From a virus, in the IMG/VR virus record IMGVR_UViG_3300029266_000517, positions 1 through 46,858 of that record: a stretch of DNA of 46,858 bases; one strand, written 5' to 3'. Positions 1-46,858 of this stretch are shown here, piece by piece. Each line of letters begins with the position of its first letter. The stretch's first letter is position 1. The position numbers were made by a program, and so were the translations under genes. The notes beneath the pieces are model-generated. The model was not told the origin of the DNA, made no database searches, and saw only the letters and a list, made by a program, of their open reading frames with translations.

Positions 1-633
1 ATCTTACCATTACTTGGCGCAAGCACATGGAGAACAAAAGTATTTTCCATGATGCACGATGCAGAGAAAATCATTGACGAGCAATGGTCACAATCTAATT
101 ATAAATGTGGAGGCCATATCACAATGGCTTGTGAAGGAATGGATGGTGAAGAGATTCGCAAAGCAGTACGTAAAAACATGGGAATCTTTTATGCTCTATT
201 CAGAAAACGTTTATCAAACGGTTACTGCAAGCATAATATTTTAATGGAAACTAGAACAGGAGGAATGTCTAGATACCAAGCAGTATTAGTTAAATCTAGC
301 ACAATAGAATTCAGACTGATATCAAAATTTCAAACTGTTAAGCAGATGATGAGACGATACGAACTATGCTACGAGTTGATGAATTTCTCTATCAACAATC
401 CTAACGGAAGCCATGGTTCTTTCCTTAAGAAAATTACACCAATCATTGTATCGATGTATGAAGGTGACATGTCTAAAGTTGCGTACATCTTAGACTTAGC
501 AAAGCACATGAGAAAGTACTTGACTACAGGAAAGGTAAACAGACAGGTAATTAACTTTATTGACCCTGCTCGTAATATGAATGCGACAGACTGTTACGAC
601 AGAGAGTTACTGAGAAACGGATACCGAGCATAG
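1..633 (+). CDS. Amidoligase-like protein, C-terminal part (5' truncated)
   Basis: The reading frame is open to the left edge, so the start lies outside the window; the first in-window ATG (49) is probably internal. About 210 residues are visible. The pattern CGGHITMA, then LFRKRLSNGYC, then TIEFRLISKF followed by a long helix resembles the C-terminal half of ATP-grasp/glutamine-synthetase-like amidoligases (Amidoligase_2 type), where a GxH strand, an R..N.YC helix and an IEFR strand recur. Such enzymes form amide bonds between carboxylates and amines. The call is supported by the class II amidotransferase/cyclotransferase fusion at 2234-3316, a known partner type. The ATP-binding N-terminus cannot be seen. 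I recognise it by pattern only; it could be another ligase-fold protein. Confidence 0.55.
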   Translation: MLPLLGASTWRTKVFSMMHDAEKIIDEQWSQSNYKCGGHITMACEGMDGEEIRKAVRKNMGIFYALFRKRLSNGYCKHNILMETRTGGMSRYQAVLVKSSTIEFRLISKFQTVKQMMRRYELCYELMNFSINNPNGSHGSFLKKITPIIVSMYEGDMSKVAYILDLAKHMRKYLTTGKVNRQVINFIDPARNMNATDCYDRELLRNGYRA

Positions 634-666
634 CATCCGAAAATCCTAAGCAAGATTTAAAACTGC

Positions 667-721
667 TTTCTGTATCTAGGTGTGTACCTAGGCTGACGAT
701 TCCAAAAGGATGAAACAGAAA
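667..721 (+). ncRNA. Type III hammerhead ribozyme, copy 1
   Basis: Stem III is UUUCUGU (667-673) with ACAGAAA (715-721), 7 bp. The nucleotide before the predicted cleavage (H17) is A674, in a GUA triplet. Stem I is 675-681 with 686-692 (7 pairs including one U-G) and loop GUGU. Then come the core CUGACGA (693-699, fits CUGANGA), stem II UUCC-AAAA-GGAU (700-711; three pairs plus a U-U mismatch next to the core) and GAA (712-714). All invariant core bases are present. Ends lie in stem III, hence type III. Predicted cleavage is between 674 and 675. It sits 34 nt after the stop of the amidoligase-like gene and 17 nt before the next ATG. The U-U at 10.1-11.1, normally G-C, could weaken activity. 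Confidence 0.8.
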
Positions 722-738
722 CCTTAAAACTATTACCA

Positions 739-972
739 ATGAAAAAAGACCCGTATAACTTATTATTTACGATTATCGGAAAGACTATAATGGTCTGTGT
801 TTGTTTATTCATCTATTCATCTGTGGCTAGACTATGCTACACGATAGCAGTTGATGACGTTAATACTTTTGCACAAGGATTTTTCTTCCTCGTCTTTATA
901 ACATTCGTCTCAGCACTAACTTATGTATCAGCAGTATTAATGTTCACCGAATTATTTAAAACCAAAAACTAA
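739..972 (+). CDS. Small membrane protein, two predicted transmembrane helices
   Basis: A 77-residue protein with two hydrophobic stretches, about residues 9-36 and 46-70, joined by a short acidic loop, with lysines at both termini. It should be an inner-membrane protein. I do not recognise a family. The ATG at 739 follows the copy 1 hammerhead by 17 nt, so cleavage would leave a short 5' leader starting with the stem I hairpin. The next gene, a tiny lipoprotein, starts 3 nt after its stop, so the two probably form a membrane-associated pair. A holin or superinfection-exclusion role is possible, but nothing in the sequence shows it. Confidence 0.6.
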   Translation: MKKDPYNLLFTIIGKTIMVCVCLFIYSSVARLCYTIAVDDVNTFAQGFFFLVFITFVSALTYVSAVLMFTELFKTKN

Positions 973-974
973 TC

Positions 975-1106
975 ATGAAAAAATCATTCAAAGTATTCAG
1001 TAGATTAATGGCCATATCATTCGCCATAGTAATACTAATAAACCTAATGTCTTGCGGAAGTACTAGACAATGCAAGAAGCTACCTACCTATGGTTGGTAC
1101 AAATAG
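975..1106 (+). CDS. Tiny lipoprotein (43 aa)
   Basis: A 43-residue ORF: basic start MKKSFK, hydrophobic segment at about residues 11-24, then lipobox L-M-S-C with Cys27 as the predicted lipidation site, and a short tail containing a second Cys. This is a standard signal-peptidase-II substrate. It follows the preceding membrane protein by 2 nt. Such minute lipoproteins recur in phages of Bacteroidota. Outer-membrane spanin-like or exclusion roles are possible, but the mature part is only about 17 residues, short for a spanin. A similar gene lies at 13744-13845. Confidence 0.65.
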   Translation: MKKSFKVFSRLMAISFAIVILINLMSCGSTRQCKKLPTYGWYK

Positions 1107-1221
1107 GCTGAAATCCGAGATACTCAGCTATCAAGTGATAGGAGAAAGTGTCTTAGGAGTCATTTATGAAGGCCGATTTTCGGCCAAAACAGTAATAATC
1201 ACTAAAATCAATCAAATCACC
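1107..1221 (+). promoter_or_regulatory. Structured leader with three hairpins
   Basis: Between the lipoprotein stop and the chosen start at 1222 lie three inverted repeats: GCTGA...TCAGC around 1107-1128, CTATC-AAGT-GATAG at 1128-1141, and the strong GGCCGA-TTT-TCGGCC at 1171-1185. The last is followed by AAAAC, not a T-run, so it is not a usual intrinsic terminator. The leader ends in AATCAATCAAATCACC directly before ATG, like the leaders of several other genes here. It could be a regulatory or processing region. A frame from 1090 does read through it (98 aa total), so coding cannot be excluded. Confidence 0.35.
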
Positions 1222-1386
1222 ATGGAAAGACAGAATTACTATAACGTTAGATATTTGGGAAAACTGATAAAAGTTATCCCTGCATATTCTAAATGGCAGG
1301 CAATCGACAAATTGTATTCAGAAAAGATTCAAGCGAATCCTATGATGGATAGAAAATTATTAACCGCAGTAAAAACTAAAAATTAA
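1222..1386 (+). CDS. Hypothetical small protein (54 aa)
   Basis: A 54-residue basic protein starting MERQNYYNV. I chose 1222 rather than 1090 because an AATCAATCAAATC leader, seen before many starts in this window, stands just upstream, and because the longer form would overlap the lipoprotein gene and cross strong hairpins. If 1090 is right the product has 98 residues. No domain is recognised. It is 1 nt from the next gene and belongs to a run of tightly packed small early genes. Confidence 0.5.
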   Translation: MERQNYYNVRYLGKLIKVIPAYSKWQAIDKLYSEKIQANPMMDRKLLTAVKTKN

Positions 1387-1387
1387 G

Positions 1388-1645
1388 ATGGGAACAGAAT
1401 TTACATGGACTGAAATCAAAGTAGAACGTTACGCACAATACTACTGTAACAACGAGAAATGGTTTAGCTACAATGGAACAGAGAAATCTCAGAAGAGGTT
1501 GTATGATTTCAAGCAAGCCTATACGGAAGAGGTTGCGAATACACGAGCCGAAAACGTAACGAAAGCATTAGATATCCTAAAGAGGGAAGGATACCAAGTG
1601 TCTAAATTAATTGAAATTGTTCCCGAAAAATTATTAAATAAATAG
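1388..1645 (+). CDS. Hypothetical small protein (85 aa)
   Basis: An 85-residue, mostly helical charged protein. It begins MGTEFTWTEIK, has an aromatic N-terminal third (YAQYYCNNEKWFSY) and a lysine/glutamate-rich C-terminal helix. No family is recognised. It starts 1 nt after the previous stop and is followed 2 nt later by a zinc-ribbon gene, so it is very likely co-transcribed. Confidence 0.55.
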   Translation: MGTEFTWTEIKVERYAQYYCNNEKWFSYNGTEKSQKRLYDFKQAYTEEVANTRAENVTKALDILKREGYQVSKLIEIVPEKLLNK

Positions 1646-1647
1646 AT

Positions 1648-1899
1648 ATGAAACTAGAAACTGTAAAAATTAAAATCTGTACTGATAGTCTAGATCAATA
1701 CCACATTGACTGTCCAAATTGTGACATGTGGGAATCGTTAGGCATTGATGACCCAAGACACATGCTGAATGCATTACCACTCATTGAATGGGTTGAAGAA
1801 GGTGAGGGCGCAGAAGTTAGCATTCATGAATGTTCTGAATGTGAGGCACGCTTTAATGTTCAATGGGATTATACTAATATAAAAGATGAACACATATGA
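1648..1899 (+). CDS. Small zinc-ribbon protein
   Basis: An 83-residue protein with two CxxC knuckles, Cys22/Cys25 and Cys62/Cys65, about 37 residues apart, separated by an acidic helical stretch. That is the layout of a single zinc ribbon. Such ribbons bind nucleic acid or protein partners; which applies here is unknown. Its stop overlaps the next start (ATGA at 1896-1899), so translation is probably coupled to the next zinc-ribbon gene. Confidence 0.6.
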   Translation: MKLETVKIKICTDSLDQYHIDCPNCDMWESLGIDDPRHMLNALPLIEWVEEGEGAEVSIHECSECEARFNVQWDYTNIKDEHI

Positions 1900-2147
1900 A
1901 TTATGACAATTGGAAGTTAGCATCACCTGATGAATATTATCAGGTAAGTAGATGTTGTGGCGCAGAAGTTGAAGACCCAACAGAGGAAGAACTCGAAGAG
2001 GACTTTGAGCATGAATACAAGTGTGTAGAATGCAACGAAGGTTGCGAAGTACAAGACTTAGATGAATACCAACAAGACAGGCACGAATCTTATTTAGAAG
2101 ACTGTGCCGATGACGAAAGACATGAAAGAAACCTAGGTAGCGACTAG
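1896..2147 (+). CDS. Acidic zinc-ribbon protein
   Basis: An 83-residue, strongly acidic protein with Cys20-Cys21 (RCCGAEV motif) and Cys43/Cys46/Cys50, consistent with a zinc ribbon. The C-terminal half is rich in Asp and Glu, so a DNA-mimic or protein-binding role is conceivable but not shown. It is translationally coupled to the preceding gene by a 4-nt overlap. A promoter starts at the end of this gene (2145). Confidence 0.55.
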   Translation: MNYDNWKLASPDEYYQVSRCCGAEVEDPTEEELEEDFEHEYKCVECNEGCEVQDLDEYQQDRHESYLEDCADDERHERNLGSD

Positions 2148-2175
2148 GTTATGTCTAAATTTTGTTGTATCTTTG
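2145..2175 (+). promoter_or_regulatory. Promoter with TAnnTTTG -7 box and 18-bp upstream box
   Basis: TAGGTTATGTCTAAATTT (2145-2162) is followed 5 nt later by TATCTTTG (2168-2175), which fits the Bacteroidota -7 consensus TAnnTTTG. The same 18-bp box at the same distance occurs at 3786-3816. No clear -33 TTG is present, so the 18-bp box may replace it. It drives the amidotransferase-cyclotransferase gene through a leader of about 50 nt. Confidence 0.75.
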
Positions 2176-2188
2176 TATAAATCAATCA

Positions 2189-2216
2189 GAGGTCTGTGTC
2201 TTCAAAGACACTCCTC
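2189..2216 (+). repeat. Dispersed palindrome copy in a 5' leader
   Basis: The exact core GTGTCTTCAAAGACAC lies at 2196-2211, flanked by GAGG (2189-2192) and CCTC (2213-2216), which can pair around a small internal loop. It sits in the leader between the promoter and the ATG at 2234. The parallel cassette at 3786-3846 lacks this 28-nt block but keeps the sequence on both sides. Confidence 0.85.
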
Positions 2217-2233
2217 ACAAATCAAATCAAATT

Positions 2234-3316
2234 ATGTGTGTTATTATCATTAAACAAAAAGGTAATGTGATGTCAAGGGAAATCGCCAGGACATCATCAA
2301 AAATTAATCCTCACGGATTAGGAATCGTATGGCTAGATACTTTCGAGGTCAGCTATCACAAATCAAAAGAGTACAAATTACTATTGACAGAGAGACCATT
2401 CATTGCTCACTTTAGGTACGCAACTGTAGGTAAGGTAGGACTGTCAAACACTCACCCATTTACATGCGGGAACAACAAGGACGAACTGCTAATGCAGAAC
2501 GGAACTATCAAGGGCATCGGAACAGATGCAATGTGCGATAGTAAAGTATTAGCTATCTCACTTGGAAACATTAAGAGGCAGGATTGGAAGACAGAACTAG
2601 AGCAATACGACTCAAGGTTTTGTACCATTAACCTTAGGACTAGGTCATTCCAAATTTACAATCGTAATCTATATACTTATAGAGATGGTGTTTGGTATTC
2701 TAAAACAAATGTATTGCAGGACAATTTGGTTGCGGTGTACGGAACTCTTAAGAAAGGGTTCAGCAACTACCATGCATATCTTACGAACTCAAAGCACTTA
2801 GGTAGCGGAGTAACAAAACAGAAATATCCATTGGTTGTTAACGGGTTACCTTACTTACTACCACAAGTAGGAGTAGGCCACAACGTAAAGGTTGATGTCT
2901 TCAAAGTAAGCGACTTAACTTTTAAGAAGTTAGATAGCTTAGAAGGTCATCCAAGATGGTACAAGCGAGAAGAAATAGAAATCAATATGGATGGCAAACC
3001 AAACCTTACTTGTTGGGTTTACTTTAATCCTATAGAGGTTGATGAGAAAACAGAATTTGTTCAGTCTTTTGAGTACACTAAATTTCAACTCCAACAAACG
3101 GCAGGAGATGTGCAAGATGATTTCGCATCTGAATCTGAAGACCCAAATCAATACCAATATGATATTGATTGGAATGATAATGAATTTCCAACGAATGAAA
3201 CTCCGACATGTATAGATTGCTTTGGCGATGTAGAGCATGATGGGTTTAGCAATTATTACTGTTCCTCTTGTGGTGGGTGGTTCAAGGAAGACGAGGTCTT
3301 GAAATATCAAGAGTAG
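2234..3316 (+). CDS. Class II glutamine amidotransferase fused to gamma-glutamylcyclotransferase and zinc ribbon
   Basis: A 360-residue protein in three parts. Residues 1-150 form a class II glutamine amidotransferase: Met-Cys start (Cys2 would be the N-terminal nucleophile), HGLGIVW (27-33), HFRYATVGKVG...THPF (59-76), MQNGTIKG (88-95) and DSKV near 102. Residues 165-290 form an AIG2/GGCT-like cyclotransferase: AVYGTLKKG (167-175) and LDSLEGHPRWYKRE (233-246). The C-terminus has CIDC and CSSC, a zinc ribbon. I set the start at 2234 because the Cys must follow Met and an ATCAAATCAAATT leader precedes it; an upstream in-frame start would bury the Cys. The domains suggest release of ammonia from glutamine and processing of gamma-glutamyl peptides, fitting the amidoligase-like gene at the left edge. 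Confidence 0.85.
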   Translation: MCVIIIKQKGNVMSREIARTSSKINPHGLGIVWLDTFEVSYHKSKEYKLLLTERPFIAHFRYATVGKVGLSNTHPFTCGNNKDELLMQNGTIKGIGTDAMCDSKVLAISLGNIKRQDWKTELEQYDSRFCTINLRTRSFQIYNRNLYTYRDGVWYSKTNVLQDNLVAVYGTLKKGFSNYHAYLTNSKHLGSGVTKQKYPLVVNGLPYLLPQVGVGHNVKVDVFKVSDLTFKKLDSLEGHPRWYKREEIEINMDGKPNLTCWVYFNPIEVDEKTEFVQSFEYTKFQLQQTAGDVQDDFASESEDPNQYQYDIDWNDNEFPTNETPTCIDCFGDVEHDGFSNYYCSSCGGWFKEDEVLKYQE

Positions 3317-3323
3317 TCTTAAA

Positions 3324-3349
3324 GGGTAGTGTCTTCAAAGACACTATCC
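3324..3349 (+). repeat. Dispersed palindrome copy abutting hammerhead copy 2
   Basis: An 11-bp hairpin with a TCAA loop at 3335-3338, built on the exact core at 3329-3344. The extended arms include one G-U pair (G3326 with U3347) that exists only in + strand RNA, the transcribed direction. The hairpin ends at 3349 and the hammerhead starts at 3350, so the upstream cleavage product would end 6 nt after this stem. There is no T-run after it. Confidence 0.85.
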
Positions 3350-3400
3350 TCCGTATCAAGATGTTTGTCTTGGCTGATGATTCCATAAGGATGAAACGGA
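3350..3400 (+). ncRNA. Type III hammerhead ribozyme, copy 2
   Basis: Stem III is UCCGU (3350-3354) with ACGGA (3396-3400). H17 is A3355 in a GUA triplet. Stem I is 3356-3362 with 3367-3373 and loop GUUU. The core is CUGAUGA (3374-3380), stem II UUCC-AUAA-GGAU (3381-3392), then GAA (3393-3395). The architecture matches copy 1, with different but still complementary stems I and III. Predicted cleavage is between 3355 and 3356. It begins 34 nt after the amidotransferase stop and ends 17 nt before the next ATG (3418). The same U-U mismatch beside the core as in copy 1 is the only departure from the usual consensus. Confidence 0.8.
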
Positions 3401-3417
3401 AACTAAATACTTTTATA

Positions 3418-3540
3418 ATGTTAGAAAAAATTATAGCAAACCTAGAGCGAACAATAAAAAATGGAGGTAAGCTAGAGGTTATTACTGTATTAAAAAGAAA
3501 ACTAAAAGAACTAAAAAAAAATCGAAAACATGAACTATAG
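3418..3540 (+). CDS. Very small basic helical protein (40 aa)
   Basis: A 40-residue, lysine-rich, probably coiled-coil peptide starting MLEKIIANLERT. A longer frame would run from about 3268 through the palindrome and the hammerhead, but those are better explained as RNA structures, so I start at the ATG at 3418, 17 nt past the ribozyme. It overlaps the next gene by 11 nt. Function unknown. Confidence 0.5.
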   Translation: MLEKIIANLERTIKNGGKLEVITVLKRKLKELKKNRKHEL

Positions 3541-3784
3541 CGAAATACAAAAACTAAAAAAATCAGAGTTAAGAGAATTACTAGCAGTTGCTAATATTAA
3601 GTTAGCTACATTAGAGAGAGCGAACGCCACATTATTAGCTGATGTCCCTGCTCCTCTTGTCGTTCAATTCCATAATCAGATAACGGAGATGGGTTTCAAG
3701 ACATCAACCGCAGTAGAGTCTTGGAAAGACACAGACAAAAAATTAATTGACGGTTATTGGTACGTAAAGATATCAGACTTATAA
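3530..3784 (+). CDS. Hypothetical protein (84 aa)
   Basis: An 84-residue protein with an N-terminal helix resembling a coiled coil (roughly residues 5-40) and an aromatic C-terminus (DGYWYVKI). No family recognised. The start overlaps the preceding tiny gene. The second 18-bp promoter box begins directly after its stop, so the transcription unit may be re-initiated here. Confidence 0.5.
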   Translation: MNYSEIQKLKKSELRELLAVANIKLATLERANATLLADVPAPLVVQFHNQITEMGFKTSTAVESWKDTDKKLIDGYWYVKISDL

Positions 3785-3785
3785 A

Positions 3786-3816
3786 TAGGTTATGTCTAAA
3801 TTTAGTATTATATTTG
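3786..3816 (+). promoter_or_regulatory. Promoter with TAnnTTTG -7 box and 18-bp upstream box, second copy
   Basis: TAGGTTATGTCTAAATTT (3786-3803) is followed after 5 nt by TATATTTG (3809-3816). Box and spacing are identical to 2145-2175; only the 5-nt spacer and two bases of the -7 box differ. The leader AATCAATCA...AATCAAATCAA leads to the ATG at 3844. Confidence 0.8.
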
Positions 3817-3843
3817 TTTAATCAATCAACAAAATCAAATCAA

Positions 3844-4089
3844 ATGGCAGAATTAATTATGAGCGAAGGCACGGTAGTGCCTAACGCAGACGTAAGCACC
3901 TTAAAGAAGATGCAAAAGTTAGTACAAGGATACATAGAATTTGTATACCTAGCTGATGGAAAAATACTTGTAGTAAACGAAGACGGAAGAGGGAATCCCT
4001 TCTTCAGACTTAATGTTAAGGCCTCAGAAATTGCAGGACAAGACATTGTAGGAGATGCAATTCTCATGGAGAAACACGAAATAAACTAA
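3844..4089 (+). CDS. DUF3846-like protein
   Basis: An 81-residue protein. KLVQGYIEFVYLADGKILVV, then NEDG, and near the C-terminus IVGDAILM match the recurrent pattern of DUF3846 proteins (LxxLVGGYIE...VVNEEG...GDAV), common in phages and conjugative elements and of unknown function. I chose ATG 3844 over an upstream in-frame start because it follows the promoter at 3809 and an AATCAAATCAA leader. It is the first gene of the second left-arm transcription unit. Confidence 0.75.
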   Translation: MAELIMSEGTVVPNADVSTLKKMQKLVQGYIEFVYLADGKILVVNEDGRGNPFFRLNVKASEIAGQDIVGDAILMEKHEIN

Positions 4090-4091
4090 CC

Positions 4092-4445
4092 ATGAGAAAT
4101 ACGATACTAGAAGAAATCAGCAAACAAAAATTTACCACGAAAGATGGTAAGTATATCCAACGACTTCAACAGATGTTGGACTTACCTGAATACTGCGTCA
4201 AGCATTTTCAAGACACAGGTTCAATCACTCCTATTCCCGCATTCCTTTTACAATACACGGATACAATACTTCATCCTAAATGCACCAATGTTGTGACATA
4301 CATAGGAGGTCATTACATTCAAATGCTAAGCGATGGAAAGTATTTTATCAATCAACACGCTGCAGGGAACATCTTATACAGGAGAGGTAGATATTCAAAA
4401 TATTTACATAAACTAGAATTAATCATATTTAATAATATAACATGA
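4092..4445 (+). CDS. Hypothetical protein (117 aa)
   Basis: A 117-residue basic protein with no family that I recognise. The N-terminal third is helical and charged, the middle has a proline-containing segment (TPIPAFLLQY) and the C-terminus is hydrophobic. It starts 2 nt after the previous stop and its own stop overlaps the next start by 4 nt, indicating translational coupling. Confidence 0.55.
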   Translation: MRNTILEEISKQKFTTKDGKYIQRLQQMLDLPEYCVKHFQDTGSITPIPAFLLQYTDTILHPKCTNVVTYIGGHYIQMLSDGKYFINQHAAGNILYRRGRYSKYLHKLELIIFNNIT

Positions 4446-4804
4446 GTAAAGAAAGAATCGAAGCAGTAACAGACGAGGTTTGTGAAATGCTATTAGAAAA
4501 GAATGATGCGTATGGTAACTCAGCACTTGAGCCAATAAACGTATTTAGTAAGGGTAATGCAACGCAATCATTGTGTGCAAGAATAGATGACAAGTTAGCT
4601 AGAATTCAGAATGTCGGGCTAACATCAGAAACAGAAGATACTTTGTTTGACTTAGCAGGCTATTTAATATTACTTATTGTCGCACTCAAAGACGAAGAAG
4701 AGAAATCGGAAGATGAGATTAATCACTCAGATAGTTATTACTTCCACAAAAATCAATCATCAACAATCAGACAAAACAACTATGAAAAACCTTTCGGAAA
4801 ATAA
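4442..4804 (+). CDS. DUF1599/Nmad1-like (MazG-like) protein
   Basis: A 120-residue helical protein. EKNDAYGNSALEP near the N-terminus, then RIDDKLARI and EDTLFDLAGYLILL, form the pattern of DUF1599 (nucleotide-modification-associated domain 1). These are all-alpha proteins related in layout to MazG-type nucleotide pyrophosphohydrolases, with metal-binding acidic residues in the E/D-rich helices. A role in nucleotide-pool control is likely by family. The last 35 residues are polar and probably disordered. The start overlaps the preceding stop (ATGA). Confidence 0.7.
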   Translation: MSKERIEAVTDEVCEMLLEKNDAYGNSALEPINVFSKGNATQSLCARIDDKLARIQNVGLTSETEDTLFDLAGYLILLIVALKDEEEKSEDEINHSDSYYFHKNQSSTIRQNNYEKPFGK

Positions 4805-4949
4805 AGACACGGTGTCGTATCCAATTAGACACGATAGTGTGTCTTCAAAGACACAACCGAACATTGTTAGCACGCTAACAAAATTATTTGAATCATTCGG
4901 CGAGATATATAAAGCTGACTTTAACCCCTTAAACAAAGAAACAAAATGA
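4782..4949 (+). CDS. Small protein overlapping a cluster of GTGTC/GACAC sites (55 aa)
   Basis: A 55-residue ORF from ATG 4782, overlapping the previous gene by 23 nt and the next by 4 nt (ATGA), so it bridges the two. A longer in-frame version from 4677 would lie mostly inside the preceding gene and is less likely. The N-terminal 25 residues are encoded by a stretch crowded with GTGTC/GACAC half-sites, giving repeated D-S/T-V-S motifs. The C-terminal half looks like a short amphipathic helix. Function unknown. Confidence 0.5.
   Translation: MKNLSENKDTVSYPIRHDSVSSKTQPNIVSTLTKLFESFGEIYKADFNPLNKETK
4839..4854 (+). repeat. Dispersed palindrome copy
   Basis: An exact copy of GTGTCTTCAAAGACAC inside the 55-aa gene. 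More half-sites stand upstream: GACAC 4806-4810, GTGTC 4812-4816 and AGACAC 4827-4832, so alternative hairpins can form. Confidence 0.85.
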
Positions 4950-5248
4950 AATTAGATGTATTTAATAACTATGTAGCAGAGGTCTGTAACCGATTTGCCA
5001 TAGATGAGGAAACCTTATTTGTTAAATCAAAACGAAGAGATATAGTAGATGCAAGACACTTACTATATTACTTATGTTACACAAGACCAATGCGAATTGT
5101 ATACATCCAAGAGTACATGGCTGACAGAGGGTACACTATAAACCATTCATCAGTAATTCACGGAATCTCTATTGTTGATGGCAAGCTTGACACAGATAAT
5201 GATTACGTAGAAACGGTTAAAGACATTCAAAAATGCAGTATACTTTAG
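4946..5248 (+). CDS. DnaA domain-IV-like DNA-binding protein, copy A
   Basis: A 100-residue protein covering little more than the C-terminal DNA-binding domain of DnaA. RRDIVDARHLLYYLC (30-44) corresponds to the R-x-x-x-V-x-A-R-x-x-x-x-Y-L helix, and INHSSVIHGI (65-74) to the DnaA signature region (DHTTV.HA). There is no AAA+ domain. By family it should bind DNA through a helix-turn-helix, perhaps at the phage origin or as a regulator or competitor of host DnaA. A second, more divergent relative is at 12069-12605. The start overlaps the preceding gene by 4 nt. Confidence 0.75.
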   Translation: MKLDVFNNYVAEVCNRFAIDEETLFVKSKRRDIVDARHLLYYLCYTRPMRIVYIQEYMADRGYTINHSSVIHGISIVDGKLDTDNDYVETVKDIQKCSIL

Positions 5249-5643
5249 AAGATATATTCCAACAAGCAGTAGAGGATAATTACTCAGTCGAACTAAACGG
5301 TAGAGGATATGAGGCAAGGCTTGTTTACGGAATTAAAATCGTAAGAGATAAAGAAACAGAAGACGTTGTTATCTACAATACCGCAGTAAACGGAAGCTAT
5401 TATCACGAACTCCCAACCGAGAAAATTAAATTATTTACTGAAAACTCTTGGAGGTACGGAGTATATATATTATCTTTGTCTAACTATCGCTCAAAACTAG
5501 ATATGATTGAGCATCGTATTAAGACAGAAATCAACGGCAGGAAATCCGAAAAACAAATCACAGGTCTCAAGTCGCATCGAGAAAGAATCCTCGGTAAATA
5601 CACAGAAGTAAATCAGAAGTTAAATCAATTAAATCAATTCTAA
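5233..5643 (+). CDS. Hypothetical protein with C-terminal coiled coil (136 aa)
   Basis: A 136-residue protein. The first ~85 residues look like a mixed alpha/beta fold with strand-like segments (GYEARLVYGIKIV, VVIYNTAVNG). The last ~50 are highly charged and form a probable coiled coil. No family recognised. It overlaps the DnaA-like gene by 16 nt. Standing just before the recombination cassette, it may belong to it, but nothing shows this directly. Confidence 0.5.
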   Translation: MQYTLEDIFQQAVEDNYSVELNGRGYEARLVYGIKIVRDKETEDVVIYNTAVNGSYYHELPTEKIKLFTENSWRYGVYILSLSNYRSKLDMIEHRIKTEINGRKSEKQITGLKSHRERILGKYTEVNQKLNQLNQF

Positions 5644-5655
5644 ATCAAATCAATT

Positions 5656-6291
5656 ATGACTAAATCAAAACAAACTACGTTTGAAAAGCTATCAGCTATT
5701 AACGTGAACTCCAAAGTGGAGAAGAAAAACAACCTTACTTATTTATCTTGGGCTTGGGCTTGGAGCGAAGTAAAAAAGGCATGCCCCGATGCAACCTATC
5801 AAATGGGAGAAACTACATACGATGAAGCGTTAGGCTTCATGTGTAATTCTTCTGTAACAATTGAAGGCGAAACATTAGCGATGTGGCTACCCGTAATGAA
5901 CGGTTCAAACAAGGCTATGAAGAAAGTCTCATACATTCATAAAACAACTTACAAGGAAATAGAGATACAAGCTGCTACATCTTTTGATATCAACAAAACA
6001 ATGATGAGATGTTTGGTTAAGAACTTAGCTATGTTCGGCCTTGGTATATACATCTATGCAGGAGAGGACATGCCTGAATCAGATGAGCCCGCTATGGTTA
6101 CTACTCCCGAGCCTCCAAAAAGAAGAAAACCTTTAAAGGAAAACGACAAGAATTGGAAGGTAATAATGGCATGGTGTGAAGAGAACAAGAAGTTAGGTGC
6201 TATGCCACTACTTACAAAAGTACAAGACAGAGGTTATATTGTTTCAGCAGTAGTTAAAAGTGCAATAAACGCTATTGTTGATGCTAAGTAA
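5656..6291 (+). CDS. Single-strand DNA annealing protein (DUF1071/Sak-like)
   Basis: A 211-residue recombinase. NLTYLSWAWAWSEVKKACPD (26-45) and INKTMMRCLVKNLAMFGLGI followed by YIYAGEDMPE (about 112-141) are the signature segments of DUF1071 proteins in the Redbeta/Erf/Sak annealing group. It anneals complementary single strands during recombination-dependent repair and replication. The last ~70 residues are a separate basic helical tail. The neighbouring exonuclease and SSB-like genes complete a two- or three-component recombination cassette. The start at 5656 follows the recurrent AAATCAAATCAATT leader. Confidence 0.9.
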   Translation: MTKSKQTTFEKLSAINVNSKVEKKNNLTYLSWAWAWSEVKKACPDATYQMGETTYDEALGFMCNSSVTIEGETLAMWLPVMNGSNKAMKKVSYIHKTTYKEIEIQAATSFDINKTMMRCLVKNLAMFGLGIYIYAGEDMPESDEPAMVTTPEPPKRRKPLKENDKNWKVIMAWCEENKKLGAMPLLTKVQDRGYIVSAVVKSAINAIVDAK

Positions 6292-6292
6292 T

Positions 6293-7024
6293 ATGGATAG
6301 CATATTAGAAAAGCTAAGAGACGACAAGGAATATTATGGAGCATTTGGTAAAACCTATATGTCTAACTCAGACATAGGTACTTTACTTTCTAATCCTACA
6401 GAATATGGCGTTAGCTTACCCGACAACACTAACTTTGCCAAAGGCAGATACTTTCATCAACTAATACTTGAGCCATCTAAAGCTAAGGATGTAGTCTTTG
6501 TAGAATCCTCATCGAGGAATACTAAAATATACAAGGACTATATTGCAGAGGCAGAATTAGAATTTGCATTACTAGAAAAGGAAGGCGAAGAGATTCGAGG
6601 TCTTGTTACCAAAATGATGAGTAACCTAGATATGTATGAGATGATAAGAAACTCAGACAATGAATATGAAGTACCTGCCGTGGGAGAAATCAAAGGCAGG
6701 ATGTGGAAAGGCAAAGCAGACATTGTAGGTTCTTCAATGCTTTATGATATCAAAACTACATCCAAGATTGCAGATTTTAAGTGGTCAGCAAGCCGTTATA
6801 ATTATGATTCTCAAAGCTATATTTATCAAAAATTATTTGGGAAGCCTCTTATTTTCTTGGTAATAGATAAGCCAACAGGCATGATGGGTGTTTACAGACC
6901 AACAGAAGAGTTTCTAAAAAGAGGAGAAGCTAAAGTAGAGAAGGCTATTGAGGTGTATGATAATTTCTTCGGAGATAATCCAACAGAAGATATAAGCTCA
7001 TTTTACTATGATGAATTTCTTTAA
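6293..7024 (+). CDS. RecE-like/PD-(D/E)xK exonuclease
   Basis: A 243-residue nuclease. GEIKGRMWKGKADIV (131-145), YDIKTT (151-156) and NYDSQSYIYQ (170-179) give the PD-(D/E)xK set: Asp143, Asp152, Lys154 and a Q-motif, as in RecE C-terminal and DUF3799-type nucleases. NPTEY and GRYFHQLILEP near the N-terminus fit the same family. It should resect double-strand ends and load the annealing protein encoded directly upstream. I set the start at ATG 6293, 1 nt after that stop; an upstream TTG in frame is less likely. Confidence 0.88.
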   Translation: MDSILEKLRDDKEYYGAFGKTYMSNSDIGTLLSNPTEYGVSLPDNTNFAKGRYFHQLILEPSKAKDVVFVESSSRNTKIYKDYIAEAELEFALLEKEGEEIRGLVTKMMSNLDMYEMIRNSDNEYEVPAVGEIKGRMWKGKADIVGSSMLYDIKTTSKIADFKWSASRYNYDSQSYIYQKLFGKPLIFLVIDKPTGMMGVYRPTEEFLKRGEAKVEKAIEVYDNFFGDNPTEDISSFYYDEFL

Positions 7025-7175
7025 ACCCATAGTGTCTTTGAAGACACTATTAACTAAAAACAAAAGGCGTGTGATGTGGTTGGAAGCTCCAATGGACTGC
7101 AAAACACGTAAGGAGAAAGATAATCTAATCCTAAATACAATCAACATATTGGAGCAAAACGTAAAAATCAATTAA
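7008..7175 (+). CDS. Small ORF containing a dispersed palindrome (55 aa)
   Basis: ATG 7008 to TAA 7173-7175, 55 codons, overlapping the exonuclease by 17 nt and ending 2 nt before the SSB-like ATG, so it would fill the gap exactly. The middle carries the 22-bp palindrome, and the C-terminal half is a plausible charged helix. The region could instead be an untranslated leader for the next gene. Confidence 0.4.
   Translation: MMNFFKPIVSLKTLLTKNKRRVMWLEAPMDCKTRKEKDNLILNTINILEQNVKIN
7029..7050 (+). repeat. Dispersed palindrome copy, extended arms
   Basis: Exact core in the opposite orientation, GTGTCTTTGAAGACAC (7032-7047), extended by ATA and TAT to 10-bp arms around a central TG. It lies immediately after the exonuclease stop and inside the 55-aa ORF. 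Confidence 0.85.
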
Positions 7176-7177
7176 TT

Positions 7178-7447
7178 ATGCAACAAGACGAAAAAATTTT
7201 CGCAGATGGATTCTCTTTTAAGAGAAGAGAAGGTGCTCCCGAGTTTGTTATCGGAAGACAATCAATCAAGGTAGATGAAGCAGTAGCTTTTCTAAAGGCC
7301 AACGTAAAGAACGGATGGGTCAATCTTGATATCAAACAATCAAAAAAAGGAACTTACTACTGTGAGTTAGATACATGGGAAGCAAAGCCTCAAGCAACTG
7401 CTAAACCACAAGCGGTAGAGCCTGAAACAGGTGACGTACCATTCTAA
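7178..7447 (+). CDS. Putative small single-stranded DNA-binding protein
   Basis: An 89-residue protein. The body (about residues 5-67) is compact and beta-rich with conserved-looking aromatic and glycine positions (GWVNLDIKQSKKGTYYCELD), followed by a Pro/Ala-rich linker and the C-terminus ETGDVPF. An acidic tip ending in D-x-P-F is the hallmark of SSB proteins, which use it to recruit partners. Position directly after the annealing protein and exonuclease supports this. I do not recognise a classical OB-fold SSB, so this may be a distinct small family. It is followed by a terminator. Confidence 0.55.
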   Translation: MQQDEKIFADGFSFKRREGAPEFVIGRQSIKVDEAVAFLKANVKNGWVNLDIKQSKKGTYYCELDTWEAKPQATAKPQAVEPETGDVPF

Positions 7448-7467
7448 TCCTTTTACAATAAAAACGA

Positions 7468-7497
7468 GGGGAGGACTAACTATCTTCCCCTTTTTTT
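7468..7497 (+). terminator. Intrinsic terminator after the recombination cassette
   Basis: GGGGAGG (7468-7474) pairs with CTTCCCC (7484-7490) across a 9-nt loop, with one G-U pair, and is followed by seven T (7491-7497). It ends the transcript that includes the SSB-like gene. Confidence 0.88.
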
Positions 7498-7666
7498 ATC
7501 TAATAAAGTGTGTCGAATAAACCAATATTAAATCCCTTACTACCACAATGACTATAAAACATAAATATTACTTCTTACATATTACGTAAAAATAATAGAC
7601 ATTAACGACACCTATACTGAAAATCAATCACTTACAAATCTATAATCAACATAAATCGACAAAAAA
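7498..7666 (+). other. AT-rich gap before the primase; possible origin or promoter region
   Basis: About 170 nt without a convincing ORF, very AT-rich, between a terminator and the primase-helicase. GTGTCG (7510-7515) and CGACAC (7606-7611) form a distant inverted repeat. I see no clear TAnnTTTG box. Its place next to the primase makes an origin or a divergent-class promoter possible; nothing decisive is visible. Confidence 0.3.
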
Positions 7667-10090
7667 ATGACATATAACGTCACAATCTTCAAAAACATTA
7701 AAGAGACTGAAGCACCGTTTCATAGAGAACTATCTTACATACTAAAGAGAATAAAGGATGGAGCAACAAAAGACTTAGTAAAGAAAATACGAATTGAAAC
7801 TAATAAGACAGAGAGGAACGAACTAAAGAAAAACCTACCTGCTATTTGTTTTAGCGGAATGTTCAACAAACGAAATGATTCTTCGCTAATGGAACATAGT
7901 GGAATCATATGTTTGGACTTCGATGGATATCCAAAGAAGAAACTTCTACTAGAACATAAGGCAACTTTAACAAGGAGCAAATATGTTTACTCTGTATTTA
8001 TATCACCATCGGGTAATGGACTTAAGGTTTTAGTTAAAGTACCAACTGATGTAGACAATCATAAGAACTATTTTAATTCATTAGACAGACACTTCGATTC
8101 TGAATACTTCGACAAGATGTGCAGTAATGTATCTCGAGTTTGTTATGAATCATATGACCCTTTACTTCACGTAAATGAAGGTTCATTGTTATGGGATAAA
8201 ATAGAAGAGCCTGAATATGTTGAGGTAAATCAAACAACTGATGCTCCAAGTATACCAATCACGGATGAGAATAAAGTAGTAGAGATATTAGTAAAGTGGT
8301 GGGTAAAGAAATATCCAATGGTTGAAGGACAAAGAAATCAAAACGTATTTGTTTTAGCTATGGCCTTTAATGACTATGGTATTAATAAATCATTAGCAGG
8401 ATATGTTCTTAACCAATACATAACTGCGGACTTCACGCAGTCAGAGATTAATAGAACTATAGATTCGGCGTATGCAAATACATCAAACTTTGGTACTAAG
8501 TATTATGAGGATGAAGACAGAATCAATCAGATTAAGATTAAGCTAAAACGTGGCGTATCAAAAAAAGAAATCCGCTATCAACTGCAGGAGTCAAATGTTG
8601 ATAGCGAGACAATAGATTCGGTTCTTGATAGAGTCGAGAAAGAAAACTCCATAGCTGATTTTTGGACTAAGACAGATAAAGGTGTTATCAAAATAGTACA
8701 CGTTTTGTTTAAGCAATTCCTTGAGGACAATGGATACTATAAGTTTTGTCCCGAAGGAGGGAAGAGTTACCTGTTTGTTTGTGTTACAAATAATTTAATA
8801 TCACATACATCAGAGAAAGAAATAAAGGATTTTATACTAGGACACTTAATTGAGTTAGATGACTTAAGTATATACAACTACTTCGCTGACAACGTAAGGT
8901 ACTTTAGAGAGGAATTCCTGACACTTCTAGGAACAATTGACATCTACTTCATCGCAGACACAAAAGAGGCCTCTTACCTGTACTATCAGAACTGTGCAGT
9001 TAAGATTACTAAGAGTGGAATAGAGTCTATTGATTACATAGACTTAGGAGGTTATGTTTGGAAAGACCATGTTATAAATAGAAAGTTTACCGAGTGTGAG
9101 ATGGTTAGTGATTACAGGACTTTTATATCAAGAGTATGCGGAGATGATGAGGCGAGAGTAAGAACAATGGAATCAACTATTGGCTTTATGATGCATGGAT
9201 ATAAAAACCTAAGCTACTGCCCTGCAGTAATACTTAATGATGAAATCATATCAGACAATCCCGAAGGAGGAACAGGCAAAGGTGTTTTTATGAATGCATT
9301 GTCTCAGATGAAAAAAGTAGTAATCATAGATGGTAAGCAGTTTGCTTTCGAGAAATCATTTCCTTATCAAACGGTATCAGCAGATTCACAAATATTAGTA
9401 TTTGATGATGTGAAGAAACACTTTGACTTCGAACGATTGTTTTCAGTAGTGACCGAAGGTCTTACCTTGGAAAAGAAGAATAAAGATGCAATCTCTATTC
9501 CGTTTGCAAAGTCTCCAAAGATTGCCATTACAACTAATTATGCTATCAAAGGTTCGGGTAATTCATTTGCTCGTAGAAAGTGGGAGGTAGAACTATTTCA
9601 ACACTACAATAAAAACCATACTCCTCTTGACGAGTTTGGTAAACACTTTTTTGCAGATTGGAACGAAGAGGATTGGTGCGGTTTTGACAACTACATGATT
9701 AACTGTTTACGAACTTACTTAGGCACAGGACTTATTAAAGGAAAGTTTGTCAACTTAAAAATAAGACAACTCTCAGCAGAAACATCTCACGACTTCATCG
9801 AGTGGTGTGGATTGGTTCAAGGTCATTCAGCAAATACTTCATTAGAAATTAATGCAAAAGTAATGAAGCAAGACTTATACTTCGACTTCATCGGAGAGTA
9901 TCCCGATTATGGGCCGAAAGCTAAAATGACTATCAGTAGAACAAGATTCTATAAGTGGTTAATTAGTTATGCTTTATTCACTACAGGTCAGCAACCCGAA
10001 GAAGGAAGAGACCCAACAGGAAGATGGTTAAGAATTAAACCAAGAGTATTGCCAACACAATCAGAAATGTTTGATGCAAATGGAAACTGA
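7667..10090 (+). CDS. Replicative primase-helicase (BT4734/VirE-N + SF3-like helicase)
   Basis: An 807-residue protein. The N-terminus resembles the BT4734/VirE-N domain, a primase-polymerase-like fold frequent in Bacteroidota elements: CLDFDGYP near 84, FISPSGNGLKVLV near 112 and a RVCYESYDP segment near 160. Residues about 205-240 resemble a primase C-terminal helical module. The C-terminal half is a phage/viral helicase: Walker A NPEGGTGKG (531-539), Walker B ILVFDDV (576-582), a sensor segment ITTNYA near 622 and an arginine-rich ARRKWEVE near 633. It should prime and unwind DNA at the replication fork. It overlaps the next helicase gene by 17 nt. Confidence 0.85.
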   Translation: MTYNVTIFKNIKETEAPFHRELSYILKRIKDGATKDLVKKIRIETNKTERNELKKNLPAICFSGMFNKRNDSSLMEHSGIICLDFDGYPKKKLLLEHKATLTRSKYVYSVFISPSGNGLKVLVKVPTDVDNHKNYFNSLDRHFDSEYFDKMCSNVSRVCYESYDPLLHVNEGSLLWDKIEEPEYVEVNQTTDAPSIPITDENKVVEILVKWWVKKYPMVEGQRNQNVFVLAMAFNDYGINKSLAGYVLNQYITADFTQSEINRTIDSAYANTSNFGTKYYEDEDRINQIKIKLKRGVSKKEIRYQLQESNVDSETIDSVLDRVEKENSIADFWTKTDKGVIKIVHVLFKQFLEDNGYYKFCPEGGKSYLFVCVTNNLISHTSEKEIKDFILGHLIELDDLSIYNYFADNVRYFREEFLTLLGTIDIYFIADTKEASYLYYQNCAVKITKSGIESIDYIDLGGYVWKDHVINRKFTECEMVSDYRTFISRVCGDDEARVRTMESTIGFMMHGYKNLSYCPAVILNDEIISDNPEGGTGKGVFMNALSQMKKVVIIDGKQFAFEKSFPYQTVSADSQILVFDDVKKHFDFERLFSVVTEGLTLEKKNKDAISIPFAKSPKIAITTNYAIKGSGNSFARRKWEVELFQHYNKNHTPLDEFGKHFFADWNEEDWCGFDNYMINCLRTYLGTGLIKGKFVNLKIRQLSAETSHDFIEWCGLVQGHSANTSLEINAKVMKQDLYFDFIGEYPDYGPKAKMTISRTRFYKWLISYALFTTGQQPEEGRDPTGRWLRIKPRVLPTQSEMFDANGN

Positions 10091-11543
10091 TGTAATAGAA
10101 AGACGACTAGGCTTTTCAAATGAGATGATGTACAATCAATGCTCTTTGTTAGCAAACATCGTTAATAAAACTGAAGAGGTAAAAGTCGGTAGAGGAAAGA
10201 GTGCTAAGGTTATTCATAAACTGAAATACACCACCGACAAAGCATCTCTAGATAGAATAAACAGAAGCGTTGAACATTATAAGAATCTAATGGAATCTAA
10301 AAAATCAAAAATAAAACTAAGAGAATACCAAAAACAAATAAGTAGAGATGCTTGCTTAAAACTATACACAAATGGATTTGTATATCTTGCTATGGAGGTA
10401 AGGACAGGCAAGACCCTAACAAGTTTAAGTATGGGTGTGCTTACAGGATGTAAGAACTTATTGTTTATTACAAAGAAAAAAGCTATCAGTAGCATCGAAT
10501 CAGATTATGATTTACTAGCTCCTGACTATGAGATAACAGTAATAAATTACGAGAGTATACACAAATTACCCGAGTCGGGTAATTATGATATGATAATTCT
10601 TGACGAAGCGCATGGCATGGGAGCATTTCCTAAACCAAGCAAAAGAGCTAAGCAGGTAAAAGAATTGATTGTAAAAAACAAATCATATGTTGTTTTACTT
10701 TCGGGAACTCCAACTCCCGAGTCTTATAGTCAAATGTATCATCAAGTATATGGAATCCCTAAAAATCCTTTTACTTCATTCAAAAACTTTTACAGGTTCT
10801 GTGATGAATATGTTAACGTTACTGACAGAAAGATAAATGGCTTAATGATTAGAGACTACTCTAAAGGTCTAGATAAAATTGTAGAAGCCATGAAGCCACA
10901 TACGATTAGCTATTCTCAGAAAGAAGCAGGGTTTAAAGTAAATACTCGGGAGCACACATTGTATGTTCCTATGAGTGAACTAACATATAAACTAACATCA
11001 ACATTAAAAAGAGATTTAGTTATAGAGGGAAAAGAAGAAACCATATTAGCAGATACTCCTGTTAAATTAATGATGAAGCTACATCAAATGTTTTCGGGAA
11101 CTGTTAAATTTGAGTCAGGCAACTCTACTATACTAGACTTATCTAAGGCTGAATATATTTATGACAACTTTGGAGACGCAAAAGTTGGAATATTTTATAA
11201 GTTTAAAGAAGAACTTAAAGCTCTCATGCAGGTTTATGGAAAAGAAAACTTAACCACAGAGCTTAGTGTCTTTGAAGACACAAATAAAAGCATAGCCTTA
11301 CAGATAGTTTCGGGCCGGGAAGGAATTTCTTTACGCAAAGCTGAAGCATTAGTTTACTACAATATAGATTTTAGTGCTACAAGCTATTGGCAATCAAGAG
11401 ATAGAATGACAACTAAAGATAGATTAGAAAGTGATGTGTATTGGATATTTTCAGAGAAGGGAATAGAAAAACAAATCTATGCTGCCGTAAGTAAGAAGAA
11501 GGACTACACAGTCAGACACTTTAAAAGAGATTTATTATCTTAG
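10074..11543 (+). CDS. SNF2-like superfamily 2 helicase
   Basis: A 490-residue-class protein. After a ~85-residue N-terminal extension come LREYQKQ (Q-like motif), motif I MEVRTGKT (107-114), motif II DEAH (177-180), motif III LSGTPTPE (209-216) and motif VI WQSRDRMT (about 439-446), the order of SNF2/phage helicases. It should translocate on double-stranded DNA in replication, repair or recombination. The start is ATG 10074 or 10080, inside the end of the primase gene. A dispersed palindrome is embedded in the coding sequence at 11266-11281 and encodes SVFEDT without breaking the frame. Confidence 0.85.
   Translation: MQMETDVIERRLGFSNEMMYNQCSLLANIVNKTEEVKVGRGKSAKVIHKLKYTTDKASLDRINRSVEHYKNLMESKKSKIKLREYQKQISRDACLKLYTNGFVYLAMEVRTGKTLTSLSMGVLTGCKNLLFITKKKAISSIESDYDLLAPDYEITVINYESIHKLPESGNYDMIILDEAHGMGAFPKPSKRAKQVKELIVKNKSYVVLLSGTPTPESYSQMYHQVYGIPKNPFTSFKNFYRFCDEYVNVTDRKINGLMIRDYSKGLDKIVEAMKPHTISYSQKEAGFKVNTREHTLYVPMSELTYKLTSTLKRDLVIEGKEETILADTPVKLMMKLHQMFSGTVKFESGNSTILDLSKAEYIYDNFGDAKVGIFYKFKEELKALMQVYGKENLTTELSVFEDTNKSIALQIVSGREGISLRKAEALVYYNIDFSATSYWQSRDRMTTKDRLESDVYWIFSEKGIEKQIYAAVSKKKDYTVRHFKRDLLS
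11266..11281 (+). repeat. Dispersed palindrome copy inside the SNF2-like helicase gene
   Basis: Exact GTGTCTTTGAAGACAC within the coding sequence, in the TTGA-loop orientation relative to transcription, as at 7032. Confidence 0.85.
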
Positions 11544-11547
11544 CTGA

Positions 11548-11790
11548 ATGGCAACAGAGCAACAGATACAGAGTAAAAGAATCAAACAATTAGAAGAAAA
11601 AGGTTACTATGTTCTTAAATTAATCTCTACCAATAAAAATGGAATCCCTGATATTTTAGCTATACCGCCTGACTCAAATGTATTGTTTAGTGAGGTTAAA
11701 ACACCCAAGGGCAGGCTTTCAAAACTGCAGGAATATAGATTAAAAGAGCTAGAAACTTATGGATTCAAAACAGAAGTATATCGAGGATAG
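11548..11790 (+). CDS. VRR-NUC nuclease
   Basis: An 80-residue protein that is essentially one VRR-NUC domain: GIPDILAI (32-39), SEVKTPKGRLSKLQ (48-61) with Glu49, Lys51 and Gln61 as predicted catalytic-site residues of the PD-(D/E)xK fold. Stand-alone VRR-NUC proteins are common phage nucleases that act on DNA junctions or ends. It lies 4 nt after the helicase stop, suggesting joint work on recombination or replication intermediates. Confidence 0.9.
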   Translation: MATEQQIQSKRIKQLEEKGYYVLKLISTNKNGIPDILAIPPDSNVLFSEVKTPKGRLSKLQEYRLKELETYGFKTEVYRG

Positions 11791-12130
11791 TAGATTCGAA
11801 GTAGAGGATTGGTTTGCAGAGAAGATGGCTCGTTTAGAACATGAAACACAAAACGAAATCATTTACTCTATCGCTACGCATATTCATTTCTTTCCTAAAG
11901 AAGAAGGATGGACTCAAGAAATTTACGGGGTAGTAAAAGAAGTAAATTTATTTTACGCTCTTGAATACCTAAACGAAAAAGGAAGTATACCTATCGTTTG
12001 TGATATACATTTTGTAGATTCAGATGAGTACTTAGACGCAATATTACAAAAGAAAACAATCGAGACATATGAAATCAAGAATACCCGCCCTACCAAAAGA
12101 AGTAAATTTAATTATAAAATTAACGAATGA
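11759..12130 (+). CDS. Hypothetical protein (123 aa)
   Basis: A 123-residue acidic protein overlapping the nuclease gene by 32 nt and the next gene by 62 nt. Aromatic segments (IATHIHFF, VNLFYALEYL) suggest a folded domain, but I recognise no family. The C-terminus is basic and lies in the region that overlaps the next gene in another frame, so its true end use of that overlap is uncertain. Confidence 0.5.
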   Translation: MDSKQKYIEDSRFEVEDWFAEKMARLEHETQNEIIYSIATHIHFFPKEEGWTQEIYGVVKEVNLFYALEYLNEKGSIPIVCDIHFVDSDEYLDAILQKKTIETYEIKNTRPTKRSKFNYKINE

Positions 12131-12605
12131 AGTTTATAAATGCAACTTACAAGATTCAGGCAGACAAAGAAATAATGTAAACGCAAGAATGACATGCTCT
12201 TATGTTCTTAGACAAAGAGGATATGTTCTTTCACAGATAGGAGGCTTTTTAAATAAAGACCACGCAACCATTCTTCATTACTTAAAAAATGTAGATTGGT
12301 ATTTAAAAACAGATAAGATTTTTCTTTCTTGCTTTCAAAGAATAACCGAAGAATTCAATAATGACTTTAATCCTGTACACGCTATGGCCTTAGAGGAATT
12401 AAAAAAAGAAGTTTTTTCTTTGAGAACCGAATTAAAAGAATTAAATTTGGAAGTAGCAGGACTAAAACTCGCTCTATCTGAGACTAATAAATCTAATGGT
12501 CGTGTTGAAGTTCTTGTTGATATGGTTAAACAAAGAACGAGATTAGGAACAGAACGAGAAATAGAAGGCAAATTGCACAGATGGTACAATGGAGTATACA
12601 ATTAA
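12069..12605 (+). CDS. DnaA domain-IV-like DNA-binding protein with coiled coil, copy B
   Basis: A 178-residue protein. RQRNNVNARMTCSYVLRQRG (32-51) and NKDHATILHYL (62-72) match the DnaA C-terminal domain: the A-R helix and the DHxTVxH signature, here better preserved than in copy A. The second half (about 105-165) is a glutamate/lysine/leucine-rich coiled coil that could dimerise it. No ATPase domain is present. It may recognise the phage origin or act as a regulator. The start overlaps the preceding gene by 62 nt; I see no later ATG that keeps the domain whole. Confidence 0.75.
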   Translation: MKSRIPALPKEVNLIIKLTNEVYKCNLQDSGRQRNNVNARMTCSYVLRQRGYVLSQIGGFLNKDHATILHYLKNVDWYLKTDKIFLSCFQRITEEFNNDFNPVHAMALEELKKEVFSLRTELKELNLEVAGLKLALSETNKSNGRVEVLVDMVKQRTRLGTEREIEGKLHRWYNGVYN

Positions 12606-12825
12606 AGATGTAGAAAAAATTACTGAGTTTAAGACTTGGACTGTAAAGCAGAAAACAGATGCTTTACTTTATATTGATTGCAATCAGTATTGTAACCTAG
12701 GCAAAGAATCTTCTAAGACAGAAAAAGAATTAGTTAAAAAACAATCTAAAAAAATATATACCTTAATTAAAAGAGTAGACCATGCAATGGGAGAGCTTTT
12801 TTTACAGTCTATAGACAAGAGGTAA
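12589..12825 (+). CDS. Hypothetical protein (78 aa)
   Basis: A 78-residue basic helical protein (KTWTVKQKTDALLYI, then a lysine-rich middle). No family recognised. It overlaps the DnaA-like gene by 17 nt and is followed 5 nt later by another small helical gene. Confidence 0.5.
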   Translation: MEYTIKDVEKITEFKTWTVKQKTDALLYIDCNQYCNLGKESSKTEKELVKKQSKKIYTLIKRVDHAMGELFLQSIDKR

Positions 12826-12830
12826 AGAAC

Positions 12831-13025
12831 ATGCAAAAATCACCATCAGCTTATGATAAGGAACGACTAACTCACATCAACCTTCTGATGGATAACATCC
12901 ACGACTGCACCGCCGAGATTTACGAATCGCTAGTAGACCGAGAGTTTAACAATCTAAAACTTGTAATACCAAATCTAATATCGCAGTTAAAAGAAATACA
13001 AAGCTCGATAGAAGATGATATTTAA
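12831..13025 (+). CDS. Hypothetical helical protein (64 aa)
   Basis: A 64-residue protein predicted to be almost entirely helical, with an acidic C-terminus (SSIEDDI). No family recognised. It overlaps the phosphoesterase start by 11 nt. Confidence 0.5.
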   Translation: MQKSPSAYDKERLTHINLLMDNIHDCTAEIYESLVDREFNNLKLVIPNLISQLKEIQSSIEDDI

Positions 13026-13743
13026 AAAAAAACAAGAAATTAGACCAAGGATTAGAGACAATAAAAGGGTAGCATACGAAAACATTACATCAGAGGAGCG
13101 AAGAATACTTATCATAGGAGATATTCACGCTCCTTTTACGTTAGAAGGTTATCTTGAGCATTGCAAAGAAACGTATGCAAAATTCAATTGCAATCAGACA
13201 ATTTTTATAGGAGACATTTTGGATAATCACGCTTTTTCATATCATGAGGCAGACCCGAACGGTTATTCTGCAGGCACAGAGCTTGAGATTGCTATAAAAA
13301 TGATTAAAGAATGGTACGATTGTTTCCCCGATGCAGATGTAATAATTGGGAATCACGATAGAATGGCATCGAGAAAAGCAATGTCAGGAGGAGTGCCATC
13401 TGAATGGATTAAGTCTTATAATGATGTTTTAAAAACCCCTAAGTGGAATTGGACAGAGAGAATTGTTTACGATAACGTTCAATTTGTTCACGGAGAAGGA
13501 GGTACTGCAAGAACTAAATCAAAGAATGATATGATGAGTACTTGTCAAGGCCATATTCATACGCAGGCTTACGTTGAGTGGTCAGTTGGCAGAAATTTCC
13601 GTGTATTCGGAATGCAATGCGGCTGCGGAGTTGACTCTAAAAGTTATGCGGCTGCCTATGCAAAGAACTTTAAAAAGCAAGCAATTGGCTGCGGAGTTAT
13701 AATAGGAGGACATACTGCGATAAACTCTTTAATGAATCTATAG
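13015..13743 (+). CDS. Calcineurin-like metallophosphoesterase
   Basis: A 242-residue enzyme with all metallophosphoesterase motifs in order: GDIHAPF (about 36-42), GDILDNH (about 65-71), GNHDR (about 116-120), a histidine in FVHGEGG (about 160) and GHIHTQ (about 178-183). These bind two metal ions and hydrolyse phosphate esters. Phage members range from DNA nucleases to nucleotide or RNA-end phosphatases. Because hammerhead cleavage leaves 2',3'-cyclic phosphates, an RNA-end role is conceivable but purely speculative. It overlaps the previous gene by 11 nt. Confidence 0.85.
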   Translation: MIFKKKQEIRPRIRDNKRVAYENITSEERRILIIGDIHAPFTLEGYLEHCKETYAKFNCNQTIFIGDILDNHAFSYHEADPNGYSAGTELEIAIKMIKEWYDCFPDADVIIGNHDRMASRKAMSGGVPSEWIKSYNDVLKTPKWNWTERIVYDNVQFVHGEGGTARTKSKNDMMSTCQGHIHTQAYVEWSVGRNFRVFGMQCGCGVDSKSYAAAYAKNFKKQAIGCGVIIGGHTAINSLMNL

Positions 13744-13845
13744 ATGAATCGTAAGGTTGTAATCATATTGATTTGCCTTTTATTATTAAACAGTTGTGGC
13801 CCTTTTAAAAAAATACCTAAAGATTCGCCAAAATACGCACAATGA
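13744..13845 (+). CDS. Tiny lipoprotein (33 aa)
   Basis: A 33-residue ORF: MNRK, a hydrophobic run (residues 5-16), lipobox L-N-S-C with Cys18, and a 15-residue basic/proline tail. It begins directly after the phosphoesterase stop and ends with an ATGA overlap with the next gene, so coupled translation is likely. It resembles the 43-aa lipoprotein at 975-1106 in design. A spanin-like or surface role is possible; function unknown. Confidence 0.65.
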   Translation: MNRKVVIILICLLLLNSCGPFKKIPKDSPKYAQ

Positions 13846-14252
13846 GATTTGAATCAGAGGTAGACTTGTCACGAGAACAAAAGGCTATAAAAACATTTGT
13901 AAATACATTTCAAGGCTCGTTTAAAAAACTAGACCCTAATGATATAGACTTTAGAGTGTTTGATAAAAACGGAGATATGATTGCTTATGCCGAAGTTAAA
14001 GGTCGTCTTAAGAAATATAAAGATGCCTTTCCTTTGCCCGTAGCAGCAAGAAAACTTGTTAAACTAGCGGACAAAAGACTTAACCCTGTTATGATATGGG
14101 CTTGTGACGATGGTATTGTATATGCAAAAGTAAATCAGATAAGCGGTACAATAAGATGGGGAGGCAGGCTTCCACGTAAAGGTTCTTACAATGACCAAGA
14201 ACTAATGATATATTTTAACAGTACAAGTAGTTTTAAATATATTTCCTACTGA
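13842..14252 (+). CDS. Putative PD-(D/E)xK-like nuclease
   Basis: A 136-residue protein. DIDFRVFD around Asp36, then AEVKGR with Glu51 and Lys53, followed by a helix carrying KLVKLADKR and a strand VMIWACDDG, resemble the restriction-endonuclease-like core (D...ExK). It has the size of a minimal phage nuclease. Recognition is by motif only, and the function is open. It is the last + strand gene. Its stop (14250-14252) overlaps the stop region of the opposing giant gene, so the two arms converge here without a visible terminator. Confidence 0.45.
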   Translation: MRFESEVDLSREQKAIKTFVNTFQGSFKKLDPNDIDFRVFDKNGDMIAYAEVKGRLKKYKDAFPLPVAARKLVKLADKRLNPVMIWACDDGIVYAKVNQISGTIRWGGRLPRKGSYNDQELMIYFNSTSSFKYISY

Positions 14253-17200
14253 CCACCATATATACTTTTCATTAACTCTTTATTCATTTGTTCCATTTGA
14301 TAATTAACATCTGTAGTCTTATCAATTTTAGGATACATTGTTTTGTATAACTCAGGGAACAGTTTCTTTACATCCGATTTATTCATACCCTTATTAACAG
14401 GTTTTTTCATCATATATCCCGGTCTGTAAGACTTGGTTATACCCATTAAGTCATAAATATTTTCGTCTGAAAAATCTCCACCAAAAGTTTTAAATAAAGC
14501 AACAGGAGCAGTTGTTTGAACACCCGCAGCTAATTCCAATACAGGAACTATTACTTTAGCAACAGATGCCTCACCTTTCTGAGCCTCTACAATACCTTTA
14601 CTTACTCTTCTAAAAACATTTGTAAACGGATTCACACCTTCACTAACAGGTCTACCTTTGTTACTTAAAGGTGTGTCTGCATTATTTAGAGCTTCTTCAA
14701 TTGCAGCTCCTATTAAAGGTATTTGATAAACTAACGAAAGGCCTGTTGCAGCTAATTTAACTTGTCTCCAAGCTTCATCTCTTTCTTCGTCATTACCTCT
14801 TAGTATAGCTCCTGAATATGATGCCATGGTAAACATAGCATTGGCAGCCGACCAAGACAAAGCTAAAGCTCTAACGTCTTTTGTAAGAGGAACTTTCTTT
14901 TGAGCAACTTGCGAGTATATATTATTAGATGAACTCATTACTTTATTCATAAGTAAAAATATTGTACTTCCAAACATTGTAAAGAACCTACTACCTGTGT
15001 CCGTACCCTGTTGAACTCCAACTTTCTCAGAAGCTCTTCTTGTTTGTTGTGTTGAGTTATATTCGTTAAACTTTTCAAGAGCTAAAGCTGCATTCATTCC
15101 GTTTTTAATATTTCTATTGTAAGCTGCTTTATAACCAAGTACACCTAAAATATCTCCTGCAACAGTATTAAATCCTGCTGCCGTATCAAAACCACGAACA
15201 CCTTTACCTAATTTATCTTTTCTGTTTTTATATTTAGGAGCGTTTCTTCTTCCACCTGATTCTAATCCAAACGTATCTCCTTCTAAACCTCTAACTAAAC
15301 GATTCTTAAAAGTACCTGACATTGCTTTAGCTTCTCTTATTTGTTTTGGAAGAGTTGCTAAAACCGCAGCATAATCTAACGCCATTCCTACCATATCTAT
15401 TGCAAGGTCTACTCCCGGAATTATTGTCGTCTTTCTTCCTAAGTAACTATACTCTTCAAAAGCTTGTATAAATGAAGATGCTTGCTTAACTACTTGAATA
15501 GGTTTAAATGATAATGCATAATTTACAAATCTACCTTGCAACCAACTTGTAGCATCTGCATCCATTTTAGGGCCTGCAGTAGGATTAATCATATAAGATA
15601 GACTACGAGAGAAAAGTTTGTCAGTTGCAGTTTCTCTTAAAAGAGTATTAATTGCAGGGGATTTTAATACAGTATTCATTTGTTTTACTGTAAGAGCATA
15701 AGCTTTATACCTTTCCATTGCTTGAATGTGGTCTTCAACTACTTCTGAAAAATCAAAACCTAGAGCTATATTCCCTGTAACATCTGTTCTGTCTTTAAGA
15801 GAAGGAGCAAACTCTGCAGAAAATACTTTAGCAAAGTCTCCGCTCAACATATCAGCAGCCGTAACTGTACCGCTTAAAGTCATAGTAGGAAAATAGTTCT
15901 CTACTTTTCTTAAACCAATATCGTTTGCTTGTATGTATACTTCATTTACACTTTCAAAATAAAAGTTACTAAAGTAATCCATTACCATGTCAGACATAAT
16001 CATATTGTCTTCCCCTACAAACTCTTCTAATTGTTGCATCTTAGCCGGTGTGAATCCCTGTGCTCTTAGCTTATCTCTTTGGATTTTGTTTTTCTCTAAT
16101 GAAAGAAGTCTTAAAGCCTTGTCTTTAGTTATGGCTTTCTCATCATATGTATTGTCTGTCTTTGAATTTCTTACATTAAGAATACTTATTGTGTCTTCAC
16201 CCAAAGAATACTTCCAATCTTTCCAAGTCTTAAAGCCAAGCTTCTCAGCCATAGCATTTATTTTGTCCTCTTGAACAAAAACTCCTGTGTAATATCTTTC
16301 GTCCGCTCTGTTTATACCTTTATAAACATAGTCTTGAAACATGTTACCTCTAGTTCCTCTGTCTAATACATTTGCTAATGTTCCAAAATGAACACTTGTA
16401 TTACGTAAGTATTTTTTTAAACCTGTTGGCTCATACTTTTGGTCGGCTGCAAATTCTGATAAGAATTCTGTAATCCCTTTAAATAAACCTTTATCGGATA
16501 GTGATTTTCTTATACTTGCTTTTGCGTTTTGTAGTTCATTACCTTCTAAAAGCTTTCCGTTTTCACCAAACAGTTCAGGAAAGTCTCTTTCAATCTGAGC
16601 ATCAAACTCTGCTACAATTTTCTCAGTTTCAGCTCTTCTTAATGCTCTTCTGTTATTTAATCTAGCTATAGATTCTTTTGCAGTAGCCTTGGTGTCTGCT
16701 AAAACTTGCTCTACTTGATAGTAATCCATTGCTGCTATGTCAGCATAAGTATCATATGCTAATTGCTTGTCCAACAAAAATCTTTCTTCAGAAGATATTT
16801 TCTCCTTGTTCGCTAACTTTTGATTTATTACATCTATTTGGTCAGCGTTAATGCTTTTATCAAAAGCAGTTAATCCATCTATATCATTAGCAATAACCAT
16901 ATCTAAAACTTGCTTAGAATAAACAAAATACCTTTGTCCATAAGCATCTACTCCTTTGCCACGTATCTTACCACTTTCAGTTTTTTTGAATTGGGCTTTC
17001 TTTTTAACAGTAGCTAATAAGTCTTTAATCATATTGGTTCTTATAGTCTCTCTTATAGTAACTATATCTTCCATTAACAATAAAGCTTTTCCTTTAAAGT
17101 TTTTTTGATTTGTAGAGTTAATTGTTCTTAGTAATTTATCTACTTGACCTTTTGTGTATTTGGTATTCTTAGGTAAAAGTTTTCTAACTATATTTCTTAA

Positions 17201-20200
17201 TCGTTTTTGAGCGTCAATAAGATTATCAGCACCAATCTTTTGTTGTTTAAGATTGTTTCTAATTTCAGCGATTTCTTTACTAACTGTTGTGTTTGCTCTA
17301 GTACCTAATACTCTATCAAAACCTACACGTAATTCTTGCTGAGTAACTTCTGCTTGAACCTTATAGATTGAACTTTCCAATAATAAGTCTTGTGCTTTTT
17401 GTCTTACCTCAGCTAACGTTCTTTTTCTAGGATTTGGAATTGCTTTGCCTGTTTCACTATCAAGAAGCACACCATCACTTTCTACTGTTGTGTTTGCGTA
17501 ATCATTTACTTTGTCTTTTAACTCGTTAAACAAAGCTCTTCCAACATTTACACCACCTTCAACATTAGTAAATTCTAAAGGCATTTCAAGAAACGCATCA
17601 ATATGAACTTTCATAGCAGTATTAATTGCTTTAGCAGGAAATTTTCTATTCTTTAAAACAACTCTAATTGAAGCATCACTAAACCCATTCAGCCTGCCCT
17701 GTTCTATAATACCCTGCATTGATTGACCACTACTGAAAGCGGCTTCGGGATTTTTCATCTGAATCAACTGAGCATCAGTCATCTTTAATTTCTTTCCTGC
17801 AAAGATGTCTGCGAGTGCAGTACCTAGGAATTCATCTAAAGAGAGGGCTTGAATCTGTGCAGGAGTTAGGTCATTAGATAGACTAAATTGTTCTTTAATT
17901 GATTTCCAAATACCAAGCAACCATTCCTGAAACTTAGACCTTAAAGATGCATCTGCAATACTTTGGCCCTTATTACCAATAAGAATTGCCATGGCTTCAT
18001 TGGTAGCTTTTTTAATGTCACCGTTGAATATTACTAACTGTCTAGCAAACTCTGCGTCTTGCTGCACAAGCTCTGCTCCTTTATTATAAATAGCAGTTCC
18101 TTTTTTAGTAGTCTGTAAGTAGTCTGTCCATACGTGCCCCATCTCGTGGATAGCAGTATTAAATAATTGAGAATCTGAATTATGTGTTTGTGGATTTATA
18201 TAAATATCTCCATCAACTGTAACACCATAAATTACTTCGTTCCCTTTTAGGTATACTTTAACTCCGGGAGATTGTATTACATTTTGAAAGGTAGCTGCAT
18301 CAGTAGATATAGCGACACTTGGAAAAGACACATTTAAAAAGTTTATTAGTTTTGTTGAGTTCTCAATGTTACCTTCTGTTACTGCACCTATAAATTCTAA
18401 TCCGGGAAGTCCGTTCTGAACACCAACCGTTTCAGTTAGTATAGTTCCTACACTTGATGGTTTTAATTGACCTTCTTCTAAAGTCTCTTGTCCTTTTTTC
18501 TTTTTACTATTTTCTACTTGTTTAGGAGTAAATGTTTTTCCTTTAGCTTCATCTTTAGTAAGACCAACTATCGCATTATTAAATGCGGTAGGGAATGCAT
18601 CTTGAATAGGAATCGACTCTTCTAAAACTCCAATGTTTCTTCCCCTAACTCCCCAATCATAATTGGGATGGTTAGTTTTAATTACCTCCGGATTTAACAC
18701 ATCAATACCTTGAATTGCAACCACACTTCTTTGTGGTACATTTTTCATTTGTGGGTCAGTAATTAAATCAGTAATTTCAGAAAGAGACAGTAATGTTCTA
18801 CTTTCAGCAGGCATGTTTTCTAATAAGATAGAAGGTACTAAAGAATTTGGTTTACCTGCATTAGTTGTTTCTCCTGCTCTGTTAGGAGAACCAAACGCTA
18901 TAGTCTCTAACAATACTCTACGTGAGGGTAATGTTAATGTTTTTAAAATTTTAGCATCTAAAAGTTGTTCAATGCTTTCAACGCTTTGAGCCTTACTAAG
19001 CAACTCTTGTTTTTGTTTAATTGTTTTACTATACGCCTTAGATGTTAATTCAGAAAGTTTAGCTCCCTTTAGACCTATACCTGTTTCTACTGCAGCTTCT
19101 AGCTTAGCTATATCAATTGTAGTTTGTTCTATAAACGCCTCTAAAGCTTTTACTTTATTTTCCTTAGGTATCTTGGTAAGATTATCAGCTAAAACTCTAA
19201 ACGTTGCTTCGTTAGATAGCAAAGAACCTTCACCCATTTTTACAACAGTTAAAGGAACTAATCCGTTGTGTTCAGGATTTTCCTTCCACCACTTCTTAAA
19301 TAAAGGAATGTTTGCCATATAAACTTCCTCTGCTTTAATAAGCATATCATTGGCTTCTTTTTCTGTAGTGTTAGCCCATGCTGCTCCTTCGTTTCCTTCT
19401 GTTTCAGTAAATCCTAAACCACCTTTTAAATCAACAATAACATTTCCTGTTTCAGGATTTGTAATATTACCTGTAGTAAGTTGGTCTGATATAGTAAATA
19501 CTGTAGGAATACCATTTATAATCTGTAAAGAAGCCGTTGTAACCGGACGGTTTGTTCTGCTGCCTAACTCTTTACCGTCTATAGGAACTCTTTTACCTGA
19601 GTTTACAACAGTTTTTTCGTTACCCGACACCATTGCATCCATTCTATTTAATTCTAGCTCTTCAGCTTCAATCTGAATGTCATTATCAATGTTACCGTCT
19701 AAGCCTTCTTTCATTCTGAAATCAACTTTAGGCCCGTCATTAAGTGAGTTTTCTAAATCACTAACTTCCTCGTTTAATACTTTTGACTCTGACTTAAGTT
19801 TTTTTGATATACCTTTTATTTGTTTTTTTATTTCAGATATATTTTCTTTTACTTCAACAATATTATCTTTAGCCGCTTGTTTTAATTCTTCAATAGCATC
19901 TGCCTTCTCTTGCTTAGGCATTTTCTTTTTCCTAGTCTCTGCTATATCAGTTTTAAGTTCTTGTCTTATGCTAAGGATTTCGTTTTGTTGGTCTTCAATC
20001 TCTCCTTCAAAACTTGCAACCTCTTCCTCTAAAGGATTTATTTCTAATCCTGACTCTAACGAGTTCTGCCCGTCATCTTGGACGTTGGCTTCTTCGTTAG
20101 TTTCTTCGGCAAACTCGTTCTCGAGGAGTACTCGTTCTCCCACCTCTGTGCTATTTTCGGTTTGTTTTGGTGCATCCACCTTCTTTGTGCTTGACTTACG

Positions 20201-23200
20201 AATGGCATCTTCTTCTTTTTTAGTGGTTATTAATTCATTCAACTCTAATGCAACTGCAGCATCATTGAATACGCTTATGTCTGTACTTTCAATTTCTTTT
20301 TGTGATAATGATTTTATCCTTTTAAGAAACTCTTCTTTATTATATCTCTTTCTGATACTTCTACCAAATCGATTCTTTTCTGATATTGTATATCTAGGCA
20401 CTTCTACTCTTACATCTGTGTCTGACGTTTGTCTTCCTGAAAAAGTTTTAAACTGAAGATTTGTTTGCTTATCTACGCTTCTTAGTGTCTTTGAAGACAC
20501 TATCTCTGCTAACTCGTTTTTAATCCCTTTGATTGTTTCGCTAAAAATCTCTCTTGAATTAGTTGTTTCTGAAAGTTTTTCTTTAGCAGCTAACAAAGCC
20601 ATCGTTCTATTTTCTAAAGCAGGGTTATTGCTAAAATCAAACTTGCCTATAGTTACTCCGTTTGTTTCAAGTAAAGTTCTTGCATCTTTTCTAAGACCAA
20701 TGTTTTGATTTATTCTTTGAGCAGACTCAGGGCTAATCTGTCCTAGTTCAAGCATACCTTGAGTCCAATCCGCAATCTTCTTACCTGAGTAATTTGATTC
20801 AGCCATATAAGCTATGTCTTCAAACTGCTCTGCTATAGTTATGTTGTTTACATTTCTTCCATCCATGTACATGTTCATAGCTGCAAAAGGAGCACTCATC
20901 CCTACACCACCTATAATTTCATCCATGACCTCAGCCATGCTTTCTTCTTGACCTGCAACTTTTTGTGCTAGGTATTCTCCTAGTCCTTCAGAAATTGGGT
21001 CAAGCGTAGCAACACTTGCTAATCCTGCTGCAACTCTTGTAGTCCTAGTTCCTAAAGCTCCTACTTTAAATAATCTACCTGCTAAACCGAATGATATTCT
21101 ATCAACAACACCTATCGTTAAACCACGAGCTAGTCCTATTCGTTTAGCTTCTGCCCATACTTCAGGGTCTTTAATTGCGTTAACTAATTCATCAGCATCT
21201 TGAGGCTTGTAACCTTGATTAGATACTGCTTCATAAAAAGAATTTGTATATTCTAAAGCAACCATCGTAGTAGCAACTCCATTTTTTAATCCATCAATAC
21301 CACCTGCTATAAGTCCTGCTCCTGTTGTAGCAAAACCTAGAGGCCCTGCGGAAAAACCTGTTGCTCCCATAGTACCACCTACTGCAGCCTCTGCAGTTAC
21401 TGCTGCTCCTACAATTTTTAAACCATATGGTAACATTTGACTAATTGATTGAGCAGCCATACTCATTGCTATTTCAACAGGGTCATCATAAAAAGCATCC
21501 ATTCTCTCAGAGTAACTAAGAGCACCATGGTATCTACTTAAAGCTCTTCCTGTTGGTTTACTTTGTTGTATATTTTTTTGATTTACAATATACTCTGCAG
21601 CTTCTCGTATTGATAAGTCATCTTCCATATCAACAATACCCATGGACATTGCTAATATTTTTTGATTTGCTTTTCCGTTTGCCCAACCTCCACTCCAAGA
21701 ACTTGAGAATGAAGCCCAATTATCAACAAAAGTTTTACGTGCGTTTCTATCAACCTTGGCATCAAGATAAGTCTTAGCTACTTCAAATTTTTGTGCAGCA
21801 TCTGCTTTCCCAAACTCAACCTCAGCATTTCTAACCAATAAGTCGTTTATTCTTATTTCTTCTGCAGAAGTCTTTGGTTTATAGTTTTGTAGTTTTTCTC
21901 TACTTACTCCAAACTCTGACAACGTAACTTCGTTAAGAGCAGTTGCTTCTTGCTTGTATACATAGTTAGATTCCGCAGCAATTTTTATTTTACCTTTTAA
22001 TTGTTTTTCAATTACTAAATCAAAATCTTCTCTTACTCTTCTAAAGTCAGTATCATTTACTGTTTCTCTTAGTTCTTCAGCTTGTAGATTAAGCTTCTCA
22101 GTATACTCTAAAATATCTTGTCTTCTTCTTCCGTTTACATATAGAGCACTATATTTTTCTGCATTTTCTTTACTTAAATCTTCTTCTCTAAAAGGCATTT
22201 CCTCTGTACCAAAACCACCTTCATCATTGAATACACCTGCGGTTTTTGCAAGGTCATAACGTTGACCTTCAATAAACCTTAGTTCATCCATTATATCTTC
22301 ATAAGCATCTAACTCAGTTTTGTAAGTGGTATAATCAAGTCCTCGTTCTGCATAAAATGCTTTAGCTTCCCCGTCTACAGTACTTATGTTTTTCCAAGAA
22401 CCTTCTGCAAATTCTTGTGCTGCTTCTTCTGTGTCAAAATTAAATACCTCACCTCTTTTTTTGGCTTCTTCATAAGCTTCCATTCCGCTTTTTTCCATCC
22501 ACCATCTTGGGTCACTACCATATGTTTCTCCTTTTGGAAAAAGGGTAGGGTAAACCACTTCTTTACCGTCAATATTTGCTGATTCTAATAATACAGTAGA
22601 TTCTGTTCCGTCTGCATTAATACGAGCAGTTCTTCGAATATTTGCTATTTTAATAGCATTATCAATTACATCTTGTTCTTCGTCTGATGTTTGTTGATTT
22701 TGAGGACGAGCATAATTTGAAACAAAGTTTTTTAATTTTGAAGCCTGTTCTTGAGTAACAGATTCTAAACGACCTTTACCTCCTAAGATTATTGTTTCTC
22801 TTTCTACTGAGCCCGGAGCAATAACCTCTAATTTGTTTGCCCCTGCAGCTCTAAAGATAAAACCATAGCTACCGTACATTGATGTAAAGTAATCTACTGC
22901 ATCTGTTTCAGATTGAGATATAGTTTGTGAAGTTGTGTTTTCTAATGCGTTTACAAAGTCTTCAGTTTTAAGTAATTCGGCTAAATTTGCTTTGCCTATT
23001 TCTTTTTCAGCAGCCAATGTTGCAGCCTCATCTGCTTGTAACTGTAAGTTAGCGGGTTCGTTTGCTTTAGTTTCTTGTAAGGTTAATTTAAAGTCAGCAG
23101 CCCCTTGATTATTAGCTTCGTCTATTGCTTCCTGTGTAGGATACATGCCTCCTTGTCTTCTGTCATAAGGAGACTCATAATCCGATTCGCCTATATTAGT

Positions 23201-23539
23201 AGGTACGTATTCAGGTTCTTCACGATTCGCAAAAGCTTCAGGGTCAAATATTGGAATTTGTTCTTGATTAGTCTCTGCTTGCTCCGAAGAACCATTTGCC
23301 AAGTTTAATTCCGAATTTTCTTTTTTTTTTACTTCTTCGTTAGCAAGTTGTTGTTCAGCCCAAGCAGATTCAAATGTTGCGAAATCTGTTTCTGTGCTTA
23401 AAACTCTAGCTTCTTGTGCTTGTTTGTGCATAAAAAGTTTTTGCTCTTCAGTTGATTGCGCAAATTCCTCAAACGAAGTCTGAGTACTTAGTATTCTACC
23501 TGCAATAAAACTGTCGTAAAGAGCCTGTAACTTATCCAT
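14246..23539 (-). CDS. Giant internal virion/ejection protein (3097 aa) with HExxH metallopeptidase motif
   Basis: A 3097-residue protein, last gene of the virion operon. Order: N-terminal repeats (GRILSTQTSFEEFA, RVLSTETDFATFE); a segment at about 305-390 like a domain recurrent in phage internal proteins (DGKEVVYPTLFP...EEAAQEFAEGSWKN); a glycine/alanine-rich hydrophobic region at about 690-760; a coiled coil at about 1165-1265; HEMGH (1798-1802), a zinc-metallopeptidase motif; and a long C-terminal helical part. Size, position and order after a small alanine-rich and a mid-size protein match the T7 gp14-gp15-gp16 ejection set, with this as gp16. No lysozyme or RNA polymerase motif was seen. 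It contains a dispersed palindrome at 20485-20500. Confidence 0.75.
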   Translation of the reverse strand: MDKLQALYDSFIAGRILSTQTSFEEFAQSTEEQKLFMHKQAQEARVLSTETDFATFESAWAEQQLANEEVKKKENSELNLANGSSEQAETNQEQIPIFDPEAFANREEPEYVPTNIGESDYESPYDRRQGGMYPTQEAIDEANNQGAADFKLTLQETKANEPANLQLQADEAATLAAEKEIGKANLAELLKTEDFVNALENTTSQTISQSETDAVDYFTSMYGSYGFIFRAAGANKLEVIAPGSVERETIILGGKGRLESVTQEQASKLKNFVSNYARPQNQQTSDEEQDVIDNAIKIANIRRTARINADGTESTVLLESANIDGKEVVYPTLFPKGETYGSDPRWWMEKSGMEAYEEAKKRGEVFNFDTEEAAQEFAEGSWKNISTVDGEAKAFYAERGLDYTTYKTELDAYEDIMDELRFIEGQRYDLAKTAGVFNDEGGFGTEEMPFREEDLSKENAEKYSALYVNGRRRQDILEYTEKLNLQAEELRETVNDTDFRRVREDFDLVIEKQLKGKIKIAAESNYVYKQEATALNEVTLSEFGVSREKLQNYKPKTSAEEIRINDLLVRNAEVEFGKADAAQKFEVAKTYLDAKVDRNARKTFVDNWASFSSSWSGGWANGKANQKILAMSMGIVDMEDDLSIREAAEYIVNQKNIQQSKPTGRALSRYHGALSYSERMDAFYDDPVEIAMSMAAQSISQMLPYGLKIVGAAVTAEAAVGGTMGATGFSAGPLGFATTGAGLIAGGIDGLKNGVATTMVALEYTNSFYEAVSNQGYKPQDADELVNAIKDPEVWAEAKRIGLARGLTIGVVDRISFGLAGRLFKVGALGTRTTRVAAGLASVATLDPISEGLGEYLAQKVAGQEESMAEVMDEIIGGVGMSAPFAAMNMYMDGRNVNNITIAEQFEDIAYMAESNYSGKKIADWTQGMLELGQISPESAQRINQNIGLRKDARTLLETNGVTIGKFDFSNNPALENRTMALLAAKEKLSETTNSREIFSETIKGIKNELAEIVSSKTLRSVDKQTNLQFKTFSGRQTSDTDVRVEVPRYTISEKNRFGRSIRKRYNKEEFLKRIKSLSQKEIESTDISVFNDAAVALELNELITTKKEEDAIRKSSTKKVDAPKQTENSTEVGERVLLENEFAEETNEEANVQDDGQNSLESGLEINPLEEEVASFEGEIEDQQNEILSIRQELKTDIAETRKKKMPKQEKADAIEELKQAAKDNIVEVKENISEIKKQIKGISKKLKSESKVLNEEVSDLENSLNDGPKVDFRMKEGLDGNIDNDIQIEAEELELNRMDAMVSGNEKTVVNSGKRVPIDGKELGSRTNRPVTTASLQIINGIPTVFTISDQLTTGNITNPETGNVIVDLKGGLGFTETEGNEGAAWANTTEKEANDMLIKAEEVYMANIPLFKKWWKENPEHNGLVPLTVVKMGEGSLLSNEATFRVLADNLTKIPKENKVKALEAFIEQTTIDIAKLEAAVETGIGLKGAKLSELTSKAYSKTIKQKQELLSKAQSVESIEQLLDAKILKTLTLPSRRVLLETIAFGSPNRAGETTNAGKPNSLVPSILLENMPAESRTLLSLSEITDLITDPQMKNVPQRSVVAIQGIDVLNPEVIKTNHPNYDWGVRGRNIGVLEESIPIQDAFPTAFNNAIVGLTKDEAKGKTFTPKQVENSKKKKGQETLEEGQLKPSSVGTILTETVGVQNGLPGLEFIGAVTEGNIENSTKLINFLNVSFPSVAISTDAATFQNVIQSPGVKVYLKGNEVIYGVTVDGDIYINPQTHNSDSQLFNTAIHEMGHVWTDYLQTTKKGTAIYNKGAELVQQDAEFARQLVIFNGDIKKATNEAMAILIGNKGQSIADASLRSKFQEWLLGIWKSIKEQFSLSNDLTPAQIQALSLDEFLGTALADIFAGKKLKMTDAQLIQMKNPEAAFSSGQSMQGIIEQGRLNGFSDASIRVVLKNRKFPAKAINTAMKVHIDAFLEMPLEFTNVEGGVNVGRALFNELKDKVNDYANTTVESDGVLLDSETGKAIPNPRKRTLAEVRQKAQDLLLESSIYKVQAEVTQQELRVGFDRVLGTRANTTVSKEIAEIRNNLKQQKIGADNLIDAQKRLRNIVRKLLPKNTKYTKGQVDKLLRTINSTNQKNFKGKALLLMEDIVTIRETIRTNMIKDLLATVKKKAQFKKTESGKIRGKGVDAYGQRYFVYSKQVLDMVIANDIDGLTAFDKSINADQIDVINQKLANKEKISSEERFLLDKQLAYDTYADIAAMDYYQVEQVLADTKATAKESIARLNNRRALRRAETEKIVAEFDAQIERDFPELFGENGKLLEGNELQNAKASIRKSLSDKGLFKGITEFLSEFAADQKYEPTGLKKYLRNTSVHFGTLANVLDRGTRGNMFQDYVYKGINRADERYYTGVFVQEDKINAMAEKLGFKTWKDWKYSLGEDTISILNVRNSKTDNTYDEKAITKDKALRLLSLEKNKIQRDKLRAQGFTPAKMQQLEEFVGEDNMIMSDMVMDYFSNFYFESVNEVYIQANDIGLRKVENYFPTMTLSGTVTAADMLSGDFAKVFSAEFAPSLKDRTDVTGNIALGFDFSEVVEDHIQAMERYKAYALTVKQMNTVLKSPAINTLLRETATDKLFSRSLSYMINPTAGPKMDADATSWLQGRFVNYALSFKPIQVVKQASSFIQAFEEYSYLGRKTTIIPGVDLAIDMVGMALDYAAVLATLPKQIREAKAMSGTFKNRLVRGLEGDTFGLESGGRRNAPKYKNRKDKLGKGVRGFDTAAGFNTVAGDILGVLGYKAAYNRNIKNGMNAALALEKFNEYNSTQQTRRASEKVGVQQGTDTGSRFFTMFGSTIFLLMNKVMSSSNNIYSQVAQKKVPLTKDVRALALSWSAANAMFTMASYSGAILRGNDEERDEAWRQVKLAATGLSLVYQIPLIGAAIEEALNNADTPLSNKGRPVSEGVNPFTNVFRRVSKGIVEAQKGEASVAKVIVPVLELAAGVQTTAPVALFKTFGGDFSDENIYDLMGITKSYRPGYMMKKPVNKGMNKSDVKKLFPELYKTMYPKIDKTTDVNYQMEQMNKELMKSIYGGQ
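20485..20500 (-). repeat. Dispersed palindrome copy inside the giant virion gene
   Basis: An exact copy, reading GTGTCTTCAAAGACAC on the coding (-) strand and encoding part of IVSSKTL in frame. Flanks extend the pairing by one A-T. Confidence 0.85.
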
Positions 23540-23547
23540 ATTGTCTA

Positions 23548-25524
23548 TTAATTTATTGGATTACCAAAAGCATCCACATTAAGTTTTTTGTTAGTCTCTT
23601 GTCTCTTACTTGTTCTTTTAACTTCTTTTGAAGTTCCTTTACCTACAAGGAAAAATCCTAATCCTGATGTTTTAATATCTTCTTTTGTTGCTAGACTCCA
23701 AGAAGCTCGCTTAATATCATCTAATCCTTTTATTATTTGTGCACTAATCTCGTCTTCAGTTCCCTCCATATTAATTCTAGCAATTTCAACATTACCGTCT
23801 TTAACAGTAACTATATCACTACCTGCTTTTGCAGTACCAACTACAAGTTTGTTTCCTCCCGGAATTGATTTTAAAGCAGATTTAATTGCAGTTTCTGTTA
23901 AGGTTTCATCAAAGTTATTCTCATCATCTTTTACAAATGAATCAACACTTATGAATTTATCCATTTCTCTTAAGAATGTATCTTCTTGTGTTTCATCTAT
24001 TTTTTGATTACTTGCTCCAAATCCTTTTGATTCAGCATTAAAACTTCTTTGAGGATTAGTTGAACTTGATTTCAATAAAGTATCTATATTATCAATTTTC
24101 TTTGTAGCAAAGAAATTGGCTGCTCCTGTAACCCAAGCATCTTGTGTCAATCCTGTGTTTGTGTTATCCGCAAAATCTAACTCTTCAGGTTGTCTACCAT
24201 CTGTATATGTAATAATTACAGACTTAGCGTTTCTGTCAATGGTATCTATTGCAGGATTAGAACTTCTTAAGAAATCTATCGCTTCATCTACCTCAGCAGC
24301 ATTACCATAATAAAGCTTAGCAACATTAGAAAGAGATGACTTTTCACCACCTACTTTATTAGCGTTGTTTGTGTCATTTGTAGTAGGAGATTTGTAATCA
24401 TTAACTGATACTGCTTTTTTCTCTCTATTAACTTTGTTTCTAATAGCCGTACGCATATAAGCATATACCTCATCCTCTTGTTGTTTGGAGTTAGGGTTTA
24501 TGCTCTCATCAAAAACAGGCACAACTGTGCCTCCTTCTCTGCTCATTAGTATTAAACTCTTATCTTTTTTTGCTTCTTCTACATCAAAAGTAAAACTGTA
24601 TTCTTTATTGTCTTTGTCAGCTACTACAAAATCAGTAAGTACAGATGAGATGTTATATCCATTTCCTGAGAGCTGACCTTTAATCCAATCGTTCTCAGCC
24701 GAAAGATATAAGTTTGCAACTTCACCTTCTTCTGTTGTTAGGCCTAAGTTTTCCATGTCGCTTTTAGAAAGCTTTTTTGAAAACGGGTCTATAGATGTAA
24801 TTAACTGACCTGCAGAAGTTCTACCACCTGTTACTTTAGCAATTTCTGTCCACGCTCCTGTAGCTTCTACCCATTTTGAAGTAGCTGCCTCAACATTGTA
24901 TTTATCAAAAGTACCTGTTATTTGACCACGCAATGCACTTACTGCAACTAAATCATTAGGGTTTGAAGATATTGTGGTTAATCCTGTGTCTTTATTTTTT
25001 TCTCTATAACCTGCACTAACTTTTCCTGTTTGTGGATTAATGACTAATTCACTTCTATTAAAATTTGCAAATCCTTCAGCATTCTCCATAAGCCACACTT
25101 CCATTTTCTGAGAAGCGGTAGCAGGGTCTTGGCTTTTAAACCTTTCCATTTTAGTAGCGTACTGTGCTTGATAGTCTTCAATTAAATTAAAAGCATTTTC
25201 AGTTCCGTCAAGTAAATTTTGACGCATTTGAGTATATTCATATTGGTCTATACCTCCTGCTCTTAATAACTTATCTTGTACAAGAGTAACTTCTCTTGCA
25301 TTATCAGCATAGGCAATACCCCAATTTCTAATAGTATCACTTTCTCCTTGAGGAATGACATCTAAAGTTTTTTGAAATTGTCTTGTGGCTTCATTAATAG
25401 CACCCTTCTTGTCAATCCTTGTTTGTATTTCATCTTGAACTACGTCAGATAACTGTGTTGTTACCTCAGCCCAATTTATTGCTGCCTGAGGGTCTCTCGG
25501 TTGATATTTATAGTATGTTGCCAT
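23548..25524 (-). CDS. Putative internal virion protein (gp15-like position, 658 aa)
   Basis: A 658-residue soluble protein with no transmembrane segments. Its N-terminal ~200 residues are helical (ITTQ-type polar helices after MATYYKYQPRD), and the C-terminus is basic. I recognise no domain. It lies between the 289-aa and the 3097-aa proteins with 0-8 nt gaps, as gp15 lies between gp14 and gp16 in T7-like phages, and its length is close to gp15. On that basis it is probably an ejected core or channel protein. Confidence 0.6.
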   Translation of the reverse strand: MATYYKYQPRDPQAAINWAEVTTQLSDVVQDEIQTRIDKKGAINEATRQFQKTLDVIPQGESDTIRNWGIAYADNAREVTLVQDKLLRAGGIDQYEYTQMRQNLLDGTENAFNLIEDYQAQYATKMERFKSQDPATASQKMEVWLMENAEGFANFNRSELVINPQTGKVSAGYREKNKDTGLTTISSNPNDLVAVSALRGQITGTFDKYNVEAATSKWVEATGAWTEIAKVTGGRTSAGQLITSIDPFSKKLSKSDMENLGLTTEEGEVANLYLSAENDWIKGQLSGNGYNISSVLTDFVVADKDNKEYSFTFDVEEAKKDKSLILMSREGGTVVPVFDESINPNSKQQEDEVYAYMRTAIRNKVNREKKAVSVNDYKSPTTNDTNNANKVGGEKSSLSNVAKLYYGNAAEVDEAIDFLRSSNPAIDTIDRNAKSVIITYTDGRQPEELDFADNTNTGLTQDAWVTGAANFFATKKIDNIDTLLKSSSTNPQRSFNAESKGFGASNQKIDETQEDTFLREMDKFISVDSFVKDDENNFDETLTETAIKSALKSIPGGNKLVVGTAKAGSDIVTVKDGNVEIARINMEGTEDEISAQIIKGLDDIKRASWSLATKEDIKTSGLGFFLVGKGTSKEVKRTSKRQETNKKLNVDAFGNPIN

Positions 25525-26394
25525 TTATAGTCTTACATTTTTTAGATAGTCAAATGGGTCTTGAAAAGTTTTTGGTGCATAATTTCTAGACAAAGGATTG
25601 CCCAATTGGTCTATTGCTTGTTGAAAATCAAATTTTGCTTTTTTCTCAATTGGATTAAGAACAGGAGCTACGGGAGCAACTACGCCACCTGCCCCAACTA
25701 CAGGAGCTGCGCCGGCTTTCCCTTTGGTCTCTGCTTCTAATTTAGCTGCTTCTTCTGCGGCTTTAATTTGAGCTTGTTTGTCCAATGCGGCTTGTTCAAT
25801 CTCTGCATCCTCAATAGCTTGTTTGTCTTTAGAGTATAAAGCAAAAGCATTTATACCATCTGCTACTGCACCGATAGTGTTATTAAGTCCTTGTGTATTT
25901 TGTATTGCTGCTCTATTTTCAAAAGCTGCTGCAGCTTGCTGAGCACCTGCGACCTCTTGTAAGTCCATACCAACACTTATATCTCTAAGTCTTGAATCTT
26001 CTTCTGCTTTCTGTGCTTCAAGGTCGAATAAATCTTTATTCATTTCATCACGAATCTGACCTTGACCTTCTTGTTGTTGTGCTAATACTCTTCCTGCGGT
26101 AGCCGCTCCTCCTCTTTCGCTTTCAACACCTGCTTCTAATGCCTGTGCTCCTGCTGATAGCATTGCTTCTCTTTGTCTTTCGTAAGGTTCTTTGTTTATT
26201 GATAAAGCATCTGCGAAATTAACTTCAAGCTTTCTTCGTGCTTCCTCCATTTTTTTGTCAGCATCTCTTTCTGCTGCTTCTGCCGCACTTCTTGCTCGGT
26301 TTGCCGCAGTAAATGACATGATTGCTCCTGTTCCTTTTGCAGCAACACCAACTCCTGCAGAAATTAATAATGCCGTACCTGTTGCAATTCCCAT
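25525..26394 (-). CDS. Putative internal virion protein (gp14-like, alanine-rich)
   Basis: A 289-residue protein. The N-terminus (GIATGTALLISAGVGVAAKG, residues 2-21) is a glycine-rich hydrophobic segment, followed by a long alanine/glutamate-rich helical region (about 30-235), an Ala/Pro/Val linker, and a C-terminus with GNPLSRNYAPK. Small, alanine-rich proteins with an N-terminal membrane-active helix are typical of T7 gp14 counterparts, which enter the outer membrane during DNA ejection. Genes on both sides follow without gaps. Confidence 0.65.
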   Translation of the reverse strand: MGIATGTALLISAGVGVAAKGTGAIMSFTAANRARSAAEAAERDADKKMEEARRKLEVNFADALSINKEPYERQREAMLSAGAQALEAGVESERGGAATAGRVLAQQQEGQGQIRDEMNKDLFDLEAQKAEEDSRLRDISVGMDLQEVAGAQQAAAAFENRAAIQNTQGLNNTIGAVADGINAFALYSKDKQAIEDAEIEQAALDKQAQIKAAEEAAKLEAETKGKAGAAPVVGAGGVVAPVAPVLNPIEKKAKFDFQQAIDQLGNPLSRNYAPKTFQDPFDYLKNVRL

Positions 26395-26395
26395 A

Positions 26396-26806
26396 TTATA
26401 ATAGTTTTATCATCTCTTTATTGTAGCTATCTCCCTGTGCATACCCTTGCTTTTCATATGTCTCAATTAAGCTATTGCTTTTAATTAAAGCATATGCATA
26501 TTTTGCTCCTGTAGACTTTGCTGCTTCTGTTAATCTTTCAATTAACAAGCCCATAGCTTCCTTTCGCTGAGGTTTTTTTCTGTATGTTTTACTTGATATA
26601 ATCCAATCAATCCAAGCTACTTTTGAATTGGTATTGTAAATATATCCGGCACATATTGGAATATCATCATCAAAAATAATAATACCTCCTGTTCCATTTT
26701 CAGGAAGAAAGTCTTTTAATGGAGCATCCCATCCCCAATCTTGCCACCACCCTAATAATATATTGTCATAATTATCGTCAGTAATCTGCTTTATATTAAA
26801 TTTCAT
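26396..26806 (-). CDS. GNAT-fold acetyltransferase-like protein
   Basis: A 136-residue protein. Strand GGIIIFDDDIPICAGYIYN, then WIDWIIS, an R-K-x-Q-R-K-E-A-M segment at the usual acetyl-CoA loop (R/QxxGxG/A) position, and C-terminal ETYEKQGYAQG (LYEKxGF-like) are the GNAT pattern. The CoA loop is less canonical than usual. In several T7-like phages a small protein of this kind stands at the gp13 position before the ejection proteins, as here. It may be structural rather than enzymatic. A promoter box lies directly upstream. Confidence 0.7.
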   Translation of the reverse strand: MKFNIKQITDDNYDNILLGWWQDWGWDAPLKDFLPENGTGGIIIFDDDIPICAGYIYNTNSKVAWIDWIISSKTYRKKPQRKEAMGLLIERLTEAAKSTGAKYAYALIKSNSLIETYEKQGYAQGDSYNKEMIKLL

Positions 26807-26813
26807 TTACTAG

Positions 26814-26821
26814 CAAAGATA
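26814..26821 (-). promoter_or_regulatory. TAnnTTTG promoter box before the ejection genes
   Basis: TATCTTTG on the - strand, ending 8 nt before the GNAT start at 26806, in the only gap of this part of the operon. The leader would be extremely short. It would give a separate transcript for the GNAT and ejection genes. I did not find a convincing -33 TTG. Confidence 0.45.
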
Positions 26822-26827
26822 GTAAAT

Positions 26828-27607
26828 TTATGGGTAGCTTTTCATTACTTCAGACTCTACCGTAAAAAGGTTTATAGGGATTGTGTCTACATTTGTAATT
26901 GTGAAGACACCGTAGTGTCCTAATATACCGTGCGATTCTGCTACTGCATTTTTAATGTATAAGAAAAAAGCATCTTGAATTGGTATCGCTACTGCAGGTG
27001 CTGCAATATTTATCACTATATTATTTACGCCATTTGGCAAATCAATATTTATTGATGTTATTGTTCCTGCTAACTGAGGAGCGGTATATGGTGGCAATGC
27101 AAAATAAAGCGCATCTCCAACTGACATTATTGTAGACAAATCTGTAGACAAATCAAAAGAAACTATTGTTCCCCCTGTAACTGACTCACTTCGTCCAATA
27201 CCATTTAAAGAACGTAAAACGTATTCACTAGCTTGTGCAGGAATAGTTCCTGCGTTTCTTACAAAAGCATAAAAACTTCCTTCTTTTTCTTCATAATAAG
27301 ATGCTTCAACAAAACCTCCTACTTGTATATCACTAGCAAGCGTAATAGACCATCTTGAATCTCCCTCTAAATTAATTGTTTTAAAAATTTTATTTTCAAG
27401 AGGATTATCATTAAAAACAGATGTAACAGTACTATTGTATTGAACACCGTAGAAGTTGTTTCGTGTTTCGTTTGTGTTATGACGGTAAAGGTTACCCCCG
27501 TTAAATGAATAGAAGTAGTTATTCATACCTATCATGTAATCAGGGTCATAAGAATAGAATGAAGGCCATCCATTTACTCCTTCGTCATATACTAAAGTGT
27601 TTGCCAT
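26828..27607 (-). CDS. Putative tail/virion structural protein (259 aa)
   Basis: A 259-residue beta-rich protein. The N-terminus (YDEGVNGWPSFYSYDPDYM, then NNYFYSFNGGNLYRHN) has the look of a conserved virion protein that I recall from crAss-like and related phages, with paired aromatic/glycine repeats. No enzymatic motif is present. It is followed in the operon by the ejection genes and preceded by a small membrane protein. An inverted repeat of GTGTC/GACAC half-sites lies in its 3' part (26883-26920). Confidence 0.6.
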   Translation of the reverse strand: MANTLVYDEGVNGWPSFYSYDPDYMIGMNNYFYSFNGGNLYRHNTNETRNNFYGVQYNSTVTSVFNDNPLENKIFKTINLEGDSRWSITLASDIQVGGFVEASYYEEKEGSFYAFVRNAGTIPAQASEYVLRSLNGIGRSESVTGGTIVSFDLSTDLSTIMSVGDALYFALPPYTAPQLAGTITSINIDLPNGVNNIVINIAAPAVAIPIQDAFFLYIKNAVAESHGILGHYGVFTITNVDTIPINLFTVESEVMKSYP

Positions 27608-27610
27608 TAT

Positions 27611-27838
27611 TTATTTTTTAATATTATTTCCATTTTGTTTCCAATCTATCCAAAAACCTACCGCAACCATTAAGTGTAAAAATATAGATAAACCATATTC
27701 ATACATATTATGCCATGTTGCAAAATGTAAGTGTACATGGCCTATCACCCAAAACGGTATAGCCATTTGTTGACTGTACCATATTAAAAAGAATATTACA
27801 AATCTTTTTATTCCGCACAATGTACTATATCTCCGCAT
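27611..27838 (-). CDS. Small membrane protein (holin candidate)
   Basis: A 75-residue protein with two hydrophobic helices (about residues 10-30 and 46-64), a histidine-rich loop between them (GHVHLHFATWHN) and a charged C-terminus (WKQNGNNIKK). Two-helix membrane proteins of this size in the late operon are often holins, and no other lysis gene is visible, so this is a candidate. The histidine cluster is unusual and could bind metal. The start overlaps the preceding gene by 31 nt. Confidence 0.5.
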   Translation of the reverse strand: MRRYSTLCGIKRFVIFFLIWYSQQMAIPFWVIGHVHLHFATWHNMYEYGLSIFLHLMVAVGFWIDWKQNGNNIKK

Positions 27839-28923
27839 TCATAAACTATTCCGTTAGTCGCAGTTGCATCAGGTGTTGCTCCTGAATTTAATTGTTGAAT
27901 TGTTCCACAATAAGTTGCTCCTACTCCCGGTGTTCCTACTTGAAATTGAATAACATCTCCAATTACATTATTGAATGTATTTGCAACTGTGTAATCTAAA
28001 GCACTTGTACAATCTCTAAGTTGAGCAGTATCACAGTTTGCTATTTCTTCTATAATACCATTAGTTACTTTAATATATTTTGCACTATCTATTCCATAAT
28101 AACCATTGGCTGCTTCTAACACTCCATTTGTGTCTTGAAATACGAAATCATGCAATGCAGGAACTCCTGCAGTACCTGTTACAGGCATATTATAAAGAAG
28201 TGAGTCTCTAACTTTTGCACAAGCTCCTCCTGATTCTGCATTATCAACAGTTGTGGTATTAAAGCTTATTAACTTTTGAGGACAGTCTACAGTAACATTC
28301 CATCCTGTAGTTGGGCAAGGCCCAATCATTTCTAGACTTATAACACTTGGAGTTGCAGCAGGCTTTGGTATAGCCATTGTACAAATCCCCGGAGAAGTTG
28401 CAGTTAATGCAAGTTGACCGGATATTATATTTCTACTATCTGTAGCTCCACTATCTACAAAAGCTCCTCCTACATAAGTATTAATAGGAACATTTGAAAT
28501 AAGTTTTGGTAAGCCACAATTTGAAGTAGTAGCACCTACGTAAGTTGGAGTTCCGTTTTTTAATCCTTGTAAATAACCATAAATCTCAGAACTAAGTTTA
28601 TTATTAACTACACTATTATAAGTTGCCTTTATACCATCAGGTATTCCTGAAGGCACAAAACGAATTCTAACTGCTCCTGTATCAGAACCAAGATTTACAT
28701 CAAGACGAAAAATACCTGTTCCTCCTGCTGCTGAAACACTTGTTCCACAAGCAGTTGAACAACTATCACATATTTGTTCTGCTAATAATACACCATTTAA
28801 TTGTTGTCTGCTTATAACTGAATCTGAATAAAATTGGTCAGGTGCAAGTGTCGTTAATGCAATATCTGCATAAACTGAAGTAGAGTTATTTAATGTTAAT
28901 CCGTCTAAATAAAATGTTGCCAT
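27808..28923 (-). CDS. Putative tail structural protein, Cys-rich segment (371 aa)
   Basis: A 371-residue protein, beta-rich, with a cysteine cluster near the N-terminus (EQICDSCSTACG, about 49-60) and scattered Cys further on. The opening (MATFYLDGLTLNNSTSVYAD) and the Cys cluster recall tail-associated proteins of crAss-like phages. I set the start at 28923 because a recurrent A/T leader (AAATAAATCAAATT) directly precedes it; a frame open to 28965 exists. It follows the 1466-aa protein by 14 nt, so the two likely act in the same tail structure. Confidence 0.6.
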   Translation of the reverse strand: MATFYLDGLTLNNSTSVYADIALTTLAPDQFYSDSVISRQQLNGVLLAEQICDSCSTACGTSVSAAGGTGIFRLDVNLGSDTGAVRIRFVPSGIPDGIKATYNSVVNNKLSSEIYGYLQGLKNGTPTYVGATTSNCGLPKLISNVPINTYVGGAFVDSGATDSRNIISGQLALTATSPGICTMAIPKPAATPSVISLEMIGPCPTTGWNVTVDCPQKLISFNTTTVDNAESGGACAKVRDSLLYNMPVTGTAGVPALHDFVFQDTNGVLEAANGYYGIDSAKYIKVTNGIIEEIANCDTAQLRDCTSALDYTVANTFNNVIGDVIQFQVGTPGVGATYCGTIQQLNSGATPDATATNGIVYECGDIVHCAE

Positions 28924-28937
28924 AATTTGATTTATTT

Positions 28938-31900
28938 TTAAGTTGGTTGTGATACACAACAACAAGCGTTAATTGCATTTGAACCAACACATAAGTCTAT
29001 TCCTGTACTACTTCTATAATCCCAAATTAGATATAACTTGCTACCTGTACTAGGCATTCTAAAAGATGCCGTATAAGCAGTATTACCATTTGTTGGGGTT
29101 ACAATAGGTGTTACAAGTGTTGAAGCCGTTACCAATGAATTTATATCAGCAGCATTATTACCATAAGCAGTATCGGTTCTTAAGAATCTAAATGAATCTT
29201 CTTTTACTAAGAAATCATAATCATCAAATCCAACTTTGTTTGATAGCATTGTTATTAAAGCATTGTCGGCAGGAATTACTCCTCCTCCTTGGAATCCTTT
29301 AATTTCTTTAAATAAAGATACAATTGGTGAAGCACCTGTTAAGAATTCTACACTTTCCGTATGTAACGGAGAAATAAATGTTCCATCTGACCATCTATAT
29401 TCATCTGTAATAAACTTACCTCCGTCATTGTTGGAGTTTAAGTGAATTAGATTTATTGTAATTTCTTTAGAATCCGGACACTCATACGTTAATTCAATTG
29501 TTCCCGTTCCTAGAGTTTCTAATACTACATCAACAGTATCAACATTAACTTGGTTTTTATTAAATGTTAACACTCCATTTGCAACTACGCTTCCTGTTGT
29601 AAAAGTTTGTGCATTATATGTAGCTGATACAATAATAGGATTGCCTTCTGCTGAAAGAAATGAGTAACGTAAATCAACCTCTCCAACAAGAGCACCTAGG
29701 CTAACACAGAACTCATATCTATTACTTCCTAGCGATGTATAGGTCTGTGTAATACCACAACTTATACAAGGTATAGGATTAGGTGTTTTAATATTATTAT
29801 TGCTTAAAACGTACTCATTCATGTAAGGGTCAAACCCTCCTAGTTTTTGAGTTTCAAAAGAAGACGTAAATAAATCTCTAAAATATCCTCTTAATCCAAC
29901 TTTTGATACTACTACTAATTGTTCGCTTTTAGCACTTGTTCCTTTTAACAATATTACTGCACCTCTTTTGGCATCAGTAAAATATTTAGAATCACCATAT
30001 AGTGCAAAACTTTCAGGATTTGAACTAATACCATATTCTTCAATTCTTGCTATCTGAGTTCCTAAAACTAAAGGAACTGTAGTTAATAAATTTCCTGCAC
30101 CTGCATCAGAAAGTAAATTCTTTCCTGACAAGACATAAGATATTTTATCTTCCTGCAAAACAAGAACATCTGTCTCTCTTGCAAAAAGTTTTTGAATAGG
30201 CCCAAACGATGCTTCTAATGCTTTAAAATTTAGCAAGCCTCCGTTAAACTCATTTAATTTATTAACGTTTGATTCTTCATTATAGATACCACTATAAGTA
30301 ATATCTGAAAATCTTTCTGCTTGTTGGAACTCTGTACCTTGAGTTGTAAGTGCTCGATTACCTAACACTAATGGTCTTCCTGTAATAGAATCTTGTATTT
30401 TAAAACTTTCTACACCATTCCCAAAAGCAAAACAATTAAAGAAATCTGTTTTAATTATTGCAGGAGTATTAGTTGCTATAACTTGATTTTGTGTATTACC
30501 TGTATGTTGACCTAAAGCATCTATAGGAAATGAATCTGAAGACTCATACCATAAATCAGGTTCTGCATCTTGTGCATTTGATTCAAAAACAATTGCAGTT
30601 ACTGACCTTATAACAGTAATATTAACCTCTAAACGAGTTGCTTTTCTGTCGTTACCACCATACCCTTTAGTTGACCTTACTTGAAAGAAAGTACGTTGTT
30701 GAGGAGTTCCGGGAGAAGTTGTACCAACATAACAAGAAATTCTATTAACCTCACAACTTAAAAAGCCGGGAGTAGTTTGATAATTTGGGCCTGTAACACC
30801 TTCAACGTTTGTTTCTTGGCTTTCCAATGCAGCTCCTATATTATCTCCCTCAAACCATTCTTTAAAATTGTTATATAATGATGAGGAAGTAAATGTTGCA
30901 TCAACTTCCCAACGTTTTGCAGGAACGCCTCCTTTACCTTTTCTTCTGTTTTTAATAACCATTGTTATACGAGTACCTTGTGGTATTGTATAATCTATAA
31001 ATTGTCCGGGAATTGCAACGTTTTCTACATCAACAGGATAACTTATTGCTCGACATCCACCATTATTCGGCCCTACTACTTTTTCTCCATAAGCAATTAC
31101 AGGATAGTCTCCAAGCTGAGTATTAAAATTATTTGCTTGAATTTTCATATAAGTTCCTGCGGGAACTAATAAAGTTTCATCTGCAGAGCCAACAGGAGGA
31201 GGGTCTAAAAATTCTCGTGGTTGTGCTTTTTTCTCTAAAACAGTTGTTCTAGTACATCTTTGTCTAGGGCCATTCGTATCTGTTTTAACAAACAACTCAT
31301 CACCTTCTTCTATTTTTTGAGAATTCTGTCCGTCAACTAAAAAGAATGTTGCGCCTGATGATGGGTCTCTAAAAAAGAAATTTGAATATATTATATCATA
31401 TTCTGACTTATCAGGTTTAATACAAAACTTATATCTTTTAGCCCATGAAGGAGCTATTTGTTCCGTAGGAATGGTTACGCTTATAGTATTAACTGTATCA
31501 GATAAAGAACAAGGAACGTGTTGTGTGTTATTAGCACTTACAAGAGCTGATGATGACCTGTTAAATTCATCCATATAAACAATAGCCACTTCATAATCTC
31601 TATTGCTTTTTAAACTTTTAGGGTCTCCAATTTCTTGAAATGCTGATTGAGCAAGTCTTATGTCATAATATGCATAAACTGTTTGTGTAACATCTGCAGG
31701 AATTAAAGAGTCAACATACTGTACTGCAAGAAGTTGAAATGTAATTTTCTCTGAAGTAGGACTTGATATTATTTCAATAGGTTGGTTTACTGCACTAATA
31801 CCACTCTTAACTTTAAATAAATCATTTACGTCATTTTCAACTATACAATTAAATGCATCAGTAAACGTAGCTCCTTGACATGAATCTTGCACAGGCAAAA

Positions 31901-33338
31901 TACCTGCAACTGAACCAACTCTGTCTATAAAATCTGTATTAATTGAAAGTGCATATGCACTTGTATAATCTTGTTGAAGTGTATAAATAAAATTAACCTG
32001 AACGTCTGCCTGTTCTTCTGTTGGGAAAGGAGTTTGTCCGGTATAACTATTAAACTTAAAACTTATATCAATATCTATAACAGAACCTGCTTTTAAAACA
32101 AGACCTGTTAAGTCAATTGAAAATTTAGCTTTAGAAGTTACATTACCATCAATTGTAAAATTAGCATCTAATGTTTCTGTTTCTATTGTTGAACTACCTA
32201 CTTGTTGAGAATCTAATTCAAGAAAATATAAGAATTGAGTAGGAGTTGAAACTCCTTCAGAATTTACTCTTGCTAAGTCATAACCTTCTGTGTAGTTCCC
32301 ATACATAAGCCTATTCCCCATAAGGGTTTGAGCTTGAGCAATTTTAGGAACATTATCAAATAATCTTAATATTTCTCCTGAAGGTAATATTGTAAAAATC
32401 TTACTATTACTAAATGTAAAAGTATAATCTGTATTGTCAGCGTACCCTAAGTCTTCTTTGTTTAATTTCTCTATAACTTTAATTACAGAACTATTCATGT
32501 CCTTAAACAAAAGGTCTATCTCTGTAACAAGTGGCCCTCCTGAATTGTAAGTTACATCACACATGTTTGACGTGTTTAACATTCCTGCATTTAAAGCAGT
32601 AGCTAAATCATAATCAAATATGTTAGGAATAAAAGAAGGTTCACTAAACTGCGATGTTGCAGAATATTCACCATCTTCATATCTATATCTATATGCAAAA
32701 CAAATAAATCTGTTTTGTAAAAAATTATCTTCTGTATTGGTAAATAATGGAACAATACTCGGAGAAGTTGTTGGTGGTTTTTTAATCACCTTAATTGACT
32801 CCGCACTAAATCCATCTATATTCCCAACAGGATTCCCATAATTTTTTGTAATATTAAATTGTCTTGGAGGATTAATGTTGTCTGTAAAGAAAACTAAGTC
32901 TTCTATTTTGTCTACTCCTGTAATAAGAAATTTATTATCAAAGTCTAATGTGGTATTTACTCCACCTCCATCATTTATACTTATAATATGATAAGTAAGT
33001 AAATCAGTTATAGTATTGTATGACAATATCATATCTACTTTTCCTGTAATAGAAACTTCTACAGGTTCTGTATTAGATGTAATAAACCAATATACAGTTT
33101 CATTAGCACCATCCTCAAAAGCTCCAATACAACGAGCTCCTACTAAAAGAGTTCCTTCATATCTAATATCAGTAAGTTTGTCGTTTCCTTTTGTGTTCTC
33201 AACAACTCCTATTTCAGAACCTTCTGTAGAACCCATACGGATATTTAATGCATCAATGTACTCCCCGTTTGGCACGAGTCGTTCATCAACCATTTTGTTC
33301 ATTTTACCCTGTATAAAATTTCTTGAAAGATTTGCCAT
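28938..33338 (-). CDS. Large tail tube/nozzle-like protein (1466 aa)
   Basis: A 1466-residue protein. The N-terminus (NFIQGKMNKMVDERLVPNGE, then YIDALNI and EGSEIGVVENTKGN) is the pattern I associate with the tail tubular/stabilisation proteins of podovirus-like and crAss-like phages (counterparts of T7 gp12). RLMYGNYTEGYD near residue 340 fits the same group. Most of the chain is beta-rich. The C-terminal half shows further repeated domains and ends in a cysteine run (INACCCVSQ). It should form the tail tip or tail-tube shell through which the ejection proteins pass. Confidence 0.75.
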   Translation of the reverse strand: MANLSRNFIQGKMNKMVDERLVPNGEYIDALNIRMGSTEGSEIGVVENTKGNDKLTDIRYEGTLLVGARCIGAFEDGANETVYWFITSNTEPVEVSITGKVDMILSYNTITDLLTYHIISINDGGGVNTTLDFDNKFLITGVDKIEDLVFFTDNINPPRQFNITKNYGNPVGNIDGFSAESIKVIKKPPTTSPSIVPLFTNTEDNFLQNRFICFAYRYRYEDGEYSATSQFSEPSFIPNIFDYDLATALNAGMLNTSNMCDVTYNSGGPLVTEIDLLFKDMNSSVIKVIEKLNKEDLGYADNTDYTFTFSNSKIFTILPSGEILRLFDNVPKIAQAQTLMGNRLMYGNYTEGYDLARVNSEGVSTPTQFLYFLELDSQQVGSSTIETETLDANFTIDGNVTSKAKFSIDLTGLVLKAGSVIDIDISFKFNSYTGQTPFPTEEQADVQVNFIYTLQQDYTSAYALSINTDFIDRVGSVAGILPVQDSCQGATFTDAFNCIVENDVNDLFKVKSGISAVNQPIEIISSPTSEKITFQLLAVQYVDSLIPADVTQTVYAYYDIRLAQSAFQEIGDPKSLKSNRDYEVAIVYMDEFNRSSSALVSANNTQHVPCSLSDTVNTISVTIPTEQIAPSWAKRYKFCIKPDKSEYDIIYSNFFFRDPSSGATFFLVDGQNSQKIEEGDELFVKTDTNGPRQRCTRTTVLEKKAQPREFLDPPPVGSADETLLVPAGTYMKIQANNFNTQLGDYPVIAYGEKVVGPNNGGCRAISYPVDVENVAIPGQFIDYTIPQGTRITMVIKNRRKGKGGVPAKRWEVDATFTSSSLYNNFKEWFEGDNIGAALESQETNVEGVTGPNYQTTPGFLSCEVNRISCYVGTTSPGTPQQRTFFQVRSTKGYGGNDRKATRLEVNITVIRSVTAIVFESNAQDAEPDLWYESSDSFPIDALGQHTGNTQNQVIATNTPAIIKTDFFNCFAFGNGVESFKIQDSITGRPLVLGNRALTTQGTEFQQAERFSDITYSGIYNEESNVNKLNEFNGGLLNFKALEASFGPIQKLFARETDVLVLQEDKISYVLSGKNLLSDAGAGNLLTTVPLVLGTQIARIEEYGISSNPESFALYGDSKYFTDAKRGAVILLKGTSAKSEQLVVVSKVGLRGYFRDLFTSSFETQKLGGFDPYMNEYVLSNNNIKTPNPIPCISCGITQTYTSLGSNRYEFCVSLGALVGEVDLRYSFLSAEGNPIIVSATYNAQTFTTGSVVANGVLTFNKNQVNVDTVDVVLETLGTGTIELTYECPDSKEITINLIHLNSNNDGGKFITDEYRWSDGTFISPLHTESVEFLTGASPIVSLFKEIKGFQGGGVIPADNALITMLSNKVGFDDYDFLVKEDSFRFLRTDTAYGNNAADINSLVTASTLVTPIVTPTNGNTAYTASFRMPSTGSKLYLIWDYRSSTGIDLCVGSNAINACCCVSQPT

Positions 33339-33339
33339 A

Positions 33340-34266
33340 CTATTTTATCCATTTATCTTGCCCTCTTAGATTCTGTAATAATCTTCCGGGATGTATGTTG
33401 CTAATTCTAATTTTTGCGTTTCTTAGTAACGCAGTTTTACGCTTAAGCATACGCTTAACAATATATTCTTGAGTACCTACTTTAGAACCAAGTATGGCAT
33501 ACTCAACTGAAGCATATACATATTCTTCAAATAATTTGTTTACTGTAATTTTACTATCATCACCACCTTCCATACCGTCAGATATGTATTCAAGAATCAC
33601 TAAATTTTGACCTACACTTGAGCTAAAGTTTATTACTCCGGCTTTTCTATCTATAGTAAAAGTTGGATTAGCATTTGCAGTTTCAGTATTTAAACCAAAC
33701 CTTGCTCCAATTCCATAATCAAAATACCAATTGCCATCAACGTTATATCCAAGTTGTCCGTCAAATTGACCACCATTCCCGTCTAAATATATACTTGGTT
33801 TAGTTCCTGAAATTCTATCAATATCGATAGTTGAATCTTCAGGTCTTAAAATATTACCTGCTTGGTCAAATAAGACTCTACCTGTTTGGTCTTGAAGATA
33901 TGCTTGAGCACTTTGAGCTTGAATGTTTTCACTTAATGGATATAATATACCATCTCTATACATAGATATCCTAACCCAATTTACATAATCAGGAGGAAAA
34001 ACAAATCTAAGACTGTCATCAACTGATAGTTCTAGTATTTTTATTTCTTTAAATGCATCGTAGTTTAATTCCTGAACTGCTCTCTTAGCGTGAAACAATA
34101 TTTTAAATCGTTCTTCGTTATTTACAAGACTATGATTGCCTTGATACATTAACATAAAATTGTTAACTATGTCGTATAATGAGACATATTGATATGAGCC
34201 CCAATTAACATCTTCAGGTGGATTAACTCCATTGTCGTAGTACTGAAATTCTGATATATATGCCAT
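33340..34266 (-). CDS. Putative tail adaptor/ring protein (308 aa)
   Basis: A 308-residue protein. AKRAVQELNYDAFKEIKILE followed by FVFPPDYVNWVRIS is typical of head-tail connector/ring proteins of podovirus-like phages (position of T7 gp11). It overlaps the next upstream gene's stop by 1 nt and precedes the 1466-aa tail protein by 1 nt, matching the adaptor-then-nozzle order. It should sit between portal and tail tube. Confidence 0.65.
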   Translation of the reverse strand: MAYISEFQYYDNGVNPPEDVNWGSYQYVSLYDIVNNFMLMYQGNHSLVNNEERFKILFHAKRAVQELNYDAFKEIKILELSVDDSLRFVFPPDYVNWVRISMYRDGILYPLSENIQAQSAQAYLQDQTGRVLFDQAGNILRPEDSTIDIDRISGTKPSIYLDGNGGQFDGQLGYNVDGNWYFDYGIGARFGLNTETANANPTFTIDRKAGVINFSSSVGQNLVILEYISDGMEGGDDSKITVNKLFEEYVYASVEYAILGSKVGTQEYIVKRMLKRKTALLRNAKIRISNIHPGRLLQNLRGQDKWIK

Positions 34267-35219
34267 TATGATTCTTCTTGGTTATCTTGGTTTTCTTCTG
34301 CTTGTGCAAATGAATAAACATCCGCTTCTCTAATCATAACTCCTGCGTATTGAAGTATTTTTAAAATCAATCCTACTTCATCATCAAGAGGTATTTCAAA
34401 GTCTTGATAATCACTACTACTTTGGTCAAAAACAGGAGTTCCGTTTACCAAAGTGATAAATGTCCATTTTGGTTCTAGAGGATACCTTAAGTATTGTGCT
34501 TTTACCTGACCTATATTACTTATAGTGTTTGGATAAGCAGTTAAGTTATTTGCTTCTTGTGTGTAAGAGGGAAACGTTAAATTTGGTGCAGTAAGTAATG
34601 AATTGTTTAACATAGTTATTTTACTATGCGTAACTTTTTCTGCTTCTTCAAATTTACTTGTGCTAAGGTATATTGCGTAAGGTCTTCCAATCGCATTTAA
34701 ATCATTTCGATTAGTTGTTATTGTTGTTGCATTATCTATAATAGTGACAAGAGCATATTGAACCCCTCCGTTTTCATACGCTATAACATCACCAACACTT
34801 ATACCAACAGTAAAGTCAGCAGTAGAATCTATAAGCTTGTTAGAACCTCCTGTTGTTGCAGTAGTGTTTCCACTCGCTAATAGCGTTTGGTATATTATTG
34901 CTTTATTTAATAAGTAATAATCATCTCCTGTTGTTAATTGAGATGGAAGCGAATAAAGATTTCCAAGAATTTTTACTAATCCTTTTGTTTCTGAAAATAT
35001 TTCAATAGCTTCTTCTATACCTTTTCGTATATCTGCATACCCCGTTCCTGATTGACGAGCGTTTTCCTTGTTAATCTGATAGTTGTACTCATAAAAATAA
35101 TTTTCAAAGATGTCTAACTGTGCTTGCTTTGCAAATAAGTTAAAATCTGACGGAGATAAATATCCGTAATTGTTTTTATTTAGCACAGACAGAACTGTAT
35201 TTCTTACTGTGTTTATCAT
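34266..35219 (-). CDS. Putative ring/connector protein (317 aa)
   Basis: A 317-residue protein. The N-terminal helices (LSPSDFNLFAKQAQLDIFEN) and the RYPLEPKW motif near residue 230 recall virion ring proteins of crAss-like and marine phages. An internal beta-rich insert is present at about 115-170. I start at ATG 35219; a frame open to 35246 is less likely because it would enter a terminator region. It is the first gene after the terminator at 35245-35275. Confidence 0.6.
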   Translation of the reverse strand: MINTVRNTVLSVLNKNNYGYLSPSDFNLFAKQAQLDIFENYFYEYNYQINKENARQSGTGYADIRKGIEEAIEIFSETKGLVKILGNLYSLPSQLTTGDDYYLLNKAIIYQTLLASGNTTATTGGSNKLIDSTADFTVGISVGDVIAYENGGVQYALVTIIDNATTITTNRNDLNAIGRPYAIYLSTSKFEEAEKVTHSKITMLNNSLLTAPNLTFPSYTQEANNLTAYPNTISNIGQVKAQYLRYPLEPKWTFITLVNGTPVFDQSSSDYQDFEIPLDDEVGLILKILQYAGVMIREADVYSFAQAEENQDNQEES

Positions 35220-35233
35220 TATAAACTTTTTTG

Positions 35234-35241
35234 TAAAGATA
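35234..35241 (-). promoter_or_regulatory. Weak TAnnTTTG-like box
   Basis: TATCTTTA on the - strand (last base off consensus), just after the terminator and 15 nt before the ATG at 35219. It could restart transcription of the tail genes. Confidence 0.3.
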
Positions 35242-35244
35242 AGC

Positions 35245-35275
35245 AAAAAAAAAGAGGGGCTTAAAATAGCCCCTC
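35245..35275 (-). terminator. Intrinsic terminator after the 248-aa gene
   Basis: On the - strand GAGGGGC pairs with GCCCCTC across TATTTTAA and is followed by nine T. It lies between the 248-aa protein and the ring protein, so it separates head and tail transcripts. Confidence 0.9.
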
Positions 35276-35302
35276 CTTTGCTTAATTGAATTTATTGTTT
35301 AA

Positions 35303-36049
35303 TTACTTGAGTAGTTTTTCAAGCATTTTAAGCTCTTCAACACCTTCATCAGTTTGTAAATATGACGCTACAATAAACATAGGGTCTTCGTTGTAAGGTA
35401 CTGTAAGCATTCGTGTTTTGTTACTTGTTGTGTTATACCACACTTCTTTTTTATTCTTTCTAAATGTCAATAATCCCTTATCAAAAAACAAGGCAACATT
35501 TGCTTGTAATTTTAACATTGGGTCTCCTAAAACATTTATAAAGTTTTGTGGTTCTCTTTTGGCATATACCAAAATATCACGTCTTAATTCTGCAGTTGAG
35601 GTTCTTGAAGTATCTATTCCAAAAAGAACTCTACTTACATTCTCAACCATATCTACACTTAAGTTTCTTGCTTCAATTAAAGCATCTACCTCAAGATTAA
35701 GAGTATTTACTATTTCCGCAGCATCTGCTGCTTTATCCACCTCAACGAATCGTTTTCCGTTTAAAGGATGTAGTGACATGAATTTCTGTAATACTTGATT
35801 TTCTTTTCCAACATTTAAAAACCCATCTTCAAAGATAACCGGTTCTAAAATTGCATTACCATCTTGTTCATCCTCGTAAGGACTTTTTTGGTTTTTGGCA
35901 TAACGAAGTGCTCGGTTTTCACCTGTGTCTTCATCAAAATGCAATAGAGGAAATCTACGTGAGTTACGTGTTGGCAGCATAAAAGAAAGAGGAGCTGATT
36001 CTCTTGTTAATTTGTATTGTCTTGCGACAAAAGTTATTTGTTTTTTCAT
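35303..36049 (-). CDS. Conserved virion-cluster protein (248 aa)
   Basis: A 248-residue protein encoded directly after the capsid gene. The segments LHFDEDTGENRALRYAKNQ and DEQDGNAILEPVIFEDGFL are distinctive, and I associate them with uncharacterised proteins beside capsid genes in marine phages. The C-terminal half (TAELRRDILVYAK, LFFDKGLL, VWYNTTSNKTRML) looks like a second folded domain. A head-maturation or capsid-decoration role is inferred from position only. It is flanked by terminators on both sides. Confidence 0.55.
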   Translation of the reverse strand: MKKQITFVARQYKLTRESAPLSFMLPTRNSRRFPLLHFDEDTGENRALRYAKNQKSPYEDEQDGNAILEPVIFEDGFLNVGKENQVLQKFMSLHPLNGKRFVEVDKAADAAEIVNTLNLEVDALIEARNLSVDMVENVSRVLFGIDTSRTSTAELRRDILVYAKREPQNFINVLGDPMLKLQANVALFFDKGLLTFRKNKKEVWYNTTSNKTRMLTVPYNEDPMFIVASYLQTDEGVEELKMLEKLLK

Positions 36050-36073
36050 TTGATAAGATTTAAAATTTATGAT

Positions 36074-36109
36074 AAAAAAGGGATAGTGTCCTTGAAGACA
36101 CCATCCCTT
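36074..36109 (-). terminator. Terminator built on the dispersed palindrome, after the capsid gene
   Basis: On the - strand a 14-bp stem with TCAA loop (core at 36086-36101, one mismatch to the exact 16-mer) is followed by a T-run (A-run 36074-36079 on +). Two pairs, 85/102 and 91/96, are G-U only in the transcribed strand's RNA and A-C mismatches on the other, so the hairpin is kept as RNA. It would attenuate transcription after the highly expressed capsid gene. Confidence 0.88.
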
Positions 36110-36124
36110 ATAATATTAATCTTC

Positions 36125-37588
36125 TTATTCAGAGAATATGAAGAAGTTATTTGCACCTAATGTACATACTGCTCTTTCAGAAAGGAAATTTACTTCCATT
36201 GCATCTAAACTAGAAGTCTGAGCACCGCCTGCAGAACCTGTAATCCAAGTTTTGTAACGTCTGTCCTCAGTTTCTGAAGCTCTGTATCTTACGTGTAAGA
36301 AAGGTCTCTTAGCATTTTTTCCTAAGACTTGGTCATAAACCGATGTAGAACCTGCAGGAACTAACAATCCATTTACTCTACCTGAACCTGCAACAGTAGA
36401 AAGTCCACCTCTCATTGTTGGGTCATTCAAATATTTCCAATCAGACTTGTAAAAGTCATAACCTCTTCTGAATCCTGTAAATCCTAAATTCAATGCCATT
36501 GTATCGTCATTGTCAAAAAGACCAAAAGATGCAGAGTTAGAAGCACCACCTACAACAAATCCGTTTAATGAAGCTAACATATCATCAATATCGAAAGAGA
36601 AATCTCTGTCAACAAATATTACGTTTTCTTCAATAGCACCTTGCTTGTCTAAACGACTAACAATAGTATCGAATTCAGTTAATGTAGTTGGGTTTCCACC
36701 ACCCCATACGTTACCTCTTTCAGAGACTACGTAAAAGATACCTTCAGAACCTTTGTTACCTATATCACCTTGTGCTGCATTTAATTGTGCACCTGAACCT
36801 GCTACTGCGGGTACTGCTTCAATCATTGCAGTCTCAAGATAATCGTCAAAACGTAATCTTGTTTCATGCTCTGATTTCATGTACCATAGGTATCCTGCTG
36901 CACCATTTTCAGTTGTTACTTCAACCCATCCAATCTGTGCCATATCAGAACCTGATACTGCATACTTATCTTTTATGATAATTGGAGAATTTTCGAAGAA
37001 GATATCATCAGCTTCTAAAGAACCTACCATTCCGTTAGTTCCTTTTTTAAATTCAGAACCATAGATGAAGATTGTACATACTTGTCCTGCTGCCGGTACT
37101 TGACCTGCTAATTCATAATAAGCTACATCAATTGTACCTGCTGCGATATCAACTGCACTTACGATAGCTTTGTTAGAACCTGTTCCTGCATTATCAGAAA
37201 TCATAATAGTTTGACCTACTCTGATAGCTAATGGTCTAGCAACGGGGCTAGGTGCTGCGGGAGGGATAGGTACTAATGCATCTGCAATAGTAAAAGTTGC
37301 TACTCCTACTCCTGCTGCTGCTGCGGTTGTACAGTTAACATACTTAGTATGTAATCGTCCTTGCTCTGCCCATTTAATTAAATCTGAGTTAGAAGGCATC
37401 TCTGCTCCTACCATACGTAAGAAAGATGAGATGGTTCTATTACCATAACGTTCAAATTCTTTTTCATAAGTATCCGGTAGATACTGATTCAAGAAATCAA
37501 AGTTTGTAATATAGTTACTTGCCAAAGGAACTTGTTGCGCCGAAGGCTGCAACTGAAATCCCGGGGCTGCGTTTACTTGTCCTGCCAT
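36125..37588 (-). CDS. Major capsid protein
   Basis: A 487-residue protein. LPDTYEKEFERYGNRTISSF followed by LRMVGAEMPSNSDLIKWAEQ (about 36-75) is the signature N-arm of crAss-like/marine HK97-fold capsid proteins. The body is beta-rich with an inserted beta domain at about 95-165, and the C-terminal part contains the DFYKSDWKYL and RYRASETEDRRY segments. Position after a scaffold-like gene and the portal agrees. A terminator hairpin follows its stop. It should be the most abundant virion protein. Confidence 0.88.
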   Translation of the reverse strand: MAGQVNAAPGFQLQPSAQQVPLASNYITNFDFLNQYLPDTYEKEFERYGNRTISSFLRMVGAEMPSNSDLIKWAEQGRLHTKYVNCTTAAAAGVGVATFTIADALVPIPPAAPSPVARPLAIRVGQTIMISDNAGTGSNKAIVSAVDIAAGTIDVAYYELAGQVPAAGQVCTIFIYGSEFKKGTNGMVGSLEADDIFFENSPIIIKDKYAVSGSDMAQIGWVEVTTENGAAGYLWYMKSEHETRLRFDDYLETAMIEAVPAVAGSGAQLNAAQGDIGNKGSEGIFYVVSERGNVWGGGNPTTLTEFDTIVSRLDKQGAIEENVIFVDRDFSFDIDDMLASLNGFVVGGASNSASFGLFDNDDTMALNLGFTGFRRGYDFYKSDWKYLNDPTMRGGLSTVAGSGRVNGLLVPAGSTSVYDQVLGKNAKRPFLHVRYRASETEDRRYKTWITGSAGGAQTSSLDAMEVNFLSERAVCTLGANNFFIFSE

Positions 37589-37613
37589 TTTAGTGTTTTT
37601 TTAAATTAATAAA

Positions 37614-38705
37614 TTATTTTTTTCTACTTCTAATTTTTAAGCCACGTCCACTATCAGGGTTCATGGCTTTGTATTGAGTTCCTCCTTTTGATGATACTTC
37701 AGGTGTATTACGAGAAGACATGTTAACGTTCTTAGTCTTTCTTAATAAATCATCAGTACCTTCAGACTTGCCTTGCTCATAAAAATGCTTGGCAAATTTT
37801 TCCGGATTCATCGCTACTGCTAGTGCTTTATGATATCCAACTGCATCTCCAAGTAAACCATCATCATTCAAAAACTTTTTTATAAAGTTTTGAGGATTAG
37901 ATTGTAAACTTTTTAACTCAGTTGAGTCTCCCGGAGTATACGTGACACTTTTGTTATCATCAATGGTGAACTCAAAACCTTTGAACTCGCCTCCGAAAAC
38001 TTCTTCTGTCTTTTTAGTAAACCATTCAGATTTACGTTTCGTTTCCTCTTCGTAAGTACTCGCTTCATTTACATATTGCTTATACGCTTCCATTTCTTTT
38101 TGGTCTGTTTCCGAAAGAGACTTCCCGCTTGACTCAAGAGGAATTCTGTATTTTTCTTTTTCAGACTCAAAATAATCTTTGGCCTTAGCAATTGCTTTCT
38201 TTTTTGAGAGTTTAGCCTTTCTAACAGTTATCTCATCGTCAAGGTCTTCATCATAGGAATAATCCATCATCATTCCATCAATGTCCTCATCGTCAAGACC
38301 TCTTTCAGTCGCAACTAAATAGTCTCTCAATATTTTATCAGGATTATCGCTATCAAAATCTTTGCTCAAAGCAACGAAATCTTCAAGACCACGTCCTGTT
38401 TCTTGTTTATACTTATAGTAGGCCGCAACATCTTCAGGTAATTCCTGAGTTTCTTTACGTACTTCATTTAGCTCATCTAAAGAACTAATTTCTCTACCAT
38501 ATCTTTCTTTCATAAATGAAAGAATATCTTCTTCTTTTAATTCAGACTTAGTAGGTTCTTCTACTTTTGTTTCTGAAGATGGTACTTCAACTTTTTCTGT
38601 TGTATCGTTAAATTGTTCTTCGTGTTTTTCTAACAATTTTTCTTCTACTTCTGCAACAGACTTTTGTTCAGCCTCATCTACTAATTTTACATTTTTGTAT
38701 TCCAT
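37614..38705 (-). CDS. Scaffolding-like protein (363 aa)
   Basis: A 363-residue, very charged, helical protein between portal and capsid genes, the usual place of a scaffolding protein. The first ~70 residues are Glu/Lys-rich coiled coil and the C-terminus is strongly basic (GRGLKIRSRKK), typical for capsid-binding tails. I start at ATG 38705 because an AATCAAATCAA leader precedes it; a frame open to 38765 would overlap the portal gene. No protease domain is visible. Confidence 0.65.
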   Translation of the reverse strand: MEYKNVKLVDEAEQKSVAEVEEKLLEKHEEQFNDTTEKVEVPSSETKVEEPTKSELKEEDILSFMKERYGREISSLDELNEVRKETQELPEDVAAYYKYKQETGRGLEDFVALSKDFDSDNPDKILRDYLVATERGLDDEDIDGMMMDYSYDEDLDDEITVRKAKLSKKKAIAKAKDYFESEKEKYRIPLESSGKSLSETDQKEMEAYKQYVNEASTYEEETKRKSEWFTKKTEEVFGGEFKGFEFTIDDNKSVTYTPGDSTELKSLQSNPQNFIKKFLNDDGLLGDAVGYHKALAVAMNPEKFAKHFYEQGKSEGTDDLLRKTKNVNMSSRNTPEVSSKGGTQYKAMNPDSGRGLKIRSRKK

Positions 38706-38730
38706 TTGATTTGATTTTAAATTAATAATT

Positions 38731-41166
38731 TTATCTCGGACTAAATTCAGATAAGTCAAATCCATCTAAACTATCCTCGTTTGATTCAAAACTCATTGGA
38801 GGTAAGTTGTTTTTTCTTTGATTAATTAATCTGCTTTGTTCCGTATTTTGTTGGCTAATTCTTGAAGCCTTTCCTGAATCTCTTTCTTCCTCTCTTTGTG
38901 ACAACGCATCAACTTCCATACCACGTAATTGCATATTCATCTGAAATTCTTTATCCATTAACATAGATTTTAATTCAGCTTCCTGTTGCATTTTCGTCAT
39001 CATTCCATCAATCTCAGCTTGTTTAATTTGCATTTTAGCTTGAGTTTCCATTTGCAATTGTTGCATAGCCATTTGACCGGCTTGTGCTTGCATTGCTTGA
39101 GCGGATTGTGCTTGAGCGGCTTGTTGTTCTTTTGCTAATTTTTCTTCTCTATCTTGTTTAGCTTGTCGCTTAACTTTAAGAAGTTGATTAGCAACTTTAA
39201 GGTTTTTAAGTTCTCTTATATCGATAGCATCTTCAAGGTTTATATCTCCTTTAGATAAAGCCATTTGAACATTAGCTTCTAATTGAGCTCTTTGTTCTTC
39301 ATCAGGTGCTACTTCTATAAAAATCCCAAAGTCATATATATATAAATCAGAAATTTCATTAAGTATATTTACATTGTACTTACCAATTTTATTGACAAAA
39401 TCATCTTTAAAATCAGCGTACTCTAAAATATCTGAAACTCTATATGTTAATGCTTCCCCTAAAGTTCTAAACATATATAAACTTCCGTCTAAAATATGTC
39501 TTGTTGCAGTATTAGAATTTAATGCTGCTAACTTCTGTACACCAACTAAAGAGTTGGGGTCAGGTTTGCTTCCGTCTCTCGCTTCATTTAAGCCTGTTAC
39601 AGACCTAATCATATCCATGTAATGATTATAGTTGCCTATAAGCATTTGAGTCTTTCCTGCTCCTGAATTAGAGTTTAATTGAGTAATAGGAATTCGTGCT
39701 TGATTATATTCTCCATCTCCCGTATAGCTTCTACCAATAACACTACCTGTTTGGAAGTATAATCGTAAAGCATCTTCAGGATTGTAAGCGTTTCCTGTTC
39801 CAAGGTCAACTTCATTTAATCCATCTGCATCAATAAAAACACCATCAGGGACAACCTTAGCGATTACCTGTTGTAGTTTAAGATGAGTAATTTGAATAAG
39901 GTCAGCAAATGGTATCATTCTTCTAACTAATGATTCCAAAACACCTTTATACATTCTAGGAGCACAAGCTATGTAATTTGGAATAGCATGCTGAGAGGAA
40001 GACTTTGGTCTTACCATATTCTCTGCAACTTCCCATTTAAGTAAATAGTTAGTTCCCATTACCATTACTCCTTCATACCAAACATCAATAGTTTTAGAAA
40101 CTTTCTCAAAACTTCCTTCTTCCATCATCTCTTCAGATGGATTGAATTCGTCAGTTTTCTCAACCATTTTCATGTTACCACTTTCTTTTATCTTTTTCTT
40201 ATAAGTAAAAGTTTTAGTAGTCTTGTAATTGAAATACATTAATGTAACAGTATCTCTATAAAATATATCGTTATTGTAATATTGTGCTACGTTATAATAA
40301 TCATACCAACTTTGACCGCTTTTAGCAATCTCTTCCAATTCTGAATTTGTAATATTCGGCTTTATTTTTCTAAGTTCGATAATAGACATAGTCTTAATCT
40401 CTCCCCAATAAAAACAATCTTTAAAATGCGGGTCTTCAGTATAACTGTAAACTACATTTGCAGGGTCAACGTATTTAACATCAACTCCTGAACCCGGAAG
40501 GAACTCGTGTTTAGAAACTGCAATACCTAATACGGTAAGGTCATAATCTAAACGTCTTCTTACATCAATATAATGATTCTCTTCTAGTATAGTATTAATA
40601 GCTTCTTCTTCTGCTATTTCTATAGCAGGTTTGTACTTAAGTTGCATATATAATGCCAATTCCTCATCGGTAGTTGGCAGCTCTTCAGGATTCATAGAGA
40701 AAGGATTTGCACCTGTCTTATCCGCAACTATATCTAGTATTGGTCTAGCGAGCATTTGCCCTTCTATTAAATCTTGAAACTTACTTCTTTTTGATTGAGA
40801 CAATGCATCTTGTGCAAAAGCCTTAATTTTAAATAATCTATCAGACATCCCATTTACTACAATGTCTACGAACTTGGGCATAACAGGAACGGGTGTCCAA
40901 TCTAAATTTAGATAAGACAGGTCGCCATCAACCGCTAATTCGTTTTTATACTTACCAACAGACTGCTCTCCACGAGCGTAGAGTCTAAGCCTATGGAAAC
41001 TTCTCCATTGGTCATAAAATCTACATTGTGCTCCGTCCTTTTTGAACCATTCATATTGAATAGCTTGTCCGATTTGAATACCGAACTCATCTGTTGCTTT
41101 TTCAGCATCAGAAGCAAACTGACTTGGGAAGCCTGCCGATGTTATGTTTACTTTAACATCTATCAT
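38731..41166 (-). CDS. Portal protein
   Basis: An 811-residue protein with the pattern LSYLNLDWTPVPVMPKFVDI then VVNGMSDRLF (about 83-113), which I recall from crAss-like portal proteins, of similar length. It is directly downstream of the large terminase (4-nt overlap) and upstream of scaffold and capsid genes. The last ~170 residues are Gln/Met/Ala-rich helical repeats, which could form the barrel or crown of the portal ring inside the head. It should be the dodecameric DNA entry/exit vertex. Confidence 0.85.
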   Translation of the reverse strand: MIDVKVNITSAGFPSQFASDAEKATDEFGIQIGQAIQYEWFKKDGAQCRFYDQWRSFHRLRLYARGEQSVGKYKNELAVDGDLSYLNLDWTPVPVMPKFVDIVVNGMSDRLFKIKAFAQDALSQSKRSKFQDLIEGQMLARPILDIVADKTGANPFSMNPEELPTTDEELALYMQLKYKPAIEIAEEEAINTILEENHYIDVRRRLDYDLTVLGIAVSKHEFLPGSGVDVKYVDPANVVYSYTEDPHFKDCFYWGEIKTMSIIELRKIKPNITNSELEEIAKSGQSWYDYYNVAQYYNNDIFYRDTVTLMYFNYKTTKTFTYKKKIKESGNMKMVEKTDEFNPSEEMMEEGSFEKVSKTIDVWYEGVMVMGTNYLLKWEVAENMVRPKSSSQHAIPNYIACAPRMYKGVLESLVRRMIPFADLIQITHLKLQQVIAKVVPDGVFIDADGLNEVDLGTGNAYNPEDALRLYFQTGSVIGRSYTGDGEYNQARIPITQLNSNSGAGKTQMLIGNYNHYMDMIRSVTGLNEARDGSKPDPNSLVGVQKLAALNSNTATRHILDGSLYMFRTLGEALTYRVSDILEYADFKDDFVNKIGKYNVNILNEISDLYIYDFGIFIEVAPDEEQRAQLEANVQMALSKGDINLEDAIDIRELKNLKVANQLLKVKRQAKQDREEKLAKEQQAAQAQSAQAMQAQAGQMAMQQLQMETQAKMQIKQAEIDGMMTKMQQEAELKSMLMDKEFQMNMQLRGMEVDALSQREEERDSGKASRISQQNTEQSRLINQRKNNLPPMSFESNEDSLDGFDLSEFSPR

Positions 41167-43391
41167 CTAATAATTTCGCTTATGTTCCCTTTGTTATTAT
41201 ACCTCGCAAAGTTAATGTTTATTTTTGATTGTTTTTTCTCAGTTTGATAAAGATGTTTTTGTGTGCCCATAATTGCTAAACCTGAGGATATACTAGCATC
41301 AAACTTAGTTCTATTACTAATATCAAATTTTGCCCAATCTTCTAATGTTCTTATAAACGGCATTGTGCCAATATCGTCTTCTCCCATAAATCCTATGTAT
41401 TGTTCTATATAAGACTCTATGGCTGAGGCATGAGCTTGCTTAACCGCTTCACTTGAATTTGGTATTCCTCCTAACTCTTTTTCAGTTTTAGATAACTTAA
41501 TAAATTGTTTGTCGGGTCTATTCATACTAAACCCTCGGTATCCTCTGTTTTTAAAATGATACAGTAAACGAGGCTTATTGTTTTCACATAATATTGGCAT
41601 TCCATAAAATACACAAGCCATTAAAACATCTTCAAAAAATATTTCCGCAGTTTGAGGTCGAGCTACATATTCTAAAAAAAACTCATTACTAGGAGCATCA
41701 TCCATGTTAAACTTTGTTAACCCATGAAGAGCACCATTAGAACCTCCTCCTCCAACAGTTCCTGAAATGTCATAACTATCACATCCAAATATGCCAATGT
41801 GCTCATTGCCCGGATATTTAATTCCATTCTTTACTATTATTCTATTTTGCAAATTTGGATTTGGTGTCCAACTAACTCTAAACCTTCCACTTTTATTAGG
41901 TGAAAAAATAACCTTAGTATCTTTAATACCATCTTTCCAATTAAAACTACCTACTGTAACGTGATGTTCTGTTACACGAGAATCATTGAAATCTATTTGC
42001 TGATATATTCTTGTTAAATTAAATAATGATTGTTTGCTTTCATCTCTAAAAGCATGAGATTCAGTTCTAGGAAATTGTCTATAAAACTCATTTAATGCGT
42101 CAGCATCTTGTTGTAAAGAATCTACTTCATCTTGCCAATAATTAATTGCTCCTTTATAAATTAATTCATTATCTACACCAAGTACTGCTACTTCAGGAGT
42201 TTTAAAAACAGGCATCCCATACTTATCAATAAAACCTTCCATATTCCATTCCATAGGAATAAACAAAGAATACATTCCGCTTTTAGTTTGTCCGTTTGCA
42301 TTTCTATTAGTTGCATCAGAATCTTCGTAAAGCTTTTTAAAGTTATCTCCACCTTTGCTTAATGCATTAGAGGTTGAACCCATCATACATTTACCTATAA
42401 TTTTACTACCTAATCTCAAACAAGTCTTAGTTACCCTCCAATTGTTTAATATATTATTTGGTTTAATCCACTTCCCACTTTCATCATGTACTAATAACAA
42501 TAGTTTTTCTCCATCATAACTATTGTCATCTGTATTTTTCCAATCTATTGTAGTGTCAAGACCTTGAATGTCATTGTCTGCTACAGTAGTCATATTTTTT
42601 TTGGTAATTTTTGCAGCAGGAACTCTAAAAGCTAATTCTGTTTTAGGTTTGTCCATACCGTCTTGAACGGGCTTGAAAAAGAAAGGAAGTCTATTTGCTA
42701 TAGGAACTACCTTATCAGTAAACATTTTTTTAGCATCACCCCCTGTTTTAGAAAGAATACCAACTCTTGCATCTTTTACAAGTGTCCCTGTATTAACACA
42801 TTCAGAAGAACTCATAAATGAAAAACCTGAACGTCTTATTTTTAGATAAGTCATTCCGAAACTTCTTCTATCAGCTTTAGATGCTTCCCAATAAATATAT
42901 AGAATTCTGTTTGCCTCTCTGTAATCAGGATATCCAACATCAATACTTGTCCATTGCAAATACATATAATGCGCTCCTGTAATATAAGTAGGCTTTCCTT
43001 TATTCATAAAGAAAACTCCTTCTTCTCTTCTATCAAACTCTTCCTCAATGTAATCTACCCATCGTTCTTTAAACTCAGAAGGCATATCATTCCATTGAAA
43101 TATAGATTGTATTTTTTCTAATTCTTTTGAGAGAATACTTCTTTCCCAATATTGTTCTTCTATTTTTTTGTGTCTTTGAAGACACTTTTTAGGCTCAAGA
43201 GGTAATCCTATTCTTAATCCTTGTATTTCTATAATATCTCCTAACTGACCTGTTTTTGATATAACTACAAAATCATATTTTTGGTCATACCCATACACCC
43301 ACGACTTAGCTTTGTTTTTATTGCTAAGTACGTTTTTAGGTATATAATTAGATATAACCCTGTATAAATTATTTTGACCTTCTTTCTGCAA
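41163..43391 (-). CDS. terL: Large terminase subunit
   Basis: A 742-residue DNA packaging motor. KIRRSGFSFMSSSE (184-197) is the Walker-A-like region, LLLLVHDESGK (297-307) Walker B with catalytic acid, MGSTSN (337-342) the coupling motif, and IGIFGCDSYDISG near 532 the start of the RNase-H-like nuclease domain. It cleaves concatemers and pumps DNA through the portal. I see no ATG near the 5' end: the frame reaches a stop upstream without one, so the start is probably TTG at 43391, inside the preceding gene. A dispersed palindrome lies in the coding sequence (43170-43185). Confidence 0.88.
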   Translation of the reverse strand: MQKEGQNNLYRVISNYIPKNVLSNKNKAKSWVYGYDQKYDFVVISKTGQLGDIIEIQGLRIGLPLEPKKCLQRHKKIEEQYWERSILSKELEKIQSIFQWNDMPSEFKERWVDYIEEEFDRREEGVFFMNKGKPTYITGAHYMYLQWTSIDVGYPDYREANRILYIYWEASKADRRSFGMTYLKIRRSGFSFMSSSECVNTGTLVKDARVGILSKTGGDAKKMFTDKVVPIANRLPFFFKPVQDGMDKPKTELAFRVPAAKITKKNMTTVADNDIQGLDTTIDWKNTDDNSYDGEKLLLLVHDESGKWIKPNNILNNWRVTKTCLRLGSKIIGKCMMGSTSNALSKGGDNFKKLYEDSDATNRNANGQTKSGMYSLFIPMEWNMEGFIDKYGMPVFKTPEVAVLGVDNELIYKGAINYWQDEVDSLQQDADALNEFYRQFPRTESHAFRDESKQSLFNLTRIYQQIDFNDSRVTEHHVTVGSFNWKDGIKDTKVIFSPNKSGRFRVSWTPNPNLQNRIIVKNGIKYPGNEHIGIFGCDSYDISGTVGGGGSNGALHGLTKFNMDDAPSNEFFLEYVARPQTAEIFFEDVLMACVFYGMPILCENNKPRLLYHFKNRGYRGFSMNRPDKQFIKLSKTEKELGGIPNSSEAVKQAHASAIESYIEQYIGFMGEDDIGTMPFIRTLEDWAKFDISNRTKFDASISSGLAIMGTQKHLYQTEKKQSKININFARYNNKGNISEIIR
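43170..43185 (-). repeat. Dispersed palindrome copy inside the terminase gene
   Basis: An exact copy, reading GTGTCTTCAAAGACAC on the coding (-) strand and encoding part of KCLQRHK. On the + strand it is flanked by T-runs on both sides, so antisense termination there is possible. Confidence 0.85.
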
Positions 43392-43647
43392 ATCCTTGTT
43401 TTGTATCAGTTCTACTTGCTCCTTGTTCAGATATTTTTATAGCTTCTCCTTCTGCTTCTATTCTATTTAATATTTCAAACGCATCAAATATTGCTAACTT
43501 TTTTGTAGCGGCTGCATTCTTTAATCTATCTGCAGATAATTCATCTTCAGGGTCGTGTTTAATAATCTCTTCTTTAGCTACTTTTATTAGTTGCTCTACG
43601 GCTCGATGACCTGCTTCAATTATTTTTAACTTTATTTTTTTATTCAT
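43369..43647 (-). CDS. Candidate small terminase subunit (92 aa)
   Basis: A 92-residue basic, helical protein directly before the large terminase gene, overlapping it by 23 nt. DELSADRLKNAAATKKLAIF is a segment I recall from proteins upstream of terL in related phages. Size, charge and position fit a small terminase, which binds the packaging site. No classical helix-turn-helix is obvious, so the call rests mainly on context. Confidence 0.5.
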   Translation of the reverse strand: MNKKIKLKIIEAGHRAVEQLIKVAKEEIIKHDPEDELSADRLKNAAATKKLAIFDAFEILNRIEAEGEAIKISEQGASRTDTKQGFAERRSK

Positions 43648-44212
43648 TTTTATAAAACATTACATAAACTATTCTCCCTGAGTCCCAACTTTTGTTTGGG
43701 TATTTACTATGAAAGTAATTAGCAGGATAAGATATTAGTCTATTAGGTTTATACCCAATAACACTTTTAAGTTTCCATTTTTCTAAATTATTTGAATCTT
43801 TTTCTAATATTAAATCATACTCTTCGTTTGAAATGTCTAAGGACATTGTTTCCCCCATTTCACTATGTTCCCAAAAAGCAGTACCGTGTAAGGTGTCAAC
43901 TTTAGAGTCAGACAAACATAAGACTATAGCTCTATCAGGTTTTTCTCCCTTGATAATAGTATCAGCGTGTATTCTCCAATCAGTATCTACTTTTTCATTA
44001 GAAATTCTAAAAAATGATAATATTGGTCTAATAGGTTTATTCTCACAAACACTCAACTCAAAAGAAACTAAATCATTAAGCGATTGATTGCTTTCTTGTA
44101 TCCAAAAACTTTTATCACCATATGTAACTTTTTCAAATTCATTATTGTTTAAATGCTCCATTAAGGAGCTATAAACAGAATCTTTTAAAAAATTATCTTT
44201 TATATATATCAC
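43640..44212 (-). CDS. 2-oxoglutarate/Fe(II) oxygenase-like protein
   Basis: A 190-residue protein with the 2-oxoglutarate/iron dioxygenase triad His82-x-Asp84 (RIHADT), His168 (YFHSKYP) and Arg180 (SGRIVYV) that would bind the 2-oxoglutarate carboxylate. FWEHSEMGE and PNRLISYPANYF fit the double-stranded beta-helix. It probably hydroxylates a substrate; the collagen-like fibre encoded in the same late cluster is one candidate. The start is GTG 44212, overlapping the preceding stop (GTGA), as no ATG is available. Confidence 0.75.
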   Translation of the reverse strand: MIYIKDNFLKDSVYSSLMEHLNNNEFEKVTYGDKSFWIQESNQSLNDLVSFELSVCENKPIRPILSFFRISNEKVDTDWRIHADTIIKGEKPDRAIVLCLSDSKVDTLHGTAFWEHSEMGETMSLDISNEEYDLILEKDSNNLEKWKLKSVIGYKPNRLISYPANYFHSKYPNKSWDSGRIVYVMFYKNE

Positions 44213-44772
44213 AGTTTTAATGTGATTTGATGGTCATAAAGGCGATATAGTTTTTCTCCATCTACCTCAAATTCATATTCACTTTCAGGTTTAAAAGAAA
44301 CTTTGTCTCCTTTATTAATTCCTTTACTCATTAAATATTTGTTTGGATATTTCATTGTACCCACCAACGGCTCTTCACTTACGTTTTTGTAGATATAAGA
44401 ATCAGATGTGGCAATAGGCTTGATGAAACAATACCTATCATAGGGTTGCCAACCTGTGCCGTTATGGTATAAGAAAAATTGGTCAGGCTCTATAAAGAAT
44501 AAATTATCTTTAAAAAAGCTTCTGCCGCTTTGTCTATTACCTTTAATGTCATTGTAGAATTTGAACACATTATGATGCACAAGAAGTGTGTCACCCTTTT
44601 TTATAGGGCCATCATATTTTAGTGGAACTTCAATTACTGTTGCCTCTCTATTTGAAAACTTATGGTCTTCTTCAGAAGTGCTTGTAATAAAATCTATTCC
44701 ACCTATTTCTTTAGTGTTGTTATATCGCCTTCCTTTTACAGGTTCGACTATAAAAAAGAATGGTGATTGCAT
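44209..44772 (-). CDS. GroES-like co-chaperonin (putative)
   Basis: A 187-residue protein with two KGD segments, IKKGDTLLVHHNVF (57-70) and INKGDKVSFKPES (152-164), the second followed by EFEVDGEKLYRLYDHQITLK. That C-terminal stretch follows the GroES pattern: GDxVxF, then a beta hairpin, then a YxxLxxxDI-like strand. It could be a phage co-chaperonin that helps host GroEL fold the capsid protein, as T4 gp31 does. It is about twice normal GroES length, so a duplicated or fused fold is possible. I recognise it by pattern only. The start follows an A/T leader at 44772. Confidence 0.5.
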   Translation of the reverse strand: MQSPFFFIVEPVKGRRYNNTKEIGGIDFITSTSEEDHKFSNREATVIEVPLKYDGPIKKGDTLLVHHNVFKFYNDIKGNRQSGRSFFKDNLFFIEPDQFFLYHNGTGWQPYDRYCFIKPIATSDSYIYKNVSEEPLVGTMKYPNKYLMSKGINKGDKVSFKPESEYEFEVDGEKLYRLYDHQITLKL

Positions 44773-44786
44773 TTGATTTCATTTAA

Positions 44787-45014
44787 TTAAAAATTTATGT
44801 TGAACTCAATAGAGACGGGCATATTGGAAGTAAATTCTTTCCAAAGTAAAATCTCATCTTTATCATTTTGTATCCATATTTTTATAGATTCAGAATGTGA
44901 GTCAAAACGTATAAGATGTATCTTATGAGTGTTACCTAAAATTTCTTGACCTACTATATAGTGCATAGCACCTGATTTATAATCCGGGCCTATGGATATT
45001 TTTCGAATGTCCAT
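44787..45014 (-). CDS. Hypothetical protein (75 aa)
   Basis: A 75-residue beta-rich protein with alternating hydrophobic residues (AMHYIVGQEI, KIHLIRFD, SIKIWIQND). No family recognised. It is set in the late operon between two small genes with 10-14-nt gaps. Confidence 0.5.
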   Translation of the reverse strand: MDIRKISIGPDYKSGAMHYIVGQEILGNTHKIHLIRFDSHSESIKIWIQNDKDEILLWKEFTSNMPVSIEFNINF

Positions 45015-45024
45015 GTAGTTTTTT

Positions 45025-45252
45025 TTAAGGAACTAATGTAGAAGTGATAACGCCTGCATTAGATATATCTAACTTGTAAACGCTTCCGTTTGGTGATTTA
45101 AGCTTAACATCGTATTGATTAACGCCAAGTGTTAAAACATCGCTTAGAAGATAATTCATTGTTGCGTTAGTTTCTTCTTCTACTTCTGTTCCAACTACTT
45201 TATCTGTAAGTTTTGGAGTTGTATCAATTGGATATGTACTTATTCTTGCCAT
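45025..45252 (-). CDS. Small virion-type protein (75 aa)
   Basis: A 75-residue protein. The N-terminus (ARISTYPIDTTPKLTDKVVG) resembles short N-terminal segments that anchor fibre or tail proteins to virions in related phages (I recall MA.ISTYP..TTP..GD patterns), and the rest is beta-rich. A small structural or fibre-connecting role is inferred. Confidence 0.5.
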   Translation of the reverse strand: MARISTYPIDTTPKLTDKVVGTEVEEETNATMNYLLSDVLTLGVNQYDVKLKSPNGSVYKLDISNAGVITSTLVP

Positions 45253-45255
45253 CTT

Positions 45256-45510
45256 TTATTTTACGGAAGTCATGTCAGGTTTATCGTCTGCTGAAGTAAC
45301 TTCTCCATTTTCAATATTAATAACTGCGTCTTTTCCGTACTTTTTAATTAAAACTGCTTCTTGTTTTGAATATGCAACTTTTAAACCTGATACTTTTTCT
45401 ATTAGGTTGTTTTGAGAAATAACGGTATCTCCTAATTGAATCTTAGCTTGATTAAACTCTTTTACAAGTGTTTGAACTAATTCCAATTCTTTTGATGTTA
45501 AATTTTTCAT
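45256..45510 (-). CDS. Hypothetical coiled-coil protein (84 aa)
   Basis: An 84-residue protein: a helical, coiled-coil-like first half (SKELELVQTLVKEFNQAKIQ) and a polar, acidic tail (DDKPDM). No family recognised. It is the first gene after a good TAnnTTTG box (45539-45546), so it probably leads the transcript that runs through the terminase and portal. Confidence 0.55.
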   Translation of the reverse strand: MKNLTSKELELVQTLVKEFNQAKIQLGDTVISQNNLIEKVSGLKVAYSKQEAVLIKKYGKDAVINIENGEVTSADDKPDMTSVK

Positions 45511-45538
45511 TTAATTAGATTTTATTTATTGTTAGTTA

Positions 45539-45546
45539 CAAATATA
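45539..45546 (-). promoter_or_regulatory. TAnnTTTG promoter box for the packaging/head operon
   Basis: TATATTTG on the - strand, 29 nt before the ATG at 45510, in the only sizeable gap (45511-45563) of this part. It should drive genes from 45510 down through the terminase. No clear -33 TTG is visible. Confidence 0.65.
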
Positions 45547-45563
45547 CTATTTTATTTTTTCTT

Positions 45564-46858
<1,295 letters not shown>

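Follow-up and report, generated by a model that had tools for sequence, protein, structure and literature searches.

Hammerhead ribozymes with a U-U stem II base as probable interchangeable cleavage modules between early phage genes

The window analysed here, a stretch of 46,858 nt of viral DNA taken as a whole, contains at 3350-3400 an element confirmed here as a type III hammerhead ribozyme (HHR) of the U10.1-U11.1/A17 subtype. This element, copy 2, is one of two same-type HHRs of the window, which lie 2681 nt apart on one strand. The HHR is probably one of several interchangeable modules that would cut early polycistronic RNA between genes behind a protective structure. Such elements are common in IMG/VR, where almost all of them fall below the Rfam cut-offs. 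The parts of the two copies are as follows.

3350-3400, plus strand: type III HHR, copy 2 (match to covariance model R1 at 3346-3404, 70.7 bits, E 5e-21)
3350-3354/3396-3400, plus strand: stem III of copy 2 (UCCGU/ACGGA), from the sequence and the MFE fold
3355/3356, plus strand: predicted self-cleavage site of copy 2, between A17 (3355) and U1.1 (3356), from hammerhead anatomy
3356-3373, plus strand: copy 2 stem I, a hairpin with all cells paired among the homologues (100%)
3374-3380 and 3393-3396, plus strand: core strands CUGAUGA and GAAA of copy 2, from the sequence
3381-3392, plus strand: copy 2 stem II, in which U10.1 (3381) and U11.1 (3392) form a mismatch
667-721, plus strand: type III HHR, copy 1 (R1 match at 665-723, 73.7 bits, E 5e-22)
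667-673/715-721, plus strand: stem III of copy 1, 7 bp, from the sequence
674/675, plus strand: predicted cut of copy 1
675-692, plus strand: stem I of copy 1
693-699 and 712-715, plus strand: core strands CUGACGA and GAAA of copy 1
700-711, plus strand: stem II of copy 1

The positions read from the sequence of copy 2 agree with the MFE fold and with R1, and the cut predicted between 3355 and 3356 is in line with the 3356 end proposed in the earlier note, taken as a new 5' end. Both copies possess the type III core, namely CUGAUGA or CUGACGA, GAAA, the A15.1-U16.1 pair, and A17 (an H17 nucleotide, not G), and the core nucleotides are invariant among the homologues. The topology is also that of type III, with loops capping stems I and II and an open end at stem III, as seen in the fold, the pair counts, and the full-length R1 matches. 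The Watson-Crick pair at 10.1-11.1, which is usually G-C, gives way to U-U in both copies and the majority of homologues, while G-C occurs in 15 of the 59. Because U-U has been described among natural hammerheads and allows cleavage (PMC3088659), this mismatch defines a subtype and does not exclude the elements from the hammerheads.

The model R1 was built from an alignment (A1) of 59 homologues that excludes the window. Searched over the 46,858 bases with full scoring, it returned only copies 1 and 2, the next match in the window reaching 11.3 bits; that a model free of the window finds both (E about 5e-22 and 5e-21) bears out the earlier reading of copy 2 as a second type III hammerhead. A candidate third hammerhead at 1107 (CTGAAATCC...GGAGAAAG) was rejected, as it is without CUGANGA and stem III, lies inside an ORF, and is not among the R1 matches. 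A pattern limited to the core and stem II (CTGANGATTCCN3-8GGATGAAA), which leaves stems I and III free, matches at least 119 loci in IMG/VR. Among the unique core-pattern matches listed, type III stems are present in 68 of 91, compared with 0.57 expected from shuffled flanks, and type I stems in 6 of 91, compared with 0.29. A type III descriptor found 143 elements in the window and the 119 listed phage loci and 0 in the reversed sequence of the same set.

In the alignment of the 59 homologues, 93.1% of the cells are paired, and double-change cells number 258, compared with 62 in shuffled and 18-50 in slid versions; none of 500 shuffles reached the observed count. As these 59 rows were picked by a descriptor requiring some pairing, the independent evidence lies in the 68 of 91 matches and in the set of homologues fetched by protein similarity that is described below. 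The check on homologues proposed earlier found stem I cells paired in 100% and stem III cells in 92.9% across diverse phages. The compensatory changes noted in stems I and III are thus genuine, given the massive covariation in 59 independent homologues. The accompanying argument that covariation within one genome is strong evidence holds less well: two copies alone are weak evidence, and it is the homologues that make it strong. Two details of the architecture also need adjustment. The stem II sequence, UUCC-N4-GGAU, comprises 3 pairs because its outer position is U-U. Stem I was described as 7 pairs with a 4-nt loop, of which 6 pairs stand; the seventh is only U-G or U-A in the 59 homologues, and since the closing position is always U-purine, a conserved UGNGUR hexaloop over 6 pairs describes the top of the stem better.

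The Rfam search at the curated cut-off reported neither copy. Against RF00008 (Hammerhead_3) only copy 2 scored, at 30.6 bits, below the cut-off of 48.5, and almost all relatives are likewise missed; one homologue with G-C at 10.1/11.1 passes, and the G-C homologues in these phages mostly stay below the cut-off as well (40.5-44.4 bits). RF00008 and the phage elements have the same fold and core, and most phage elements are missed because the family represents neither a stem I with a hexaloop nor a U-U base of stem II.

The identity of the stem II base goes together with that of nucleotide 17. Hammerheads with G10.1-C11.1 mostly have C17 (20 C and 4 other in type III; 75 C and 10 other in type I), whereas those with U-U have A17 or U17 (78 against 3 with C in type III; 15 against 2 in type I). 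The coupling is significant by Fisher tests that ignore relatedness (p about 1e-14 in type III and 1e-9 in type I), and a larger set agrees, with the few A-A cases mostly having U17. It is seen separately in type I and in type III hammerheads, two topologies related by circular permutation (loci L003-L149 and L361-L477). We know of no structural reason for this coupling, which offers a clue to the active site of a very well studied ribozyme. The combination of U-U with A17 may mean slow cleavage.

Both HHRs of the window are located between early genes on the same strand, with start codons 17 nt past each ribozyme. The neighbouring features are given below.

49-633, plus strand: gene ending just before copy 1, cut off by the window start
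642-668, plus strand: H-type pseudoknot upstream of copy 1 (P1 642-645/654-657, P2 648-652/664-668)
739-972, plus strand: small ORF whose start lies 17 nt past copy 1, from the sequence
2145-2180, plus strand: promoter-like repeat (TAnnTTTG type, direct repeat D7) ahead of the gene before copy 2
2234-3316, plus strand: gene before copy 2, with class II glutamine amidotransferase-like and gamma-glutamyl cyclotransferase (GGACT) domains
3324-3349, plus strand: stable 11-bp hairpin GGGUAGUGUCU-UCAA-AGACACUAUCC, abutting copy 2 right behind the upstream stop codon
3418-3540, plus strand: small ORF of 40 aa whose start lies 17 nt past copy 2, from the sequence
3786-3821, plus strand: the other promoter-like D7 repeat, with 86% identity to 2145-2180

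The gene at 2234-3316 is assigned by phrog_2520 (1.4e-20) and Pfam GGACT (1.3e-21), with GATase_4 at 1.8e-4, below its cut-off; the gene at 49-633 has no Pfam or PHROG match. The two 36-nt repeats at 2145-2180 and 3786-3821 have the look of Bacteroidetes-type promoters, stand upstream of two early genes, and are putative promoters; since copy 2 is between them, it would lie inside a transcription unit. Across 44 virus records there are 1-5 HHR copies each, and where flanking genes were found the median spacing is 33 nt past the upstream stop and 23 nt before the downstream ATG. In the 82 loci whose orientation is given by an early gene, all 143 R1 matches are on the sense strand. MAG contigs binned as Patescibacteria (L124, L126, L130, L131, L136, L141, and L146) also contain type III hammerheads of the U-U kind, often preceded by a hairpin, and L146 has three of them.

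The hairpin at 3324-3349, folded together with the HHR, has an MFE of -28 kcal/mol (z about -4). No U run directly follows this hairpin, UCCGUAUC coming next, and it is therefore no classical terminator. A hairpin of at least 6 bp ending 0-5 nt before stem III is present at 187 of 258 unique HHRs (about 72%), compared with 13-21% at control positions, which leaves about 28% of HHRs with no detected hairpin. The 40 nt before the HHR have a mean MFE of -12.2, as against -5.2 after other stop codons, and a z below -2 in 68% as against 16%, while the 40 nt after the HHR are little structured (MFE -2.25). Copies of the palindrome GTGTCTTyrAAGACAC also occur in the window at 2194-2214, 4837-4857, and 7030-7050 with no HHR or tRNA-like element behind them, one of them behind a promoter-like repeat and those at 4837 and 7030 apparently within or before small ORFs; the palindrome may have another role there.

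Copy 1 has no abutting hairpin of the copy 2 type, and its upstream neighbour is the H-type pseudoknot, of which the last 2 nt of P2 also belong to the outer portion of stem III, made of A-U pairs. In six variants, the pseudoknot helices are 100% paired, with compensatory changes in both. Its pattern gave 155 unique matches in viral contigs, P1 being formed in 125 of them, and no Rfam match was found for it in the loci searched. The form NNNC-CUNAGCAN-GNNN-NNAAAC-UGCUN, in up to 4 copies per phage, was observed in the window and at L055, L062, L097, L025, and L478-L597, in some cases with a hammerhead or tRNA immediately behind it. A tRNA follows the pseudoknot by 4-14 nt in 14 of 121 cases, compared with 0.3% at random positions.

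The protein encoded at 49-633, used as a query, retrieved 75 loci at 35-99% identity, a set that is independent of the RNA because it was fetched by protein similarity alone. Among the 74 loci with sequence beyond the gene (the contig of the 75th, L229, ends too early), the site behind the gene holds an HHR in 60 and a tRNA-like element in 11. Six of the latter were found by a descriptor (L185, L200, L202, L209, L213, and L216) and five by eye (L181, L225, L194, L203, and L233), and L181 and L225 were also matched, weakly, by model R2 (E 0.012 and 0.048). Of the remaining loci, L226 has a hairpin only, and L173 and L175 have another structured element. Four instances of this last element, CUACCA..stem..CAGAAACG..stem..GGAUUUGGUGGUAG, were seen at the hammerhead site or in its vicinity (L173 4603-4680, L175 4600-4665, L352, and L357), and none of them could be assigned to any ribozyme. 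Behind the amidotransferase/GGACT gene, nine homologues divide equally into HHRs (L150-L152), tRNA-like elements (L154, L156, and L157), and neither (L153, L155, and L158), L153 having a hairpin and then a T-rich run. On the tree of the 49-633 protein, at least 7 switches between HHR and tRNA-like element and at least 4 between U-U and G-C hammerheads at the copy 1 site were counted, approximate numbers because several branches are weakly supported.

The tRNA-like element consists of a 6-7 bp acceptor stem, a GGU linker (AUGGU-type; consensus AAUGGUUNNAG) that resembles a stemless D-loop, and a T-arm carrying TTCGANT, and has no anticodon arm. Examples between phage genes are L154 5140-5181, L156 5139-5179, L185 4632-4672, and L209 3594-3634; none was found within the window. 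Of the 176 hairpins in the loci that resemble a T-arm, 33 had a matching acceptor, compared with 5.3 when the 3' strands were swapped, and an independent viral scan for a T-arm with a matching acceptor gave 15 against 0.45. Across 28 sequences, 94% of the cells of the fold are paired, with 139 double changes as opposed to 38 in shuffled versions. All 29 tRNA-like matches are on the sense strand, most of them being training members of R2 or their close kin. An abutting hairpin is present at 19 of 32 elements, compared with 14% at controls, and many elements start 0-3 nt after the same GUGUCUUYRAAGACAC-type hairpin. Ordinary tRNAs were rejected as an explanation, as neither ARAGORN nor Rfam called any of the elements, and att remnants of tRNA genes were set aside in view of several different elements per phage, helix covariation on both strands, and the shared special linker. 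The elements have the structure of RNase P substrates, that is, a coaxial acceptor and T-stem of about 12 bp with a TTCRANY loop, and in vitro RNase P RNA cleaves hairpins of acceptor plus T-arm with high efficiency (PMC11143913). Cleavage of the phage elements by RNase P is nevertheless uncertain because they have no encoded CCA and no full D-arm.

Since both modules swap at one boundary, right behind a stable structure, intergenic cleavage is suggested as their shared function. The HHR would cut the early polycistronic RNA right behind the hairpin (copy 2) or the H-type pseudoknot (copy 1), so that the upstream mRNA would end a few nucleotides past the structure and be shielded from 3' exonucleases, and the closed stem I hairpin would stand at the 5' end of the downstream mRNA, whose start codon follows the ribozyme by 17 nt. 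In relatives, host RNase P could cut the tRNA-like element right behind the same kind of hairpin. The sequences show the hammerhead fold and its covariation, the sense-strand position between genes, the adjoining hairpin or pseudoknot, and the exchange of HHR and tRNA-like element at an orthologous site; cleavage in the cell, RNase P cutting of the tRNA-like form, and 3'-end formation as the purpose are what we infer from this arrangement. A more general proposal stands about evenly between right and wrong: that mRNA 3' ends are formed in many phages by a stopper (a hairpin or a small H-type pseudoknot) joined to an exchangeable cleavage module (a type III hammerhead, a genuine tRNA, or an RNase P substrate of the mini-tRNA type), with the mini-tRNA and the pseudoknot as undescribed classes and nucleotide 17 tied to 10.1-11.1. 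The role of phage hammerheads has been a question since 2011, and the exchange of HHRs with elements resembling RNase P substrates points to intergenic cleavage and 3'-end formation.

Three other explanations deserve consideration. The HHR might be a slow or conditional regulator of the downstream gene, U-U/A17 being a deliberately weak form of the G-C/C17 core. The presence of both versions within the same genomes and a start codon about 20 nt downstream fit such a role, as does the lowering of hammerhead activity by core changes reported by Perreault et al. (PMC3088659). On the other hand, the U-U and G-C versions swap at the same orthologous site (4 tree changes), a ligand domain would not fit into an element of 54 nt, and the exchange for tRNA-like elements suggests that what matters is cleavage itself. 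We regard regulation as an unlikely purpose. The fact that the two HHRs of the window are of the same type and 2681 nt apart on one strand would also suit the excision of a 2.68-kb RNA that a host or phage ligase circularises, as in retrozymes and viroid-like agents, and the 5'-OH and 2',3'-cyclic phosphate ends left by hammerheads can indeed be ligated. However, about 20 of 44 phage records have a single HHR, spacing and enclosed genes vary, the tRNA-like replacements would leave different ends, and Perreault 2011 sought spliced or circular products of clustered hammerheads and found none (PMC3088659). We consider a circular RNA very improbable.

Slightly less probable still is that the hammerheads are decaying, non-functional, or due to chance, and that only the hairpin matters, as a terminator or a protein-binding site. 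The hairpin does occur without a ribozyme, and the amidotransferase homologue in L153 has a hairpin and T-rich run instead of one, but the invariant core and covarying stems in 59 diverse homologues, the retention of an HHR at 60 of 74 orthologous sites, and the position of stem III, not a T run, behind the hairpin argue against loss of function. Cleavage between genes behind a stable structure remains our preferred explanation.

The ribozyme itself is of an already known kind because, in Perreault et al. 2011, natural hammerheads that start stem II with U10.1-U11.1 are reported, this mispair supporting more cleavage than any other, and the hammerhead of Pseudomonas phage PaP3 is listed among the active core variants (PMC3088659). 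The PaP3 and Clew-1 elements have the same U-U/A17 type III motif, that of PaP3 lying just before orf71, and a short query recovered PaP3-like phages. A DNA similarity search with 6 kb of the window against named phages gave only a 68-base Sak match. With the PaP3 HHR, those of the window share the type, the U-U stem II base, A17, the stem I loop GUGU, the 4-nt stem II loop, and an intergenic location in a phage just before a gene. In contrast to PaP3, the phage of the window belongs to another group (its host being suggested by the Bacteroidetes-type promoters) and has several copies per genome, an abutting 11-bp hairpin or pseudoknot, and tRNA-like replacement in its relatives. Clustered prophage hammerheads have been suggested to process long transcripts, and the consulted sections of that paper describe for them no protective structure or tRNA-like replacement, unlike the phages discussed here (PMC3088659). 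Our literature search, patchy for subscription journals, found no paper on hammerheads in Bacteroidetes phages and none on a phage mini-tRNA of such a kind; within the literature searched, the modular arrangement of hairpin or pseudoknot with a cleavage element and the mini-tRNA alternative appear to be new. A known case of 3'-end formation comparable to the tRNA-like element behind a stable structure is MALAT1/mascRNA. The minimal RNase P substrates of the AT1 type also resemble the phage element, being made of an acceptor and a T-arm with no anticodon arm (PMC11143913). What distinguishes the phage element from both AT1 and MALAT1/mascRNA is that it occurs naturally in the intergenic regions of phages, with a conserved GGU linker and no encoded CCA.
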